A program made the position numbers and the translations under genes. This document shows positions 1-64,000 of a stretch of 64,000 bases of DNA, piece by piece. This DNA comes from Agreia sp. COWG (lineage in GTDB: Bacteria; Actinomycetota; Actinomycetes; Actinomycetales; Microbacteriaceae). The notes under the pieces were generated by a model that had not been told where the DNA came from, searched no databases, and saw only the letters and a list, made by a program, of their open reading frames with translations. The stretch spans positions 558,001 to 622,000 of the forward strand of contig NZ_LR882035.1 of NCBI RefSeq assembly GCF_904528075.1, written 5' to 3'. How positions within the stretch are numbered: position 1 is the stretch's first letter; each line of letters starts with the position of its first letter.

Positions 1-2
1 AC

Positions 3-575
3 AGCACCGTCGAGGTCGCCCTCAAGCTCGGTGTCGACCCCCGCAAGGCTGACCAGATGGTCCGCGGAACCGTGATTCTTCCTCACGGTACCGGTAAGAC
101 CGCCCGCGTCATCGTCTTCGCGACCGGTCCCGCCGCCGAAGCCGCCATCGCGGCCGGAGCAGACGAGGTCGGCGGCGACGAGCTGATCGAGAAGGTGGCC
201 GCCGGTTACACCAACTTCGACTCGGCCGTCTCGACGCCCGAGCTCATGGGTAAGGTCGGACGCCTCGGAAAGGTGCTCGGCCCGCGCGGCCTCATGCCCA
301 ACCCGAAGACCGGCACCGTGACGCCCGACGTCGCCAAGGCGGTCAACGAGATCAAGGGCGGAAAGATCGAGTTCCGCGTCGACAAGCACTCCAACGTGCA
401 CTTCGTCGCCGGCAAGGCCTCGTTCAGCGAGGACCAGCTGTCCGAGAACATCAAGGCCGCCCTCGAAGAGGTCGTCCGTTTGAAGCCGTCCTCCTCCAAG
501 GGTCGCTACATCCACAAGGGCACGGTCTCCACGACCTTCGGCCCTGGCATCCCGCTCGACGTCAACTCGATCTAG
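3..575 (+). CDS. rplA: 50S ribosomal protein L1, 5' end outside the window
   Basis: This is the C-terminal 190 residues of ribosomal protein L1, the 23S rRNA-binding protein of the L1 stalk, which in many bacteria also represses its own operon by binding mRNA. The reading frame is open to the left edge, and the visible part starts at a stretch ending in [14 protein letters not shown], typical of L1 about 40 residues into the protein. The conserved [13 protein letters not shown] segment and [10 protein letters not shown] follow, and the C-terminus lies at the normal place. A strong hairpin terminator follows 17 bases after the stop. rplK would be expected just upstream, outside the window. The call is certain; only the start is missing. 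Confidence 0.97.
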
Positions 576-592
576 GCTGCACGTACTCCGAT

Positions 593-630
593 AAGGGCCG
601 CACTTCGCATCGCGAAGTGCGGCCCTTTCG
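593..630 (+). terminator. Intrinsic terminator after rplA
   Basis: A perfect 16-base stem, AAGGGCCGCACTTCGC at 593-608, pairs with 612-627 around a three-base loop, followed by TTCG. It lies directly downstream of the L1 stop codon and should end the rplKA transcript, so rplJ-rplL further on need their own promoter. Confidence 0.85.
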
Positions 631-764
631 CGTGCGGTGTCCGGAGCGGTCCGGGGCGTGCTGCAGTGGGTGCGTTCGAGTGGGAACGCTCGAATGGGCG
701 AGCTCGTCGGCGCGCGGATGCCGAGCCCCCCCCCGAGTTGAGCCAAAGTGCTCCTTTTCCAGGA

Positions 765-816
765 ACGAAGAGCATCCGGCGTCACCTCGCTGACGACGAA
801 GAGCATCCGGCGTCAC
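765..816 (+). repeat. 21-bp direct repeat, two copies
   Basis: The 21-base stretch beginning ACGAAGAGCATCCGGCGTCA occurs at 765-785 and again at 796-816, separated by 10 bases. It lies in the non-coding 631-960 interval, which also holds a run of nine C at 726-734 and no convincing gene. Confidence 0.8.
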
Positions 817-824
817 TTCGCGCC

Positions 825-872
825 GACCAACGACGTACGCGACCAACGACGTACGCGACCTACGACGTGCGC
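825..872 (+). repeat. 16-bp tandem repeat, three units
   Basis: The unit GACCAACGACGTACGC is repeated exactly at 825-840 and 841-856. A third, diverged unit, GACCTACGACGTGCGC, fills 857-872. Each unit contains ACGACGT, and the array ends about 90 bases upstream of the acetyltransferase start at 961. It may be a multi-site protein target or simply a slippage array. Confidence 0.85.
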
Positions 873-960
873 GACGCACCAGCTCGCGCGACGAGAGCAG
901 AACGGTCGGAGACTGAATGGCCGATGAGCCGCAGTGGACGCGGGGCATTACGCTAGCGGA

Positions 961-1491
961 ATGTTCGTTGAGGTTCGAAGGGCCATCAGCCAAGACGCCG
1001 CTCAGCTCGCGCGCGTCGCGGCCGTCACTTTTCCGCTCGCCTGCCCTCCGCACACCACCGATGAGGCCAAGGCGGCGTTCATCGCCTCGCACCTCGACCT
1101 GGCGAGCTTCGAGAGGTACCTCGCCGACCCGGCCAGGGACATCCTGATCGCCGAGGCCGACGGGGAGGCGATCGGCTATACGATGCTGGTCTTCGCCGAG
1201 CCGAGCGATCTCGACGTAGCGTCGGTGCTCACTCGGCGGCCCTCGATCGAGCTGAGCAAGTTCTACGTCATGCCCGGCCACCACGGCCAGGGCGTTGCGT
1301 CGACCCTCATGGCCGCGACACTGGATGCCGCGCATTCGCGCGGTGCCGCCGCCATCTGGCTCGGAGTGAACGAGGAGAACGCGCGCGCCAACCGCTTCTA
1401 CGAGAAGAACGGGTTCGAGCGCGTGGGTACAAAGCGCTTCCTCGTCGGCGACAACTACGAGGATGACTTCGTGCGGGAGCGCGCGCTGTAG
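961..1491 (+). CDS. GNAT-family N-acetyltransferase
   Basis: The product is a single-domain, cytoplasmic GCN5-related acetyltransferase of 176 residues that should use acetyl-CoA to acetylate an amine; its substrate cannot be told. The acetyl-CoA pyrophosphate loop is visible as VMPGHHGQGVASTLM after a beta-strand (LSKFYV), and the C-terminal half has the family pattern ENARANRFYEKNGFERVG. An upstream in-frame ATG at 934 exists, but the ATG at 961 begins MFVEVRRA, where the domain starts, and a TACGCT box at 949-954 sits at leaderless distance. The gene stands alone, with short repeats upstream and a convergent MFS gene downstream. Confidence 0.85.
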   Translation: MFVEVRRAISQDAAQLARVAAVTFPLACPPHTTDEAKAAFIASHLDLASFERYLADPARDILIAEADGEAIGYTMLVFAEPSDLDVASVLTRRPSIELSKFYVMPGHHGQGVASTLMAATLDAAHSRGAAAIWLGVNEENARANRFYEKNGFERVGTKRFLVGDNYEDDFVRERAL

Positions 1492-1513
1492 CTCGATGCA
1501 CGACGCGGCTGGC

Positions 1514-2785
1514 TCACCGTGCTGCCGGCGAGAGCACGGCCTCCTGGGTAGCTGACGTCACGTCGCGGATGCCCCGGCTGCGACCCGCGGGCAGCAGCAG
1601 CGCCAGCAGGGTCGCGAGCACGAGCGCGGCCGAGCCCGCTGCGACGGCGGGCACCGCGGCATCCACGTAGCCGGTCGGCGTGAGCTCGCCGCCGCCTCCG
1701 ACGAAGATCGCGGTGAGCACGGCGATGCCCAGGGCCACACCGATCTCGCGCAGCGTGGAGTTCGTTCCCGAGGCCTTGGCGTGGTCGTCCGGGGCCATGT
1801 TCACCAGCACCGCGGTCGAGCTCGGCGCGAAGACCAGGCCCATGCCGAGGCCCGCGAAGATGAAGCCGGGCAGCATCGTGGAGTACGCGGCATCCGGAGC
1901 CATGGTCGCGGCCAGCCAGCCGATGCCGATTGCGAGAGACGCCAGGCCGGCCACGATCAGGATGCGCGTGCCGAGGCGCGGGGCCAAGAGCCCGGCGAGC
2001 GGGGCGACGACCATGGGGGCCACGGTCCATGGCATGGTGAGCACTCCCGCCTCGAGAGGGGAATACCCCTGCACGATCTGCAGGAACTGGATGAGGATGA
2101 ACACCGAGCCGAAGGCGCCGAAGCTGAAGGTGAGCCCCACCACGTTGGCCACCGAGAAGCTGCGATCGCTGAAGAGTCTCAGGGGCAGAAGGGGTGCGTC
2201 CACCCGGGACTCCCGCCAGACGAACAGGGCCAGAAGGGTGGCGCCGCCGATGAGGGAGATGAGCACCTCGGCGCTGGTCCAGCCCGCGTCGTTGCCGCGC
2301 ACGATGCCGTAGACGAGTCCGAGCACGCCGACGCCGGCCAGCAGCACTCCCAGAAGATCGGCGCGCACCCGGGCGCCGAAGCTGTTGGGTAGCGCGGCGA
2401 TGGCGAGGGGCACCGAGAGGATGCCGAGGGGAACGTTGAGCCAGAAGATGGCCTGCCAGTTGAAGCCCTCGACCACGGCGCCGCCGATGAGGGGGCCGAG
2501 GGCGACGCCGAGGCCGGAGATGCCGCCCCAGATGCCGATGGCGAGGGGTCGCATGCGCGTCGAGACGGAGCCGACGATCAGGGTCAGCGACAGGGGCATG
2601 ATCGCCGCGAAGCTGAGGGTGTAGGCGTTCGTGATCCACTGGAGGTCTTCGACGCTTGCGCCGAGATCGTCGTGGATGACGGGAAGGGCGCTCGTGACGA
2701 CGAGGTTGTCGAGGGTGGCCATGAACATGGGCAGAGAGGCGGCCACGAGGGCGAGCCAGATGGGAATGCGGCGGGCGACGGACAC
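1514..2785 (-). CDS. MFS drug efflux transporter, DHA2-like
   Basis: This 423-residue integral membrane protein belongs to the major facilitator superfamily and probably exports drugs or other hydrophobic compounds using the proton gradient. The first helix carries FMATLDNLVVTSALPVI, the DHA2 (EmrB/QacA) motif D1/C-like start, and the next segment is DLGASVEDLQWITNAYTLSF, also typical. It is somewhat shorter than the usual 470-500 residues of 14-helix DHA2 pumps. It is divergent from a TetR regulator at 2852, and two palindromes lie between them, so it is almost certainly under TetR repression with release by a substrate. The substrate is unknown. Confidence 0.88.
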   Translation of the reverse strand: MSVARRIPIWLALVAASLPMFMATLDNLVVTSALPVIHDDLGASVEDLQWITNAYTLSFAAIMPLSLTLIVGSVSTRMRPLAIGIWGGISGLGVALGPLIGGAVVEGFNWQAIFWLNVPLGILSVPLAIAALPNSFGARVRADLLGVLLAGVGVLGLVYGIVRGNDAGWTSAEVLISLIGGATLLALFVWRESRVDAPLLPLRLFSDRSFSVANVVGLTFSFGAFGSVFILIQFLQIVQGYSPLEAGVLTMPWTVAPMVVAPLAGLLAPRLGTRILIVAGLASLAIGIGWLAATMAPDAAYSTMLPGFIFAGLGMGLVFAPSSTAVLVNMAPDDHAKASGTNSTLREIGVALGIAVLTAIFVGGGGELTPTGYVDAAVPAVAAGSAALVLATLLALLLPAGRSRGIRDVTSATQEAVLSPAAR

Positions 2786-2809
2786 GAGAACTCCACAACG
2801 ATCGAGTTA

Positions 2810-2851
2810 GTTATCAAGCGATAACCAGAGGCTAAGTTATCGCCTGATAAC
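2810..2851. promoter_or_regulatory. Paired TetR operators between pump and regulator
   Basis: Two 16-base palindromes of the same design, GTTATCAAGCGATAAC at 2810-2825 and GTTATCGCCTGATAAC at 2836-2851, share arms GTTATC/GATAAC around a four-base spacer. Their centres are 26 bases apart. The second touches the ATG of the TetR gene, so bound repressor would block both divergent promoters. Confidence 0.85.
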
Positions 2852-3529
2852 ATGTCAAGCGTGACCACGGAAAATGCTCCGAGCCCGGCGAACTCCCCGG
2901 GCGGCTCGACGGTGCCTTCGGCTGCGGGCAAGGAGCGGATGCCGGCCGTCGAGCGTCGCGAACTGATCCTCGCCAGAGCCAGCGAGGTGTTTGGAACGCG
3001 CGGGTACGCGGGGACGACGACCGACCAGGTGGCCCAGGCGGCCGGAATCAGCCAGCCCTACGTGGTGCGCATGTTCGGCAGCAAGGAGAAGCTCTTCGTG
3101 GAGGTGCTCGAGCGGGCCCTCGACAAGCTCACGGTGTCCTTCCGCGAGGTGATCGCCGGGCGGGATGCGGGTGACTATCCGCCCGACGAGTTGGGCGGCC
3201 GACTCGGCAGGGCCTACGTCGACCTCATCGAGGATCGCGGAATTCTCATGTCACTCATGCAGGGATTTCTGCAGGGCCACGACGACGTGGTCGGCACGCG
3301 CGCCCGGGCGGGGTTTCTCGAGATCTATCGCATTTTGCGCGACGAGGCCGGGCTGGGGCCGGAGCAGGTGCGAGGCTTTCTCGCCGACGGAATGCTCATC
3401 AACACCCTGCTCGCACTCGGGATGCCCGACCACTTCGCCGACGACGACGACGCCACGCAGCTGATGACGGCGTCGTTCGGCGACAAGCTCGATGCGGTCT
3501 TCTGCGCCGTGGGGCGGCCGAAGAGCTGA
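2852..3529 (+). CDS. TetR-family transcriptional regulator
   Basis: A 225-residue repressor with an N-terminal TetR helix-turn-helix: after about 30 variable residues comes RRELILARASEVF, then GTRGYAGTTTDQVAQAAGIS and the recognition helix ending YVVRMFGSKEKLF. The C-terminal ligand-binding region is helical and unassigned. It is transcribed away from the MFS pump, and its ATG directly follows the second palindrome, leaving no room for a ribosome binding site, so the mRNA is probably leaderless. It most likely represses itself and the pump and is released by a compound the pump exports. Confidence 0.9.
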   Translation: MSSVTTENAPSPANSPGGSTVPSAAGKERMPAVERRELILARASEVFGTRGYAGTTTDQVAQAAGISQPYVVRMFGSKEKLFVEVLERALDKLTVSFREVIAGRDAGDYPPDELGGRLGRAYVDLIEDRGILMSLMQGFLQGHDDVVGTRARAGFLEIYRILRDEAGLGPEQVRGFLADGMLINTLLALGMPDHFADDDDATQLMTASFGDKLDAVFCAVGRPKS

Positions 3530-3567
3530 GCGGCGACCGGGCCTCGCTGCGGGGCCTTGTGCTCGAC

Positions 3568-3870
3568 TCAGGATGCCAGCGGCTGGGTGGCCGCGCTGGC
3601 TTCCGGGGTCGGGCTGCCGCTCGTCGCCGCGGCGTTGATCTCTGCCCAGACGGCGTCGAGTGACAGTCCGACGACATGGGCTATAGCGGCGATGGTGGGA
3701 AAGGACGGGGTGGCGACGCGACCCGACTCGATCTTGCGCAGGGTCTCCGGTGAGACGCCCGCCTCGAGGGCCACGGCGAGCATCGGACGGTCTGCACGAG
3801 CGTGGCGCAACGCGGCGCCCAGTCGCTGTCCGCGTTCGATCTCGACGGGTGTGTTCGGCAGTCTCACCAT
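3568..3870 (-). CDS. XRE-family helix-turn-helix regulator
   Basis: A 100-residue protein made almost entirely of a Cro/C1-type HTH domain: GQRLGAALRHARADRPMLAV forms the first helices, and ALEAGVSPETLRKIESGRV is the classic HTH with its ESG signature, followed by PSFPTIAAIAHVVGLSLDAVW. The C-terminal tail is short and disordered. It is divergent from the methionine aminopeptidase gene 73 bases away, and a 22-base inverted repeat lies between the two starts. It probably controls itself and map. The function is inferred from the domain and arrangement. Confidence 0.88.
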   Translation of the reverse strand: MVRLPNTPVEIERGQRLGAALRHARADRPMLAVALEAGVSPETLRKIESGRVATPSFPTIAAIAHVVGLSLDAVWAEINAAATSGSPTPEASAATQPLAS

Positions 3871-3884
3871 GATGCCAATTGTAG

Positions 3885-3906
3885 TACCGGGATAATCAAC
3901 CCGGTA
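3885..3906. promoter_or_regulatory. Inverted repeat shared by XRE gene and map
   Basis: TACCGGG at 3885-3891 is mirrored by CCCGGTA at 3900-3906 around an eight-base AT-rich spacer. A TATAGT -10-like box at 3905-3910 overlaps the right arm, 34 bases before the map start. This is the likely operator of the XRE regulator. Confidence 0.7.
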
Positions 3907-3943
3907 TAGTTATTGGAAATACTCGAACCGAAGGAGGCAGCAC

Positions 3944-4735
3944 ATGATCGAGATTCTGGCGCCCGCCGAGATCATCCGTGCGCGGCGAACGGGCTCGCTG
4001 GTCGCAGACATCCTCCAGGAACTCCGGACCAGGAGCGTGGTCGGCACCAACCTGCTCGACATCGATCGCTGGGCCAAGGCTCTCATCCTCGGTGCCGGGG
4101 CGCAGTCCTGCTACGTCGACTACGCGCCGTCATTCGGCAACGGGCCGTTCGGACACTACATCTGCACGGCGGTGAATGATGCCGTGCTGCACGGGCTGCC
4201 GCATGACTACTTTCTGGCCGACGGAGATCTGCTCACCCTCGACCTTGCCGTGCTGCTCGACGGCATCGCGGCAGACTCGGCCATCAGTTTCGTCGTCGGC
4301 TCAGCAGAGGCGCAGCCGCAGAGCCTGGCCATGATCGAGGCGACGGAACGCGCTCTGTCCGCGGGCATCGCTGCTGCCAGGCCGGGCGCGCGCCTCGGCG
4401 ACATCTCGGCTGCGATCGGTTCCGTGCTGCACGAGGCGGGGCACGAGGTGAACCTCGACTACGGCGGACACGGCATCGGATCGACCATGCACCAAGATCC
4501 GCATGTGGCCAATGCCGGGCGGCCGCATCGTGGCTACACGCTGCGTTCTGGGCTGCTGCTCGCCCTGGAGCCCTGGGTGATGCTCGATACCGCCGAGCTG
4601 ATCACCGATCCCGACGGCTGGACCCTGCGCAGCAAGACAGGCTGCCGAACGGCGCACAGCGAGCACACGATCGCCATCACCGCAGACGGAGCCGAGATTC
4701 TTACGCGGCCGAGCCGGGCGCATCCGGGGGCGTGA
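3944..4735 (+). CDS. map: Type I methionine aminopeptidase
   Basis: The enzyme removes the initiator methionine from nascent proteins in the cytoplasm, using two divalent metals. All family metal and active-site residues are visible: the His of VLHGLP, the Asp pair in LLTLDLAVLLDGIAADSA, the His of YGGHGIG, the Glu of LALEPW and the Glu of AHSEHT. At 263 residues it is of normal type I length and lacks a zinc-finger N-terminal extension. A good ribosome binding site (AAGGAGG) precedes the ATG. It lies far from the usual secY-adk-map operon and is paired with a divergent XRE regulator, so it may be an extra, conditionally made copy. Its 3' end overlaps the convergent RNB gene by 35 bases. Confidence 0.92.
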   Translation: MIEILAPAEIIRARRTGSLVADILQELRTRSVVGTNLLDIDRWAKALILGAGAQSCYVDYAPSFGNGPFGHYICTAVNDAVLHGLPHDYFLADGDLLTLDLAVLLDGIAADSAISFVVGSAEAQPQSLAMIEATERALSAGIAAARPGARLGDISAAIGSVLHEAGHEVNLDYGGHGIGSTMHQDPHVANAGRPHRGYTLRSGLLLALEPWVMLDTAELITDPDGWTLRSKTGCRTAHSEHTIAITADGAEILTRPSRAHPGA

Positions 4736-6149
4736 CGAGCTCGAAGCGCACCGTGCCCGTCGCGATATCGGCCTCGACGAGGCGAACCCGTACGCGCGCG
4801 CCCGGCACGAGCGCTCCCGTGCACTCGGCGTCGACGGCGGGGTCGGTCAGCTGGATCGTTCCTCGCGACTCTTTCGCCGAGATCACCGATGCGTCGAAGA
4901 CCTCTGACACCCGGGCCGACAGCAACGCCGCCTCGACGGCAGCGATCGACCGATTGTCGAGCCGAGAGGCGAGCGAGTCTGACGCCGACATGATGCCGGG
5001 GAGGGTCGGCAGGGCCTCGCGCACCCACTGCGGCGGAACCGAGCCAGAGAGCAGTGCCTCGCACACGATGAGCGTGAATCGATCGACGAGCCTGCGCAGA
5101 GGGGCGGTCGTGTGCGCATACGGTGCCCCCACCGCTGCCTGGATGGGCTGCGCCGGAACCTCCCCGTCGAACGCGGTGTAGCCGGCGCCCCGAAAGAGCG
5201 ACCCTGCTGCGTGGGTGATCGCGGCGTGCAGCGGGTTGGCCGGGTCGAGGGTCTTCAAGAATTGCCCGTAGGGCATGGCCACAGGCCATACATGCCCGAG
5301 TGCCTCCGTCTGGCGTCGAAAACGCTCGATGGTCTCGGGCCGTGGCAGAGGCATCGTGCGCAGGATGCCGATGCGCCCCGCGAGCATGACCTCTGCGGCG
5401 GCTATCCCCGTGAGCAGCGAGACCTGGGCGTTCCAGTTCTCGACCGGCAGCGATGTGCGCCTGTCGAGCGTGTAGCGCCCGTCGCGCAGCTCGACGACCT
5501 GCTCCGGACGCGAGAGACTCGCGCCGCCCCTTGCCCGCTCGAGTTCGATGCGTGCCTCGCCCAGGGGTCGCAGCAGCCTTAGGGTCTCGCACGCCTCGCC
5601 CTCATCGATCTCGCGCTGGGCGTCGACATACGAGAGCTGCCTCACACTGCGGATGCGCGCGCGCGACAGCCGGGTCGACGCGACCGTGGCATCCGGCCCC
5701 AGCTCGAATTGCCAGACGAAGGCGCTGCGCACGACGCCGGGCAGGAGCGACGCCGCGTGCTCGCTGATCACCGTCGGATGAAGCGGGATGCGGCCATCGG
5801 GTGCGTAGAGGGTCTGTCCGCGCCGCCTCGCCTCGGTGTCGACCGCACCCCGGGCAATCACGAAGGCTGGAACATCGGCGATCGCGTAACTCAGCAGATA
5901 GCCTTCTGCGCGCCGCTCTATGTGCACGGCCTGGTCGAGGTCGGTGGCGCCCTCAGGATCGATCGTCACGAAGGCGATGGCGGTGAGATCGAGCTCGGGC
6001 TCTGCGACCTCGGCGATGGCTCGAGCGGCCTCGGCCTCGACCTCGGGCGAAAAGGAGACCGGCAGCGCCAGATCGTGCCTGATGGCGGCGATGGCCGAGG
6101 CGAGCGCGTCGCCGTCGGTGTCGGACAGCCGGAGCGGGGATCGGGTCAC
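4701..6149 (-). CDS. RNB-domain ribonuclease (RNase II/R family)
   Basis: The protein is a 3'-5' exoribonuclease-type enzyme with one RNB catalytic domain and short flanks (482 residues), without the cold-shock and S1 domains of full RNase R. The metal-binding motif reads IDPEGATDLDQAVHIE; three of the four acidic positions are kept and the fourth is Gln, a substitution that also occurs in actinobacterial members. The GAGYTAF and APLRRLVDRF segments near the C-terminus are typical of the domain. A GTG at 6149 begins VTRSPLRLSDT and fits the family better than the further upstream ATG at 6197. The 3' end overlaps the convergent map gene. Confidence 0.85.
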   Translation of the reverse strand: MTRSPLRLSDTDGDALASAIAAIRHDLALPVSFSPEVEAEAARAIAEVAEPELDLTAIAFVTIDPEGATDLDQAVHIERRAEGYLLSYAIADVPAFVIARGAVDTEARRRGQTLYAPDGRIPLHPTVISEHAASLLPGVVRSAFVWQFELGPDATVASTRLSRARIRSVRQLSYVDAQREIDEGEACETLRLLRPLGEARIELERARGGASLSRPEQVVELRDGRYTLDRRTSLPVENWNAQVSLLTGIAAAEVMLAGRIGILRTMPLPRPETIERFRRQTEALGHVWPVAMPYGQFLKTLDPANPLHAAITHAAGSLFRGAGYTAFDGEVPAQPIQAAVGAPYAHTTAPLRRLVDRFTLIVCEALLSGSVPPQWVREALPTLPGIMSASDSLASRLDNRSIAAVEAALLSARVSEVFDASVISAKESRGTIQLTDPAVDAECTGALVPGARVRVRLVEADIATGTVRFELVTPPDAPGSAA

Positions 6150-6207
6150 GGGCCCAGAATACGCGTCGCGCTCGTCTAGCCGGGGGAGTACCCCCACCTC
6201 CGCGCGA

Positions 6208-7230
6208 CTACGGCATCTGCAGCACGATCTTGCCGCGGGTGTGACCGCGTTCCAGCATCGCGTGCGCCTCGGCCGCGTCTTCGAGCGGAAAGATCTCGGA
6301 GACGTGCACGTGCAGGTCGCCGGAGTCGATGAGCCGGGAGATCACCGCGAGGCAGGCTGCATCGGGCGACATCTTGTAGGTCGTAGCGCGAACCCCCGCC
6401 GCCGCCGCCTCTGCGGTGAAGCCGGGCCAGCTGCCGGTGGGAACGTTGATGATGAGCCCGCCGTGCCGCAGCGCCGACAGCGAGCGGGTCCCCGTGTCGT
6501 CGTGGGTGTTGCCCACCAGGTCGATCACGACGTCGAGATCGGAGACCTCGTCTTCGAACCGACTCGTCGAGTGGTCGACCACATGCTCGGCACCGAGCTC
6601 CCGCACCCACCCCACGTTCGGGCCGGATGCGGTCGCCACCACTCGGGCTCCGAAGTAGCTGGCGAGCTGCACCGCCAGGTGACCGACGCCCCCGGCGCCG
6701 GCGTGGATGAGCATCCGCTGTCCCTCGTGGGCCTTGGCGACGTCGACGACGAGACCCCATGCGGTGAGGGCGGCCGTCGGAACGGCGGCCGCCTCGATCG
6801 GCGTGAGTCTTCGTGGCTTGCGTGTGACCTGCATGCTGGGCACCGAGACGTATTGGGCGTACGATCCGAGCGCTCGCGGTGCCGAGCTGACGCCATAGAC
6901 CTCGTCGCCGGGCTTCAGGGGATGGCCCTCGTAGGGGCTCTCGACGACGACGCCGCAGAAGTCGTTGCCGATCACGAACGGGTAGAAGGGGATGGCTGCG
7001 GCCACACCCTTGCCGGCTCGTGTCTTGGCGTCGATGGGGTTGATGCCCGCCGCGGACACGCGCACGAGCACTTCGGAGTTCACCCGCACAGGGGTGGCCA
7101 TCTCTGCGAGGTGCAGCGCATCGCTCGCGCCGGGGGCGTCGATCACCGCGGCCTGCATCGTCGAGGGCGAGGCGGCGGGAACGGGACTGACGAGAGTGGG
7201 GGTGATCGATTCTGTCTCGTGAGGTGTCAT
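6208..7230 (-). CDS. Quinone-oxidoreductase-like medium-chain reductase
   Basis: This 340-residue cytoplasmic enzyme belongs to the medium-chain dehydrogenase/reductase superfamily, NADPH:quinone reductase branch. It starts with a GroES-like domain containing VRVSAAGINPIDAKTRAG, and the Rossmann fold shows the nucleotide loop as HAGAGGVGHLAVQLASYFGA. The zinc-ligand cysteines of alcohol dehydrogenases are absent, as expected for quinone reductases. The C-terminus keeps EAHAMLERGHTRGKIVLQ. GGAAGG six bases upstream selects the ATG at 7230; a further upstream ATG at 7248 has no such support. It probably reduces quinones or enones with NADPH. Confidence 0.9.
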   Translation of the reverse strand: MTPHETESITPTLVSPVPAASPSTMQAAVIDAPGASDALHLAEMATPVRVNSEVLVRVSAAGINPIDAKTRAGKGVAAAIPFYPFVIGNDFCGVVVESPYEGHPLKPGDEVYGVSSAPRALGSYAQYVSVPSMQVTRKPRRLTPIEAAAVPTAALTAWGLVVDVAKAHEGQRMLIHAGAGGVGHLAVQLASYFGARVVATASGPNVGWVRELGAEHVVDHSTSRFEDEVSDLDVVIDLVGNTHDDTGTRSLSALRHGGLIINVPTGSWPGFTAEAAAAGVRATTYKMSPDAACLAVISRLIDSGDLHVHVSEIFPLEDAAEAHAMLERGHTRGKIVLQMP

Positions 7231-7374
7231 CGCTGGCCTTCCGTTCACGGGGTCTGGCTATGAGAGATTCTCGACATGGAATATGTCCATGGCGAGACGG
7301 TGGATCCCGCATCTTTCCCCGGTGCCCATTCAATCCGGCGAATGATTCACCGGTGTTACGAGGGTGTTCCTTGG

Positions 7375-8142
7375 ATGCAAACAAAACCCCGGCTTCGTCG
7401 AGAAGGCGGGCACGGGTACCATTCGATCATCGTTATCTCGCGCCCCCTCATCGTCTTGTCGCCGGCCACCGGCCGTGCTCTGCTCGTGCTGGCCGCCGTC
7501 GCTGTCGCGGCGGGACGGGGCCTGCTGCTGTCCGCCCGCGTCGCGGCCGGCCGCTTCATCTACGTGAGCGAGTTGGGTGCGGATGGCGAGCCGACGGCGT
7601 GGGCGTTCCGCTGGGCGCTGATGCTGATAGCCGCAGGGGCCATCGTCGTCGCGGCCTCGAGCACGCACCTTCGCTCGCGGGTCCGCGTGCTCTCGGCGTG
7701 GGCGCCGTCACTCTCTCTGGTGGTCGCAGGTGTCGCGTTCGCCGTCGCCTCGCAGGTGACGTGCACCACCGGATGCCCGCTGCCCGTCGGCTCGACGTTC
7801 ACCTGGCAGGATTTCTCCCACACCGTCGTCGCCGTGCTCGGATTCGCCGCCGCCTGCGTGGCCATGCTGCAGATCGCCACGGCGAGAGATCATCCCGGGC
7901 TCGCGCGGCTCTCGCTGTTCTCCGCCGTCTCGGTGGCCGTCGTGGCCGGTGCCGGCGGCATCCTGTCTCTCGCCCGATTCATGACGCAGCTCGGCGGCGT
8001 GCTCGAGTTCGTGGCCACGACGCTGGCGCTGATGTGGCTCGCGGCGCTCGCCGTGGCACTGGCCTTCGCCGCACCGGGGACCGACCCGATCGAGAAGATG
8101 CCCGGCGACAGCAGGCGGAGGGTCAGCGCTGAGGCCGGATGA
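7375..8142 (+). CDS. DUF998-like integral membrane protein
   Basis: A 255-residue membrane protein with about six hydrophobic segments and short polar loops, resembling the DUF998 family of unknown function. The second loop has two cysteines (TCTTGCPLPVG), which could be disulfide-linked outside the cell. The start is uncertain: an ATG at 7375 follows a GAGGG, while the longer version from 7276 adds 33 residues that look non-coding. The 3' end overlaps the convergent nuclease gene by 20 bases. No function can be assigned. Confidence 0.65.
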   Translation: MQTKPRLRREGGHGYHSIIVISRPLIVLSPATGRALLVLAAVAVAAGRGLLLSARVAAGRFIYVSELGADGEPTAWAFRWALMLIAAGAIVVAASSTHLRSRVRVLSAWAPSLSLVVAGVAFAVASQVTCTTGCPLPVGSTFTWQDFSHTVVAVLGFAAACVAMLQIATARDHPGLARLSLFSAVSVAVVAGAGGILSLARFMTQLGGVLEFVATTLALMWLAALAVALAFAAPGTDPIEKMPGDSRRRVSAEAG

Positions 8143-8743
8143 GGTCGAGTAGCTTGTCGGCGAGCGTCACGAGGCGAGCGATCTCGTTCTCGTCGCGATC
8201 GACCCAGCGGCTCTGCGGGTCTGGATCGACGGGAATGAAGTTGTCATGCTGCTCCCACACCACGATGGTGCGTTCTGCGCCGAGCACGTACTGCTGCCAC
8301 CAGACCTGCCGCAGATAGTGTCGGGGGATCGAGCGCCAGGCCTTGTTCGTGGTCTTGATCTCGGCCAGTTCGACCGTGCCGTTCTTCGTGACGACCACAC
8401 CGTCGGGCGTCGCCAGGTGGCGCTTCTCGCCCTCCGCATGAAAGAGCGACGAGCTGGGCAGAACTCCGAACATGGCGCGCACGTAACGCGCGATGTGCGG
8501 CTCTCGGTCTTTGCCGTGGTCGGTGAAGATGTTGCCGCCGAAGCCCGTTCCGTTGATCTTGTCGTAGGCCGCCGAGGCGAGGTTGTGCGGGCCGGTGAGG
8601 CGCGCGACGTCGGTGGCCGTGACCCCTCGGCTGCGGGCACGCAGCCACTCGACGCGGTTGGTGCCGTCGGCCACGAGCCGATCGAGGTGAGCCGGCCGCT
8701 CTGGCCTCTGCTCTTCCCACGGGAAGGAGAGGGTCGGTTGCAT
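8123..8743 (-). CDS. YqaJ-like viral recombinase-family nuclease
   Basis: The 206-residue protein resembles the YqaJ/lambda-exonuclease branch of PD-(D/E)XK nucleases. The family landmarks are visible in order: SRGVTATDVARLTG, HGKDREPHIARYV, the catalytic Asp in LATPDGVVV and the E-x-K triad end in ELAEIKTT, followed by HYLRQVWWQQYVLGAERTIV. Phage relatives process double-stranded DNA ends for recombination. Here no phage genes or recombinase partner lie nearby, so its job is open; it could be a domesticated DNA-repair nuclease. The ATG at 8743 has AGGTG upstream. Confidence 0.8.
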   Translation of the reverse strand: MQPTLSFPWEEQRPERPAHLDRLVADGTNRVEWLRARSRGVTATDVARLTGPHNLASAAYDKINGTGFGGNIFTDHGKDREPHIARYVRAMFGVLPSSSLFHAEGEKRHLATPDGVVVTKNGTVELAEIKTTNKAWRSIPRHYLRQVWWQQYVLGAERTIVVWEQHDNFIPVDPDPQSRWVDRDENEIARLVTLADKLLDLIRPQR

Positions 8744-8817
8744 GCTCACCTGTCCATTGTCGCGCACCACCGGTGACACACTGGGATTGCACCCCCTCAT
8801 CGAACAATGGAGTTTCA

Positions 8818-9657
8818 ATGCGTATTGCCCTGACCGGCGGTTCTGGAAAGCTGGGCAGCGTCGTGCTGCCGTACCTGCGCGAGCGGGGCCACACCGTGAC
8901 CAACTTCGATGTCGTCGGCGAGCGCGGAGAGGGCTTCGTGCGCATCGACCTGGCGAACTACGGAGACGTTGTGGATGCCTTCCACGGCGTCGACGACGGG
9001 CCCGACGGTTTCGACGCGATCGTGCACCTGGCGGCGGTGCCGGCCCCGGGCATCCGGAGCGACGTGGCGACGTTCGAGAACAACATGCTCGGCACCTATC
9101 ACGTGTTCAAGGCGGCGGAGAGGGCCGGCATCACGAACATCGTCTACGCATCTTCCGAGACCGTGCTCGGCCTGCCTTTCGATGCGCCGCCGCCCTACAT
9201 CCCCGTCGACGAGCAGTACGCCGCGCGGCCCGAGAGCACCTACTCGCTGGTGAAGCACCTCGAGGAGACGATGGCGATCGAGCTCACGCGGTGGAACCCC
9301 GAGCTCAAGATCGTGGCGCTGCGCTTCTCGAACGTCATGCACGTGTCCGACTACGCGGAGTTCCCTTCGTTCGACGCCGATGCCACGGTGCGCAAGTGGA
9401 ACCTGTGGGGCTACATCGATGCCCGCGACGGCGCCCAGGCCGTGCTCAAGGCACTCGAGTGGCAGCACGCGGGCTTCGACCGCTTCATCATCGCCTCGCC
9501 CGACACGGTGATGAGCCGAGAGAATGCCGAGCTCGTGGCAGAGGTGTTCCCCGGCGTCGAGACCAGGGGCGACCTGCACAACAACAACACATTGCTCTCG
9601 ATCGATAAGGCCCGCCGCCTGCTGGGCTACGACCCGAAACACAGCTGGCGCGACTGA
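8818..9657 (+). CDS. NAD-dependent epimerase/dehydratase (extended SDR)
   Basis: A 279-residue extended short-chain dehydrogenase. The NAD-binding motif opens the protein (MRIALTGGSGKLG), the second strand ends in NFDVVGE, the IVHLAAVPAPG motif follows, and the catalytic Tyr-Lys pair is in STYSLVKHLEE. The enzyme probably acts on a sugar or sugar-nucleotide, but its substrate cannot be read from the sequence. A GGAG five bases upstream fixes the ATG at 8818; an upstream in-frame start at 8773 lacks a ribosome site. It is divergent from the YqaJ-like nuclease. Confidence 0.85.
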   Translation: MRIALTGGSGKLGSVVLPYLRERGHTVTNFDVVGERGEGFVRIDLANYGDVVDAFHGVDDGPDGFDAIVHLAAVPAPGIRSDVATFENNMLGTYHVFKAAERAGITNIVYASSETVLGLPFDAPPPYIPVDEQYAARPESTYSLVKHLEETMAIELTRWNPELKIVALRFSNVMHVSDYAEFPSFDADATVRKWNLWGYIDARDGAQAVLKALEWQHAGFDRFIIASPDTVMSRENAELVAEVFPGVETRGDLHNNNTLLSIDKARRLLGYDPKHSWRD

Positions 9658-9676
9658 CCCGCCCTCCTTCCGCCCT

Positions 9677-9760
9677 TTCACGGATGAGGAAAAAACCGCG
9701 ACACTCCGCCCGTCGCGAGGCGACACACCGGTAGCGCGCACGTTCTTCCTCATCCGTGAA
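9677..9760. terminator. Nested inverted repeat between convergent genes
   Basis: A perfect 15-base pair of arms, TTCACGGATGAGGAA at 9677-9691 and its complement at 9746-9760, encloses a second stem (CGCGAC 9697-9702 with GTCGCG 9712-9717). It sits between the stops of two convergent genes, so it probably ends transcription in both directions; no strong T-run is present. Confidence 0.55.
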
Positions 9761-9775
9761 CAAGAAGCTGGCGGG

Positions 9776-10444
9776 TCAGATGTCCTGTACCGTTCCGTTC
9801 TTGATGTGCAGGCGTCGTTCGGCGCGCTTCGCCACGGCGGAGTCGTGCGTGACGATGATGAGCGTCAGCTGTTTCTCGCGCCAGATGCCCTCGAGCAGCT
9901 CCATGATCTCGTCGCGCGTCTGCTCGTCGAGGCTGCCCGTCGGCTCGTCGGCGAGCAGTACCTCGGGGTTCTTGACGATGGCCCGCGCGATAGCGACGCG
10001 CTGCTGCTGGCCGCCCGAGAGCTCGGCGGGCAGGTGCTGCATGCGCTCGCCCAGCCCGACGGATTCGAGGGCGGCAGCGGCGCGCGATGTTCGCTCCGCG
10101 CCGGAGAGGTCGAGCGGAGCGAGCGCCGTCTCGACGTTCTCGCGGGCAGTCAGGGTGGGGATGAGGTTGAACCCCTGGAAGACGAAGCCGATCTGCTTCG
10201 CCCTGATGTGGGCGAGGGCACTGTCGCCCAGCTTCGACAGGGTCGAATCGCCGAGCCTCACCTCGCCTGACGTTGGCCGGTCCAGCGCGCCGAGCATCTG
10301 CAGCAGCGTCGACTTTCCGCCGCCCGTCGGCCCCTGGATGGCCACCATCTGCCCCTGCGGGATCGTGAGGGTGACCCCCGTCAGCGCCGTGACGGTCTTT
10401 TTCGACTTGGTGTAGGTCTTCGTGACGTTGCTCAGTTGATACAT
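9776..10444 (-). CDS. ABC transporter ATPase, MacB/LolD type
   Basis: This 222-residue nucleotide-binding subunit energises the permease encoded just upstream. Walker A is GPTGGGKST (a Gly replaces the common Ser), the Q-loop is FVFQGFNLIPTLT, the signature is LSGGQQQR, Walker B ends LLADEPTGSLD and the switch His is in VTHD. The LIPTLTARENVE and DEPTGSLD wording is typical of the MacB/LolCDE group that works mechanically from the cytoplasm rather than importing solutes. The gene follows the permease by about 70 bases on the same strand. Role: efflux or envelope-stress transport, substrate unknown. Confidence 0.92.
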   Translation of the reverse strand: MYQLSNVTKTYTKSKKTVTALTGVTLTIPQGQMVAIQGPTGGGKSTLLQMLGALDRPTSGEVRLGDSTLSKLGDSALAHIRAKQIGFVFQGFNLIPTLTARENVETALAPLDLSGAERTSRAAAALESVGLGERMQHLPAELSGGQQQRVAIARAIVKNPEVLLADEPTGSLDEQTRDEIMELLEGIWREKQLTLIIVTHDSAVAKRAERRLHIKNGTVQDI

Positions 10445-10512
10445 GGTGTGCTCCTGGAGAAGTAGTAGTCGGGGATGCGAATCGGTCGTGCGGGTGATGG
10501 ATGCCGCCGGGT

Positions 10513-12030
10513 CTAGGCGACGGCGCGCAGTGCCTCGGCAGGACGAAGTCGCGAGGCCCGCCAGCCACCGATCGCTCCGGCGAGGAGGCCACCCGCCACG
10601 GCGAGGCCCACGGTGATCAGGATGACCGAGACCGTCACGGGTGCGTTCAGAACGACATCGGTCGTCGCCATCGCCTGGGTGCTGCCGCCGAAACCGGCGC
10701 TGCCGGGGCCGCCGCCCGGTCCTGTCGCTCCTGCGGCTTCGGCGAGCCTGCCGGTCCGACCGGATGCCTGGCTGGTGGCGCCTGCGCTCAGTGTCGGCGC
10801 GATGATGTTCACCACGAGCACCCCGACGAGGCCGATCGCGATGCCGGCGACGCCACCGATGAGGCCCTGCACGAGCGATTCGCCCGCGACCTGGCCGGTG
10901 ATTCGGCGATTGCTCCAGCCGATGGCTTTCAGTGTTCCGAATTCTCGCGTTCGCCGCGTGACGCCCGAGATGGTGAACAGGATGGCGATCAGGAAGGCTG
11001 CCGCCAGAACGATGATCGAGAGCCAGGTGCCGAGGTTGGTCACGAGGCTCGACGCGGTCGACAGCGACCCGGAGACGCTCGCCGCGAGATCATCCTGCGT
11101 GCTGATGGTGTTCGTGGGCAGCGCCGCTTGAAGCGCGGTCTTGATGCTCGCGATGTCGCTCGCCGAGGTCGCCTGCACATAGACGCTCGACAGTTTGCCG
11201 GCCTGGCCGCTCAATGTCTGGGCCACGTCGAGGGGGATATAGACGTTCGACGCCGTGGATGCGTCTCCGCTCGAGGAGGAGACGAGGCCGACGATCTGGA
11301 AGGTGGTTCCGCCGACATCGATCGTGCCGCCGACCGTAAGGCTCGCCGTCGACGCGTAGGTGCTGTCGAGCACAGCGACGTCGGTTCCCGCGTCGGCCGC
11401 GGTGAGGGTGCGGCCCTGCGTGAGGGTCACGGCCGACAGGGGGCCGACCGCGTCGGCGGACGCGTCGAAGCCGAGGACAGTAAAGGAATCGACGTTGAAC
11501 GAGGAGCCGCCTGAACCGTCGGGTCCGCCTGCCGGCGGAGCCGCGGCGGCGGAAGAACCTGCCGTGGCGCCGCCGGTGGCAGTGTCGGTTCCCGCCTCTC
11601 TACGCTCGGGCAGCTTGCCGTCGAACGTCGTGTTCGTCAGGGCGAGCACCCCCGCGGCCTTCGAAACCCCGTCGACACCCGTGACCGTACCGAGCGCGCT
11701 CGAGTCGAATGTCGTCGTACCGCGGTCAGCTTCGAGGCGTGATGTGCTGACGGCCGTTGTTCCATCGGCCGTCGCCCCGGCGCCCGAGCCGAAGTCGAAT
11801 CGCTGGCCGGGCGTTCCCCCTGCGGTGGGGGGAGTGGCCGCCTTCGAGATCGTGACGTCTGTACCCACCCCGTAGACGCCACCGAGAACCCTCGCCTGGG
11901 CGTCCTTGACCCCGGCCGCGACGGAGTTGACGATGATGACGAGGGCGATGGCCAGCGCCATGCCGATGGCGATGATGACTGTCTGCTTTCGCCTGTTGAC
12001 GAGTTCTCGCCTGAGATAGGTGGCGAACAT
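10513..12030 (-). CDS. ABC transporter permease, FtsX/MacB type
   Basis: A 505-residue permease with one N-terminal helix (RKQTVIIAIGMALAIALVIIV), a large extracellular domain of roughly 300 residues and three C-terminal helices, the MacB layout. The extracellular part contains a Gly/Ala/Ser/Pro-rich stretch (around residues 135-165) typical of a flexible linker. The conserved RRTREFGTLKAIGWS loop, which contacts the ATPase, lies before the last helices. AAGGAG precedes the ATG at 12030. It is divergent from the response-regulator gene; mirrored operator-like sites in between suggest that the two-component system controls this pump. Confidence 0.88.
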   Translation of the reverse strand: MFATYLRRELVNRRKQTVIIAIGMALAIALVIIVNSVAAGVKDAQARVLGGVYGVGTDVTISKAATPPTAGGTPGQRFDFGSGAGATADGTTAVSTSRLEADRGTTTFDSSALGTVTGVDGVSKAAGVLALTNTTFDGKLPERREAGTDTATGGATAGSSAAAAPPAGGPDGSGGSSFNVDSFTVLGFDASADAVGPLSAVTLTQGRTLTAADAGTDVAVLDSTYASTASLTVGGTIDVGGTTFQIVGLVSSSSGDASTASNVYIPLDVAQTLSGQAGKLSSVYVQATSASDIASIKTALQAALPTNTISTQDDLAASVSGSLSTASSLVTNLGTWLSIIVLAAAFLIAILFTISGVTRRTREFGTLKAIGWSNRRITGQVAGESLVQGLIGGVAGIAIGLVGVLVVNIIAPTLSAGATSQASGRTGRLAEAAGATGPGGGPGSAGFGGSTQAMATTDVVLNAPVTVSVILITVGLAVAGGLLAGAIGGWRASRLRPAEALRAVA

Positions 12031-12098
12031 GGGGCTCCTTGCACGTGGGGGTGGACGGGGTACGGGCGCCAACGCTAGGAACGCGGGCAACGTATCGC

Positions 12099-12114
12099 CT
12101 ATGGCGACGCTATG
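12099..12114. promoter_or_regulatory. Direct-repeat operator candidate, permease side
   Basis: CTATG at 12099-12103 is repeated at 12110-12114 after six bases, an 11-base period that fits a tandem OmpR/PhoB-type dimer on one DNA face. It lies about 70 bases upstream of the ABC permease start and has a mirror-image partner at 12180-12195. Confidence 0.6.
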
Positions 12115-12179
12115 AATCGGTCATGACCGAAGGCGGTCCGGCCTCGCACGGGTCGCTCTCAGGCGGGCGCGATGTGATT

Positions 12180-12195
12180 CATAGCTTTCGCATAG
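12180..12195. promoter_or_regulatory. Direct-repeat operator candidate, regulator side
   Basis: CATAG at 12180-12184 is repeated at 12191-12195 after six bases. This is the exact reverse complement pattern of the 12099-12114 site, with the same 11-base period, lying 24 bases before the response-regulator GTG. The flanks also mirror each other (GCTATGAATC at 12109-12118 and GATTCATAGC at 12176-12185). Confidence 0.6.
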
Positions 12196-12219
12196 GAACG
12201 CCGTCGATACTCGTCACTT

Positions 12220-12954
12220 GTGACCGACTCCACCTCCACCCGCCCCCAGATCACCCGCATCGACGGTTCTCCCGTTCGCGCCCTCGTCGTCGATGACGAG
12301 GCCACGCTCACGGACCTGCTGCAGATGGCGTTGCGCTACGAGGGGTGGGATATCAAGACGGCGGGCGACGGCCAGAGCGCGTTGCGCATCGCCCGCGAGT
12401 TCAAGCCCGACGCGATCGTTCTCGACATCATGCTTCCCGACATCGACGGCCTGGCCGTGCTGCAGCGATTGCGGGCCGACGGTCAGGAGACGCCCGTGCT
12501 CTTTCTCACGGCGAAGGATGCGCTCGACGATCGCATCGCCGGGCTCACGGCTGGCGGCGACGACTACGTGACAAAGCCGTTCAGCCTCGAGGAGCTGGTC
12601 GCGCGCCTTCGTGGACTCATCCGGCGCTCGACCCTCACGGTGACCGACGCCTTCGACCCCGAGGTCACGGTGGGCGACCTCGTTTTGAACGAGGACAGCC
12701 ACGAGGTGCACCGCGACGGCGAGCCGATCGAGCTCACGGCCACCGAGTTCGAGCTGCTGCGCTTTCTGATGCGAAACCCGCGCCGGGTGCTCTCGAAGGC
12801 CCAGATCCTCGATCGCGTCTGGAGCTACGACTTCGGCGGGCGCTCCAGCGTCGTCGAGATCTACATCTCCTACCTGCGCAAGAAGGTGGATGCCGGACGC
12901 CCGCAGATGATCCATACCGTGCGCGGTGCCGGCTACATCCTCAAATCGGCCTGA
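12220..12954 (+). CDS. OmpR-family response regulator
   Basis: The 244-residue protein has a receiver domain (residues about 19-130) and a winged-helix DNA-binding domain (about 150-240). The acidic pocket is VVDDE, the phospho-acceptor is Asp69 in IVLDIMLPD, the switch Thr is in LFLTAKD and the Lys in YVTKPFS. The DNA-binding half has LTATEFELLRFLMRNP and the final VRGAGYIL hairpin. A GTG at 12220 opens the gene and is likely leaderless. It is followed after five bases by its kinase. It probably binds the two CTATG-repeat sites upstream of itself and of the ABC permease. Confidence 0.94.
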   Translation: MTDSTSTRPQITRIDGSPVRALVVDDEATLTDLLQMALRYEGWDIKTAGDGQSALRIAREFKPDAIVLDIMLPDIDGLAVLQRLRADGQETPVLFLTAKDALDDRIAGLTAGGDDYVTKPFSLEELVARLRGLIRRSTLTVTDAFDPEVTVGDLVLNEDSHEVHRDGEPIELTATEFELLRFLMRNPRRVLSKAQILDRVWSYDFGGRSSVVEIYISYLRKKVDAGRPQMIHTVRGAGYILKSA

Positions 12955-12959
12955 GCGCC

Positions 12960-14489
12960 GTGTCCGGTCTCGCCGGGCGTGCCAGGCGCTCCCTCACCCT
13001 GCGCAACAGGCTCATCCTGAGCGTGCTGGCCCTGATCGCCCTGGTGGGTCTGATCATCGGAGTGGTGTCGTCTTTGGCCCTGAACGGCTTCCTGCTCAGC
13101 CGCCTGGACGCGCAGCTGCAGACCGCCACGAGCAGATCGTTGTCGTCGATCGACGGCCCGCGCCCCGGTGAGTCTGGGTCGACGTCGGGAAGCAACGGCC
13201 TCGACCGCGCCGATCCCGCCCGGATCGTCGGCGGCCCCGGCCAAGCGCCGGGCACGCTGGGTGCGTTCGCCCTGGGCGGGGTCGTGAGTCGAGCCGCCAT
13301 CGTGGACTCGGCGGGGGTGGTGCAGTCTCTCTCCACGGATCAACTCCAGGCCCTCACGCAGCTCGACGTGGCCGACGGCACCCAGACCGTCGACCTGGGC
13401 GGCTCCCTCGGCGTCTACCGGGTGGGGTTCGACCTGTCGGCAGAGGGTAACGGCATCATCGTCGGCCTGCCGCTGAGCGAGGTGACTGCCACAGTGACGC
13501 AGCTGGTGGTGGTGACCATCGTCGTGACGTTGGCGGGTCTCGTGGTGGCTGCGCTCTTCGGGACCGTCCTCATAAGGCTCGCCCTCAGGCCGCTCGACCG
13601 CGTGGTCGCGACGGCCACCCGCGTGTCGAGGCTGCAGCTCGATCGCGGCGACGTGGCCATTCCCGAACGCGTGGCCCGGGCCGACACAGACGAGCGAACC
13701 GAGGTCGGCCGGGTCGGAGCGTCGCTGAACAAGCTCCTGGGCCACGTGTCGTCGGCGCTCGCGTCGAGACAGGCGAGCGAGAACAAGGTGCGGCGCTTCG
13801 TCGCGGATGCGAGCCACGAGCTGCGCACACCACTCGCCTCGATCAGGGGTTATGCGGAGCTCACGCGCCGCGGCGGCCACACGTTGCCTGCCGACGTGAC
13901 GCACTCTCTCGGCCGCATCGAGTCGGAGGCCACGCGCATGACGAGCCTCGTCGAGGACCTGCTGCTGCTCGCCCGGCTCGACGAGAAGCCCGAGCTCGAG
14001 TCGAAGACGGTCGACCTGACCCGGCTCGTGGTGGATGCCGTGAGCGATGCGCACGTCGCCGGGCCCGAACACGTGTGGGAACTCGAGCTGCCCGAGGAGC
14101 CCCTGGAGGTCACGGGTGACGGAGCGAGGCTCTACCAGGTGGTCGCGAATCTTCTCGCCAACGCCAGGGTGCATACGCCGGCCGGCACCCGCGTCACGGT
14201 GGCGCTCGAGGCGGCCGGCCTTGCATCCGGTGGCCCCGGCGCGATCGTGCGCATCACCGACGACGGCCCCGGCATCGATCCTGAGCTCGTGTCGACGCTG
14301 TTCGAACGGTTCGTCCGGGGTGACGCGTCACGCTACCGCCAGGCCGGTTCGACGTCGACGGGCCTCGGCCTCGCGATCGTCGAGGCCGTGGTGGATGCCC
14401 ATGGTGGCGCCGTGACCGTCACGTCGCGCCCCGGCCAGACGACCTTCACGGTGTCGCTGCCGCGCGGCGCTGTGGGCGGCGACGAGTAG
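12960..14489 (+). CDS. Sensor histidine kinase
   Basis: A 509-residue membrane kinase: helix 1 near residues 18-40, an extracellular sensor region to about 175, helix 2 near 180-203, then HAMP (LRPLDRVVATATRV), HisKA and HATPase domains. The phosphorylated residue is His286 in DASHELRTPLASIRGY; the ATP-binding N box is NLLANARVHTP, with G boxes DDGPGI and STGLGLAIV. The extracellular part has a Gly/Pro/Ser-rich stretch and no recognised ligand domain. The GTG at 12960 follows the regulator stop by five bases. It should phosphorylate the preceding regulator in response to an envelope signal. Confidence 0.93.
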   Translation: MSGLAGRARRSLTLRNRLILSVLALIALVGLIIGVVSSLALNGFLLSRLDAQLQTATSRSLSSIDGPRPGESGSTSGSNGLDRADPARIVGGPGQAPGTLGAFALGGVVSRAAIVDSAGVVQSLSTDQLQALTQLDVADGTQTVDLGGSLGVYRVGFDLSAEGNGIIVGLPLSEVTATVTQLVVVTIVVTLAGLVVAALFGTVLIRLALRPLDRVVATATRVSRLQLDRGDVAIPERVARADTDERTEVGRVGASLNKLLGHVSSALASRQASENKVRRFVADASHELRTPLASIRGYAELTRRGGHTLPADVTHSLGRIESEATRMTSLVEDLLLLARLDEKPELESKTVDLTRLVVDAVSDAHVAGPEHVWELELPEEPLEVTGDGARLYQVVANLLANARVHTPAGTRVTVALEAAGLASGGPGAIVRITDDGPGIDPELVSTLFERFVRGDASRYRQAGSTSTGLGLAIVEAVVDAHGGAVTVTSRPGQTTFTVSLPRGAVGGDE

Positions 14490-14596
14490 CCGACGCGGTG
14501 GTCGGTCCCGTCGCCGATGCGCACGACAAGAAAACGACGTGTTTTACTTCGTCGAAATCAACGCTGCGAAGAGTGGTAACAATGATGTCCATTAAT

Positions 14597-14607
14597 TGGT
14601 CTGACCA
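14597..14607. promoter_or_regulatory. GntR/FCD-type operator candidate upstream of dctA
   Basis: TGGTCTGACCA is a perfect 11-base palindrome around a central T, preceded by AT-rich ATTAAT. It matches the TGGTNNNACCA-type sites of FadR/LldR-like GntR regulators, which often control organic-acid uptake. No GntR gene lies in the window. Confidence 0.55.
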
Positions 14608-14626
14608 TATTCACCGTGGAGGTGCG

Positions 14627-14644
14627 ATGCTCCGCTTCCGCTGA
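14627..14644 (+). other. Five-codon leader ORF before dctA
   Basis: A strong GGAGG (14618-14622) with four-base spacing precedes ATG CTC CGC TTC CGC TGA, encoding MLRFR. It ends 20 bases before the dctA ATG, whose own ribosome site is weak. It may be a translated leader that hands ribosomes on to dctA, or chance. Confidence 0.35.
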
Positions 14645-14664
14645 TCGTTGATTGCGAGACCCTC

Positions 14665-16035
14665 ATGGCCAGCACGCCCGACGGCATGTTCGAAGACGCG
14701 TCGACCAGCGCAATTCATCTGCGTGTGCGACGACCGTTCTACACCGCCCTGTTCTTTCAGCTGATCGTGGCGATCGTTCTCGGGATCACGGTAGGCGTCC
14801 TGTTTCCCGACCTCGGATCCCAGTTGAAGCCCCTCGGCGATGGCTTCATCCGCTTGATCAAGATGATCATCTCGCCCCTGGTCTTTCTCGTGATCGTCAC
14901 GGGAATCGCCCACATGGGTGATGTGAAGTCCGTCGGTCGTGTCGGTGTCAAGGCACTCACCTACTTTCTGGCCGCGTCGACGTTTGCTCTGGTCTTCGGA
15001 CTCATCGTCGGCAATCTCGTCGGACCGGGCCACGGTCTCAACATCGATCCGTCGTCGCTCTCTGAGTCGGACGTGCAGGCGAAGACGGGAGGCGCCGAGC
15101 CGACGGATGCGGCCACCTTCATCCTGAGCGTGATCCCCACGAGCGTCATCGACGCGTTCGCGCAGAATGCGCTCCTGCAGGTGCTCTTCTTCTCCGTCTT
15201 CGTCGGAGCGGCCGTCGTCGTCATCGGAAAGGACAAGCTGGGGCCGGTGCTTCACGTGATGGACTCGTGCCTCGCCATCACCTTCAAGATCATGGGCTGG
15301 ATCATGCGCGTGGCGCCGATCGGAGCCTTCGGCGCCATGGCCTTCGTGATCGGCCAATACGGAATCGCGACGCTCGGCACGTACGCGAAGCTGATCGCAG
15401 CCTGCTACGGCGCCGCGATCCTCTTCATCGGCGTTCTCGCGCTGATCGCCTGGTTCATCCCCAGGGTGCCCCTCTGGAGTTTCGTGAAGTACACCAGAGC
15501 CGAATTCGGTCTGGCACTGGGAACCGCGTCGACCGAAGCCGTACTGCCTCGCATCATCACCAAGCTGACCGCGGCCGGCTGCTCGCGCGCCGTGTCCGGC
15601 CTGGTCGTTCCCACCGGCTACTCGTTCAACCTCGACGGCGCGGCGATCTATCTCTCGATCTCGCTGCTGTTCCTGTCGCAGGCGTTCGGAGTGGAGCTCG
15701 ACCTGGGCCAGCAGCTCACCGCCCTCGGCGTGCTCCTGTTGACGTCGAAAGGGATGGCCGGCGTACCCGGCTCCTCGTTCCTGGCCCTGTCGGCGACGGC
15801 CGCGGCCCTCGGAATCTTCCCGGTCGCCGGGGTGGCTCTGCTCCTCGGCGCAGACCGGATCATGGATTCCATGCGCGTCGTCGTCAATCTGCTGGGCAAC
15901 TGCGTGGCCACGTTCGTCGTGGCCAAGTGGGAGGGGCAGTTCGACCGCGACATGATGCTGCGCGCGTTCGCCGGGCACGAGCCCGACCCGGTGGCAGACG
16001 CCCTGGCCGACGCCCGGCCGCAAGGAACGGTCTGA
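14665..16035 (+). CDS. dctA: Dicarboxylate/amino acid:cation symporter
   Basis: A 456-residue carrier of the DAACS (DctA/GltP) family that takes up C4-dicarboxylates or acidic amino acids together with protons or sodium. The family landmarks are present: GDGFIRLIKMIISPLVF in the N-terminal third, the serine-rich hairpin as ALGTASTEAVLPR, the VVPTGYSFNLDGAAIY motif and GVPGSSFLALSAT. The wording (LIKMIISPLVF, GTASSE-like loop) is closer to DctA than to GltP, but the exact substrate is uncertain. About eight membrane helices and two hairpins are expected. A GntR-type palindrome and a five-codon leader lie upstream. Confidence 0.9.
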   Translation: MASTPDGMFEDASTSAIHLRVRRPFYTALFFQLIVAIVLGITVGVLFPDLGSQLKPLGDGFIRLIKMIISPLVFLVIVTGIAHMGDVKSVGRVGVKALTYFLAASTFALVFGLIVGNLVGPGHGLNIDPSSLSESDVQAKTGGAEPTDAATFILSVIPTSVIDAFAQNALLQVLFFSVFVGAAVVVIGKDKLGPVLHVMDSCLAITFKIMGWIMRVAPIGAFGAMAFVIGQYGIATLGTYAKLIAACYGAAILFIGVLALIAWFIPRVPLWSFVKYTRAEFGLALGTASTEAVLPRIITKLTAAGCSRAVSGLVVPTGYSFNLDGAAIYLSISLLFLSQAFGVELDLGQQLTALGVLLLTSKGMAGVPGSSFLALSATAAALGIFPVAGVALLLGADRIMDSMRVVVNLLGNCVATFVVAKWEGQFDRDMMLRAFAGHEPDPVADALADARPQGTV

Positions 16036-16062
16036 GGGAGCCGCTTCCGCGAGAATGGGGGG

Positions 16063-16983
16063 ATGGCCTCCTCTTCGTTCCTGCCCGGTCAGCGCGCCGA
16101 GGTGCGGCTGTTCGACATCGTGTCCGGCACCGAAACCGTGGTGTTCTCGTCGACGACCCTGTTCGTCGAGGCGCCGAACTGGCACCCCGATGGCGGGTCT
16201 CTGCTGCTGAACGCCGAGGGCGGCCTCGTGCGCCTCGCTCTGCCGGGCGCGGGAGTAGACGAGGCCGCCGTTGTGGAGACGGTCGGTGTGCCCGACCTCG
16301 TGCTGAACAACGATCACGTCATCTCTCCCGATGGGACGAGCATGCTGGTCACGGCCCGCGACGGGCACCTGTATCGCCTTCCGTGGGGCGGCGGCGATGC
16401 TGTGCGGCTGACACCAGGGAGCGATCCGGCACGCCGGTTCAAGTACTACCTGCACGCGGTATCGCCAGACGGGTCGACCATCGCGGCCGTCGGGGGCGGG
16501 GTCGACGACACGGGGGAGTGGGTCACGAACATCGTCACACTGCCCGCGACGGGAATCGCCGAAGGCGGTGCGCACGCGTGCCTCACCGACGACGCGTTCG
16601 CCGACGACGGGCCGGACTTCTCGGCGGATGGCGAATGGATCTGGTTCAACTCAGAGCGGGCGGGGGAGTACCCGGGCCACGCGCAGCTCTTCCGCATGCG
16701 GCGCGACGGGGCCGAGCTCACCCGGGTGACGCATGACGACCGGGTGAACTGGTTCCCGCATCCATCGCCGGATGGCCACCACGTTCTGTACCTGAGCTAT
16801 CCGCGGGGAACGACGGGGCATCCGCCGAACCTCGATGTCGAGCTCAGGCTCATCGAGCTGGCGAGCGGCGAGGCCCGCACGGTCGCCAGCTTCTACGGAG
16901 GACAGGGCAGCACGAACGTGCCGGGGTGGTCGCCGGATGGCCGCCGCGTGGCCTATGTGGCCTACCCCGTGGGCGCGGTCTAG
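16063..16983 (+). CDS. TolB-like beta-propeller protein
   Basis: A 306-residue protein made of WD40-like/PD40 repeats: NWHPDGGSLLL, VISPDGTSMLV, AVSPDGSTIAAV, DFSADGEWIWF, HPSPDGHHVLYL and GWSPDGRRVAYV, about six blades spaced by roughly 50 residues. It lacks a signal peptide and so is probably cytoplasmic, unlike periplasmic TolB. Such proteins are annotated as biopolymer-transporter Tol-like, but no Tol system exists here; the function is unknown. Its TAG stop overlaps the stop of the convergent DUF4190 gene in a shared CTAG. Confidence 0.8.
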   Translation: MASSSFLPGQRAEVRLFDIVSGTETVVFSSTTLFVEAPNWHPDGGSLLLNAEGGLVRLALPGAGVDEAAVVETVGVPDLVLNNDHVISPDGTSMLVTARDGHLYRLPWGGGDAVRLTPGSDPARRFKYYLHAVSPDGSTIAAVGGGVDDTGEWVTNIVTLPATGIAEGGAHACLTDDAFADDGPDFSADGEWIWFNSERAGEYPGHAQLFRMRRDGAELTRVTHDDRVNWFPHPSPDGHHVLYLSYPRGTTGHPPNLDVELRLIELASGEARTVASFYGGQGSTNVPGWSPDGRRVAYVAYPVGAV

Positions 16984-17405
16984 CGGTAGTAGTAGTAGTC
17001 GGCGCCAGCTGCGTGCACCGCGCCGAGCAGCAAGAGCCCCGCGAAGAACATGGCGACCAAGACGTAGCCCGCGAGCCCCACGTAGCCGAGCACGAGGCCG
17101 GCGAGGGTGATGCCCCGACCCTCGTCACCGGTGCGCTTGATCTGGTTCAGGGCGATGTGGCCGGTGATCACCGGCACGATGGCGAAGCCGAGCACGCCGA
17201 GCACGAGGGTGATGACGCCGAGGACGTTCGTGGGACGAGCGGTGGGGGCGGTGGCCCTCTCGGGGAGCTGCGCCTGTTCGGCCGGTGCCGCCTCGGGGAG
17301 CTGCGCCTGTTCGGCCGGTGCCGCCTCGGGGAGCTGCGCCTGTTCGGCCGGTGCTGCTTCGGGGAGCGGTTCTGTCTCTGTTGCTGTGATGGGTGAATTT
17401 GTCAT
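16980..17405 (-). CDS. DUF4190-domain membrane protein with N-terminal repeats
   Basis: A 141-residue protein with a DUF4190-type domain: two hydrophobic helices (VLGVITLVLGVLGFAIVPVI and a C-terminal one) linked by GHIALNQIKRTGDEGRGITLAG. The N-terminus has three tandem copies of an 11-residue unit, LPEAAPAEQAQ, encoded by three near-identical 33-base units at 17261-17359. It ends in DYYYYR. DUF4190 proteins are small actinobacterial membrane proteins of unknown role. The stop codon shares CTAG with the convergent gene. Confidence 0.82.
   Translation of the reverse strand: MTNSPITATETEPLPEAAPAEQAQLPEAAPAEQAQLPEAAPAEQAQLPERATAPTARPTNVLGVITLVLGVLGFAIVPVITGHIALNQIKRTGDEGRGITLAGLVLGYVGLAGYVLVAMFFAGLLLLGAVHAAGADYYYYR
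17261..17359. repeat. 33-bp in-frame tandem repeat, three units
   Basis: Units at 17261-17293 and 17294-17326 are identical, and the third at 17327-17359 differs at two bases. Each begins CGGGGAGCTGCGCCTGTTCG and encodes 11 residues of the DUF4190 protein. The unit count may vary between strains by slippage. Confidence 0.92.
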
Positions 17406-17519
17406 GGTTCAACGCTAAAGAGGCCGGCCATTGCAGGCATCGGACTGCGGATGTGTCTTCGTAGTACCGCAGGATGATCGTGCGGGCGGGCATCTCAGAC
17501 CAGCGTCAGCGTTCGCGAC

Positions 17520-17549
17520 TTGCGTCGGCGCCCGGGTGTGTCGTACTCT
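17520..17549 (+). promoter_or_regulatory. Candidate promoter of rplJ-rplL
   Basis: TTGCGT at 17520-17525 and TACTCT at 17544-17549, 18 bases apart, match a housekeeping actinobacterial promoter. The resulting leader to rplJ would be about 200 bases, consistent with a regulated ribosomal-protein leader. Confidence 0.5.
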
Positions 17550-17682
17550 TAGCGAAGCCAAAGACCGCCGGTTATCGCCGTGCCTCAATTCGATTCGTTC
17601 GAACCGGGTGCAGTGATCGAAGGTTCACGTCCGTGAAGACCTGCGCAGGAATACGTCAGTAAACGCACCTTCGTGTGCATTC

Positions 17683-17712
17683 GCTCCGGCCTCCTGTGCT
17701 GGAGCTTTTTTT
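17683..17712 (+). terminator. Attenuator hairpin in the rplJ leader
   Basis: GCTCCGGC at 17683-17690 pairs with GCTGGAGC at 17698-17705 (one G-U) around a seven-base loop and is followed by seven T. It is a complete intrinsic terminator placed 47 bases before the rplJ start, so it probably attenuates the operon in response to free L10/L12. Confidence 0.7.
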
Positions 17713-17758
17713 GTGGGGTGAGCCTGGGGCTACCGGCATTGAAACCACAAGGAGCGCC

Positions 17759-18271
17759 ATGGCGAACAAGGAAGCCTCGGTTGCCGAACTCACGGAACTT
17801 TTCCAGAGCTCGACCGCCGTTCTGCTGACCGAGTACCGCGGTCTCACGGTCGCCCAGCTTAAGACGCTGCGCGGCACCCTTCGTGAGCACGCAAGCTACG
17901 CCGTGGTAAAGAACACGCTGACCAAGATTGCGGCCAACAACGCCGGCATCTCGTCGTTCGACGACGAGCTCGCCGGTCCGTCCGCCATCGCATTCGTTCA
18001 CGGTGACCCTGTCGCCGTCGCGAAGTCCCTGCGCGACTTTGCCAAGGCAAACCCTCTTCTCGTTGTGAAGGGCGGTTACTTCGACGGTAACCCCCTGACC
18101 GCCGAAGAGGTCTCGAAGCTCGCCGACCTCGAATCCAGGGAGGTTCTGCTTGCCAAGCTCGCAGGCGCCTTCAAGGCCTCGCTGTTCGGTGCCGCATACC
18201 TCTTCAACGCACCGCTGTCGAAGGCCGTTCGCACGGTCGATGCGCTGCGCGAGAAGCAGTCAAGTAACTAA
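17759..18271 (+). CDS. rplJ: 50S ribosomal protein L10
   Basis: A 170-residue ribosomal stalk protein that anchors L7/L12 dimers on the 50S subunit. The N-terminal [23 protein letters not shown] segment, [12 protein letters not shown] and the [17 protein letters not shown] region are diagnostic, and the C-terminal helix that binds L7/L12 follows. AAGGAG lies before the ATG at 17759; a longer in-frame start at 17675 would run through the leader terminator. rplL follows after 90 bases. In other bacteria L10-L12 represses this operon by binding its leader. Confidence 0.97.
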
Positions 18272-18284
18272 CACCCTTCAACAC

Positions 18285-18345
18285 ACCGTTCCCTGAGCGT
18301 CACGCGCAGGTAACACCAAACCGTTCCCTGAGCTTGTCGAAGGGG
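18285..18345. repeat. REP-like repeat between rplJ and rplL
   Basis: ACCGTTCCCTGAGC occurs at 18285-18298 and again at 18320-18333. The second copy continues as TTGTCGAAGGGG, giving the partly palindromic CCCTGAGCTTGTCGAAGGG type that I recall as a frequent intergenic repeat in high-GC bacteria. It fills most of the gap before the rplL ribosome site. Confidence 0.6.
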
Positions 18346-18361
18346 AAACAAGGAGAAAATC

Positions 18362-18745
18362 ATGGCAAAGCTGTCAACTGCAGAGCTGCTCGACGCGTTC
18401 AAGGAGCTCACGCTCATTGAGCTGAGCGAGTTCGTCAAGGCGTTCGAGGAGACCTTCGAGGTCACCGCTGCTGCCCCCGTCGCGGTCGCCGCGGCCGGTG
18501 GCGCTGCCGCCGCCGTCGAAGAGGTCGAGGAGAAGGATTCCTTCGACGTCGTCCTCGAGGCTGCTGGCGAGAAGAAGATCCAGGTCATCAAGGAGGTGCG
18601 CGCCCTCACGAGCCTCGGTCTCGGAGAGGCGAAGGCAGTCGTTGACGGCGCTCCCAAGGCCGTCCTCGAGGGCGTCAACAAGGAGACCGCCGAGAAGGCC
18701 AAGGCTCAGCTCGAAGAGGCTGGCGCAACCGTCACCCTCAAGTAG
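18362..18745 (+). CDS. rplL: 50S ribosomal protein L7/L12
   Basis: The 127-residue acidic stalk protein recruits translation factors to the ribosome. It has the N-terminal dimerisation helix pair ([20 protein letters not shown]), an Ala/Val-rich hinge and the C-terminal factor-binding domain with [20 protein letters not shown] and [28 protein letters not shown] precedes the ATG. It is co-transcribed with rplJ and followed by a strong terminator. Confidence 0.97.
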
Positions 18746-18779
18746 TCGGCGCTCCGGTCTCGGAGCTCGCTACTGACAA

Positions 18780-18814
18780 CGAAGGCCCCCGCACCCCTGG
18801 TGCGGGGGCCTTCG
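18780..18814 (+). terminator. Intrinsic terminator after rplL
   Basis: A perfect 16-base stem, CGAAGGCCCCCGCACC at 18780-18795 with 18799-18814, closes on a three-base loop. It ends the rplJ-rplL transcript 35 bases after the stop. Confidence 0.88.
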
Positions 18815-18842
18815 TCGCGTTCGCAGGTGCTCTGGCGTGGTC

Positions 18843-18902
18843 AACTCAGGAGCAGCGCGTCGCCGACGCCACTATGGCGGTGGCTGCGCTCTCCTCCTGA
18901 AT
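18843..18902. repeat. 60-bp REP-like element, copy 1
   Basis: This 60-base element matches 48530-48589 at 53 positions, including an uninterrupted run of about 20 bases around GACGCCACTATGGCG. Its ends are inverted (CAGGAG ... CTCCTG) and the centre can fold as a second stem around ACTAT. It lies between the rplL terminator and a membrane-protein gene. Confidence 0.8.
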
Positions 18903-18998
18903 CGGCGACGCCCGCTTGAGGAGCGGCCGGGTGGCTCCCTCCGGGTGGCGGCGCCGGTGGGCCGGGTACTGTTGAAGACCCGAGCGAAGGAGCAGGCC

Positions 18999-19766
18999 AT
19001 GGCAGCCGTGTTCGACGACGTCCCGGCCTCCTCCAGCGCGCCGCACGAAGCGCCACCGCACGGAGCTTCCGGCCGTGGAGCTCGACCCCGCGTCGAGGAC
19101 GCGCCCCCCGCGAGTGATCGTGTGCCTCGACCCACCCTCCGGGTCTCGGCCGCCCGCGTCGTGGGTGTCGTGAAGACCGCGGCACCGCCCGTTGGCCGGG
19201 GGGTCCTGCAGATCGGCACGCTCCTGTGGCAGCTACTCTCGACCGCCGCGGTGCTCTCGGCCACCTCCTTCGTCGTTCTGCTAGGCGCGGGTTACGCCGA
19301 CGGCATCGGAACCCTGTTGCTGTGCCTGCTGTTCGCGCTCGTGGCCGCTGGCGTCGGAACCGTCTTCGGTGTCATCGTGGGACTGCCGCTGCGGCTTTCC
19401 CGTCGGGCGCGCGGCTGGTGGATCCGCAACGGCGAACTCGCGTTCGTCGGCGTCGCTGTCGGGCTGCTTGGCATGGTCGCGGCGTTTGCCGTCGGAGGCT
19501 CCAGCGGACCCATTGGGGGGCTGCTGATTCCGGGCTGGCTGGTCTTCGCCGCCTCGCTCGCGAACACCTGGTGGCCGAATCGCTGGCGCCCCGCCCGTTT
19601 CCGCTCCGTGCGACCCCGGCGGGCAGAGGCGGCATCGAGAGCGGCCGAGTCCGGTGCGACTGGATCGGGAGCCGGCACACGGGGCAACGGTCGTCGAGGG
19701 GCGAAGGCCTCCTATGAGGAGTTCCTCGCCGCATCCGGGCGCGCCTTTCGAGGCGAACGCGACTGA
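18999..19766 (+). CDS. Hypothetical membrane protein, four helices
   Basis: A 255-residue protein with a disordered Pro/Ala/Ser-rich N-terminus of about 75 residues, then four hydrophobic segments (near TLLWQLLSTAAVLSATSFV, LLLCLLFALVAAGVGTVFG, ELAFVGVAVGLLGMVAAF and LIPGWLVFAASLANTW), and a basic, Gly-rich C-terminal tail. No known domain was recognised. GAAGGAG precedes the ATG at 18999; a longer in-frame version from 18837 would run through the REP-like element and is unlikely. It is convergent with the LacI gene. Confidence 0.7.
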   Translation: MAAVFDDVPASSSAPHEAPPHGASGRGARPRVEDAPPASDRVPRPTLRVSAARVVGVVKTAAPPVGRGVLQIGTLLWQLLSTAAVLSATSFVVLLGAGYADGIGTLLLCLLFALVAAGVGTVFGVIVGLPLRLSRRARGWWIRNGELAFVGVAVGLLGMVAAFAVGGSSGPIGGLLIPGWLVFAASLANTWWPNRWRPARFRSVRPRRAEAASRAAESGATGSGAGTRGNGRRGAKASYEEFLAASGRAFRGERD

Positions 19767-19831
19767 GCGCACGCTCTCGACTCGCGCACGGAGTCGAGCG
19801 GGCCGATCTATTTCGGCGGTGTGGTCGACCC

Positions 19832-20848
19832 TCAGCGGCGCGGAGCCGACGTGCTGGAGCGCACGACGAGGCGCGCCGGCACCGTGGCGTGGATGCTCGG
19901 TGGCCGCCACGCAGCGTCGTCGAGTTGGCGCATGACCAGGTCGACGGCCTGTTCGCCCTGGTCGGCCGGGTCTTGGGCTATCGAGGTGAGGCCGAAGAGC
20001 TCGGTCAGCGGGTGATTGTCGATGCCGATCACCGAGAGGTCGTCGGGAATCGAGATGCCGAGCTCCCTGGCGGCCAGGATGATCCCGATCGCGACTTCGT
20101 CTGTTGCCGCGAAGATGGCGGTGGGACGACGGCGCGGGTCACCGAGTATCTGCTTGCCGGCCGCATAGCCGCCGGGGATATCGAAGCGAGTGGCGACGAA
20201 CCAATCGGCGGTGAAGGGCAGGCCGGCCGAGGAGAGGGCGTCGACGAACCCCTGCAGCCGTTTGGAGTGCACGTGAAAGTCCATGATCTCGGCCGAGTCG
20301 CCGCCGACATGCATGATTCTGGTGTGGCCGAGTGCGATCAGATGTTCCGTGGCGAATCGCGCTGCGGCGACGTCATCTATGCCGAGCGTGGGGATGCCGG
20401 CGAGCGGGCCACCGATGCCGGCGAGGGGCTTGCCGAGGCCCACCAGTGACGTGGCCTCGTCTGGCGAGATCTCGAGCGTCACCGCGATGATGGCGTCGAC
20501 CCGCTTGCGCACCAGGAAGTACTCGAAGACGCGGCTGCGCTCCTCGGTGTTCTTCGTGAGGTTGTAGAGCATCAGATCGTAGCCGCGCTCGAGCAGCTTT
20601 CTCTCGACGCCCTCGAGGATGCTGCCGAAGAACCACTGGTTGATGACGGGAATGATGACGCCCACGTTGTTGGTGCGTCCTGTGACGAGACTCGATGCGT
20701 TGGACGAGACGACGTAACCGAGTTCGCTCGCGGCGGCCTGCACCTTGTGCCTTGCCATTTCGGAGACATATCCCCGGCCACTCAGCGCGCGCGAGACGGT
20801 GGCTTTCGATACCCCCGCTCGGAGCGCGACGTCTTCGATGCCTGACAT
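19832..20848 (-). CDS. LacI-family transcriptional regulator
   Basis: A 338-residue sugar-responsive repressor. The N-terminal HTH is IEDVALRAGVSKATVSRAL with hinge VVSSNASSLVTGRTNNVGVI, followed by a periplasmic-binding-protein-like domain (VGVIIPVINQWFFG, GIDDVAAARFATEHL, AIFAATDEVAIGIILAARE, VIGIDNHPL). GGAGG upstream supports the ATG at 20848. It is divergent from a sugar ABC importer; the 305-base gap holds several palindromes, one of them GAGAGCGCTCTC, which is the core wanted by CebR-like LacI repressors. It probably represses the importer and responds to the imported saccharide. Confidence 0.92.
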   Translation of the reverse strand: MSGIEDVALRAGVSKATVSRALSGRGYVSEMARHKVQAAASELGYVVSSNASSLVTGRTNNVGVIIPVINQWFFGSILEGVERKLLERGYDLMLYNLTKNTEERSRVFEYFLVRKRVDAIIAVTLEISPDEATSLVGLGKPLAGIGGPLAGIPTLGIDDVAAARFATEHLIALGHTRIMHVGGDSAEIMDFHVHSKRLQGFVDALSSAGLPFTADWFVATRFDIPGGYAAGKQILGDPRRRPTAIFAATDEVAIGIILAARELGISIPDDLSVIGIDNHPLTELFGLTSIAQDPADQGEQAVDLVMRQLDDAAWRPPSIHATVPARLVVRSSTSAPRR

Positions 20849-20951
20849 CCCTGGCCGACCTCCTTGTCTGCAACCGTTTCCACAATCGTCACGTCCCCGT
20901 AACAATTCTGGCCTCCACCATTGTCTACATCGAGCACGGTGCCCGTTTCGT

Positions 20952-20963
20952 GAGAGCGCTCTC
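20952..20963. promoter_or_regulatory. LacI/CebR-type operator GAGAGCGCTCTC
   Basis: A perfect 12-base palindrome with the GAGCGCTC core bound by CebR-like LacI repressors (known site TGGGAGCGCTCCCA). It lies midway between the LacI gene and the sugar ABC operon and is the best candidate for the operator of this regulator. Confidence 0.7.
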
Positions 20964-20976
20964 GGTATCTAATCGT

Positions 20977-21039
20977 TACGGAATATTTCCGTACTAGACA
21001 CGTGTCTTGTGATTTATTGGACTTCATGGAAAGGTTTCC
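20977..21039. promoter_or_regulatory. Three more palindromes upstream of the sugar operon
   Basis: TACGGAATATTTCCGTA (20977-20993) and AGACACGTGTCT (20996-21007) are perfect palindromes; GGAAAGGTTTCC (21028-21039) is an inverted repeat of GGAAA around GG and resembles LacI/CcpA-type sites. They are close enough to interact with the operator at 20952 or with other regulators. Confidence 0.5.
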
Positions 21040-21153
21040 CTACCTGCCGCCCGCTCGACACGTTCTTGCGGCGGTGAATTCCTAGTCCGGTCACTCAACC
21101 GGCAGACAGACCGGCAGTGTGCAGGTCTGTTCTCGACTCAATGAGGAGGAGAA

Positions 21154-22485
21154 ATGCGGGCTTCCCTGCATCGCCGTTTCACAGCACCCCTGGCCATCGC
21201 CGCCATCCTCGGAATCGCCCTCGCAGGCTGTGCCGAAGACAGCGGATCCGGTTCGGACTCGAGTTCGGCCGCCGGCCAGACAGTCAAGATCTCCGGTGGC
21301 ATCACCGGTACCGAGGCCGACGCGCTCAACAAGAGCTTCGAGAAGTTCACCAAGGACACCGGCATCAAGGTCGAATACACCGGTGACAAGAGCTTCGAGG
21401 GCAACATCGTCACGAAGGTCTCCGGCGGTTCGGCCCCCGACATCGCCATCGTTCCCCAGCCGGGTCTGCTGAAGACCCTCGTCGACACCGGCGATGTCAA
21501 GGTGGCAGGCAAAGAGACCGAGGCCAACGTCGACAAGAACTGGTCGCCCGACTGGAAGAAGTACGGCACGTTCGACGACAAGTTCTACGCGGCCCCGATG
21601 CTCGCCAGCATCAAGGGCTACGTCTGGTACTCGCCGGCCAAGTTCAAGGAGTGGGGCATCACGGTTCCCACCACCTGGCAGGGCGTGCTCGACATGACCA
21701 AGACCATCCAGGAGAAGACCGGAACCCCGCCGTGGTGCGCGGGCTTCGCGTCTGACGCGGCATCCGGTTGGCCCGGAACCGACTGGATCGAGGACCTCGT
21801 GCTGCGCCAGTCCGGCCCCGACGTCTACGACAGCTGGGTCGCGGGAGACACCAAGTTCACCGACCCGAAGATCAAGGACGCGTTCGACGCCGTCGGCCAG
21901 ATCCTGCTGAACCCGTCCTACGTGAACGCCGGCTACGGAGACGTCAAGAGCATCAACTCCACCGCCTTCGGTGACGTTGCGGCGAAGGTCGCCGACGGAA
22001 GCTGTGCACTGACCCACCAGGCGTCGTTCCTCTCGGCCAACTTCCTCGACGTGAAGACGGCCGCCGGAGCTACCCCGACGGTCGGCCCCGACGGAGACGT
22101 CTACGGCTTCGTGCTTCCCGGCATCAAGGCCGACGCGGCCAACATCGAGGTCGGCGGCGAGTTCGTGACGCCGTTCTCCGACTCCGAGGCAGTGCAGAAG
22201 GTCACGGCCTACATGGCCACCCCCGAGTGGGCAGACATCCGCGTCGGTCTCGGCGGAAGCATCTCGGCCAACCTGAACGCAGACGCCTCGAAGGCATCCA
22301 GCCCGCTGCTGCAGGACGCCATGAAGCTCCTCCAGGACCCGAACACGACCGTCCGCTTCGACGGATCCGACCTGATGCCGTCGACCGTCGGCTCCGGCTC
22401 GTTCTGGAAGGGCATGGTCAGCTGGATCGATGGCAAGGACACGGACTCCGTCCTGAGCGACATCCAGGCCGGTTACGCCAACTAG
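21154..22485 (+). CDS. Sugar ABC transporter substrate-binding lipoprotein
   Basis: A 443-residue extracellular lipoprotein of family 1 solute-binding proteins. The signal peptide has a basic start, a hydrophobic core and the lipobox LAGC, followed by a Ser/Gly linker. The segment FEGNIVTKVSGGSAPDIAIVPQ is close in wording to AglE-type alpha-glucoside-binding proteins, and PEWADIRVGLGGSISAN near the C-terminus fits the same group. It should capture an oligosaccharide, perhaps an alpha-glucoside, for the two permeases that follow. No ATPase gene is present nearby, so a shared MsiK-like ATPase is likely. AGGAGGAG precedes the ATG. Confidence 0.88.
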   Translation: MRASLHRRFTAPLAIAAILGIALAGCAEDSGSGSDSSSAAGQTVKISGGITGTEADALNKSFEKFTKDTGIKVEYTGDKSFEGNIVTKVSGGSAPDIAIVPQPGLLKTLVDTGDVKVAGKETEANVDKNWSPDWKKYGTFDDKFYAAPMLASIKGYVWYSPAKFKEWGITVPTTWQGVLDMTKTIQEKTGTPPWCAGFASDAASGWPGTDWIEDLVLRQSGPDVYDSWVAGDTKFTDPKIKDAFDAVGQILLNPSYVNAGYGDVKSINSTAFGDVAAKVADGSCALTHQASFLSANFLDVKTAAGATPTVGPDGDVYGFVLPGIKADAANIEVGGEFVTPFSDSEAVQKVTAYMATPEWADIRVGLGGSISANLNADASKASSPLLQDAMKLLQDPNTTVRFDGSDLMPSTVGSGSFWKGMVSWIDGKDTDSVLSDIQAGYAN

Positions 22486-22499
22486 TCACACCGCACTGA

Positions 22500-22559
22500 G
22501 GGGCCGGGTGACAACCCGGCCCCGGTGGGGGCCGCTCTCGCAACGGGGCGGCCCCCACC
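22500..22559 (+). terminator. Tandem hairpins between binding protein and permease
   Basis: GGGGCCGGG at 22500-22508 pairs with 22515-22523, and directly after it GGTGGGGGCCGC at 22524-22535 pairs with 22548-22559. With no T-run they probably act as a partial terminator or 3' stabiliser that keeps binding-protein mRNA in excess of permease mRNA. Confidence 0.7.
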
Positions 22560-22670
22560 CCATTCAGCTAGCTGGGTCGGCTCAGTAGTCAAGGCGCGCT
22601 CGTCAAGGCCGCGGCGACGCGCTACTGTAAGCCAATCCGAGAGTCCACCGTTGTACTCGAAAGGGTAGAG

Positions 22671-24014
22671 ATGTCCGTCACACAAACCTCGGCGCCACGG
22701 GTGCCGGCAACGCCGCCGGAACCGAACGAGGCGCCACGCGCCCCGAAGTCGGCGCGCACAACCAAGCTGATCGTCGCCGGTGCGGCCGTGGTTCTCGCCA
22801 TCGTCTTCGTGCTGCTGATCACCAGCCCCCCGAACGACAATGCGAAGCCCGTTTCGCTCGGCTTCTCGCTGAACAGCATGTTCAAGTGGCTGGGCAACCT
22901 GAACCCCCTTGTCCAGATCCCGATCATCCTGGTGATCTTCGGGCTCGTGGTCGCCCTCATCCTGCTGCTCATCGAGTACGCGCCGCGCTCCGGCAAGGGC
23001 TACTTCTACATCCGGCTCGCCGCCTGCTTCGTCATCCCGATCCTGGCTCTGATGCTGCTGCGTCCGTACCAGAACGCCCTCATCTGGGTGCTGCTGATCG
23101 CCATCGTCGTTGGGGCGCTGCTCTTCTTCGCCGACTTCCGCTCCCGCCAGGGCGCCGGCTACCTCTTCCAGCTGGTCACCTTCATGGCTCCGGCAGCGCT
23201 GCTCCTGGCGATCGGGCTCATCTACCCGACCGTCGCCACCATCTACCAGTCGTTCTTCGACAAGACGTCGAAGACCTTCGTCGGACTCGACAACTACTTC
23301 TGGGTCTTCACGAACCCCGAGGGCTTCTGGTCTGTCGTCAACACCCTCATCTGGGTGCTCGTCGCACCGGTGTTCTCCACGGTCGTCGGTCTCGCCTACG
23401 CCGTGTTCATCGACAAGGCCAAGGGCGAGAAGTACCTCAAGTCGCTCGTCTTCATGCCGATGGCCATCTCGTTCGTCGGCGCCGGCATCATCTGGAAGTT
23501 CATCTACGACAACAGGCAGGGTGAGCAGGTCGGCCTGCTCAACGCCATCGTCACCGCCTTCGGTGGCCAGCCGGTCTCGTGGCTCGACGCGCAACCGCTC
23601 ATCAACACCCTGCTGCTCTTGGTGGTGTTCATCTGGACACAGACCGGATTCGCCATGGTGATCCTCTCGGCCGCGATCAAGGGCGTGCCGACAGAGCAGA
23701 TGGAGGCGGCGGAGCTCGACGGCACGAACGCCTGGCAGCGCTTCACGAACGTGACGGTCCCGGGCATCCGGTCGTCGCTCATCGTGGTTCTCACGACGAT
23801 CGCCATCGGATCGCTGAAGGTCTACGACATCGTGGCTGTCATGACCGGCGGTCGCGCCAACACGACCGTGCTCGGCTTCGAGATGGTCAACCAGCAGCAG
23901 CGCTTCCAGAGCTACGGGCACTCGGCGGCGCTCGCCGTCGTGCTGTTCCTGTTCGTGCTGCCGCTGATCATCTACAACGCAAACCAGATGCGCAAGCAGA
24001 GGGAGATCCGATGA
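22671..24014 (+). CDS. Sugar ABC transporter permease, first subunit
   Basis: A 447-residue inner permease of the MalF/AglF type. The N-terminal 160 residues include a disordered Pro-rich start and about four extra helices before the core transport domain; this extension is longer than in most sugar permeases but occurs in alpha-glucoside systems. The ATPase-coupling loop reads EAAELDGTNAWQRFTNVTVPG. It overlaps the next permease by four bases (ATGA). Ribosome site GAAAGGG precedes the ATG. Confidence 0.9.
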   Translation: MSVTQTSAPRVPATPPEPNEAPRAPKSARTTKLIVAGAAVVLAIVFVLLITSPPNDNAKPVSLGFSLNSMFKWLGNLNPLVQIPIILVIFGLVVALILLLIEYAPRSGKGYFYIRLAACFVIPILALMLLRPYQNALIWVLLIAIVVGALLFFADFRSRQGAGYLFQLVTFMAPAALLLAIGLIYPTVATIYQSFFDKTSKTFVGLDNYFWVFTNPEGFWSVVNTLIWVLVAPVFSTVVGLAYAVFIDKAKGEKYLKSLVFMPMAISFVGAGIIWKFIYDNRQGEQVGLLNAIVTAFGGQPVSWLDAQPLINTLLLLVVFIWTQTGFAMVILSAAIKGVPTEQMEAAELDGTNAWQRFTNVTVPGIRSSLIVVLTTIAIGSLKVYDIVAVMTGGRANTTVLGFEMVNQQQRFQSYGHSAALAVVLFLFVLPLIIYNANQMRKQREIR

Positions 24015-24973
24015 GCACCGACACCCTCGTCGACACGAGAACCAAGCGTCAGGTCGCCCGCGCCACGGCGAAGAGCGAGAAGATGGCGCAGTCGCGCCTC
24101 ACCTCGCGAGGTGCCACCATCGCCGCCATCATCATCGCGGTGCTGTGGACGATCCCCACGTTCGGGCTCTTCGTCACCTCGTTCCGTCCCGGAGCCGATA
24201 CGCAGTCCAGCGGCTGGTGGACGGTCTTCACGAATCCGTCGTTCACCCTCGACAACTACGCCCAGGCTCTGAACTCGGGTGGAACGGCACTGACCCTCGG
24301 CCAGTCGTTCATCAACTCGCTCGGAATCACCATCCCCGCGACGGTATTCCCGCTGGTGATCGCGTCGCTCGCCGCGTACGCGTTCGCGTGGATCGATTTC
24401 AAGTTCAAGAACATCGTGTTCGTCGGTGTCTTCGCGCTGCAGATCGTGCCCATCCAGATGGCCCTCGTGCCGCTGTTGAGCCTCTTCTCGAAGGGCCTCA
24501 CTGTGAACGGTGTGGGTATCTTCCCGGGGTTCGAGCTGAGGGACGCCGAGCACAGCTTCGCCACGGTCTGGATCGCCCACGCGATCTTCGCCCTTCCGCT
24601 GGCCATCTTCATGCTGCACAACTTCATCTCGGAGATTCCGGGTGAGGTCATCGAGGCGGCTCGCGTGGACGGGGCCGGTCACGGGCAGATCTTCTTCCGC
24701 ATCGTGCTGCCGCTAGCCACACCGGCCATCGCGTCGTTCGCCATCTTCCAGTTCCTGTGGGTGTGGAACGACCTGCTGGTCGCGACGATCTTCGCTCCCT
24801 CGACGTCGCTGCCGCTGACGCAGACGTTGAACTCGCTGTCGGGCACGTGGGGCAACCAGTGGTTCCTGCAGTCGGCCGGTGCGTTCATCTCGATCATCGT
24901 TCCGCTCGTCGTGTTCTTCTCGCTGCAGCGCTTCTTCGTTCGAGGCCTGCTCGCCGGGGCCACGAAGGGCTAG
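24011..24973 (+). CDS. Sugar ABC transporter permease, second subunit
   Basis: A 320-residue MalG/AglG-type permease with six helices. Its coupling loop reads VIEAARVDGAGHGQIFFRIVLPL, and the fold begins with a short basic N-terminal tail. It starts inside the stop of the first permease (ATGA), so translation is coupled. A strong hairpin terminator follows. With the binding protein and first permease it forms a saccharide importer that needs an ATPase from elsewhere in the genome. Confidence 0.9.
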   Translation: MSTDTLVDTRTKRQVARATAKSEKMAQSRLTSRGATIAAIIIAVLWTIPTFGLFVTSFRPGADTQSSGWWTVFTNPSFTLDNYAQALNSGGTALTLGQSFINSLGITIPATVFPLVIASLAAYAFAWIDFKFKNIVFVGVFALQIVPIQMALVPLLSLFSKGLTVNGVGIFPGFELRDAEHSFATVWIAHAIFALPLAIFMLHNFISEIPGEVIEAARVDGAGHGQIFFRIVLPLATPAIASFAIFQFLWVWNDLLVATIFAPSTSLPLTQTLNSLSGTWGNQWFLQSAGAFISIIVPLVVFFSLQRFFVRGLLAGATKG

Positions 24974-24981
24974 CTCCATCG

Positions 24982-25022
24982 CGACGAAGTCCCGCTGGTA
25001 TCACCAGCGGGACTTCGTCGTT
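24982..25022 (+). terminator. Intrinsic terminator of the sugar operon
   Basis: CGACGAAGTCCCGCTGGT at 24982-24999 pairs perfectly with 25003-25020 around ATC, followed by TT. It separates the sugar operon from the ABC exporter gene. Confidence 0.88.
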
Positions 25023-25045
25023 AAAAGCGCGGGTAGGTTGAAGCA

Positions 25046-26950
25046 ATGAGTATGCGTGGAGGCGGCCGCCGGGGCGGTGTGGGTGCCGGCGACGCCGACC
25101 GGCAGAAGCAGTTGAACAAGGACGCGCCGAAGATCGACCACCTGCTGCAGCGCATCCTGTCGCTGTTCGCCCCGTACCGCCGGCCGATCATCGGCACCAT
25201 CGTGCTGGTGCTGCTCGGCGCCGGGCTCTCTGTGATCCCGCCGCTGCTCACGCAGCGCGCGTTCGATGATGGGCTGTTCCCGTCGAGCGGCAGCGGCAGC
25301 GGCAGCGGCACCGGCGGCACCGGATCGGTGATCGGCGGCCCGAACCTGCCGGTGCTCATCGAGATCGTCGTGATCATGATCGTGCTCTACATCGCGTCGA
25401 GCCTCTTGAGCGTGTGGCAGACCTACCTCACCGCGAAGGTCGGCAACAGCGTGATGGGCGCGCTGCGGGTGCGGCTCTTCACCCATCTGCAGGCCATGGA
25501 GCTCAGCTTCTTCACCCGCACCAAGACGGGCGTCATCCAGTCGCGGCTGCAGAACGACGTGGGCGGCGTCGCCAGCGTGCTGACGAACACGATCTCGTCG
25601 ATCCTCGGCAACACGGTCACGCTCATCGCGGCCGTGGTGGCCATGATCCTGCTCAACTGGCAACTCACGATCGTGGCCCTCGTGCTCATGCCCATCCTGG
25701 TGGTCGCGCAGCGTCGCGTGGGCCAGGTGCGCGCACGCATCGCAACCCAGACACAGGAATCGTTGTCTGACATGACCGCCATCACGCAGGAGACGCTGAG
25801 CGTCTCCGGCATCCTGCTGTCGAAGAGCTTCAACCGGCAGCAGACCGAGATCGGGCGCTACGCCACGGCTAACGAGACCCAGGTGCGGCTGCAGGTGAGT
25901 CAGCAGATGAGCGGCCAGTGGTTCTTCGCCATGGTCGGCATCTTTCTCTCGGCCATTCCTGCGATCGTCTATCTCGTGGCCGGATGGCTGCTCGTGGGAG
26001 GTGCCCCCGACATCACCGCCGGCACGATCGTGGCCTTCACCACGGTGCAGTCGAGACTGCTCTTCCCGCTGCTGGGGCTGATGCGCGTCGCCCTCGATCT
26101 GCAGACCTCGAGCGCCCTCTTCGCCCGCATCTTCGAATACCTCGACCTGAAGCCCGCCATCGCCGACCGCCCGAACGCCGTCACGGTCAGCAGCAGAGCC
26201 CTCGGCACCGTCGAATTCGACGACGTGGTCTTCCGCTACCCGGATGCCGAGGATGACTCCCGTCCGACGCTCAACGGCGTCTCATTCGTGATCGAGCCGG
26301 GGCAGTTCGCCGCCTTCGTCGGCCCCTCGGGCGCGGGCAAGACCACGGTGAGCTATCTCGTTCCCCGCTTCTACGAGGCGACGGGCGGCCGGGTACTGTT
26401 CGCCGGAGACGACGTGCGCGAGCTCAGCCAGGAGTCCCTCGTCGCGAACCTCGGCGTCGTGAGCCAGGAGACCTATCTGTTCCACGCGACGATCGGCGAC
26501 AACCTGCGTTACGCGAAGCCGGATGCGACGCAGGCCGAGATCGAGGACGCCGCGCGCCAGGCGAACATCCACGACAGGGTCATGAGCTTTCCCGCCGGCT
26601 ACGACACCGTGGTCGGCGAGCGCGGCTACCGCCTCTCCGGGGGCGAGAAACAGCGCATCGCGATCGCGCGCGTGCTGCTCAAAGATCCGGCCGTGTTGAT
26701 TCTCGACGAGGCCACGAGCGCCCTCGACACCATCTCGGAGCGGGTCGTGCAGGCTGCGCTCGACACGGCCTCCCGAGGGCGCACCACCATCGCGATCGCC
26801 CACCGGCTCTCGACGGTGCTCTCGGCCGACGTGATCTTCGTGATCGACGCAGGCGAGGTCGTGGAGAGGGGCACCCACAACGAGCTCATCCAGGCCGGCG
26901 GCGTGTATTCCGAGCTCTACGCTCAGCAGCGGGAGTCGCCAGCGGGTTAG
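25046..26950 (+). CDS. ABC exporter, fused membrane and ATPase domains
   Basis: A 634-residue half-transporter with an N-terminal six-helix exporter domain (about 50-350) and a C-terminal ATPase (about 385-630). Walker A is GPSGAGKTT, the signature is LSGGEKQR, Walker B ends VLILDEATSALD and the switch His is AHRL. The first extracellular loop has a Gly/Ser/Thr-rich stretch near residues 75-92, a low-complexity insertion. It should form a homodimer exporting lipids, drugs or peptides. It stands between the sugar operon and cystathionine beta-synthase; no link to either is evident. Confidence 0.9.
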   Translation: MSMRGGGRRGGVGAGDADRQKQLNKDAPKIDHLLQRILSLFAPYRRPIIGTIVLVLLGAGLSVIPPLLTQRAFDDGLFPSSGSGSGSGTGGTGSVIGGPNLPVLIEIVVIMIVLYIASSLLSVWQTYLTAKVGNSVMGALRVRLFTHLQAMELSFFTRTKTGVIQSRLQNDVGGVASVLTNTISSILGNTVTLIAAVVAMILLNWQLTIVALVLMPILVVAQRRVGQVRARIATQTQESLSDMTAITQETLSVSGILLSKSFNRQQTEIGRYATANETQVRLQVSQQMSGQWFFAMVGIFLSAIPAIVYLVAGWLLVGGAPDITAGTIVAFTTVQSRLLFPLLGLMRVALDLQTSSALFARIFEYLDLKPAIADRPNAVTVSSRALGTVEFDDVVFRYPDAEDDSRPTLNGVSFVIEPGQFAAFVGPSGAGKTTVSYLVPRFYEATGGRVLFAGDDVRELSQESLVANLGVVSQETYLFHATIGDNLRYAKPDATQAEIEDAARQANIHDRVMSFPAGYDTVVGERGYRLSGGEKQRIAIARVLLKDPAVLILDEATSALDTISERVVQAALDTASRGRTTIAIAHRLSTVLSADVIFVIDAGEVVERGTHNELIQAGGVYSELYAQQRESPAG

Positions 26951-26980
26951 CCCGCCATACGGCGGTGATAGTTTCGACAG

Positions 26981-28345
<1,365 letters not shown>

Positions 28346-28391
28346 AGCCTCGCGCCGAATAAATCGCACCCGAAAAGACTTGAAAGAAGTT

Positions 28392-29549
28392 ATGCCCCAG
28401 AAGAAGCAGCAGTTCGAGACCGTCGCCGTGCACGCCGGACAGGAGTTCGACCCGTCGACCGGCGCGATCATTCCGCCGATCTACCAGACGTCGACCTTCG
28501 TGCAAGACGGAATCGGCGGCTTCCGCGGCGGCTACGAGTACGCCAGGGGTGGCAACCCCACGCGCTCGTCGCTCGAGACGATGCTCGCCGCCCTTGAGGG
28601 CGCGAAGCACGCCCTGTCGTTCTCCTCGGGCCTGGCTGCAGAAGATGCGCTGCTGCGCGCGGTGCTCGAACCCGGCGACCACGTCGTGCTCGGAAACGAC
28701 GTGTACGGCGGAACGCACCGGCTGATCAACCGCGTCTTCGGCCGCTGGGGCATCGAGAACGACACCGTCGAGATGATGAATCTGCAGGCCGTGGCGAAGG
28801 CAGTCGTGCCCGGCAAGACCAAGATCCTGTGGCTCGAGACGCCGTCGAACCCGCTGATGAAGATCAGCGACGTGGCTGAGCTCGCCGAGATCGGCCACGC
28901 GGCCGGCGCGATCGTGGTCGTCGACAACACCTTCGCCTCGCCGTACCTGCAGCAGCCGCTGGCCCTGGGCGCCGATGTGGTCGTGCACTCCACGACCAAG
29001 TACCTGGGCGGACACTCCGACGTTCTCGGCGGCGCCCTCGTGCTCGACGACGACGAGCTGCACGACAAGGTTCGCTTCCAGCAGTTCGCCGCCGGCGCGG
29101 TGTCTGGCCCCATGGATGCCTGGCTCACCGTTCGAGGCATCAAGACGCTCGCCGTGCGCATGGAGCGCCACAGTGACAACGCGCAGCGCATCGCGGAGTT
29201 TCTGGTGGAACATCCGGCCATCGAGACCGTCTACTACCCGGGCCTCGAGTCGCACCCCGGCCACGAGCTCGCCAAGCGGCAGATGCGTCGTGCCGGCGGC
29301 ATGCTCTCGCTGACGTTCAAGGCCGGACCGAAGGCCGCCCGCCGCTTCGCCGAGAGCACGACGCTGTTCTCGCTCGCAGAGTCGCTCGGCGGCGTGGAGT
29401 CGCTGGTGGGCTACCCGTCGGAGATGACGCACGCATCGGTCAAGGGCACGGCGCTGGAGGTTCCCGAGAACCTCATTCGGCTCTCCGTGGGCATCGAGGG
29501 CATCGACGACCTGCTCGCCGACGTGGAACAGGCCCTGCCGAAGAAGTAG
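28392..29549 (+). CDS. metB: Cystathionine gamma-synthase/gamma-lyase
   Basis: A 385-residue PLP enzyme of the Cys/Met metabolism family. The PLP lysine is in [14 protein letters not shown]; other landmarks are [58 protein letters not shown] and [13 protein letters not shown]. Synthase and lyase are hard to separate by sequence; next to cbs the lyase role (cystathionine to cysteine) is attractive, although members are usually labelled synthase. GAAAGAAG precedes the ATG at 28392. Confidence 0.9.
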
Positions 29550-29631
29550 GGGCGTGGCTCCGGGTCGCGCTCTCGAAGGGGGAACGCAAGCCCCTGTTGT
29601 GTGCCGGGGCGCTCGGCGTAGCGTCGTGATC

Positions 29632-29868
29632 ATGCAATCACGTGATATCTCCTGGAACGACGAAGCCCGAGCCAAGATCCTCGAGGACAGTGATCGTGTG
29701 CTGCGCGAGGCGGTGCTCGAACTGGCCAAGACCTCGGAAGGCCGCTCGTCGGACGAGGTCTACGCCGATCTCATCTCCTCTTTGAAGGACCGGTTCATCG
29801 ACTTCAAACCCGGCCCCGACATCCGGAAGTACGCGGACGCCATCGTCGCTGGCGAGTTCTCTGGCTAG
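29632..29868 (+). CDS. Small hypothetical protein
   Basis: A 78-residue soluble, helical, charged protein without a recognised domain, containing VLELAKTSEGRSSDEVYADL and ending ADAIVAGEFSG. The ATG at 29632 follows a TAGCGT box at leaderless distance. Codon use is like that of its neighbours, and the frame is supported by strong third-position GC. It lies between the transsulfuration pair and the alanine-dehydrogenase-like gene, with no evident link. Confidence 0.6.
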   Translation: MQSRDISWNDEARAKILEDSDRVLREAVLELAKTSEGRSSDEVYADLISSLKDRFIDFKPGPDIRKYADAIVAGEFSG

Positions 29869-29921
29869 CAGGCTAGCAGGCTGGCCGGCGGGCGGGTGCG
29901 GGGCGTGCCCTAGTGTCAGGT

Positions 29922-31085
29922 ATGAGCGAAACGACATCCGGGCCCGGGCTGCTGCGCCTCGGCGTGATGGCCACGTCACGCAAGGCCGACGAGCGGCGCC
30001 TCCCCATCCACCCCGCACACCTCGAGCGGATCGACGACGATCTGCGCGCGAACATCATCCTCGAGCGCGGTTACGGCCTGCGCTTCGGCATCCACGACGA
30101 CGAGCTGGCGCCGTTCGTCGGTGCCATGGCGGATCGCGACGAGATCATCGCGCTCGCCGACGTGGTGCTGCTGCCGAAGCCGCAAGCATCCGATCTCGAA
30201 GACCTGCGCGACGGCCAGACGCTGTGGGGCTGGCCGCACTGCGTGCAAGACCGCGAGATCACCCAGCTGGCCATCGATAAGAACCTGACGCTGATCGCGT
30301 GGGAGGCGATGAACCACTGGCAGGCCGACGGCGGCTTCGGGCTGCACGTCTTTCACAAGAACAACGAACTCGCGGGCTACTGCTCGGTGATCCACGCGCT
30401 GCAGCTCTGCGGCTCGACAGGCGACTACGGGCGCAGGCTCACGGCAGTGGTGATCGGATTCGGCGCGACAGCCCGCGGGGCCGTGACGGCTCTGAACGCC
30501 CACGTCATCCACGACGTCCGGGTGCTGACCAACCGGGGGATCGCGGCGGTGGGATCGCCGATTCCCTCGGTCGACATCATCCAGTTCGAGCACAATCCCG
30601 AGGCGCCGTTCGAGAGCACGGTCAACACCGAAGACGGCCCCGTGGGCCTCGCCCCGTTCCTCGCCGAGAACGACATCGTCGTGAACTGCACGCTGCAAGA
30701 CCCGAACGCGCCGCTCACCTATCTGCGCACCGAAGACCTGGGGGTGTTCCGGCCGGGAAGCCTGATCGTCGACGTCTCTGTCGACGAGGGCATGGGATTC
30801 GAGTGGGCGAGGGCGACGACGTTCGCGGACCCCCTGGTCACGGTGGGTGACACGACGAACTACTACGCGGTCGACCACAGCCCGTCGCTTCTCTGGAACT
30901 CCACGACGTGGGAGATCAGCGAGGCGCTGCTGCCGTTCCTCCGCACGGTCATGCAGGGGCCGTCGTCGTGGGCCTCCTCCGATACCATCCGGCGCGCGAT
31001 CGAGATCGAGGGAGGGCGCGTTCGTAACGAGGCCATCCTCGAATTCCAGAAACGTTCAGCCGAATACCCCTACGCGTCGATCTGA
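29922..31085 (+). CDS. Alanine dehydrogenase/carboxyethylornithine synthase-like
   Basis: A 387-residue NAD(P)-dependent enzyme of the alanine dehydrogenase/transhydrogenase superfamily. It opens with LGVMATSRKADERRLPIHPAHL, carries the substrate-side segment LWGWPHCVQD and the nucleotide loop VVIGFGATARGAV in its middle. Actinobacterial proteins of this shape are labelled N5-(carboxyethyl)ornithine synthase, which reductively couples pyruvate to ornithine, but the true substrate is unproven. A TAGTGT box at 29911-29916 places the ATG at leaderless distance. Confidence 0.75.
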   Translation: MSETTSGPGLLRLGVMATSRKADERRLPIHPAHLERIDDDLRANIILERGYGLRFGIHDDELAPFVGAMADRDEIIALADVVLLPKPQASDLEDLRDGQTLWGWPHCVQDREITQLAIDKNLTLIAWEAMNHWQADGGFGLHVFHKNNELAGYCSVIHALQLCGSTGDYGRRLTAVVIGFGATARGAVTALNAHVIHDVRVLTNRGIAAVGSPIPSVDIIQFEHNPEAPFESTVNTEDGPVGLAPFLAENDIVVNCTLQDPNAPLTYLRTEDLGVFRPGSLIVDVSVDEGMGFEWARATTFADPLVTVGDTTNYYAVDHSPSLLWNSTTWEISEALLPFLRTVMQGPSSWASSDTIRRAIEIEGGRVRNEAILEFQKRSAEYPYASI

Positions 31086-31204
31086 CGGCTCTAGCGTGGG
31101 GGTACGACCGGGGTGCCGCATGAATGGTCCCTCGGGTGGAGGTGCCGACGTCCGTTGATTCCTACGGTGGGAGGTACGTCGTTCGTCCTCACCCCGGAGG
31201 CTCC

Positions 31205-31861
31205 ATGGAATTCGTCACAGACCTTCTCGTCGGCGCGGTGTCTTCGCCCTTCGCCCTCCTGGTTGTCTTCGCGGTCTGCATGCTCGACGCGTTCTTTCCT
31301 CCCGTTCCCAGTGACATCGTTCTGGTCGCGGCCGTCGCGATCGCCGTCGGCAGCGGCCCGGCACTGCTCGTGCCGCTCATCGTGGTCGCCGCGGTCGGCG
31401 CGATCATCGGTGACAACATCGTCTATGAACTGGGTCGACGACTCGGCACCACCAGATACCGCTGGATGCGCAGCCGTCCCATGACGGCCGCGATCTCCCG
31501 TGCGGAGCACCAGCTGCTCACCAGGCCCGCGAGTCTGATCGTCACGGGCCGCTACATTCCGGTCGGACGGATCGCGGTCAATCTCACGGCGGGCAGCGTG
31601 GGCGTTCCCCGCCGGCGCTTCATTCCGCTGAGCATCGTCGCCGGTCTCTCGTGGTCGATCTACATGTTCGTCGTCGCCCTGGTCGCGTCGACATGGATCC
31701 ACGACAACCCCGTGCTGGCCGCCGTCGCCGCCGCCGCGTTCGCCGTGGTGCTCGGCCTGGTCATCGACAGGGTCATGGGGCGTCGAGCACGGTCGCGGTC
31801 GCGGGTGACGGTGCCCTCTCAGCTCGGTGCTGTCGGCTCCGAGGTCCCTGTCGGAGCCTGA
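31205..31861 (+). CDS. DedA-family membrane protein
   Basis: A 218-residue integral membrane protein of the DedA/VTT family, linked in other bacteria to undecaprenyl-phosphate or phospholipid handling and envelope homeostasis. It has FPPVPSDIVLVAA, the GDNIVYELGRRLG segment and the SLIVTGRYIPVGRIAVNLTAG loop with the conserved Arg and Gly typical of the family, then two C-terminal helices. GGAGG precedes the ATG at 31205; the longer in-frame start at 31124 is not needed. The peptidase gene follows after 16 bases. Confidence 0.88.
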   Translation: MEFVTDLLVGAVSSPFALLVVFAVCMLDAFFPPVPSDIVLVAAVAIAVGSGPALLVPLIVVAAVGAIIGDNIVYELGRRLGTTRYRWMRSRPMTAAISRAEHQLLTRPASLIVTGRYIPVGRIAVNLTAGSVGVPRRRFIPLSIVAGLSWSIYMFVVALVASTWIHDNPVLAAVAAAAFAVVLGLVIDRVMGRRARSRSRVTVPSQLGAVGSEVPVGA

Positions 31862-31877
31862 CGGTAGCGTGACGAGT

Positions 31878-33863
31878 ATGACGACTCGCATCATCGCCCC
31901 GTTCGGAAGCTGGACCTCGCCCATCAGTGCGGAGGCGCTCGCGGGCAGCGGGCATCCGGTCGGCGCGGGAGCCTACGTGGGCGACGAGATCTGGTGGCAG
32001 GAGCTGCGGCCGACGGAGGGCGGGCGAATCTCCATCCGACGCGCGGGCGGGGCAGGAGAGCCAGAAGACGTTCTCCCCGCCCCATGGAATGCACGCACCA
32101 GGGTGCACGAATACGGGGGAGGGGCCTGGGCCGTGGCCGAGCTCGCTGACACGCCGCCGGCCCTCGTCTTCTCGAACTTCGACGACCAACGGGTCTACCG
32201 CCTCGATGTCGATGTGACCGGCGATGTGACCGGCGATGCAGCCGCCGCCGTTCCCGTTCCTCTCACCCCGTCCGATGCGGGTATGCGCTTCGCCGAGCTG
32301 CAGCTGCGCGGCGACGAGATCATCGCCGTGCGCGAGACGCACGCGGGCGACGCTCTCAGCCGCGATATCGTGGCCATCCCGCTCGACGGCACTGCCGCAT
32401 CCGATCCGTCGCGCATCCGCTCGATCGTGGCAGGCTCGCATTTCGTCGCCTTTCCGCGAGTGTCTCCCGACGGATCGACGCTGGCCTGGATCGCGTGGGA
32501 GCACCCGCAGATGCCGTGGGACGGCACCGAGCTGCGCGTCGGAGCGCTCGATGACGGCGGGGCCGTCGGCCACTGGCGCACGGTCTCGGGCAGCACGACA
32601 GAGTCGATGCTGCAGCCCGAGTGGAGAGACGACCGCAGCCTCTTCGTGATCAGTGACCGCACGGGGTGGTGGAACCTCTATCTGGTCGACGTGCTCGACG
32701 GTGCCGATGCCCTCGTCGCGCTGCATCCTGCCGAGAGCGAGTTCGGGGGCGCCCTGTGGACCCTCGGCACGAGCTGGTACTCCGTGTTCGATGAGAACAC
32801 CCTCCTCACGGTCCGAACGCACGGCACCGACAGGGCGGCGTTGCTCGACGTCGAGACGTCGTTGCTCACCGAGATCGAGCTGCCTCTCGACTCGATCTCG
32901 TTCGGGCAGCGGCGCGGTGATCGTGTGCTCGTCACGGGCGGCAGCGCGCTGCTCGCATCGGGTCTGCGAGAGCTCGACCTGCGTTCCCACGCGCTCACCG
33001 ACATTCGACTCTCTGTCGAGGATCTGCCCGACGAGGCCTATCTGCCTGCCGCCTCGGCCCAGACGTTCGGCACCGCCGAGCGGCCGGTGCACGCCTTCGT
33101 CTATGCGCCGGCCAACCCGGAGTTCACCGCTCCCGAGGGCGAGCTGCCCCCGTTCGTCGCCTTCGTGCACGGTGGTCCGACCAGCCGCACGACACCGTCG
33201 GTGAACCCGACCATCGCCTATTTCACATCGAGGGGCATCGGCGTGGTCGACATCAACTACGGCGGCTCCACCGGCTACGGCCGCGAGTACCGCGATCGGC
33301 TGCGTGGGCAATGGGGAATCGTGGATGTCGATGACACGGTCGCCGCCGTACGCGGGCTCGCCGAGGCAGGCCTCGCAGACGGCTCGCGGCTGGCGATCCG
33401 CGGTGGCTCCGCCGGTGGGTGGACCGTGCTCGCGTCGCTGACGCAGACCGATGTGTTCGCCTGCGGCGCCTCCTACTTCGGGGTGGCCGAGCTCACGCTC
33501 TTCGCTGCAGAGACGCACGACTTCGAATCGCGCTACCTCGACGGCCTCGTCGGCTCGCTGCCCGAGGCGGCCGCGCTCTATGACGAACGCGCGCCCCTCA
33601 ACAACGTCGACGGCCTGTCCTGCCCCGTTCTGCTGCTGCAGGGCCTCGACGACAAGATCGTTCCCCCGTCGCAGGCAGAGAGGTTCCGCGACGCGCTCGT
33701 GGCCAAGGGGCTGAAGCACGCCTACCTCGCCTACGAGGGAGAATCCCACGGCTTTCGCAAGGCGTCCACGATCATCTCGGCGACCGAGGCCGAACTCTCG
33801 TTCTACGGTCAGGTCATGGGCTTCACCCCGGTCGACGTTCCGGTGCTGCCACTCGAGGGGTAG
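31878..33863 (+). CDS. S9-family prolyl oligopeptidase-like peptidase
   Basis: A 661-residue serine peptidase with an N-terminal beta-propeller (about 1-390) and a C-terminal alpha/beta-hydrolase domain. The catalytic triad is visible as Ser511 in RGGSAGGW, Asp592 in GLDDKIVPP and His624 in GESHGFR. VVDINYGGSTGYGREYRDRL before the serine is typical of acylaminoacyl- and dipeptidyl-peptidase relatives. No signal peptide was seen, so it acts in the cytoplasm, probably trimming short peptides. The ATG at 31878 follows a TAGCGT box at leaderless distance. Confidence 0.9.
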   Translation: MTTRIIAPFGSWTSPISAEALAGSGHPVGAGAYVGDEIWWQELRPTEGGRISIRRAGGAGEPEDVLPAPWNARTRVHEYGGGAWAVAELADTPPALVFSNFDDQRVYRLDVDVTGDVTGDAAAAVPVPLTPSDAGMRFAELQLRGDEIIAVRETHAGDALSRDIVAIPLDGTAASDPSRIRSIVAGSHFVAFPRVSPDGSTLAWIAWEHPQMPWDGTELRVGALDDGGAVGHWRTVSGSTTESMLQPEWRDDRSLFVISDRTGWWNLYLVDVLDGADALVALHPAESEFGGALWTLGTSWYSVFDENTLLTVRTHGTDRAALLDVETSLLTEIELPLDSISFGQRRGDRVLVTGGSALLASGLRELDLRSHALTDIRLSVEDLPDEAYLPAASAQTFGTAERPVHAFVYAPANPEFTAPEGELPPFVAFVHGGPTSRTTPSVNPTIAYFTSRGIGVVDINYGGSTGYGREYRDRLRGQWGIVDVDDTVAAVRGLAEAGLADGSRLAIRGGSAGGWTVLASLTQTDVFACGASYFGVAELTLFAAETHDFESRYLDGLVGSLPEAAALYDERAPLNNVDGLSCPVLLLQGLDDKIVPPSQAERFRDALVAKGLKHAYLAYEGESHGFRKASTIISATEAELSFYGQVMGFTPVDVPVLPLEG

Positions 33864-33940
33864 GCCCGGGTTGTGCTGTCGCGACACGCCGTGGCGGCGA
33901 GTGGGTGCATCTTGTTCGGCACCGATTTCGGAGCCCCGAG

Positions 33941-34029
33941 TTATCCACAAGTGACGACACCCACCGCAGATTTCAGGCATTTTTCTTGTGGACAAACGGT
34001 TGATAAGACTGTGGAGTGGTTGTGGAGAA
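33941..34029. promoter_or_regulatory. DnaA-box cluster upstream of nrdHIEF
   Basis: TTATCCACA at 33941-33949 is a perfect DnaA box; TGTGGACAA at 33987-33995 is the high-GC form TTGTCCACA on the other strand; TGTGGAGAA at 34021-34029 differs from consensus by one base. TGTGGAGTG at 34010-34018 is weaker. They lie 170-260 bases before nrdH in a gene-free 335-base gap. Confidence 0.65.
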
Positions 34030-34042
34030 TTACACGGCTGTA

Positions 34043-34090
34043 ACACTTCATCTAGTGGCTCTCGATAAGACCGATCCCTATATGTAGTAT
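34043..34090. promoter_or_regulatory. Tandem NrdR boxes
   Basis: ACACTTCATCTAGTGG (34043-34058) and TCCCTATATGTAGTAT (34075-34090) resemble the 16-base NrdR consensus and are offset by 32 bases, about three helical turns, as NrdR requires. They should repress the ribonucleotide reductase operon when dATP is plentiful. Confidence 0.7.
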
Positions 34091-34198
34091 TGAACTCCCG
34101 GCACGGTGAGGCAGCCGAAAGGCATCATCCTCACCTCGCCCGCACCAGAACCAGCTACAGATCTCGTACTCATTTTTTCGTCTGAAAGGCGCTCCTCC

Positions 34199-34432
34199 AT
34201 GGCAATCACGGTTTACACGAAGCCCTCCTGCGTGCAGTGCACGGCCACCTACCGCGCCCTCGAGAACAAGGGTCTCGAGTACGAGATCTTCGATGTCTCG
34301 GTCGACGAGAAGGCGCTCGCCGCCGTCAAGGAACTGGGCTACCTGCAGGCTCCCGTCGTCATCACCGACAACGACCACTGGTCGGGATTCCGCCCCGACA
34401 AGATCGACGAGCTGGCGCGCCTCGCCGGCTGA
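34199..34432 (+). CDS. nrdH: Glutaredoxin-like NrdH redoxin
   Basis: A 77-residue thioredoxin-fold protein that supplies electrons to class Ib ribonucleotide reductase. The redox pair is PSCVQC, followed by [18 protein letters not shown], and the C-terminus has the NrdH segment [12 protein letters not shown], which favours thioredoxin reductase over glutathione as partner. The longer in-frame start at 34106 has no support. nrdI follows after seven bases. Confidence 0.95.
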
Positions 34433-34439
34433 GAGAACC

Positions 34440-34886
34440 GTGTCTCTCGCGGGCACCGTCGACACGATCCCGACCCTGTCGAACCTGGTCTACTTCTCGT
34501 CGGTCTCCGGCAACACCCATCGCTTTGTTGAGAAGCTCGGGATGCCGGCGGATCGCATCCCGTTGCACAAGTGGCAACCGAGACTCATGGCCACCGAACC
34601 GTATGTCCTCGTGCTGCCCACCTATGGTGGGGGCACCGAGGGCGGTGCGGTACCCAAGCAGGTGATCTCGTTCCTCAACGACGAGCACAACAGATCCCTC
34701 ATCCGCGGCGTCATCTCCGCGGGCAATACGAACTTCGGGGAAGCCTTCTGCAAGGCGGGGGACATCGTCTCTCGTAAGTGCCAGGTTCCCCACCTCTACA
34801 AATTCGAAGTATTCGGCACCACGGACGACGTCACAGCCGTCCACAATGGATTGGAAGCATTTTGGACGTCCCTACCGCAGCAGTAG
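34440..34886 (+). CDS. nrdI: NrdI flavodoxin-like protein
   Basis: A 148-residue flavodoxin-like protein that makes the oxidant needed to assemble the dimanganese-tyrosyl radical of NrdF. It shows the flavin loop [17 protein letters not shown], the [15 protein letters not shown] segment and [19 protein letters not shown]. It starts at a GTG seven bases after nrdH. Its 3' end overlaps the possible TTG start of nrdE. Function follows the well-studied nrdHIEF operons. Confidence 0.95.
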
Positions 34887-34921
34887 ACGAGCACCGCATC
34901 GAGACCCCCGGTCGCGTGCAG

Positions 34922-37027
34922 ATGGACTACCACTCGCTCAACGCCATGCTCAACCTGTACGGCCCGAACGGCGAGATCCAGTTCGACAAAGACAAAGAGG
35001 CTGCGCGGGAGTATTTTCTGCAGCACGTCAACCAGAACACCGTCTTCTTCCACTCGCTTCGTGAGCGCCTCGACTACCTCGTCGAGAAGGAGTACTACGA
35101 GGCCGCGACCATCGAGCAGTACTCGTTCGAGTTCATCACCAGGCTCAACGACCTGGCCTACTCGAAGAAGTTCCGCTTCGACACCTTCCTCGGCGCCTTC
35201 AAGTACTACACGTCGTACACGCTGAAGACGTTCGACGGAAAGCGTTACCTCGAGCGCTTCGAGGACCGCGTCGTGATGACGGCCCTCGGCCTCGGCGGCG
35301 GCGACGAGCAGCTCGCCACCAACCTCGTCAACGAGATCATCGGTGGCCGCTTCCAGCCGGCCACCCCCACGTTCCTCAACACGGGCAAGGCCCAGCGCGG
35401 CGAGCTCGTGTCGTGCTTCCTGCTGCGCATCGAAGACAACATGGAGTCCATCTCCCGCGGCATCAACTCCAGCCTGCAGCTGTCGAAGCGCGGCGGCGGC
35501 GTCGCCCTGCTGCTGTCGAACATCCGCGAGGCCGGAGCCCCGATCAAGCAGATCGAGAACCAGTCGTCCGGCATCATCCCCGTGATGAAGCTGCTCGAAG
35601 ACTCCTTCAGCTACGCCAACCAGCTCGGTGCCCGGCAGGGCGCCGGCGCCGTGTACCTGCACGCGCACCACCCCGACATCATGCGCTTCCTCGACACCAA
35701 GCGCGAGAACGCCGACGAGAAGATCCGCATCAAGACGCTGTCGCTCGGCGTCGTCGTGCCCGACATCACGTTCGAGCTCGCGAAGAAAGACGAGGACATG
35801 TACCTGTTCTCGCCCTACGACGTGGAGCGCGTCTACGGCGTGCCATTCGGCGACATCTCCGTGAGCGAGAAGTACCACGAGATGGTCGACGACGCCCGCA
35901 TCACGAAGACCAAGATCAAGGCCCGCGACTTCTTCCAGACGATCGCCGAGATCCAGTTCGAGTCGGGCTATCCGTACATCATGTTCGAAGACACCGTGAA
36001 TGCGGCGAACCCCATCAAGGGCCGCATCAACATGTCGAACCTGTGCTCGGAGATCCTGCAGGTGAACACCCCGACCACCTACAACGAAGACCTCTCGTAC
36101 AAGGAGATCGGCAAGGACATCAGCTGTAACCTCGGCTCGATGAACATCGCCCTCGCGATGGATGCGCCCGACTTCGGCCTCACGGTCGAGACGGCGATCC
36201 GCGGCCTCTCCGCCGTTTCCGACATGAGCCACATCACCTCGGTGCGCTCCATCGAAGACGGAAACGACAAGAGCCACGCCATCGGCCTCGGCCAGATGAA
36301 CCTGCACGGCTACCTGGCCCGTGAGCGCATCTTCTACGGCTCCGACGAGGGCATCGACTTCACGAACATCTACTTCTACACGGTGCTGTTCCACGCGCTG
36401 CGGGCGTCCAACGCCATCGCTATCGAGCGCGGCGTGAAGTTCGAGGGCTTCGAGGATTCGACCTACGCATCCGGCGCATTCTTCGACAAGTACACCGACG
36501 CCGAGTGGGGGCCCGCCACCGAACGGGTGCGCGAGCTGTTCGACACGGCCGGGGTGCACATCCCGACCCAGGCCGACTGGGACCAGCTGAAGGCCTCCGT
36601 CATGGAGCACGGCATCTACAACCAGAACCTGCAGGCCGTGCCGCCCACCGGCTCGATCTCGTACATCAACAACTCCACCGCGTCGATCCACCCGATCGCG
36701 GCGAAGATCGAGATCCGCAAAGAGGGCAAGCTGGGCCGCGTCTACTTCCCGGCCCCGTTCATGACCAACGACAACCTGGAGTACTACCAGGACTCGTACG
36801 AGATCGGCGCCGAGAAGATCATCGACACCTACGCCGCGGCGACGCAGCACGTCGACCAGGGACTCTCGCTCACGCTGTTCTTCAAGGACACCGCCAGCAC
36901 CCGCGACATCAACAAGGCTCAGATCTACGCGTGGCGCAAGGGTATCAAGACGATCTACTACATCCGCCTCCGGCAGATGGCCCTCGAAGGCACCGAGATC
37001 GAAGGATGCGTGTCGTGCGCGCTCTAG
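34922..37027 (+). CDS. nrdE: Class Ib ribonucleotide reductase, alpha subunit
   Basis: The 701-residue catalytic subunit reduces ribonucleoside diphosphates to deoxy forms. The radical-site motif is NLCSEI, the reducible cysteine partner is in LVSCFLLR, and the C-terminal shuttle pair is GCVSCAL. There is no N-terminal ATP cone, as usual for NrdE. The ATG at 34922 ([15 protein letters not shown]) fits homologues, but a TTG at 34862 with GGAAG upstream would add 20 residues and couple translation to nrdI. The stop lies inside a long hairpin. nrdF follows after 135 bases. Confidence 0.95.
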
Positions 37028-37056
37028 AGGAACGCGAAGCGTTCCACTAGAGCGCG
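37018..37056 (+). terminator. Long hairpin containing the nrdE stop codon
   Basis: CGCGCTCTAG at 37018-37027 and GGAACGC at 37029-37035 pair with GCGTTCC at 37039-37045 and CTAGAGCGCG at 37047-37056, giving a 17-pair stem with one A-A mismatch and a GAA loop. There is no T-run, so RNA processing, pausing or partial termination between nrdE and nrdF is likely. Confidence 0.75.
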
Positions 37057-37073
37057 AAAGGCGGCAGCCCTCT

Positions 37074-37122
37074 ATCCGGTAGCCCCGGAAACGTACCGCC
37101 TGCATCCGGAAGACCCGGAAAC
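37074..37122. repeat. 19-bp imperfect direct repeat before nrdF
   Basis: ATCCGGTAGCCCCGGAAAC at 37074-37092 recurs as ATCCGGAAGACCCGGAAAC at 37104-37122, three mismatches, 30 bases apart. It could be a protein site or a remnant of duplication in the nrdE-nrdF gap. Confidence 0.6.
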
Positions 37123-37159
37123 CCCAGCCGATAAGCATCATCTACGAAAGCCGCAATAG

Positions 37160-38137
<978 letters not shown>

Positions 38138-38152
38138 GCACGAGAGTTCATG

Positions 38153-38190
38153 AACCGGATGCCGGCGCTTTCGCGCCGGCATCCGGTTTT
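38153..38190 (+). terminator. Intrinsic terminator of nrdHIEF
   Basis: AACCGGATGCCGGCGC at 38153-38168 pairs perfectly with 38173-38188 around TTTC and is followed by TT. It ends the operon 15 bases after the nrdF stop and faces the convergent flavoprotein gene. Confidence 0.88.
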
Positions 38191-38210
38191 GTGCGTCTGG
38201 GCGGGGTGCG

Positions 38211-39611
38211 TCACTTTCCAGGGGCTTCGCGCAGCAGCGCCCGCGCCGCCATGCCGATGACGGCGCTGTAGGTGGGGTAGGCGAAGCGCACGCTGGCCAG
38301 GGTCGTGACGTCGACGCCGGATGCCATCGCCGTGGTCACGGACTGGATCACCTCGATCGCGTTCTCGCCCACGGCGTGCGCGCCGAGGATCAGCTCGCGC
38401 CGGTCGTCCGCGATGAGCTTGAGGAATCCGGTCTCGCGGTCATCGATGACGGCCCGATCGAGCTGGGAGAACGGCACGGTGGCGACGACGCACACCAGAT
38501 TGCGCTCGCGCGCCTCATGCTCGGTCAGGCCGACGCCCGCGTAGTCGGGGTCGGTGAAGCCGCCGGCGGGAAGCAGGTGGTGCGGCGTGCGGCGGTTTGC
38601 GCCGAGCACCGCGTTCTCGGCCGCCGCCTCGCCCTCGAACTGGGCCGCCTGCACGAGCATGTCCCGCCCGTTCGCGTCGCCGACGGCGAAGATGTGCGGC
38701 ACGACCGTGCGAAAGTAGGCGTCCGCAGGGATGGACGAACGCACGACCTCGACCCCGGCGTTCCCCAGGCCGAGGTCTTCGACATCGGCGGGCCATCCGG
38801 TCGCCATGATCACCGCGTCGACCTCTCGCGTCTGCGGCGTGCCCTTCTCCCGCCACGACAGCAGAATCGCGCCGTCGTCGGTGCGGGCGAGGCTGTCGAC
38901 GCCCTCGATGCCCGTGCGCACGTCGATGCCCTGCGCGGTGAACGCGGACGACACGGCCTCGGAGATCGAGTGGTCGGATGGCATCAGCACCCGCGGGGCG
39001 AGGTCGAGCACGGTGACCTCGGAGCCGAAGGAACTGAACACGGTCACGAGCTGCGCCCCCGTGTTGCCGGCGCCGATCACGGCGACGCGACGAGGCAGGC
39101 TCGGCAGATCGAGCACGTGCTCGGGAACAGTGGCGAGCTCGTTGCCCGGGATGGGCAGCCGGCGCGAGTGCCCGCCGACGCAGACGAGGATCGACGATGC
39201 TGTGACGCGGCGGCCGCTGTCGAGAACGAGGGTGCGGTCGTCGACAAAGCGGGCGCGTCCCTCGTGCACGAGGTCGATGCCCGCCTCGGCGAACCTCTCG
39301 GCCTCGCGCTTGATCGAGCGCACCCGGTCGACGCGCTCCGCGACGCGCGCGACGGTCGACGCCCAGTCGATGGTCGGCGGCGCGACGTCGACACCGTAGA
39401 CGTCGGCGTGCCGCGTCTCGCGGATGAGGCGGGCGGTCTTCGCGAGCACGCGGGTCGGCACGCAGCCGGTGTTCACGCAGGTGCCGCCGAGGCGACCGGC
39501 CTCGAGAACGACGACGCGGGCGCCGAGCTCCGCGGCCCGGAGGGCGGCGGCGGTTCCGGCTGGGCCGGCGCCGATCACGGCGACGTCGTAGTCATCCTGA
39601 AGCTGAGTCAT
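38211..39611 (-). CDS. FAD-dependent pyridine nucleotide-disulfide oxidoreductase
   Basis: A 466-residue class I flavoprotein. FAD binding is DVAVIGAGPAGTAAA, the redox disulfide is GGTCVNTGCVPT, NAD(P) binding is VAVIGAGNTGAQLV, and the second FAD motif is IFAVGDANG. At the C-terminus the usual HPT-x-SE of lipoamide and glutathione reductases is YPTYSAV, so the catalytic His and Glu are missing; this resembles mercuric-reductase-like or SthA-like relatives. It probably transfers electrons to a small disulfide or quinone, but the substrate is unknown. The ATG at 39611 starts the fold; an upstream in-frame ATG at 39647 adds nothing recognisable. Confidence 0.82.
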   Translation of the reverse strand: MTQLQDDYDVAVIGAGPAGTAAALRAAELGARVVVLEAGRLGGTCVNTGCVPTRVLAKTARLIRETRHADVYGVDVAPPTIDWASTVARVAERVDRVRSIKREAERFAEAGIDLVHEGRARFVDDRTLVLDSGRRVTASSILVCVGGHSRRLPIPGNELATVPEHVLDLPSLPRRVAVIGAGNTGAQLVTVFSSFGSEVTVLDLAPRVLMPSDHSISEAVSSAFTAQGIDVRTGIEGVDSLARTDDGAILLSWREKGTPQTREVDAVIMATGWPADVEDLGLGNAGVEVVRSSIPADAYFRTVVPHIFAVGDANGRDMLVQAAQFEGEAAAENAVLGANRRTPHHLLPAGGFTDPDYAGVGLTEHEARERNLVCVVATVPFSQLDRAVIDDRETGFLKLIADDRRELILGAHAVGENAIEVIQSVTTAMASGVDVTTLASVRFAYPTYSAVIGMAARALLREAPGK

Positions 39612-39658
39612 GATGCGACGATAACCGCGCGGTGGCGGGATGGCCATGCCTTGCGCAT

Positions 39659-39716
39659 CGAGTTACCCGAATCCGCCGCCTCCCTGCGAGATGAGGCTGC
39701 ACATTCGGGCAACTCG
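39659..39716. repeat. Nested inverted repeat upstream of the flavoprotein gene
   Basis: CGAGTTACCCGAAT at 39659-39672 and ATTCGGGCAACTCG at 39703-39716 pair with one mismatch, and GCCTC (39678-39682) pairs with GAGGC (39693-39697) inside the loop. It lies between two genes read in the same direction and may act as terminator or regulatory structure. Confidence 0.55.
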
Positions 39717-39752
39717 GCGCGTGCGCACCCCGCACCGTCGTTGACGTACGGG

Positions 39753-39788
39753 GAATGGCCGCATCGACACGTGTGGAAGCGGCCATTC
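39753..39788 (-). terminator. Hairpin after the SDR gene
   Basis: GAATGGCCGC at 39753-39762 pairs with GCGGCCATTC at 39779-39788; the loop contains the palindrome ACACGTGT. It starts eight bases beyond the stop of the SDR gene read on the minus strand and probably ends its transcript. Confidence 0.55.
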
Positions 39789-39796
39789 TGCGCAAC

Positions 39797-40549
39797 TCAG
39801 TGTGCGGAGTATCCGCCGTCGACCAGGTGGTAGCTGCCCGAGATGAACGAGGCGGCGTCGCTCAGCAGGAACAGCGTGAGTGCTGCGACCTCTTTGTCGG
39901 TGCCGAGGCGGCGCGACGCGTGCTCTGCCTCGAGCGCGGCGAGGTCGTCGGAGGAGAGACTCGAACGAACGAGGGGTGTGTCGATGAAGCCGGGTCCCAC
40001 GGCGTTGGTGCGCACGTTCTGCGCCGTGTATTCGAGCGCGGCCACCTTCGTGAGTCCGATCAGGGCGTGCTTGCTGGTGACATAGGCCGCATTCTTGGCG
40101 ATGCCGACTGAGCCGAGCACGGACGCCATGTTCACGACGGCGCCGCCCCCGGCCTTCACCATGGCGGGCAGCTGGAACTTCAGGCCGTAGAACACTCCGT
40201 CGAGGTCGACCGCGCGCACCCTGTCCCAGGCGGCGATGTCGTAGTCGCCGATCGTCTGGGGTGCCGCGCCGATACCCGCGTTGTTCACCGCGAGGTGCAG
40301 GGCCCCGTAGGTGCTCTCGGCGAACGCGACGGCCGCCTCCGAGTCCTGCCACTTGGCGGTGTTCTGGGTGAACGCGGCGGCGGTGCCGCCCGCGGAGGTG
40401 ATCTGGTCGACGACGGCCTGTGCGGCGTCGAGGTTGATGTCGGTGACCACCACCGAGGCGCCCTCCTCGGCCAGCTCGCGCGAGATCTCCGCTCCGATCC
40501 CGCTGCCACCGCCGGTGACGATCGCTACCCTGTTGTCGAATCTGGCCAT
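39797..40549 (-). CDS. Short-chain dehydrogenase/reductase
   Basis: A 250-residue classical SDR. The NAD(P) loop is IVTGGGSGIGAEIS, the NNAG motif is LAVNNAGIGAAP, and the catalytic Ser-Tyr-Lys appear as NMASVLGSVGIAKNAAYVTSKH. Asp after the second strand (VVVTDINLDAA) favours NAD over NADP. The C-terminus has the usual LVDGGYSAH. AAGGAG supports the ATG at 40549. The substrate is unknown; it resembles glucose-dehydrogenase or 3-oxoacyl-reductase-like members. Confidence 0.9.
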   Translation of the reverse strand: MARFDNRVAIVTGGGSGIGAEISRELAEEGASVVVTDINLDAAQAVVDQITSAGGTAAAFTQNTAKWQDSEAAVAFAESTYGALHLAVNNAGIGAAPQTIGDYDIAAWDRVRAVDLDGVFYGLKFQLPAMVKAGGGAVVNMASVLGSVGIAKNAAYVTSKHALIGLTKVAALEYTAQNVRTNAVGPGFIDTPLVRSSLSSDDLAALEAEHASRRLGTDKEVAALTLFLLSDAASFISGSYHLVDGGYSAH

Positions 40550-40750
40550 GAGCCCACTCCTTAGTCTGACAATCGATGGTGATGTGCATCTCAATTAAAC
40601 AACGTTTGTCGGATAAAGGATCTGTCAATCCGTGAGACGCGGCAGTTTCGTAATTGGGGAGGCGAGCGTAGACTCTCACAGTCGTCCGCACCCGGGCTTC
40701 GTTCGTGCGAGCGACTCGCGCGGCTGGTTTTGAGCTTGAAAGGCCCGTTC

Positions 40751-42259
40751 GTGGCTGATACCTCGCGGGGCGACAACGCCCCCATCGCATCCGATACCCC
40801 CACCTCTTCCGCCCCTCCGGTGATCTCACGCACCGCCTGGCAGGCACTCATCGTGCTGCTGGCCGGCATGTTCATGGCCCTGCTCGACACGACGATCGTG
40901 AACGTGGCGCTGCCCACCATCCGCACCACGCTCGACGCCAGCGAGGGGACCCTGTCGTGGATCATCTCCGGCTACGCGTTGGCGTTCGGCCTCGCCCTGA
41001 TTCCCGCCGGTCGCGTCGGCGACCGCATCGGGCACAAGTGGGTCTTCTTCACCGGCCTGGCGCTCTTCACGGTGGCGAGCTTCTTCTGTGGGCTCGCCCA
41101 GAACGACGTGCAGCTCGTGGTGGCCCGCGTGGCCCAGGGGCTCGCCGGCGGCATGTTCGTGCCCGCCGTCACGGCGTTCATCCAGCTGCTGTTCCCCGGT
41201 CGGGTGCGCGGCAAGGCCTTCGCCATCATGGGCGCCGTCATCGGCGTGTCGTCTGCCCTCGGTCCCATCGTCGGCGGCCTTCTGATCCAGGCCTTCGGTG
41301 ACACCGATGGCTGGCGGCTGGTCTTCTTCGTGAACGTGCCCATCGGCATCGCGACTCTGATCGCGGCAGCCATCCTGTTGCCGAAGCAGTCGGCCGACGA
41401 GGCGAAGCATGCCGACAAGTCCGGCCTCGACTGGGTGGGCCTCGTGCTGGTCTCAGCCAGCCTCGTGGCGCTGCTCGTTCCGCTGATCGAGGGCGAGGAT
41501 CAGGGCTGGCCCGTCTGGACCTTCGTGACGCTCGGCATCGGAGTGCTGCTCATGGTGGCGTTCGGTGCCTGGGAGGTCGCGTACGCCAAGCGAGGCCGCA
41601 GCCCCCTCGTGCCGCCGCGCCTGTTCTCGCATCCGGCGTTCACCGGGGGAGTCATTCTCGCCCTGGTCTACTTCGCGGCCTTCACGAGCATCTTCTTCAC
41701 GATCTCGATCCTCTGGCAGTCGGGCCTCGGCCACACCGCCCTCGAGTCGGGCATCGTGTCGATTCCGTTCGCCATCGGCAGCATCGTGGGCAGCTCGCAG
41801 AGCAACAGGCTCACGCAGCGCCTCGGCCGCACCGTTCTCATCATGGGAACCGCGCTCGTGACCATCGGGCTGCTGTGGCTGTGGCTGGTTCTGGCGTTCA
41901 CCGATGCCGCCGACCTCACCAACTGGCTGCTGCTGGCGCCGCTTCTGATCGCAGGCCTCGGCAACGGTCTGTTCATCGCCCCGAACGCGCAGTTCATCGT
42001 GGCGACGGTAGATCGCAGGGAGGCCGGGGCGGCCAGCGGCGTGATCGGCGCCGTGCAGCGCATCGGAAGCGCGGTGGGCATCGCGGTGATCGGCAGCGTG
42101 CTCTTCGGCAGCCTCACGGTGGCGGGCAACACCCCGGCCGCGCTCGCGACGGGCTTTACGGATGCCGCCGCCGCAGCCATGATCGTCTCGCTCGGCTTCA
42201 GCGTGCTCGCGTTCCTGCTGGTGTTCGCGCTGCCTAAGCGCACGAACACGGGGCACTAG
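40751..42259 (+). CDS. MFS drug efflux transporter, DHA2 family
   Basis: A 502-residue, 14-helix exporter of the EmrB/QacA type. The first helix reads FMALLDTTIVNVALPTI, the standard DHA2 motif; then ISGYALAFGLALIPAGRVGDRIG and VARVAQGLAGGMFVPAV. It probably pumps drugs or hydrophobic compounds by proton antiport. A GTG at 40751 follows GAAAGG with seven-base spacing; a TTG at 40730 is an alternative. It is divergent from the SDR gene and convergent with HxlR; no dedicated regulator is evident. Confidence 0.9.
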   Translation: MADTSRGDNAPIASDTPTSSAPPVISRTAWQALIVLLAGMFMALLDTTIVNVALPTIRTTLDASEGTLSWIISGYALAFGLALIPAGRVGDRIGHKWVFFTGLALFTVASFFCGLAQNDVQLVVARVAQGLAGGMFVPAVTAFIQLLFPGRVRGKAFAIMGAVIGVSSALGPIVGGLLIQAFGDTDGWRLVFFVNVPIGIATLIAAAILLPKQSADEAKHADKSGLDWVGLVLVSASLVALLVPLIEGEDQGWPVWTFVTLGIGVLLMVAFGAWEVAYAKRGRSPLVPPRLFSHPAFTGGVILALVYFAAFTSIFFTISILWQSGLGHTALESGIVSIPFAIGSIVGSSQSNRLTQRLGRTVLIMGTALVTIGLLWLWLVLAFTDAADLTNWLLLAPLLIAGLGNGLFIAPNAQFIVATVDRREAGAASGVIGAVQRIGSAVGIAVIGSVLFGSLTVAGNTPAALATGFTDAAAAAMIVSLGFSVLAFLLVFALPKRTNTGH

Positions 42260-42278
42260 CCGAGCTGGATGCCGCAGG

Positions 42279-42668
42279 TCAGGCGCGGGCGGCGTCGTAG
42301 TCGGCGCGGGTCTTGCCGATGGTGAGGGCGGATGCCTCGAGCAGGTCGGCGAGGGAGCGCAGGTTCTCTGCGACCAGGGTGCCGAGGGCGGTGAGTGAGT
42401 ACTCCACGCGGGGCGGAATAGTGGAATGCACCTCGCGGATGACCATGCCGTCGCGCTCGAGCGCCTGCAGCGTCTGCGACAGCATCTTCTCGCTGACCCC
42501 CTCGACCTTGCGACGCAGGGCGTTGAAACGGAAGTCTCCCTCGCCGAGCGCGAGCAGTGCGAGGCTCGACCACTTCGTGGACACGTCTTCGAGGGCCGCA
42601 CGCGACATGCAGGCGCGAGCGAAGACAGACGTCACGAGCTCGTCGCTCGGAGTTTCCTGATCTGTCAT
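42279..42668 (-). CDS. HxlR-family winged-helix regulator
   Basis: A 129-residue DNA-binding protein with a single HxlR-type winged helix: STKWSSLALLALGEGDFRFNALRRKVEGVSEKMLSQ is split by the family pattern into helices 1-3, followed by LERDGMVIREVHSTIPPRVEYSL. Cys20 in FARACMSRAA before the fold could be redox sensitive, as in YodB/QorR-type members. It is divergent from an NmrA-like reductase, the usual QorR-QorA arrangement, so it probably senses quinones or diamide-like stress and represses that gene. The ATG at 42668 has GGAG close upstream. Confidence 0.88.
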   Translation of the reverse strand: MTDQETPSDELVTSVFARACMSRAALEDVSTKWSSLALLALGEGDFRFNALRRKVEGVSEKMLSQTLQALERDGMVIREVHSTIPPRVEYSLTALGTLVAENLRSLADLLEASALTIGKTRADYDAARA

Positions 42669-42758
42669 GTCTCCAGCATAGCTTGTGCTGCGCTTTCGTG
42701 GGTACTGTGTAATAGTTAGTGCTAAACGAACGAAAGTTCGCGACACAAAGGAGACCTC

Positions 42759-43613
42759 ATGACCACCTACGCCGTCACCGGAGCATCAGGACAGTTCGGG
42801 CGCATCGCCGTCACCGATCTGATCGAGGCGGGTATCGCCCCGGGCGACATCGTCGCCCTCGTGCGCACCCCGGAGAAGATCGCCGACCTCGCCGCTCGCG
42901 GAGTCGTTGTGCGCACCGCCGACTACGCCGACGAGGCCTCGCTTCGTGCGGCGCTCGCCGGGGTCGACGTTCTTCTGCTCGTCTCGAGCAGCGAGGTCGG
43001 CCAACGTGTCGCCCAGCACGCCAATGTGATCGAGGCCGCCAAGACGACGGGCGTCTCCCGCATCGCCTACACGAGCGTTCTGCGCGCCGACACGTCCGAG
43101 CTCGTGCTGGCGCCAGAGCACAAGGCGACCGAGGAGCTGCTTCGGGCATCCGGCATCGCGTTCACGCTGCTGCGCAACGGGTGGTACATCGAGAACTACC
43201 TCGGTCAGATCGAGCAGCAGAAGGCCGCCGGCGAGATCGTCGGAGCGGCGGGCGACCAGCCCATCTCTGCCGCGACGCGGGCCGACTTCGCCGCCGCGGC
43301 TGTCGCGACTCTCGTCGGCGAGGGTCACGAGAATGCGATCTACGAGCTCGGCGGCACCCCGTTCACGATGTCCGACGTCGCGGCCGCGCTCTCGCAGGCC
43401 ACCGGAACGAACATCGTCTACCGCGATGTGACGCCCGACGAGCTGGCCGCCGGACTGCAGGCCGTCGGCCTCGACGCCGGTACGGCCGGATTCGTGGCCG
43501 CGCTCGACGTCGCCTCGAAGCGTGGAGACCTCTACACCGAGTCGCGCGACCTCGAGACGCTGATCGGACGCCCGAGCACCCCTCTCGCCGAGGCCGTCGC
43601 CGCCGCCGTCTGA
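42759..43613 (+). CDS. NmrA-like NAD(P)H:quinone reductase
   Basis: A 284-residue atypical SDR of the NmrA/QorB group. It starts TYAVTGASGQFGRIAV, then has VLLLVSSSEVGQRV and ISRIAYTSVLRADTSELV-like wording with LRNGWYIENYLGQI, all close to E. coli QorB, which reduces quinones with NADPH. An HxlR regulator is divergent 90 bases away. AAAGGAG precedes the ATG. The gene ends in a very stable terminator. Confidence 0.88.
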   Translation: MTTYAVTGASGQFGRIAVTDLIEAGIAPGDIVALVRTPEKIADLAARGVVVRTADYADEASLRAALAGVDVLLLVSSSEVGQRVAQHANVIEAAKTTGVSRIAYTSVLRADTSELVLAPEHKATEELLRASGIAFTLLRNGWYIENYLGQIEQQKAAGEIVGAAGDQPISAATRADFAAAAVATLVGEGHENAIYELGGTPFTMSDVAAALSQATGTNIVYRDVTPDELAAGLQAVGLDAGTAGFVAALDVASKRGDLYTESRDLETLIGRPSTPLAEAVAAAV

Positions 43614-43630
43614 CCCGCGATCCGGCACTC

Positions 43631-43680
43631 CGCCCCCGCCCCCACTGACGCCCGTCAAGTGGGGGCGGGGGCGTCTTTCT
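43631..43680 (+). terminator. Intrinsic terminator after the NmrA-like gene
   Basis: CGCCCCCGCCCCCACT at 43631-43646 pairs perfectly with 43658-43673 around an 11-base loop and is followed by TCTTTCT. It isolates the quinone-reductase gene from the olefin operon. Confidence 0.9.
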
Positions 43681-43829
43681 TGCAACTAGGCTCGTATTTT
43701 GACAAACACTCCATGATCGACGACACCAAACGTGCAGGCTGCATGTGGGTGGCGCTCAGTCAACTGGGAGAAACTGGCTCGGGCTGCCGCGAGCCCCAGG
43801 CCACGAACACAATTCGATAGGACAACCCG

Positions 43830-44852
43830 TTGGACGGAAACGCAACGACGACTCACCGCAATGTCGCCCTTCTGTCGGTCGCCACCACCATGGCCACCCG
43901 CATCACGACATCGGAAGAGATCGATCGTCGCCTCGCCCCCGCGCTGAAGCGTCTCAAGTTGCCCACGGGCCTTCTTCAGCGCGTAGCGGGAGTGCACGAG
44001 CGACGCAACTGGGGCGAGGGCCAGACGTTCGACGATGCAGCGATCGAGGCGGGCAAGAAGGCGCTGGCCGAGGCGGGCATCCGGCCCGACCAGGTCGGCC
44101 TGTTGATCAACACATCGGTGACGCGCAAACACCTCGAGCCGTCGGTCGCCGTGCGCATCCACCACGGGCTCGGCCTGCCCAGCTCGGCTACGAACTTCGA
44201 CATCGCCAACGCCTGCCTCGGCTTCGTGAACGGAATGGCGCTGGCCGGCCAGCTCATCGACGCCGGCCAGATCGACTACGCCGTGATCATCGATGGCGAA
44301 GATGCCGACGAGATCCAGGTGAACACGATCGAGCGTCTGGGCCGCGAGGGCATCAAGCGCAAGGACTTCATGAGCGAGTTCGCGAGCCTCACGCTGGGCT
44401 CCGGCGCGGCCGCGGCTGTGATCGGCCGCGCCGATCTGCACCCCGAGGGCCACCGCATGCTCGGCGGCATCACGCGTGCGGCGACCCAGTTCAACGACCT
44501 CTGCGTGGGCAGTGTCGACGGCATGTTCACCGATGCCAAGGCGCTTCTGAAGGGCGGCATGGAGCTCGTCGTGAGCGCATGGAAGGATGCCCGGAAGCAG
44601 TGGAGCTGGTCGAATATGGACCGCTACATCATGCATCAGGTCTCCTCGGTGCACACGAACGCCATCGTGAAGGCCGCGAACCTCGACGCCACGCGCGTTC
44701 CGGTCACGTTCCCGCTGCTCGGCAACGTCGGCCCCGCCTCCATCCCGATCACGCTCGCGCAGGAGTCGTCGAAGCTCGTCAAGGGCAACCGGGTGTTGCT
44801 CATGGGCGTCGGCTCCGGCCTCAACACCTCGATGATGGAGATCGCCTGGTGA
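43830..44852 (+). CDS. oleA: OleA, head-to-head acyl-CoA condensing thiolase
   Basis: A 340-residue thiolase-superfamily enzyme that joins two fatty acyl-CoA molecules head to head to a 2-alkyl-3-ketoacid, the first step of long-chain olefin synthesis. Catalytic residues are Cys129 (NACLGF), His269 (MHQVSS) and Asn299 (LLGNVGPAS); Glu103 in HLEPSV matches the OleA-specific glutamate reaching the partner active site. It begins at a TTG with AGGA upstream; the N-terminal HRNVALLSVAT is conserved in OleA, supporting that start. It overlaps oleBC by four bases (GTGA). Confidence 0.92.
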   Translation: MDGNATTTHRNVALLSVATTMATRITTSEEIDRRLAPALKRLKLPTGLLQRVAGVHERRNWGEGQTFDDAAIEAGKKALAEAGIRPDQVGLLINTSVTRKHLEPSVAVRIHHGLGLPSSATNFDIANACLGFVNGMALAGQLIDAGQIDYAVIIDGEDADEIQVNTIERLGREGIKRKDFMSEFASLTLGSGAAAAVIGRADLHPEGHRMLGGITRAATQFNDLCVGSVDGMFTDAKALLKGGMELVVSAWKDARKQWSWSNMDRYIMHQVSSVHTNAIVKAANLDATRVPVTFPLLGNVGPASIPITLAQESSKLVKGNRVLLMGVGSGLNTSMMEIAW

Positions 44853-47563
44853 CAGCGCGACGCTCCCGCCTGCCTCGGTCGGCGGGTCGCACAGCGCCCG
44901 CGACCCTCCCGCCCGCCGGTCTCCCGGGCATGGATGCGCGCTTCTCGCGTCTCGTCACGGTCTCGCAGGGCGACACCGGCCGCTCGGTCACGTGGCACCT
45001 GCTCGATAATTCGGTCGCTCTCGACGAACTCGGCGTGACGCCCAAGGGCACGCTGCTGTGCGTGCATGGCAACCCCACCTGGTCGTACCTGTGGCGCGAT
45101 CTCGTTCGCGAGGCGACGGCCGCAGGCTGGCGTGCGATCGCCGTCGATCAGCTGGAGATGGGGTTCTCGGAGCGCACCGGATCGGAGCGCGCACTCGAAC
45201 AGCGCGTCGCCGACCTCGACGCGCTCACCCGCACCCTCGAGCTGTCCGGACCGGTGACCACCGTCGGCCACGACTGGGGCGGCGTCGTGTCTATGGGCTG
45301 GGCCGTCGATCATCCCGAGCTGCTCTCGGGCGTCGTACTGCTGAACACCGCGATTCACCAGCCCGAAAACCGGGCCATTCCCTGGCCGCTTCGGCTCGCG
45401 CTCGGGTACGGGGTGCTGGGCCGCGCGACGGTCTCGACGCCCGGCTTCCTCGAGACGACGCTGGCGCTCGCGCATCCGGCCCTCGAGCGCGACGTGAAGA
45501 ACGGCTACCGAGCCCCGTACGCTTCGGCCGATCGCCGCGGAGGCATCGGCGGGTTCGTCGCCGACATCCCGGTCGACGAGGCGCACGAGTCGTGGAACGA
45601 GCTGGAGCGCATCGCCGCCGGAGTCCGGAGGCTCGAGGTGCCCGTGCTCCTGCTGTGGGGCCCGCGCGATCCGATCTTCTCGGACACCTACCTCGACGAC
45701 CTCTCCGAGCGCATGCCGCACGCTGACATCCATCGCTTCGAGGGAGCCGGCCACATGCTCGCCGAAGACGCGGATTATGCGCCCGTGGTGCTGGACTGGC
45801 TGGCGGAGCGCGATGCTCTCGAGACGACCGCGGGCGGCCCACTCGACCAGCGCGAACAGGGAAGCGACGAACAGGCGAGCGACGAACAGGCGCACCCCCT
45901 CTGGAGCGTTCTCGACGAACTGCGCGGCAGCTCCGACACCGCCATCGTCGACATGAATCCGGGTCGCGGCCTGCCTACGCGCGTCGTCTCGTGGCGCCTG
46001 CTGTCGCGGCGCGTACGCCAGATCGCGGCGGGCCTCGTGCGGGCGGGCGTGAAGCCCGGCGACCGCGTCTCGCTGCTCGTTCCGCCGAGCGCCGACCTCA
46101 CCGCCGTGCTCTACGCGTGCCTGCGCATCGGGGCGATCGTCGTCGTCGCCGACGCGGGGCTCGGCCTCGCCGGGCTGACGCGTGCCGTGCGCGGCGCGCG
46201 GCCCGACCACATCATCGGTGCGCTGCCGGGACTCACCGTCGCGCGCGCGTTCTCGTGGCCCGGACAGCGCATCTCGACGACGACGCTTCCCCTGGCGGCA
46301 GCCCTCGCCCTCGGCGTGCGGCACTCGCTGCACGAGATCGTGGCGCTCGGAACCGACGAGGTTCTGCCGGAGCCGCCGCAGGCATCCGACGTCGCGGCCG
46401 TGCTCTTCACCTCGGGCTCGACCGGGCCGGCCAAGGGAGTCATCTACACCCACGCGCAGCTCTCGGCCGTGCGAGATGCCCTCGCCGCTCAGTACGACGT
46501 GGGCGTGGGCACCGGCCTCGTGGCGGGCTTCGCGCCCTTCGCCCTGCTCGGCCCCGCGCTCGGCGCCTCGAGCGTGACCCCCGACATGGACGTGACGAAG
46601 CCCCGCACCCTCACCGCCAGGGCGGTCGCGCGAGCGGCGGCTGCGGTGGATGCCACGGTCGTCTTTCTCTCGCCCGCGGCGCTCGCGAACGTGGTCGCCA
46701 CGGCCGACGAGCTCGATGCCCTAGACGCGCGCGCCCTCGATTCGGTCACGACGTTCCTCTCGGCCGGCGCCCCCGTGCCCGAGCCGCTGCTCGCCGCCGC
46801 CGGTCGGCTCATGCCCAACGCCACTCCGCACACCCCTTACGGCATGACCGAGGGGCTGTTGATGACCGACATCACGCTAGAAGGCATTCGCGAGGCGGCC
46901 GTCGACGCCGTCGAGGACGACGGCCCGGGCGGCGTGTGCGTCGGCACCCCCGCGGGCTCCGTGCGCGTGCGCATCGCCCCGCTCGACGAGAACGGGCAGG
47001 CCACCCGAACGCTCGGCGAGGAACCCGGCGTGACCGGCGAGATCGTGCTCAGTGCCCCGCACCTGCGCGACGGCTACGACCGCCTGTGGGCCACCACCCG
47101 CGTGGCGGCGGCCGACAGCACCGCTGCCACCGATGACGCGCCGGCCGAACGCTGGCACCACACCGGCGACGTCGGGCACCTGGATGCCGCGGGCCGGCTG
47201 TACGTGGAGGGTCGCCTGCCGCACGTGATCGTCACGGCCACCGGCGTGGTCACACCGGTGGGCCCGGAGCAGCGCATCGAGTCCATCCTCGGCGTTCGCC
47301 GGGCCGCGCTCGTGGGCGTCGGGCCGCGGGGAACCGCCCAGCTCGTCGTGGTGGTCGAGACCGAGCCGGCCGCGAAACGCGTCGTGCTGGCCGAAGCCGA
47401 GCTCGTCGCATCCGTTCGGCATGAGACCGGGCTCGACGTCGCCAGTGTGCTCGTCGTGCCCGTGCTGCCGACCGACATCAGGCACAACTCGAAGATCGAC
47501 CGCACGGCGCTGTCGCACTGGGCAGCGGCAATTCTCGCGGGCGGAAAGCTCGTAGCGCCGTGA
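44849..47563 (+). CDS. oleBC: OleBC fusion: beta-lactone decarboxylase and beta-lactone synthetase
   Basis: A 904-residue natural fusion. Residues about 20-330 are OleB, an alpha/beta hydrolase of the haloalkane-dehalogenase type, with CVHGNPTWSYLWR, nucleophile Asp142 in VGHDWGG and His302 in GAGHML; it turns the beta-lactone into a cis-alkene and CO2. Residues about 350-904 are OleC, an AMP-forming ligase relative with LFTSGSTGPAKGV, PYGMTEG and HHTGDVGHLD, which makes the beta-lactone from a 2-alkyl-3-hydroxyacid. A short linker holds SDEQA repeats. The GTG at 44849 overlaps the oleA stop, and oleD overlaps its 3' end by four bases. Fusions of this kind are known in actinobacteria such as Micrococcus. 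Confidence 0.92.
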   Translation: MTARRSRLPRSAGRTAPATLPPAGLPGMDARFSRLVTVSQGDTGRSVTWHLLDNSVALDELGVTPKGTLLCVHGNPTWSYLWRDLVREATAAGWRAIAVDQLEMGFSERTGSERALEQRVADLDALTRTLELSGPVTTVGHDWGGVVSMGWAVDHPELLSGVVLLNTAIHQPENRAIPWPLRLALGYGVLGRATVSTPGFLETTLALAHPALERDVKNGYRAPYASADRRGGIGGFVADIPVDEAHESWNELERIAAGVRRLEVPVLLLWGPRDPIFSDTYLDDLSERMPHADIHRFEGAGHMLAEDADYAPVVLDWLAERDALETTAGGPLDQREQGSDEQASDEQAHPLWSVLDELRGSSDTAIVDMNPGRGLPTRVVSWRLLSRRVRQIAAGLVRAGVKPGDRVSLLVPPSADLTAVLYACLRIGAIVVVADAGLGLAGLTRAVRGARPDHIIGALPGLTVARAFSWPGQRISTTTLPLAAALALGVRHSLHEIVALGTDEVLPEPPQASDVAAVLFTSGSTGPAKGVIYTHAQLSAVRDALAAQYDVGVGTGLVAGFAPFALLGPALGASSVTPDMDVTKPRTLTARAVARAAAAVDATVVFLSPAALANVVATADELDALDARALDSVTTFLSAGAPVPEPLLAAAGRLMPNATPHTPYGMTEGLLMTDITLEGIREAAVDAVEDDGPGGVCVGTPAGSVRVRIAPLDENGQATRTLGEEPGVTGEIVLSAPHLRDGYDRLWATTRVAAADSTAATDDAPAERWHHTGDVGHLDAAGRLYVEGRLPHVIVTATGVVTPVGPEQRIESILGVRRAALVGVGPRGTAQLVVVVETEPAAKRVVLAEAELVASVRHETGLDVASVLVVPVLPTDIRHNSKIDRTALSHWAAAILAGGKLVAP

Positions 47564-48531
47564 GGGTGCTGGTCACCGGGGCGAGTGGCTTTCTGGGCGG
47601 GGCCGTCGCCGCGGAGATCGCCTCGGCCGGCCACGAGGTGCGCACGTTCCAGCGGCGCCCGTCTGGCGTCTCTGGCGTGACCGACGAGCTCGGATCGATG
47701 ACCCGCGCGGATGATCTCGCCCGGGCCGTCGACGGTGTAGACGCGGTGGTGCACCTGGCAGCGAAGGTGTCGCTCGCGGGCGATCCCGCCGACTTCGTGG
47801 CCGTGAATGTGGAGGGCACACGCTCGCTGATCGACGCGATGACCCGTGCCGGGGTGCCGCGGCTCGTGTTCGTCTCGTCTCCGTCGGTGGCCCATGCCGG
47901 GTCGTCGATCGTGGGCGACGACGCGCTGCCCGCAGACCCCGCGCACGCGAGAGGCGACTACGCCCGCACCAAGGCCAGGGCCGAACTGCTCGCGCTGGGC
48001 TCAGACTCCGACCGTCTGCGCGTGGTCGCCGTTCGCCCGCACCTGGTCTGGGGGCCGGGCGACACGCAGCTCGTCGAGCGCATCGTCGAACGGGCGCGGG
48101 CCGGCAGGCTTCCGCTGCTCGATCACGGTGTGGCGCTCATCGACACCACCTACATCGACAACGCCGCCACAGCCATCGCCCAGGCCCTCGAGCGGGTCGA
48201 CGAGGTGCACGGAAACGCCTACGTGATCACGAACGGCGAGCCGCGCCCCGTCGTGGAGCTGCTGGCGGGAATCTGCGCCGCGGCGGGCGTGCCGGCGCCG
48301 TCCTGGAGCATTCCGGCCGCCGTGGCGCGGGCCGCCGGCTCGGCCATCGAGGCTGTCTGGCGCATCAAGCCCGGGGCCGACGAGCCGCCCATGACCAGAT
48401 TTCTCGCCGAGCAACTGTCGACCGCGCACTGGTTCGACCAGCGCCGCACGCGTCGAGAGCTCGAATGGACGCCGGCGGTCACCCTCGACGAGGGCCTCGC
48501 GCGCCTCGCTGCGCACTACTCGCGCGGCTAA
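47560..48531 (+). CDS. oleD: OleD, NADPH-dependent 2-alkyl-3-ketoacid reductase
   Basis: A 323-residue extended SDR that reduces the OleA product to a 2-alkyl-3-hydroxyacid for OleC. The nucleotide loop is VTGASGFLGGAV, VVHLAAKVSLAG follows, and the catalytic Tyr-Lys pair is in GDYARTKARAE. It starts at a GTG overlapping the oleBC stop (GTGA), completing a tightly coupled oleA-oleBC-oleD operon. A 60-bp REP-like element begins at its stop codon. Confidence 0.9.
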   Translation: MRVLVTGASGFLGGAVAAEIASAGHEVRTFQRRPSGVSGVTDELGSMTRADDLARAVDGVDAVVHLAAKVSLAGDPADFVAVNVEGTRSLIDAMTRAGVPRLVFVSSPSVAHAGSSIVGDDALPADPAHARGDYARTKARAELLALGSDSDRLRVVAVRPHLVWGPGDTQLVERIVERARAGRLPLLDHGVALIDTTYIDNAATAIAQALERVDEVHGNAYVITNGEPRPVVELLAGICAAAGVPAPSWSIPAAVARAAGSAIEAVWRIKPGADEPPMTRFLAEQLSTAHWFDQRRTRRELEWTPAVTLDEGLARLAAHYSRG

Positions 48532-48589
48532 CTCAGGAGGAGAGCGTCGCCGACGCCACTATGGCGGCGGCGGGCCGCTCCTCCTGAAT
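48530..48589. repeat. 60-bp REP-like element, copy 2
   Basis: This copy matches 18843-18902 at 53 of 60 positions. Here the ends pair as CAGGAGGAG and CTCCTCCTG, and GCCGACGCC pairs with GGCGGCGGC (one mismatch) around ACTAT. It starts in the oleD stop codon and could also end the ole transcript. Confidence 0.8.
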
Positions 48590-48644
48590 GAGCCGCAGCA
48601 GTCGAGCCCGGTAGTGTCGATTGCGCACTTACGAGAGGCTCCTC

Positions 48645-49301
48645 ATGCGCTTGCTGCTCATCCGCCACGGCCAGACCCCGTCGAACATCATCGGCGCGCT
48701 CGACACGGCGATCCCCGGCCCCGGTCTCACCGAACTCGGACTCGAACAGGCCGCCGCCGTTCCCGCGGCGCTCGCGGCCGAGTCGATCGGGGCGATCTTC
48801 GCCTCGACCCAGCTGCGCGCGCAGCTGACCGCGGCCCCTCTCGCCGAGGCCCGCGGACTCGAGGTGCAGGTGCGCAACGGCCTGCGCGAGGTCGACGCCG
48901 GCGAGCTCGAGATGCGCACCGACGACCAGGCCATCAGCATCTATATGGAGACGGTCATCGCGTGGGCCGACGGCGATGTCGAGCGACGCATGCCGGGCGC
49001 CGAGAACGGCGCCGAGGTGTACGCACGTTACGACGCCGTCGTCGACGAGGCGGTCGCGACCGGACACCCCACGGTCGCAATCGTGTCGCACGGCGCCATC
49101 ATCCGCTCGTGGGTGGGCGCCCGAGCCGAGAACGTGAGTGCCGACTTCTCGGCAGAGCACTCGCTGGGCAACACGGGCGTCGTCGTTCTCGAGGGCAGCC
49201 CGACCCACGGCTGGCGCGCCCTCAGCTGGATGGGCCAGGCCATCGGGGGTGCGTCGCTCGACGACGCCGCTCACGCCGGTGCCGCCGCCGAGACCCGCTG
49301 A
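48645..49301 (+). CDS. Histidine phosphatase (phosphoglycerate-mutase-like)
   Basis: A 218-residue cytoplasmic histidine phosphatase. The phosphohistidine motif is LLIRHGQT near the start and the second catalytic His lies in IVSHGAIIRSWV; LTELGLEQAA and LREVDAGELE are family features. It resembles broad-specificity phosphatases such as PhoE rather than glycolytic mutase. GAGAGG supports the ATG at 48645; an in-frame ATG at 48621 is less likely. The serine hydrolase gene follows after about 58 bases. Confidence 0.88.
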   Translation: MRLLLIRHGQTPSNIIGALDTAIPGPGLTELGLEQAAAVPAALAAESIGAIFASTQLRAQLTAAPLAEARGLEVQVRNGLREVDAGELEMRTDDQAISIYMETVIAWADGDVERRMPGAENGAEVYARYDAVVDEAVATGHPTVAIVSHGAIIRSWVGARAENVSADFSAEHSLGNTGVVVLEGSPTHGWRALSWMGQAIGGASLDDAAHAGAAAETR

Positions 49302-49359
49302 ACCAGCCCGCCACCGAGCCCGTTCCCCCCTCTCGAACCCGCTGAAGGAAGCTCCTCCC

Positions 49360-50889
49360 ATGACGAAGCCCACCGCACTCTCGCCCGAGGTCGTCACGCG
49401 ACTCACCGGCTGGTTCGACGAGACGGAGCTCGTCGCCCCCTCGATCAGCTACGCGATCTTCGACCGCGCGGGCGTGCTGTTCCACCACGGCATCGGCGAG
49501 TTCCAGCTCGATGGCCGCGCGCCCGCCGTCGACACCATCTATCGCATCGCGTCGATGTCGAAGAGCTTCTGCATCGCCGCTGTGCTCGTGCTGCGCGATC
49601 GCGGGCTGCTCTCGCTCGACGACCGCGTCTCGCGACTGGTGCCCGAATTCCGCGACCCGGTCGATGCGGCCGGTGTCCAGCTTCCGGTGACCGTGCACAT
49701 GCTCATGAGCAACTCGTCTGGCCTGCCCGAAGACAACGGCTGGGCCGATCACGAGCTCGCCCTCTCTCGCGAGGACTTTCTCGCCGTGGTCGCGGAGGGC
49801 CTCGGCTTCGCCGGGCGGCCGGGCGACGGCTACCAGTACTCCAACGTGGGGTTCTGGCTGCTCGGCGTCATCGTCGAGAACCTCTCGGGGCAGAGCTTTC
49901 AGGAGTTCGCGACGCAGACGTTCCTCGACCCGCTCGGGCTCGACCGCACCCGCTATGCGCCCGAGCAGTACCCCGAGCTGGGCGAATCCGGCGACGGGAT
50001 CGCGCACGGCTTCACGAGCTACGACAAGGGTGCGAGCTGGGTGTCGCGCCCCGTCGTCGGCGGCGGCATCGGGGCGTGCGCGGCCAGCATGTTCAGCACG
50101 CCGGGCGACATCGCGCGCTGGAGCGGCTGGCTCTCGAGCGCCTTCGACCCCGCGAACTCCGACGACACCATTCTGAGCCGCGCCTCGCGGCGAGAGATGC
50201 AGCGGGTGCACACCCTGACGAACGGCGTCGTCGATCGTGAGGCGTCGCCGCAGCTCGAGGGCCACGGCTACGGCCTCGGTCTCAACGTGGAGCACGACGT
50301 GCGTTTCGGCCGCTTCGCGCAGCACTCCGGCGGGCTGCCCGGCTGGTCGTCGAACATGCGCTGGCACCTCGAATCCGGCCTCGGTGCCGTGGTCTTCGGT
50401 AACACGAACGGACTGAGGCTCGGCATCGACGCCACGGGCATGCTGCGCACAGTGCTCGACTCTCTCGACGCTCCCGCGTTCGGGGTCCAGCTGTGGCCGG
50501 CCACGTTTGCGGCGGCCAGGGCCGTCGACGAGGCGGTGCGCGGCGGAGCCGCCATCCGGTCTGCCGAGGTCGCACCCACGATCTTCAGCCCCAATCTGCT
50601 CGGCGACGTGCCGGCCGCGGTGCGCGACGAACGTATCGCCGCGGCGCTCGCCGAGGTCGGCGGGGTGCCGGATGCCGCGGGCACGCCGCCGCTCGAAGAC
50701 CGGCTGCTCTGGTCGGTCGCCCCCAGCCACGTGGCCTGGCTGATCCCCGGCGCGACCGGGGAGCTCGAGTGCCGCATCGAGCTCACTCCCACCACGCCGC
50801 CGATGCTGCAGCGCATGGACCTGGCCGTGCGGGTGCCTCCGACGGGGCAATCGCCTGTGACGCGGCACTACCTGCCGGTCGCCCCGTAG
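49360..50889 (+). CDS. Beta-lactamase-family serine hydrolase
   Basis: A 509-residue protein with a class C beta-lactamase/D-aminopeptidase-type domain in residues about 15-370 and a C-terminal extension of about 130 residues. Active-site motifs are SMSK (Ser-x-x-Lys), YSN and HSGG in place of KTG. No signal peptide was seen, so it is probably a cytoplasmic esterase or peptidase and not a resistance enzyme. GAAGGAAG precedes the ATG. Confidence 0.88.
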   Translation: MTKPTALSPEVVTRLTGWFDETELVAPSISYAIFDRAGVLFHHGIGEFQLDGRAPAVDTIYRIASMSKSFCIAAVLVLRDRGLLSLDDRVSRLVPEFRDPVDAAGVQLPVTVHMLMSNSSGLPEDNGWADHELALSREDFLAVVAEGLGFAGRPGDGYQYSNVGFWLLGVIVENLSGQSFQEFATQTFLDPLGLDRTRYAPEQYPELGESGDGIAHGFTSYDKGASWVSRPVVGGGIGACAASMFSTPGDIARWSGWLSSAFDPANSDDTILSRASRREMQRVHTLTNGVVDREASPQLEGHGYGLGLNVEHDVRFGRFAQHSGGLPGWSSNMRWHLESGLGAVVFGNTNGLRLGIDATGMLRTVLDSLDAPAFGVQLWPATFAAARAVDEAVRGGAAIRSAEVAPTIFSPNLLGDVPAAVRDERIAAALAEVGGVPDAAGTPPLEDRLLWSVAPSHVAWLIPGATGELECRIELTPTTPPMLQRMDLAVRVPPTGQSPVTRHYLPVAP

Positions 50890-50991
50890 CCGGTTGCGCC
50901 TCCGGTCACTCCTCGGGTCGCGACCGGCAGGGCGCAAGTCCCTTTGTTACGAACCCATTTCAGGGGGTGACGGCGTCTTCCGTAGCGTGGG

Positions 50992-51014
50992 CAACTGCTC
51001 GAACACAGCAGTTG
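50992..51014 (+). promoter_or_regulatory. Hairpin upstream of metQ
   Basis: CAACTGCT at 50992-50999 pairs with AGCAGTTG at 51007-51014 around CGAACAC, 20 bases before the metQ start. There is no T-run and no SAM-riboswitch core was recognised, so it is either an operator palindrome or an mRNA stem. Confidence 0.5.
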
Positions 51015-51033
51015 TTCCACGAAAGGAAGCACC

Positions 51034-51936
51034 ATGAGCCTCACCAAGAAGATCCTGGCCGCAGCAGCCGCCCTTCCCCTGATCGCCGTCCTGGCCGGAT
51101 GCGCCGGATCCTCGGGTTCCTCGGGCGCCGAGAAGGGCTCAGCAGACAACCCGGTGAAGATCGGCGTCGTCGGCGCGAGCGACCCGTACTGGGAGATCTA
51201 CAAGAAGGCGGCCGCCGACGACGGCATCTCGGTCGACATCGTGGACTTCACCGAGTACCCGCAGCCGAACCCCGCGCTCTCTGAGGGCGAGATCGACCTC
51301 AACCAGTTCCAACACATCGTGTACCTGGCGCAGTACAACGAGGCGTCGGGCAGCGACCTCGTGCCCGTCGGAGCGACCGCGATCTACCCGCTCGCCCTGT
51401 ACTCGACGAAGTACGACTCGGTGAAGGACATCAAGAAGGGCGACACCGTCGCCATTCCGAACGACGAGTCGAACCTGTCGCGCGCGCTCCTGGTTCTTCA
51501 GTCCGCCGGCCTCGTCGAGCTGAAGGACGGCGGCAGCATCTTCTCGACCGTCGACGACGTCGACACCGACAAGTCCACCGTGAAGGTGACCACGCTCGAG
51601 GCCTCGCTCACCCCGACCTCGCTTCCCGACGTCGCGGCCGCCATCATCAACAACGACTTCGTCGAGGATGCCGGGCTCACCTTCAAGGACGCCATCGCAA
51701 CCGACGACCCCAACGATCCGAACGCGCTGCCCTACGTGAACATCTTCGCGGCGCGCGCGGAAGACAAGGACAACGCCATCTACAAGAAGCTCGTCGAGAT
51801 CTACCAGAACTCGACCGCCGTCACGGATTCCGCGCAGGAGACCTCGGGCGGAACCGCCGTGTTCGTGAAGACCCCGGTCGCCGACCTCGAGAAGTCGCTC
51901 GAGACGGTGCAGGCCGATATCAAGGCGAAGGGGTAG
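51034..51936 (+). CDS. metQ: Methionine-type ABC transporter binding lipoprotein
   Basis: A 300-residue NlpA/MetQ lipoprotein. The signal peptide ends in the lipobox VLAGC. The mature part has VKIGVVGASDPYWEIYK, EGEIDLNQFQHIVYL, and IYPLALYS with IPNDESNLSRALLVLQSAGL, the standard MetQ pattern. It should bind D- or L-methionine or a related sulfur compound for MetN/MetI. GAAAGGAAG precedes the ATG. A hairpin lies upstream. Confidence 0.92.
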   Translation: MSLTKKILAAAAALPLIAVLAGCAGSSGSSGAEKGSADNPVKIGVVGASDPYWEIYKKAAADDGISVDIVDFTEYPQPNPALSEGEIDLNQFQHIVYLAQYNEASGSDLVPVGATAIYPLALYSTKYDSVKDIKKGDTVAIPNDESNLSRALLVLQSAGLVELKDGGSIFSTVDDVDTDKSTVKVTTLEASLTPTSLPDVAAAIINNDFVEDAGLTFKDAIATDDPNDPNALPYVNIFAARAEDKDNAIYKKLVEIYQNSTAVTDSAQETSGGTAVFVKTPVADLEKSLETVQADIKAKG

Positions 51937-51945
51937 TCGACACAG

Positions 51946-53019
51946 ATGGCCCTCATCAGCCTGCGCGACGTCACCAAGTCCTACCCGCCGGCACAACGCA
52001 GAGGCCCTGCCGTGCATGCTGTCGAGGGCCTCACCCTCGACATCGAGGCCGGCGACATCTACGGAATCATCGGGTACTCGGGTGCGGGAAAGAGCACTCT
52101 GGTGCGCCTGATCAACGCCCTCGAGCACGCCACCAGCGGCAGCATCCTGGTCGACGGGGCCGAGGTCACCCGCATGAGGGAGGGCGAGTTGCGGCGCCTG
52201 CGCCTCGGCATCGGCATGATCTTTCAGCAGTTCAACCTCTTCACCTCGAAGACCGTCGCCGGCAACGTGGCCTACCCGCTGCAGGTGGCCGGCACCAAGC
52301 GCAGCGACATCGCGCCCCGCGTCGCCGAGCTGCTCGATTTCGTGGGACTCGCCGACAAGGCGGGCAATTACCCGGAGCAGCTCTCTGGAGGGCAGAAGCA
52401 GCGGGTCGGCATCGCCCGCGCCCTCGCGACGAGCCCCCGCATCCTGCTCGCCGACGAGGCGACGAGCGCGCTCGACCCCGAGACCACCCACGAGGTGCTC
52501 GCCCTGCTGAAGCGGGTGAACGAGGAGTTCGGCGTCACGATCGTCGTGATCACGCACGAGATGGATGTCATCCAGACGCTGGCCACGAAGGTCGCGGTCA
52601 TGGACGCCGGCCGGATCGTCGAGTACGGCGATGTCTTCGACGTATTCAGCGAGCCGAAGGAGGCGTCGTCGCGACGGTTCGTGTCGACCGTGGTGCGAGG
52701 CGTTCCCTCGGCCGGCGAGCTGGTCGCGCTCGAAGAGCGGCATCCGGGTCGCATCGTGACCCTGTCGTTTCGCGACGGCAACACCTCGCAGGGCGCCGTC
52801 TTCGGCCAGCTGGCTCAGGCCGGGGTCGCGTTCGAGCTGATCTACGGCGGAATCAACGACATCCGGGGGCGCGTGTTCGGCCACCTGACCCTGGCGCTCA
52901 CGGGCGCCGACGACGTGATCGACCGTGCGCTCGCCAGCGTCTCGGCCAGCGTCGTCATCACAGAAGCGCCGCGTCTGGGCACGGAAGCGCAGAGCCACAG
53001 AGGAGCGAACCATGGATGA
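51946..53019 (+). CDS. metN: Methionine ABC transporter ATPase with NIL domain
   Basis: A 357-residue importer ATPase. Walker A is GYSGAGKST, the Q-loop is MIFQQFNLFTSKTV, the signature is LSGGQKQR and Walker B ends LLADEATSALD. The C-terminal 90 residues (VTLSFRDG to VIDRALASV) form the NIL-type ligand-sensing domain that shuts down transport when methionine is plentiful inside. It follows metQ by nine bases and overlaps metI by eight. Confidence 0.95.
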   Translation: MALISLRDVTKSYPPAQRRGPAVHAVEGLTLDIEAGDIYGIIGYSGAGKSTLVRLINALEHATSGSILVDGAEVTRMREGELRRLRLGIGMIFQQFNLFTSKTVAGNVAYPLQVAGTKRSDIAPRVAELLDFVGLADKAGNYPEQLSGGQKQRVGIARALATSPRILLADEATSALDPETTHEVLALLKRVNEEFGVTIVVITHEMDVIQTLATKVAVMDAGRIVEYGDVFDVFSEPKEASSRRFVSTVVRGVPSAGELVALEERHPGRIVTLSFRDGNTSQGAVFGQLAQAGVAFELIYGGINDIRGRVFGHLTLALTGADDVIDRALASVSASVVITEAPRLGTEAQSHRGANHG

Positions 53020-53671
53020 CCTCATTCCCCTGCTGCCGAAGCTCTGGCAGGCCAGCTACGAGACGCTCTACATCGTGGGGCTCAGCCTCATCTTCGGCGG
53101 CCTCGGCGGCCTGATCCTCGGCATCGGCCTGTACACGACCCGCTCGAACAGCCTGTTCTCGAACCGTCCCGTCTTCGGCGTGTTGAACGTGCTGGTCAAC
53201 GTGTTCCGGCCGATTCCCTTCATCATCTTTCTGGCTGCAGCCCAGCCGCTCGCGCGCTTCGTCACGGGCACCGGCATCGGCAACACGGCGATCATCTTCA
53301 CCCTGTCGCTGGCGGCGGCGTTCGGCATCAGCCGCATCGTGGAACAGAATCTGCTCACCGTGCAGCCCGGCGTGATCGAGGCGGCCCGCTCCGTGGGGGC
53401 GAGCCGCAGCCGAATCATGCTGACGCTGCTCATCCCCGAGGCGCTCGGACCGCTGATCCTCGGGTACACCTTCATCGTCGTCGCTCTCGTCGACATGTCC
53501 GCCGTCGCGGGCTACGTCGGCGGCGGTGGGCTCGGCACCTTCGCGATCCAGTACGGGTACCGACAGTTCCACCCCGTGGTCACGTGGGCGGCCGTGTTGG
53601 TGATCATCGTGATCGTGCAGCTCGTGCAGTTCGCCGGAAACTACCTGGCGAGGAAGGCGCTGCGCCGCTGA
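53012..53671 (+). CDS. metI: Methionine ABC transporter permease
   Basis: A 219-residue permease with five to six helices. Family features are ETLYIVGLSLIFGGLGGLILG, the FRPIPFIIFL helix and the coupling loop EAARSVGASRSRIMLTLLIPEALGPLI. It starts inside the metN stop and its 3' end overlaps the convergent FAD-binding gene by 31 bases. Confidence 0.94.
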   Translation: MDDLIPLLPKLWQASYETLYIVGLSLIFGGLGGLILGIGLYTTRSNSLFSNRPVFGVLNVLVNVFRPIPFIIFLAAAQPLARFVTGTGIGNTAIIFTLSLAAAFGISRIVEQNLLTVQPGVIEAARSVGASRSRIMLTLLIPEALGPLILGYTFIVVALVDMSAVAGYVGGGGLGTFAIQYGYRQFHPVVTWAAVLVIIVIVQLVQFAGNYLARKALRR

Positions 53672-55758
53672 GACGGTTCGTCGGCCAATTCGGTGAGGCG
53701 GCGCAGCAGGGCGCGGGCCACCTTGTCGTTCTCCCTGAACGAGATCGCATTGGTGCGCGGCCGCGAGAACGCCCCCACGAACGGCGAGTTCGTGTACGGG
53801 CCGATCGCGTACTGACGAGACGAGTGGTCGCCGCCCGCTCCCCGCAGCCGGGTGTCGAGCTGTCTCACAGAGAGACGGCCCGTGCTGGCCGAGTAGACGC
53901 CGTCGGAGACGATCTCCTCGAGGCCGGTGCCGTTGGTCACCAGCGAGCGAAGCAGCTCGTTGTCGCTGCGGGTGATCGCGGTCTGCGGAAGCCGCGCATC
54001 CACGAGGGCGCTCGCGGTGACGATGTGCGGCGTCGTGGCGCTGCCCGCTCCGAAGAACCCGAACGCCTCGTCTTTCTCGACCCGGATGTCCGCGCCGAGA
54101 AACTCCACGATGCCCGCCTCGCTCAGGGCGACGAGCTCCTCGAGCCGGTGCGCCGGAGGGCCGCTGGCGATGAAGCTGAAATAGCCCGGCCACCAGCCGT
54201 GCAGGTCGCGCACGCGCGAGTGCGGGCTCCACTTGGGCGAATCCACGATCTCGGAAAGTGTGAACAGGCTCGTCAGCAGCGCGAGGAACAGGCCGAGGGT
54301 CGCGCTGTGCTCTGGCGCCGTGCGCAGGCGCAGATCGGCGCGGATGTAGTCGCGCATCCGTTGCTGCAGCTCTGCCGGATCGGCGACGACCAGACCGTCG
54401 AGAGGGCGATCCAGCTCGGGAAGGAACAGTCTGTCCGCAGCATGCGCGACGCTGGATTCCACCAGGTCGACGAAGACCCGCGCGTCACGCGAGATGAGCT
54501 CACCCTCGGGGGAGAGCCCGCGCGCATCCGGAACCGTCTGGCCGCGCGTCGTCGTGGCCGCGCGTGCGGCATCCGTGTGTGGCGCCGCGAGCAGCAGTGC
54601 GCGCGGATCGAGGGCGTCGAAGGCGTTCGCGAACGCATCCCAGCTCGTTTCGACGCGTTCGGGATGCCCCGTGAACAGCTCGCGGTAGTACCCCCACAGC
54701 ATGTCCTTCGCGATGAGGGGCCACACGTCGATGCTGAAATCGAGCTCGGGCAGCGTGGCCTCGAGCTTCGCCGCCACCGCCGGGGTGAAGTACCGCGCGC
54801 TCGGACGCTCACCCGCCAGCGTCGACGAGATCTTCGAGTGATACGGCACGCCCCGGCGGGAGCCGAACAGCAGTCGCGGTTCTTTTCCCGACGGCAGATA
54901 GCGCAGGGCCCCTCGCTCGTCGCGCACGAAGCGCCCGCCCCGCCCTTCGGTGAGCAGCACGGTGAGGTCGACAGCGGCCAGGCCCATGCCGCGCACGATC
55001 ACGCGCTGCCCGGGCACGATCGCGCGGGTGTCGGCGTCGGCCGTGAACGCCGGCGGCAGGTAGAACAGCTCGCGACGCCGCGCAAAATCGATCAGTTCGG
55101 CGTGTTCGTACTCGGCCTCGGCGCCCGTGTGGCCGAGAGAGTAGAGCACGACGTCGGCCGTGAAGTCGGTTCCGTCGTCGAGCCGGATGCGCTGGGTTCC
55201 GTCGCCGGCATCGCCCGCGCCGGGCGCATCCTCGGCTCGCCCATCCGTACGCACATCCACGGCGGATGCGCGGTGCACCACGACGGAGACGGTGCCGGGA
55301 AACAGATCGACGGCCCGGGTGAAGAACCAGCTCAAATAGAGGCTCTGCAGTCGGCGGGTCGGAAAGCTGGCAGGCCCGAGATTCGCGATCTCGGCCGTGA
55401 TGCGCGGGTCGACCGCGGGAATGGCGATCTCGCCGTGCGCGACCAGTCGAGCCCACTCGAGAAGAGACGGCCCGGGCTCGATCGGTCCCTCGATGGTCGA
55501 CGTCTCGTCGGTGAACATCGTGACGTCGGCCGCCATGGAGTTGAGCTTCAGAAGCGGCGACTGCGAATAGCGCCAGATGCGGCCCGGCCCCGCCGGATAG
55601 GGATCGACCATGTGGATGACGAGGCGCTGGCCGGGGGTCCATAGCTCGCCGAGATTGGCGGCGATGCGCTCGAGCACGCCGGCGCCGCGGGGGCCGCCGC
55701 CGAGGATGGCGATCGACGGGGCGGGGGATCGATGAGGGGGAAGGTGCGCGTGCGTCAT
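53641..55758 (-). CDS. Large FAD/NAD(P)-binding protein
   Basis: A 705-residue protein of the FAD-NAD(P)-binding family typified by Pfam NAD_binding_9. The dinucleotide loop opens it (IAILGGGPRGAGVLERIAANL), followed by the family segment RIWRYSQSPLLKLNSMAADV and later VIVRGMGLAAVDLTVLL. The reaction is unknown; relatives occur beside amino-acid transporters and flavin monooxygenases in actinobacteria. It is divergent from the GNAT-permease gene, with a palindrome in the 161-base gap. The ATG at 55758 fits the fold better than a start 24 bases upstream. Its 3' end overlaps metI. Confidence 0.8.
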   Translation of the reverse strand: MTHAHLPPHRSPAPSIAILGGGPRGAGVLERIAANLGELWTPGQRLVIHMVDPYPAGPGRIWRYSQSPLLKLNSMAADVTMFTDETSTIEGPIEPGPSLLEWARLVAHGEIAIPAVDPRITAEIANLGPASFPTRRLQSLYLSWFFTRAVDLFPGTVSVVVHRASAVDVRTDGRAEDAPGAGDAGDGTQRIRLDDGTDFTADVVLYSLGHTGAEAEYEHAELIDFARRRELFYLPPAFTADADTRAIVPGQRVIVRGMGLAAVDLTVLLTEGRGGRFVRDERGALRYLPSGKEPRLLFGSRRGVPYHSKISSTLAGERPSARYFTPAVAAKLEATLPELDFSIDVWPLIAKDMLWGYYRELFTGHPERVETSWDAFANAFDALDPRALLLAAPHTDAARAATTTRGQTVPDARGLSPEGELISRDARVFVDLVESSVAHAADRLFLPELDRPLDGLVVADPAELQQRMRDYIRADLRLRTAPEHSATLGLFLALLTSLFTLSEIVDSPKWSPHSRVRDLHGWWPGYFSFIASGPPAHRLEELVALSEAGIVEFLGADIRVEKDEAFGFFGAGSATTPHIVTASALVDARLPQTAITRSDNELLRSLVTNGTGLEEIVSDGVYSASTGRLSVRQLDTRLRGAGGDHSSRQYAIGPYTNSPFVGAFSRPRTNAISFRENDKVARALLRRLTELADEPSQRRSAFLAR

Positions 55759-55840
55759 GACACAACGGTCGACTTTTCGCACGGAGGAATCGAGTTATGT
55801 GACGGCGAAAGTCCACGTGACGAATTGTGAACAGATTCCG

Positions 55841-55870
55841 TTGGCCGGGTTGCGCCGAGGCACCTAACGT
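55841..55870 (+). promoter_or_regulatory. Candidate promoter of the GNAT-permease operon
   Basis: TTGGCC at 55841-55846 and TAACGT at 55865-55870, 18 bases apart, form a plausible housekeeping promoter. The perfect palindrome just downstream could block it. Confidence 0.4.
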
Positions 55871-55881
55871 CTCTCCCACGT

Positions 55882-55898
55882 GACACGGGCCCCGTGTC
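55882..55898. promoter_or_regulatory. 17-bp palindrome, operator candidate
   Basis: GACACGG at 55882-55888 is mirrored by CCGTGTC at 55892-55898 around GCC, directly after the promoter candidate and 22 bases before the GTG of the fusion gene. No regulator gene is adjacent. Confidence 0.5.
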
Positions 55899-55919
55899 GA
55901 GACAAGAAGGAGGCATCCC

Positions 55920-57548
55920 GTGACGTTGCATGAGCACGCCGTGCAGGCGACCGACCGCTTCGTCTATGTGGCGGCCGACGACGTTCTCGCCGAACCCCTG
56001 CTGAGCGAGCTCGAGAGGGAGTACGACTCGCGCTACGGCGAGTTCTTCGGGGAGAAGGCGTCGGCCGAGATCCGTCGTTATCCGGCAGAGAAGTTCGCGG
56101 CCGTCGAGGGAGGGGCTTTCGTGCTCCTCTTGCGCGGCGGCGTTCCGATCGCCGGCGGAGCCTACAAGAGGTTCGACGAGAACACCGCCGAGCTCAAGCG
56201 CATCTGGACCTCGTCGGCTCACCGTCGGCAGGGACTCGCGCGCCGCGTGGTCGCCGAGCTCGAGGCCGAGGCCCGGCGACGCGGCTACACCAGGGCGTAT
56301 CTCACCACGGGGCCCCGCCAGCCCGAGGCGAAGAATCTGTATTTCGAGACCGGGTACACCCCGCTCTTCGACGTGGCGCTCGACCCCGAAGAGGTGATCG
56401 TGCACGGCTTCGCGAAGAGCCTGGATGGCGCGCCGCTCGACGTGGCAGGCATCACGAGAGCCCACGACGCCAGCCTCGGCCAGCGCCTGTCGAGTAGCGG
56501 TCGCGAGGAACGGGCACCGCGTGTCGAGAACGCATCCGGTGCTCTCGACACGACCGCAGGCGGTCTGATCGACCAGCGTGGAACGGTGAAGGTGGTGCCC
56601 GCACGGCATTGGTGGCGGTGGGTGCTGAGTGCCGTTGTGGCCTTCGTCGTCGCGCAGTTCGTCTGGTCTCTCATCACGAACAAGCAGTACGAGTGGAACG
56701 TCTTCGCCGAGTACTTCCTCTCGGAGTCGGTGCTGAAGAGCCTGGGCATGACGTTCAGCCTCACGCTCATCTCGGTTGCCGGCGGCTTCGTCATCGGCGC
56801 TGTGCTCGCGAACTTCAGGCTGTCGAAGTCGCCGCTGCTGAATGCCGCGGCATACGGCTACATCTGGTTCTTCCGCTCCGTTCCGCTGCTCGTTCAGATT
56901 CTCGTGTGGTTCAACCTCGGTTATCTGTATCCGCAGCTGGGGCTCGGAACGCCGTTCACCACGGACTTCTGGCTCGTGTCGTTCTCGACCACCACGCTCA
57001 TCACGGCGTTCGCGGCGGCGACCATCGGGCTCACCCTGCATCAGGCCGCCTATTTCGCCGAGATCATCCGCGGCGGCATCCTGTCGGTCGACCAGGGGCA
57101 GCTCGAGGCCTCGGCCGCCCTCGGCCTGCCCCGCCGCGTGCGGTTCTTCCGCATCATCCTGCCCCAGGCGGCCAGGGCGATTCTGCCGAACTTCTTCAAC
57201 GAGGTCATCGGGCTCGTGAAGGGAACGTCGGTGGTATTCGTCGTGGCGCTGCCCGAGCTGTTCTACACGGTGCAGGTCATCTACAACCGCAACCAGCGGG
57301 TCATTCCCCTGCTGCTCGTCGCGGTGGTCTGGTACGCGATCATCACGACCGTTCTGTCGATCGTGCAGTTCTACGTCGAGCGTCACTACGCCAGGGGAGC
57401 CCACCGAGAGCTGCCGCCGACGCCGATCCAGCGAGCGATGGGCTTCGTGAGACGGCAGTGGGATCGCCTCGGCGACGAGACGGACGACGACCCCCTCGCG
57501 GCCGAGAAGAACCGCCGCCACGACACGATTCTAGGAAGTGGATCATGA
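55920..57548 (+). CDS. GNAT acetyltransferase fused to amino-acid ABC permease
   Basis: A 542-residue two-domain protein. Residues about 10-160 are a GNAT acetyltransferase: LKRIWTSSAHRRQGLARRVV is the acetyl-CoA loop and AKNLYFETGYTPLFDV the C-terminal strand. A 60-residue disordered linker follows. Residues about 230-500 are a HisM/GlnP-type permease with coupling loop LEASAALGLPRRVRFFRIIL. The frame is open without a break, with AAGGAGG before the GTG. The ATPase gene starts in its stop codon (ATGA), so the permease half is clearly part of an importer. The acetyltransferase would lie on the cytoplasmic side, where it could modify incoming substrate. The domains are sure; the coupling is inference. 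Confidence 0.88.
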   Translation: MTLHEHAVQATDRFVYVAADDVLAEPLLSELEREYDSRYGEFFGEKASAEIRRYPAEKFAAVEGGAFVLLLRGGVPIAGGAYKRFDENTAELKRIWTSSAHRRQGLARRVVAELEAEARRRGYTRAYLTTGPRQPEAKNLYFETGYTPLFDVALDPEEVIVHGFAKSLDGAPLDVAGITRAHDASLGQRLSSSGREERAPRVENASGALDTTAGGLIDQRGTVKVVPARHWWRWVLSAVVAFVVAQFVWSLITNKQYEWNVFAEYFLSESVLKSLGMTFSLTLISVAGGFVIGAVLANFRLSKSPLLNAAAYGYIWFFRSVPLLVQILVWFNLGYLYPQLGLGTPFTTDFWLVSFSTTTLITAFAAATIGLTLHQAAYFAEIIRGGILSVDQGQLEASAALGLPRRVRFFRIILPQAARAILPNFFNEVIGLVKGTSVVFVVALPELFYTVQVIYNRNQRVIPLLLVAVVWYAIITTVLSIVQFYVERHYARGAHRELPPTPIQRAMGFVRRQWDRLGDETDDDPLAAEKNRRHDTILGSGS

Positions 57549-58396
57549 CGACTCCCACGTTCATCCGCTCGTTCGACGAGCAGGCCGTCCCCGTGCCCGT
57601 TCCGTCTTCAGCGAGAACGAAGCCGGCTCGCGCCACGGTCGGCCTGGTCGAGATCACCGCCGTCTCGAAGAGCTACGGTCCCGTGCGCGTTCTCAAGGAT
57701 GTGTCTCTCTCGGTGCAGCCGGGCGAGGTGATCGCACTGATCGGGCCGTCGGGCTCGGGCAAGTCGACGCTTCTTCGCACCATCAACCACCTCGAGACCG
57801 TCGACAGCGGCTCGGTGACGGTCGACGGGCACTACATCGGCTATGAGCTGCGCGGCGACAGGCTGCACGAGCTGCCCGAGAAGGCCGTGCTCGAGCGCCG
57901 CACCCAGATCGGCATCGTCTTTCAGAACTTCAACCTGTTTCCGCACCTCACCGCGCTCGAGAACGTCACCGAGGCGCCGGTCGCGCTGAAGAGGGCGACG
58001 AAGGCCGAGGCCAAAGAACAGGGCAAGGCTCTGCTTGCCCGCGTCGGCCTGGCCGACAAGGAGCAGCACTACCCCCGGCAACTGTCCGGCGGCCAGCAGC
58101 AGCGGGTCGCGATCGCCAGGGCCCTCGCGCTCAACCCGAAGGTTCTGCTGTTCGACGAGCCGACCAGCGCGCTCGACCCCGAGCTCGTCGGGGAGGTGCT
58201 CGACGTCATCCGCGAGCTGTCGACAAGCGGCACCACTCTCATCATCGTGACCCACGAGATCGGCTTCGCCCGCGAGGTCGCCGACCGGGTCGTCTTCTTG
58301 GAGCAGGGAGAGATTCTCGAGCAGGGAACGCCCACGCAGGTGCTGCTGCACCCGCGGCACCCGCGCACCAAGGACTTTCTTCGCAAGGTGCTCTGA
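57545..58396 (+). CDS. Polar amino acid ABC transporter ATPase
   Basis: A 283-residue GlnQ/HisP-type ATPase with an extra N-terminal tail of about 30 residues. Walker A is GPSGSGKST, the Q-loop is IVFQNFNLFPHLTALENV, the signature is LSGGQQQR, Walker B ends LLFDEPTSALDPELV and the switch His is VTHEIGFAREVADR. It overlaps the GNAT-permease stop by four bases and precedes the binding protein by 55 bases, completing a polar amino-acid-type importer. Confidence 0.94.
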   Translation: MTTPTFIRSFDEQAVPVPVPSSARTKPARATVGLVEITAVSKSYGPVRVLKDVSLSVQPGEVIALIGPSGSGKSTLLRTINHLETVDSGSVTVDGHYIGYELRGDRLHELPEKAVLERRTQIGIVFQNFNLFPHLTALENVTEAPVALKRATKAEAKEQGKALLARVGLADKEQHYPRQLSGGQQQRVAIARALALNPKVLLFDEPTSALDPELVGEVLDVIRELSTSGTTLIIVTHEIGFAREVADRVVFLEQGEILEQGTPTQVLLHPRHPRTKDFLRKVL

Positions 58397-58451
58397 CACG
58401 TCGTCAGACGCACATCCACCGCACCACATCAGGAGAGGCACAGCACACACC

Positions 58452-59477
58452 ATGGCAATCAACAAGAAGCAGATCGGAGCGATCGTCGGCGCCGTCGTCG
58501 TCGTCGCCCTGGCCGGCGGCGGGATAGCGCTGGCCGCCAACGCGAACAGCACCGCGAGGGCCGGCGCGACGTCGGCAGGAACGACGGAGGAACAGGTTGC
58601 GAAGGCAACCTCGTTCGATCTGACGTCGAAGAACGCGGCCGATCGCCCGAGCATCGACCCGGTGGCCGATGCGGTCGCGTCGCTCAAGGCCAGCGGCTTT
58701 CAGCCGATCGAGGCCGGAAAGCTCACCGTCGCGCAGACGGTCGCGAGCGGCGCCCCACCCCTGGTCTTCGCCGCATCCGACGACAACACGACCGCCCTTG
58801 GCAGCGAGGCCGACTTCGCGGCTCTCGTGGCCGACGGTCTCGGCCTGACCTACAACCCGGTGTCGGTGGACTGGGCGGACTGGCCGCTCGGCATCCAGTC
58901 GGGAAAATACGACATCATCTTGAACAACGTCACGGTGACCGAGGAGCGCAAACAGCTGTACGACTTCGCCAGTTACCGCGTCGATCTGCTCGGCTTCTAC
59001 GTGAAGAGCGACAGCACGATCAGCTCGATCACCGAGGCAAACGACATCTCGGGGCTCACCATCATCGTGGGATCGGGCACCAACCAGGAGAAGATCCTGC
59101 TGGCGTGGAATGACGAACTGACCAAGGCCGGCAAGAAGCCCGCCGAGCTCGCCTACTACAACGACCTCGCCGCTGGCAGGCTCGCTATCCAGTCGGGTCG
59201 CGCCGACGCCGAGTTCGGTCCGAACGCGAGCGGTGCCTACTCTGCGGCCGCAACGGGTGACACGAAGCTCGTCGGCACGGTCAGCGGCGGATGGCCCCTG
59301 ACGGCCGACATCGCGGCCGCCACCAAGAAGGGAAACGGCCTGATCGACGCCGTGAACATCGTGCTTAACGCCACCATCGAGGGCGGCCAGTACCAGGAGG
59401 TACTCGACCGGTGGGGTCTCGACAGCGAGTCCGTGCCGACGAGCGAGGTCAATCCTCCCGGACTACCGAAGAGCTAG
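58452..59477 (+). CDS. Amino-acid-type ABC binding protein without lipobox
   Basis: A 341-residue family 3 solute-binding protein. The N-terminus has a basic start and a long hydrophobic stretch (IGAIVGAVVVVALAGGGIALA) but no Cys, so it is either secreted or held by an uncleaved anchor, unlike the two lipoprotein binders in this window. The binding fold is seen in YDIILNNVTVTEERKQLYDFASY, GLTIIVGSGTNQEKIL and LAIQSGRADAEFGPNASG. The ligand is unknown. AGGAGAGG lies before the ATG. It ends 30 bases before a nested palindrome. Confidence 0.9.
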   Translation: MAINKKQIGAIVGAVVVVALAGGGIALAANANSTARAGATSAGTTEEQVAKATSFDLTSKNAADRPSIDPVADAVASLKASGFQPIEAGKLTVAQTVASGAPPLVFAASDDNTTALGSEADFAALVADGLGLTYNPVSVDWADWPLGIQSGKYDIILNNVTVTEERKQLYDFASYRVDLLGFYVKSDSTISSITEANDISGLTIIVGSGTNQEKILLAWNDELTKAGKKPAELAYYNDLAAGRLAIQSGRADAEFGPNASGAYSAAATGDTKLVGTVSGGWPLTADIAAATKKGNGLIDAVNIVLNATIEGGQYQEVLDRWGLDSESVPTSEVNPPGLPKS

Positions 59478-59506
59478 TCGCCGGCCCGCGCCGCTGCCGC
59501 CGGCTT

Positions 59507-59566
59507 GTGCCCGAGCACCCTCGAGAGTGCCCCTTGGGAAGGGCACGGATGAGGGTGCTCGGGCAC
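59507..59566. terminator. Nested palindrome between convergent genes
   Basis: GTGCCCGAGCACCCTC at 59507-59522 pairs perfectly with 59551-59566, and an inner GTGCCC (59527-59532) pairs with GGGCAC (59541-59546). It lies between the binding protein and the convergent oxidase gene and probably ends both transcripts, although no T-run follows. Confidence 0.6.
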
Positions 59567-59629
59567 AGTCGTCTGTCGCGGTGGGGGCGGGGAGGCGACT
59601 CCGGTGCCGCGGCGGGAGAGGCCGAGGCC

Positions 59630-60787
59630 TCAGCCGCGGCTCGCGTGCAGGGAGAACAGCGCCGGCGCCGGCCCGACATCGTCGACGAGGTCCGCGAGCA
59701 TCCGTCCGATCGAGGGCGTGAACTTGAACCCATGACCGCTGAATCCCGCGCCGATGCTGAGCGGCCCGACCGAGTCGACGACGAAGTTGGAGTCGGCCGT
59801 CGTCGTGTAGGTGCAGCTGATCTCGACGGGGGAGTCGGAGTCGACTCCGGGCAGCCACTCGTCTGCGTAGCGCTGAAGCGCGGCGAGTTGGTCGGCATCC
59901 GAGCGGAAGGTGCGCGCATCCGGGTCGATGACCTCGCCGGTGCCGTGCCATCCGGCCTTCACACCCTGGCCGGGGGTGAACATGCCGTAGACGTTCGAGT
60001 ACCAGTAGTCGTACGAGCGATCGGTGGGGCTCTGCGCGTGGTTGAAGCCGGGCCAGTCGAGCGATGCGTCGCGAACGGCGAAGTGTGCGGGCTGCTCCTG
60101 TGTGACGACGAGCCGCGGCAGCGCCAGCGACGATCCGACGAGCTTCGCCGTCCAGGCACCGAGGGTGACGACCACCCGTCGGGCGTCGAGCGTGTAGCGG
60201 GCACCGGAGGCCTCGCCGGAGACGGCGTCGACCGGCTGCACCTCCACGAGAACCGAGTCGTCCGACACGACCCGCATGGCGACGACCCGAGAGTGGTGCC
60301 GAACCGAGGCGCCGCCCGCGGCTGCGGCGGACTGCAGTGCCGACACCGCCGCATCCGCGTCGAGCCGACCGGCCTGCGGCGTGACGAGCACGCGGCCGTC
60401 GAACCGGATGCCCGGCCAGCGTTCACCGGCCTCCTCCGGTGTGAGAAAGAAGGCGTCGAAGCCGTACCGCGGCAGCGCCTCGGCGATCGCGTCGAATGCG
60501 GGGTTCGCGCCGTGATTCGCCAACCCCACCTGCTCGAGCACGGACACGCCGGACTCGGCCTCGAGTTCGCGCCAGAGGGGAAGCGCCTCGGCGAGCAGCG
60601 GCAGATAGGTGTCGTCGTCGTAGCTCAGGTTGAAGTTGCGCGACGCCCCGTGTGAGGCACCATTCTTGTGGCCTTGCCCGAAGCGCTCGAGCAGCGTCAC
60701 CTCGCGGCCGCGCCGGGTGAGCTGCCACGCGGCGGCGGAGCCCATGGCCCCGCCGCCGACGACGACAACATCGACGCGCGTGGCCAC
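59630..60787 (-). CDS. solA: Sarcosine oxidase/N-methyltryptophan oxidase-like flavoenzyme
   Basis: A 385-residue FAD amine oxidase of the monomeric sarcosine oxidase (SolA/MSOX) family. The FAD loop is DVVVVGGGAMGSAAAWQL, then LLERFGQGHKNGASHGASRNF. Cys325 in SCTYT matches the cysteine that binds FAD covalently, and GFSGHGFKFTPSIG closes the active site. It should oxidise an N-methyl or secondary amino acid to imine plus hydrogen peroxide. The GTG at 60787 overlaps the stop of the upstream monooxygenase by one base (TAGTG), so the two are translated together. Confidence 0.88.
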   Translation of the reverse strand: MATRVDVVVVGGGAMGSAAAWQLTRRGREVTLLERFGQGHKNGASHGASRNFNLSYDDDTYLPLLAEALPLWRELEAESGVSVLEQVGLANHGANPAFDAIAEALPRYGFDAFFLTPEEAGERWPGIRFDGRVLVTPQAGRLDADAAVSALQSAAAAGGASVRHHSRVVAMRVVSDDSVLVEVQPVDAVSGEASGARYTLDARRVVVTLGAWTAKLVGSSLALPRLVVTQEQPAHFAVRDASLDWPGFNHAQSPTDRSYDYWYSNVYGMFTPGQGVKAGWHGTGEVIDPDARTFRSDADQLAALQRYADEWLPGVDSDSPVEISCTYTTTADSNFVVDSVGPLSIGAGFSGHGFKFTPSIGRMLADLVDDVGPAPALFSLHASRG

Positions 60788-62154
60788 TAAGCAGAAACCA
60801 GCGGCGAAGCAGACGAACGATCCCGCACCGTCGGCAGTCCCAGCGTCTCGTGCAGGGTGGCATTCTCGTCGTAATCGGTGCGGTACACGCCACGCTCCTG
60901 CAGCTCGGGGATCACCAGGTCGACGAACTCGTCGAGGCCGGTGGGGTTGGTGTTCCCCACGATAACGAAGCCGTCGGATGCGTCCTCCTGAACGTGCCGG
61001 TTGATCGTCTCGGCGACGAACGTGGGTGTGCCGACGAAGGTGTGCTTCGCGGCGAACGAGATCACGAGCTCGCGAATAGACCAGCCGTGCGCGGCCGCCT
61101 GCTCTCTCCATGCGTTCGCGGTCGCAATCGGGTCGGTGTGCACGTGGGCGCGGCCCTTCGCTCCGCCCTCCGCGGTGACGACGGGATCGATCGCGGGAAG
61201 CGGCCCCTCGGCGTCGTAGCCCGAGAGATCGGTGTTCCATACCTGCTCGAGAAACGACAGGGCCGTCTGCGGGCTCACCTGCAGCCGCGAGATCTCGCGC
61301 GAGCGCTCGGCGGCCTCCGAGGCGGTGTCGCCCAGGATGAACGTGGCCGCGGGCAGGATCTTGAGCGAATCGCGGGGCCGGCCCACGGCATCCAATCGCG
61401 CCTTCACATCGGCATAGAACGCGCGTCCGGCATCGAACTCCGAGTGCCGAGAGAAGATCACGTCGGCCGAATTGGTCGCAAAGTCGCGGCCGTCGGGCGA
61501 GTCGCCGGCCTGCACGATCACCGGATGCCGCTGCGGACTCGGCGGCAGCGTCGCGTAGCCGGTCACATCGAACTGGGGCCCATGGTGATCGACGAGCCGC
61601 ACACCGGAAGGGCGCACGAACGACCCCGCGGACGCGTCGGCGACGATGGCGTCGTCGGCCCAGCTGTCCCAGAGCTCGCTCGCCACATCGAGGAACTCCT
61701 GCGCCCGGCTGTAGCGGTCGGCGAGGTCGAGAAATTTGCCGCGGCGAAAGTTCGCCCCGTGGAAGGCATCGGAGGTGGTGACGATGTTCCAGCCGGCGCG
61801 GCCGCGACTCAGATGATCGAGCGTCGCGAGCTGGCGTGCCAGCTCGTATGGCTCGTTGAAGGTGGAGCTCAGCGTTCCCACGAGGCCGATGTTCGAGGTG
61901 ACCCCAGCCAACGCGGCGAGGATCGCGAGGGTGTTCGGGCGTCCGACCACGTCGAGGTCGTGGATGAGCCCGCGCGTCTCGCGCAGCCTCAGTCCCTCTG
62001 CCAGAAAGAGAAAGTCGAACTTGCCACGTTCGGCGTTCTGGGCGAAGTGCCGAAACGACGAGAACGCGATCTGGCTGCGGCTTCGTTCGTCGCTCCACAC
62101 CGTGGTGTTGTTCACGCCGGGAAAATGGGCGGCGAGGTGCACGCGCTTGGTCAT
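60787..62154 (-). CDS. NtaA/SnaA/DszA-family FMN monooxygenase
   Basis: A 455-residue luciferase-like monooxygenase of the NtaA/SnaA/DszA group, which use FMNH2 supplied by a separate reductase. Features are FDFLFLAEGLRLR, the GRAGWNIVTTSDAFHGANFRRG segment and PVIVQAGDSPDGRDFATNSADVIF. Known relatives oxidise nitrilotriacetate, dibenzothiophene sulfone and N-acyl or S-containing compounds. It is within a five-gene minus-strand run with four-base overlaps. No flavin reductase is in the window. Confidence 0.9.
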   Translation of the reverse strand: MTKRVHLAAHFPGVNNTTVWSDERSRSQIAFSSFRHFAQNAERGKFDFLFLAEGLRLRETRGLIHDLDVVGRPNTLAILAALAGVTSNIGLVGTLSSTFNEPYELARQLATLDHLSRGRAGWNIVTTSDAFHGANFRRGKFLDLADRYSRAQEFLDVASELWDSWADDAIVADASAGSFVRPSGVRLVDHHGPQFDVTGYATLPPSPQRHPVIVQAGDSPDGRDFATNSADVIFSRHSEFDAGRAFYADVKARLDAVGRPRDSLKILPAATFILGDTASEAAERSREISRLQVSPQTALSFLEQVWNTDLSGYDAEGPLPAIDPVVTAEGGAKGRAHVHTDPIATANAWREQAAAHGWSIRELVISFAAKHTFVGTPTFVAETINRHVQEDASDGFVIVGNTNPTGLDEFVDLVIPELQERGVYRTDYDENATLHETLGLPTVRDRSSASPLVSA

Positions 62155-63389
62155 GAGGTCACGCTCTCTCTCAGTTCAGCCGCATCGTGTGACACGGCGT
62201 AGCGGTTCGCGGGTCGACGAAGGCCCAGGTGCTCGCGCAGCGACGCGGCGTCGACGGGGCGCTCCAGCACGCCGGTCTCGGCGAGCACGGGCACGACGCC
62301 CCGGGTGATGCGCTCGAGGTCGAGGGGCAACCGGGCCGGCCGCAGCCGGGCACCCGACAGGCCGGCCGCCTGCCAGCGCAGTAGTTGGGCGGCCACGTTC
62401 TCGGCGGTGCCGGCCAGAATCAGAGCATCGGATGCGTAGGGCTCGGCGAGCTCCTCGTCGAGCGCCGCGAGGGCGGCCAGGGCTGCCGCGGCGCTGTCCT
62501 CGATGAGCACGACGAGCTCGCCCCAGACACGGAGATCCTCGGGCGCGCGGCGCTCGATCCGCCCCGCGGCGTCGGACAGCTCGTGCAGTATCGTCGCGAG
62601 GTGATCGTCGTCGCGCGGAGTGATTCCCACCACATCGGCCTGCGCGACCGCGAGCTCGTAGGGCACACTCTGATGGGCGAGCACGTAGACGAGCGGCTGG
62701 CCCTGGGGAGAACGCGGCACGATCGACGGACCCTTTACCGCGAAGTTCTCACCCTCGAAGTCGACATAGTGCAGGCGCTCGCGGTCGATGAAGCGGCCGG
62801 TCGGCACGTCGCGGATCACCGCATCGTCCTGCCAACTGTCCCAGAGCCGGCGAGCGACCTCGATCGCGTCGGCGGCCTCGGCGAACAGCCCGCGGATCAG
62901 CGCGGTCTGCACCTCGTCCGATCCGGTCGCCGCCTCCTCGAGGGTGCCGATCTCGCGACGGCCGACGTGGGCGGCCTCGTGGGTGCGGCCCGAGACCTGA
63001 ACGCGCCATCCGGCCCAGCCGTCCGACACGTGGTCGAGGGTCTGGATGCCGGTCGCGGTGTGGAACGGCTCGGTGTGCGTGGTCGTCACTGTCGGCACGA
63101 TGCCGATTCCGCCGAGCTGGGCCGCGACGGTGTTCGCGAGCAGCAGCGCATCGAGGCGACCGCGCACCCTGTCGCCGCGCAGCTCGAAGGCGCCGTAGCC
63201 CTCCGACTGCAATCCGAAGGAGTCCTCGATGCTCACCAGGTCGATGCCGGCATCGCGCGCCTCGGCGACGAGTGAGACCCAGTAGTCGACCTCGAAGAGG
63301 GCCTTGGGGCGGGCAGAGGCATCTCGCCAGGCAGCCGGATGCCAGCCGGCGCCGTCCAGGGCGATTCCGAGGTGGAACGGCGCGGTCAT
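62151..63389 (-). CDS. Second luciferase-like monooxygenase
   Basis: A 412-residue LLM-class protein, diverged from its neighbour. It starts FHLGIALDGAGWHPAAWRD, has DLVSIEDSFGLQSEG and VSDGWAGWRVQVSGRTHEAAHVGRRE, in the positions of the flavin-binding barrel. The C-terminal third replaces the usual end with a long helical region containing RITRGVVPVLAETGVLERPV. It may pair with the other monooxygenase as a heteromer or act on a different step. The ATG at 63389 overlaps the upstream stop (ATGA), and the next gene starts in its own stop. Confidence 0.85.
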   Translation of the reverse strand: MTAPFHLGIALDGAGWHPAAWRDASARPKALFEVDYWVSLVAEARDAGIDLVSIEDSFGLQSEGYGAFELRGDRVRGRLDALLLANTVAAQLGGIGIVPTVTTTHTEPFHTATGIQTLDHVSDGWAGWRVQVSGRTHEAAHVGRREIGTLEEAATGSDEVQTALIRGLFAEAADAIEVARRLWDSWQDDAVIRDVPTGRFIDRERLHYVDFEGENFAVKGPSIVPRSPQGQPLVYVLAHQSVPYELAVAQADVVGITPRDDDHLATILHELSDAAGRIERRAPEDLRVWGELVVLIEDSAAAALAALAALDEELAEPYASDALILAGTAENVAAQLLRWQAAGLSGARLRPARLPLDLERITRGVVPVLAETGVLERPVDAASLREHLGLRRPANRYAVSHDAAELRESVTS

Positions 63390-64000
63390 CGTGGTGCCTT
63401 CTCTCCGGCCTCGATGGCGATCGGCAGCCTGTTCTCGGCCGGGGGAAGCGGGCACGTGGCGAACTCGGTATACGCGCAGGGCAGGTTGGCGGCGCGGGTG
63501 AAGTCCACGGTGACGCGGCCCTCGGCATCCGGTGCCGCTACCTGCAGCGAGCGGTTCGCGGCGTACGTCGTGACGCCGCTGCTCGCGTCCGTGAACAGAA
63601 CGAAGAGCGAGCCGGGCGCCTGTCCGTTGAACGCGGTGAGCCTGAACGTCTCGCCGCCGAGCGAGAACTCGATCACGCCGGGGGAGTCGTAGACGTGCTC
63701 GAGGCCCTCCGCCACGGAACCCACGGTCACCAGCCGAGGCTCGTCGAAGGGGAGGAAGACGCCGTGCGCGACCCAGCGGGGGTCGGCGGGGTAGGCGGGC
63801 GTTCCGGCGTAGTCGACGAGGGTGTGGTGCTCCGGATGCCGCGGGCGCAGAATGTCGTGGCCGCCGCGGCGGGCCACCTCGAGCTCGGCGTCGCCCGACG
63901 TCGCTGTCACGCCGCCGCGCTCGGCGAGCACGCCGAAGGCGTGGCGGCCGGTGAGGGTGCGGCCGTCGACCACGAGGTGTTCGCCCTCGGCCAGGGAGAC
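63386..64000 (-). CDS. DUF1684 protein, 5' end outside the window
   Basis: The C-terminal 204 residues of a DUF1684 protein. The diagnostic end is present: LFVLFTDASSGVTTYAANRSL, then VDFTRAANLPCAYTEFATCP and PPAENRLPIAIEAGEK. The frame is open to the right edge. DUF1684 members are small cytoplasmic proteins of unknown reaction, often beside flavin enzymes. It overlaps the second monooxygenase gene by four bases, so it belongs to the same operon. About 60 residues are probably missing. Confidence 0.85.
   Translation of the reverse strand, partial: VSLAEGEHLVVDGRTLTGRHAFGVLAERGGVTATSGDAELEVARRGGHDILRPRHPEHHTLVDYAGTPAYPADPRWVAHGVFLPFDEPRLVTVGSVAEGLEHVYDSPGVIEFSLGGETFRLTAFNGQAPGSLFVLFTDASSGVTTYAANRSLQVAAPDAEGRVTVDFTRAANLPCAYTEFATCPLPPAENRLPIAIEAGEKAPR

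Follow-up and report, generated by a model that had tools for sequence, protein, structure and literature searches.

A GNAT acetyltransferase and an ABC permease share one reading frame

The window (the whole 64,000-nt stretch of Agreia sp. COWG DNA that was analysed) contains a gene that joins a GNAT N-acetyltransferase to the permease of an ABC importer (Table 1). A sequence-only reading had described one uninterrupted frame holding a complete GNAT domain, a linker of about 60 residues and a complete HisM/GlnP-type permease, and the present analysis agreed on each of these points. The frame was open from a GTG start, directly preceded by an AAGGAGG ribosome site, to a TGA stop. Both halves exceeded the Pfam gathering scores: Acetyltransf_1 (PF00583) matched residues 32-142 (E 1e-14) and BPD_transp_1 (PF00528) matched residues 289-490 (E 3.2e-22). 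The coupling of the downstream ATPase gene was also confirmed, its start lying within the permease stop (ATGA). The fusion protein had no match in a PADLOC search for anti-phage defence systems, and no RNA family reached its gathering score between window positions 48000 and 64000; the RNA family search in 7 of the 20 loci of 19 kb returned SRP RNA and tRNA only.

Table 1 The fusion gene, its parts and its neighbours, in window coordinates
Feature	Position	Strand	Basis
GNAT-permease fusion gene, 542 aa	55920..57548	+	Open frame, Pfam, both halves in listed homologues
GNAT domain, aa 12-168	55953..56423	+	Pfam PF00583, alignment of 38 proteins, dN/dS
Putative acetyl-CoA-type loop R-R-Q-G-L-A, aa 102-107	56223..56240	+	Alignment of 38 fused proteins
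Variable linker, aa 169-230	56424..56609	+	pLDDT, dN/dS, length variation
Extra transmembrane helix TM0, aa 231-253	56610..56678	+	Hydropathy and model helix
Five-helix permease core, aa 269-491	56724..57392	+	Pfam PF00528, model helices, 4yms sequence and fold
EAA coupling loop, about aa 381-405, taken as cytoplasmic	57060..57134	+	Conserved block (38 fused proteins) between model helices
ABC ATPase, TcyN/GlnQ-like, 4-nt overlap with permease stop	57545..58396	+	
Solute-binding protein, family 3	58452..59477	+	
Divergent FAD/NAD(P) protein, NAD_binding_9, related to L-aspartate N-hydroxylase 8CP2	53641..55782	-	
FAD amine oxidase, sarcosine/N-methyltryptophan oxidase-like, start estimated	59630..60775	-	
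Luciferase-like monooxygenase LLM1, TIGR03860, top solved match YtnJ	60787..62154	-	
Second luciferase-like monooxygenase LLM2, 4-nt overlap with LLM1, TIGR03860 score under cut-off	62151..63455	-	
MetQ-MetN-MetI methionine-type importer, neighbour	51034..53671	+	

The fusion recurs and both halves are constrained

In the homologue search, scoring covered the 7998 candidates with the most shared words, and 2932 proteins passed E 0.001. Both halves were present in 53 of the 120 listed homologues, a list that favours full-length matches and in which P0003 is apparently the protein of the window itself. Source names of the fused homologues included Agreia, Leucobacter, Gulosibacter, Cellulomonas and Streptomyces. 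Seven of eight genomes of the genus, the window's genome among them, carried the fusion, and the eighth, an assembly in 260 contigs, gave no match. At the level of the family, 17 of 150 genomes had a match at E 1e-80, four of which were fused. The same join recurred at 49-87% identity across many genomes. The fusion state of the listed proteins follows the gene calls of others; in the eight fused loci checked as DNA, the linker drifted and contained no stop. A spurious join of two overlapping genes through a frameshift or assembly error, the danger named by the sequence-only reading, would need just a small indel at a 4-nt overlap such as that found in nine relatives, but is refuted by these fused homologues and may be set aside.

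Rates of substitution were estimated from six pairs with genus members (L011, missed by the motif search, was left out). The dN/dS ratio was 0.11-0.13 for the GNAT domain, 0.08-0.11 for TM0 and the permease, and 0.29-0.70 for the linker. Low values in both halves and higher ones between them indicate two working domains held by a drifting tether.

The relation between the two genes was followed in 71 permease loci, these being the matches with a locus given (20 further matches had none). Other matches in the window's own genome, namely L002-L008 and four without a locus, lay outside this set, and L086 was dropped as the second piece of the L085 gene. Eight loci were fused, in nine the stop of the GNAT gene and the start of the permease gene shared 4 nt, seven had GNAT and permease in tandem (in L026 with the binding-protein gene between them) and two had the GNAT gene on the opposite strand. 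The remaining 45 loci, which include distant paralogues, had no related GNAT within flanks of about 1.5 kb, a count that speaks against a link between importer and GNAT. In L059 and L152-L156 the GNAT gene lay several kb off or past the FAD gene.

The fusion state changed repeatedly in evolution. It required 11 changes on a tree of 191 rows (61 fused), seven of them forced by starred branches, and seven changes on a tree of 65 rows (18 fused), six of them forced. The smaller tree, a quick one with two long rows, omitted 20 named rows of the 191, rows of 240 residues or fewer and rows sharing more than 86% identity with a retained row of equal fusion state; the direction of the changes, gain or loss, is not resolvable from either tree. 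Some unfused proteins placed next to that of the window, P0025 (320 aa) among them, may be gene calls made too short, and one change fewer would then be needed. A small indel at the 4-nt overlap would fuse the GNAT and permease genes, in which case most of the linker would derive from the N-terminal tail of the permease, a feature also present in unfused permeases such as P0043.

The permease belongs to a polar-amino-acid importer and carries an additional helix

The permease had the hallmarks of the HisM/GlnP type: the BPD_transp_1 domain, a conserved EAA loop, a cognate ATPase and a family-3 binding protein. We take the conserved block at about residues 381-405 to be this EAA loop, facing the ATPase. 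The top NCBIfam models were a cystine permease for the permease and TcyN for the ATPase, both under cut-off, so the system was assigned as a polar-amino-acid importer whose substrate is not nameable from these models. Since there is a single permease gene, the permease probably forms a homodimer. P0050, a relative of 659 residues, unites permease and ATPase domains in a single chain according to Pfam.

The permease core resembled the amino-acid ABC permease 4yms, presumably ArtQ, both by sequence (E 3.8e-20) and by fold. Unlike the fusion protein, 4yms is a 220-residue chain with neither TM0 nor a GNAT domain, and the match started at its residue 16. TM0 is a sixth, N-terminal transmembrane helix that did not figure in the sequence-only reading. 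In ScmN and 4yms the matched region starts too close to the N-terminus to accommodate it; a simple sequence pattern for the TM0 start matched 32 of the 67 unfused listed homologues.

A full-length structure model built on 38 sequences had a mean pLDDT of 74 and a pTM of 0.46, and because of this pTM the relative placing of the domains was not used. Residues 194-227 of the linker had a pLDDT below 50, and linker length differed among fused proteins. With TM0 the permease would have six helices and, the EAA loop being inside, TM0 would start inside, which would put the GNAT domain in the cytoplasm. We infer from the model and from helix parity that the acetyltransferase lies on the side of acetyl-CoA.

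The GNAT half retains a putative acetyl-CoA loop

The GNAT half has an R-R-Q-G-L-A stretch, which we take to be the acetyl-CoA-type loop motif; in the alignment of 38 fused proteins R102 was invariant and G105 was at least 90% conserved. With both the GNAT fold and this loop kept in sequence and model, acetyl-CoA-dependent activity is predicted, and the fear that the GNAT half might lack acetyl-CoA binding was not borne out at this level. The top fold match was 3lod, a putative acyl-CoA N-acyltransferase without an established target. Fold neighbours included, among many other GNATs, the protein acetyltransferases HP0935 and S. lividans PAT. Two GNAT-only proteins, P0136 (217 aa) and P0195 (206 aa), bear the source name polar amino acid transport system permease protein, a name probably carried over from the fused form.

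The fusion lies in a cluster of monooxygenase and flavoprotein genes

Neighbouring genes were compared across 40 loci of 8-19 kb (20 + 20), which were chosen and not drawn at random. Permease, ATPase and binding protein were found in all 40 loci, the NAD_binding_9 FAD protein in 30 and the amine oxidase in 13; at an identity of at least 40%, LLM1 was found in 28, the GNAT in 26 and an SsuD-like monooxygenase in 10. MetQ and MetI accompanied the importer in 3 of the first 20 loci, all from the window's own genus. Sulfur genes occurred singly: L053 encodes a protein like the O-acetylhomoserine/O-acetylserine sulfhydrylases and L067 one like sulfite dehydrogenase, each scoring below its NCBIfam cut-off. 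A third TIGR03860-type monooxygenase, above cut-off, was seen near LLM2 in the same genome, immediately to the right of the window's end (L049:16342-17784, minus strand).

The same GNAT family was also associated with the FAD protein. In a single case (L066:6124-8601, minus strand) it was joined to the C-terminal end of the NAD_binding_9 FAD protein; the two genes were adjacent in the genus mates of L066 (L153-L156), and in L063 the GNAT stop overlapped the FAD gene start by 4 nt. The GNAT reaction may therefore follow or serve the FAD enzyme. The six loci of genus g328 (L159-L164, 16-17 kb) kept the importer, the FAD protein and both luciferase-like monooxygenases, and none had a related GNAT at E 1e-6, indicating that the cluster can do without this GNAT. 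The idea that each g328 locus encodes two FAD proteins was rejected, as the two matches were two pieces of one protein.

Against solved structures, the FAD protein had the L-aspartate N-hydroxylase 8CP2 as its single match (E 1.4e-79). The accessible part of the 8CP2 report names seven residues for aspartate or sulfate binding (PMC10404684). In one pairwise alignment read by eye, R13, R276 and R577 of 8CP2 aligned with R32, R326 and R674 of the FAD protein, while R409, R412, N413 and R416 of the substrate site aligned with T, F, T and S. With three of the seven residues of the Arg/Asn cluster kept and four replaced, all four in the substrate site, the FAD protein likely has another substrate than 8CP2. 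The available portion of a Gordonia sulfur-source transcriptomics study (PMC7661421) held nothing linking its genes to this cluster. No described function could be assigned to this actinobacterial cluster of monooxygenases, N-hydroxylase-like flavoprotein and importer.

The neighbourhood resembles the scm and ytm-ytn operons of Bacillus in outline

According to the accessible parts of two studies, B. subtilis N-acetylates S-modified cysteine with an enzyme encoded alongside an ABC importer as separate proteins, in a scheme that also includes a monooxygenase and a deacetylase; in the scm (yxe) operon for S-(2-succino)cysteine breakdown, an importer of the same family as here, an N-acetyltransferase and an FMN-dependent monooxygenase are encoded together (PMC9706529, PMC12757645). 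Fourteen proteins from the scm and ytm-ytn operons of Bacillus inaquosorum, a relative of B. subtilis, served as our reference. Their gene names are our own assignment, guided by gene order.

The top solved-structure match of LLM1 was YtnJ (E 5.9e-79). Compared with the B. inaquosorum proteins, LLM1 was 39% identical to YtnJ and 36% identical to ScmK, both values falling under the 50% used for close YxeK homologues in the accessible text of PMC9706529. The permease was 34% identical to ScmN of B. inaquosorum, and the ATPase was 47-49% identical to ScmO and TcyN (47% to B. inaquosorum ScmO). BLAST gave no usable match between the GNAT half and either ScmL or YtmI; searched against the 14 reference proteins, a profile of the fused GNATs reached E 6.4e-5 with YtmI and 0.0017 with ScmL. 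At E 1e-6, none of the 40 loci contained a match to ScmP, YtnL, ScmL or YtmI. One ScmP-like homologue of 34% identity was present elsewhere in the genome (L072).

By sequence, the window neighbourhood resembles the scm and ytm-ytn logic in which a compound is acetylated and then oxidised beside an importer. Unlike in scm, the GNAT is fused to the permease and belongs to another subfamily, the 40 loci have no ScmP/YtnL-like deacetylase, and many of them have an extra FAD protein, a second luciferase-like monooxygenase and an amine oxidase. The ytm-ytn system (S-alkylcysteine type; YtnJ, YtmI, TcyJKLMN) shares with the window a cystine-type importer and a YtnJ-like monooxygenase, but in Bacillus it has two permeases and a separate GNAT only remotely like the one described here.

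Permease and tethered acetyltransferase probably serve the same pathway

Because GNAT and permease occur in several relatives as separate genes that touch each other, import and acetylation are probably steps of one pathway. The recurrent and constrained fusion, the kept loop, the cytoplasmic placing and the overlapping separate genes fit an enzyme acting on the permease's cargo. We therefore favour, as an evenly poised reading, a polar-amino-acid ABC importer whose permease is joined to an N-acetyltransferase of the same pathway, the cargo being an amino acid that is S-modified or unusual in some other way. In some actinobacteria the permease of an amino-acid-type importer thus has its own acetylating enzyme attached, probably facing the cell interior.

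In the mechanism that we propose, the binding protein would deliver an unusual amino acid, the permease, probably as a homodimer, would bring it into the cell, and the tethered cytoplasmic GNAT would N-acetylate it with acetyl-CoA. Acetylation would trap and detoxify the compound, as the sequence-only reading had suggested, and make it a substrate for the adjacent luciferase-type monooxygenases, which would most likely free sulfur from an S-modified cysteine-like compound. Were a similar compound imported by the fused importer, a tethered acetyltransferase would make sense as a means of capture and detoxification. Sulfur scavenging is probably the purpose of the system. That the imported molecule is acetylated, what it is and that it serves as a sulfur source are all points that we infer. 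Channelling at the pore exit is plausible and is the least certain step. In its boldest form, the proposal would be an acetyl-CoA-driven, group-translocating ABC importer, a homodimer with two tethered GNATs at its cytoplasmic exit that acetylate every amino acid on its way out of the pore. We put this forward tentatively, as rather unlikely; if true, the free toxic compound would never accumulate and import would be made irreversible.

The alternative that survives best, although we also judge it doubtful, keeps the pathway and drops the channelling. Here the GNAT would acetylate a cytosolic intermediate such as the product of the FAD protein, and the fusion, arisen by a small indel, would merely fix co-expression. 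Hydroxylase/acetyltransferase pairs of hydroxamate siderophore synthesis act on an intermediate in this manner. The match of the FAD protein to 8CP2, its frequency among the loci and its fusion to, or overlap with, the GNAT in L066 and L063 all point this way, and the 4-nt overlaps with the permease gene would make accidental fusion easy. Against it, the fusion has been kept over deep divergence and in several lineages with both halves constrained, and in 24 of the 71 permease loci the GNAT is either fused to the permease or encoded upstream of it on the same strand (one with a gene between).

We consider it improbable that the GNAT is a protein acetyltransferase regulating the transporter or another protein through lysine acetylation. 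HP0935 and S. lividans PAT are among its fold neighbours, but so are many other GNATs; the top match 3lod has no established target, and free-standing relatives of the GNAT occupy the same monooxygenase clusters. Just as improbable is a true scm (S-(2-succino)cysteine) or ytm-ytn system in which acetyltransferase and permease have become fused. The same roles are indeed present (acetyltransferase, permease, ATPase, binding protein and TIGR03860-type monooxygenase), but the FAD protein matched none of the 14 Bacillus reference proteins, and scm membership was rejected on account of the different GNAT subfamily and the missing ScmP-like deacetylase in the 40 loci. With shared gene roles, another GNAT and no deacetylase, the cluster is scm-like in outline and not a member.

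Precedents for coupling import to acylation

For the sugar PTS, the coupling of uptake to an enzyme (group translocation) is well established, and no ABC importer is known to us that chemically alters its own cargo. An importer and an acetyltransferase joined in several lineages offer a test protein for the physical coupling of import and first metabolism, and the fusion marks an actinobacterial cluster that may scavenge sulfur from modified amino acids.

The sequence-only reading knew of no described transporter working in this way. This holds for the protein itself: no covalent GNAT-ABC permease fusion was found in the literature searched, which leaves out most subscription papers. It does not hold for the principle, which is precedented by the separate acetyltransferase and importer of B. 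subtilis and by LplT-Aas, fused into one ORF in some bacteria according to the accessible part of PMC11416262. As described there, LplT-Aas likewise combines a transporter and a cytoplasmic acyltransferase in one operon, import is followed by acylation, a complex is formed and a coupling of the two steps is argued. Unlike the system described here, LplT is a lysolipid flippase and not an ABC importer, the donor is acyl-ACP and the families are unrelated. Pfam found only GNAT-type domains and BPD_transp_1 in the fusion protein, with no LplT or Aas domain, so that the likeness is one of principle. Collectively, the fusion is real and recurrent, was not found described in the literature searched, and has a plausible role.

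Sequence upstream of the fusion gene

A perfect 17-bp palindrome, GACACGGGCCCCGTGTC, was observed between the divergent genes at window 55882-55898, and CACGTGAC occurred at 55814 and 55877. The palindrome was absent from the sister loci checked. In the sister genomes L050 and L051, an SsuD-like monooxygenase gene lies directly 5' of the fusion. The corresponding stretch of the window (55783-55919) has no such gene between a similar leader and the same ribosome-site and start stretch, and its absence between matching flanks suggests that it was lost.
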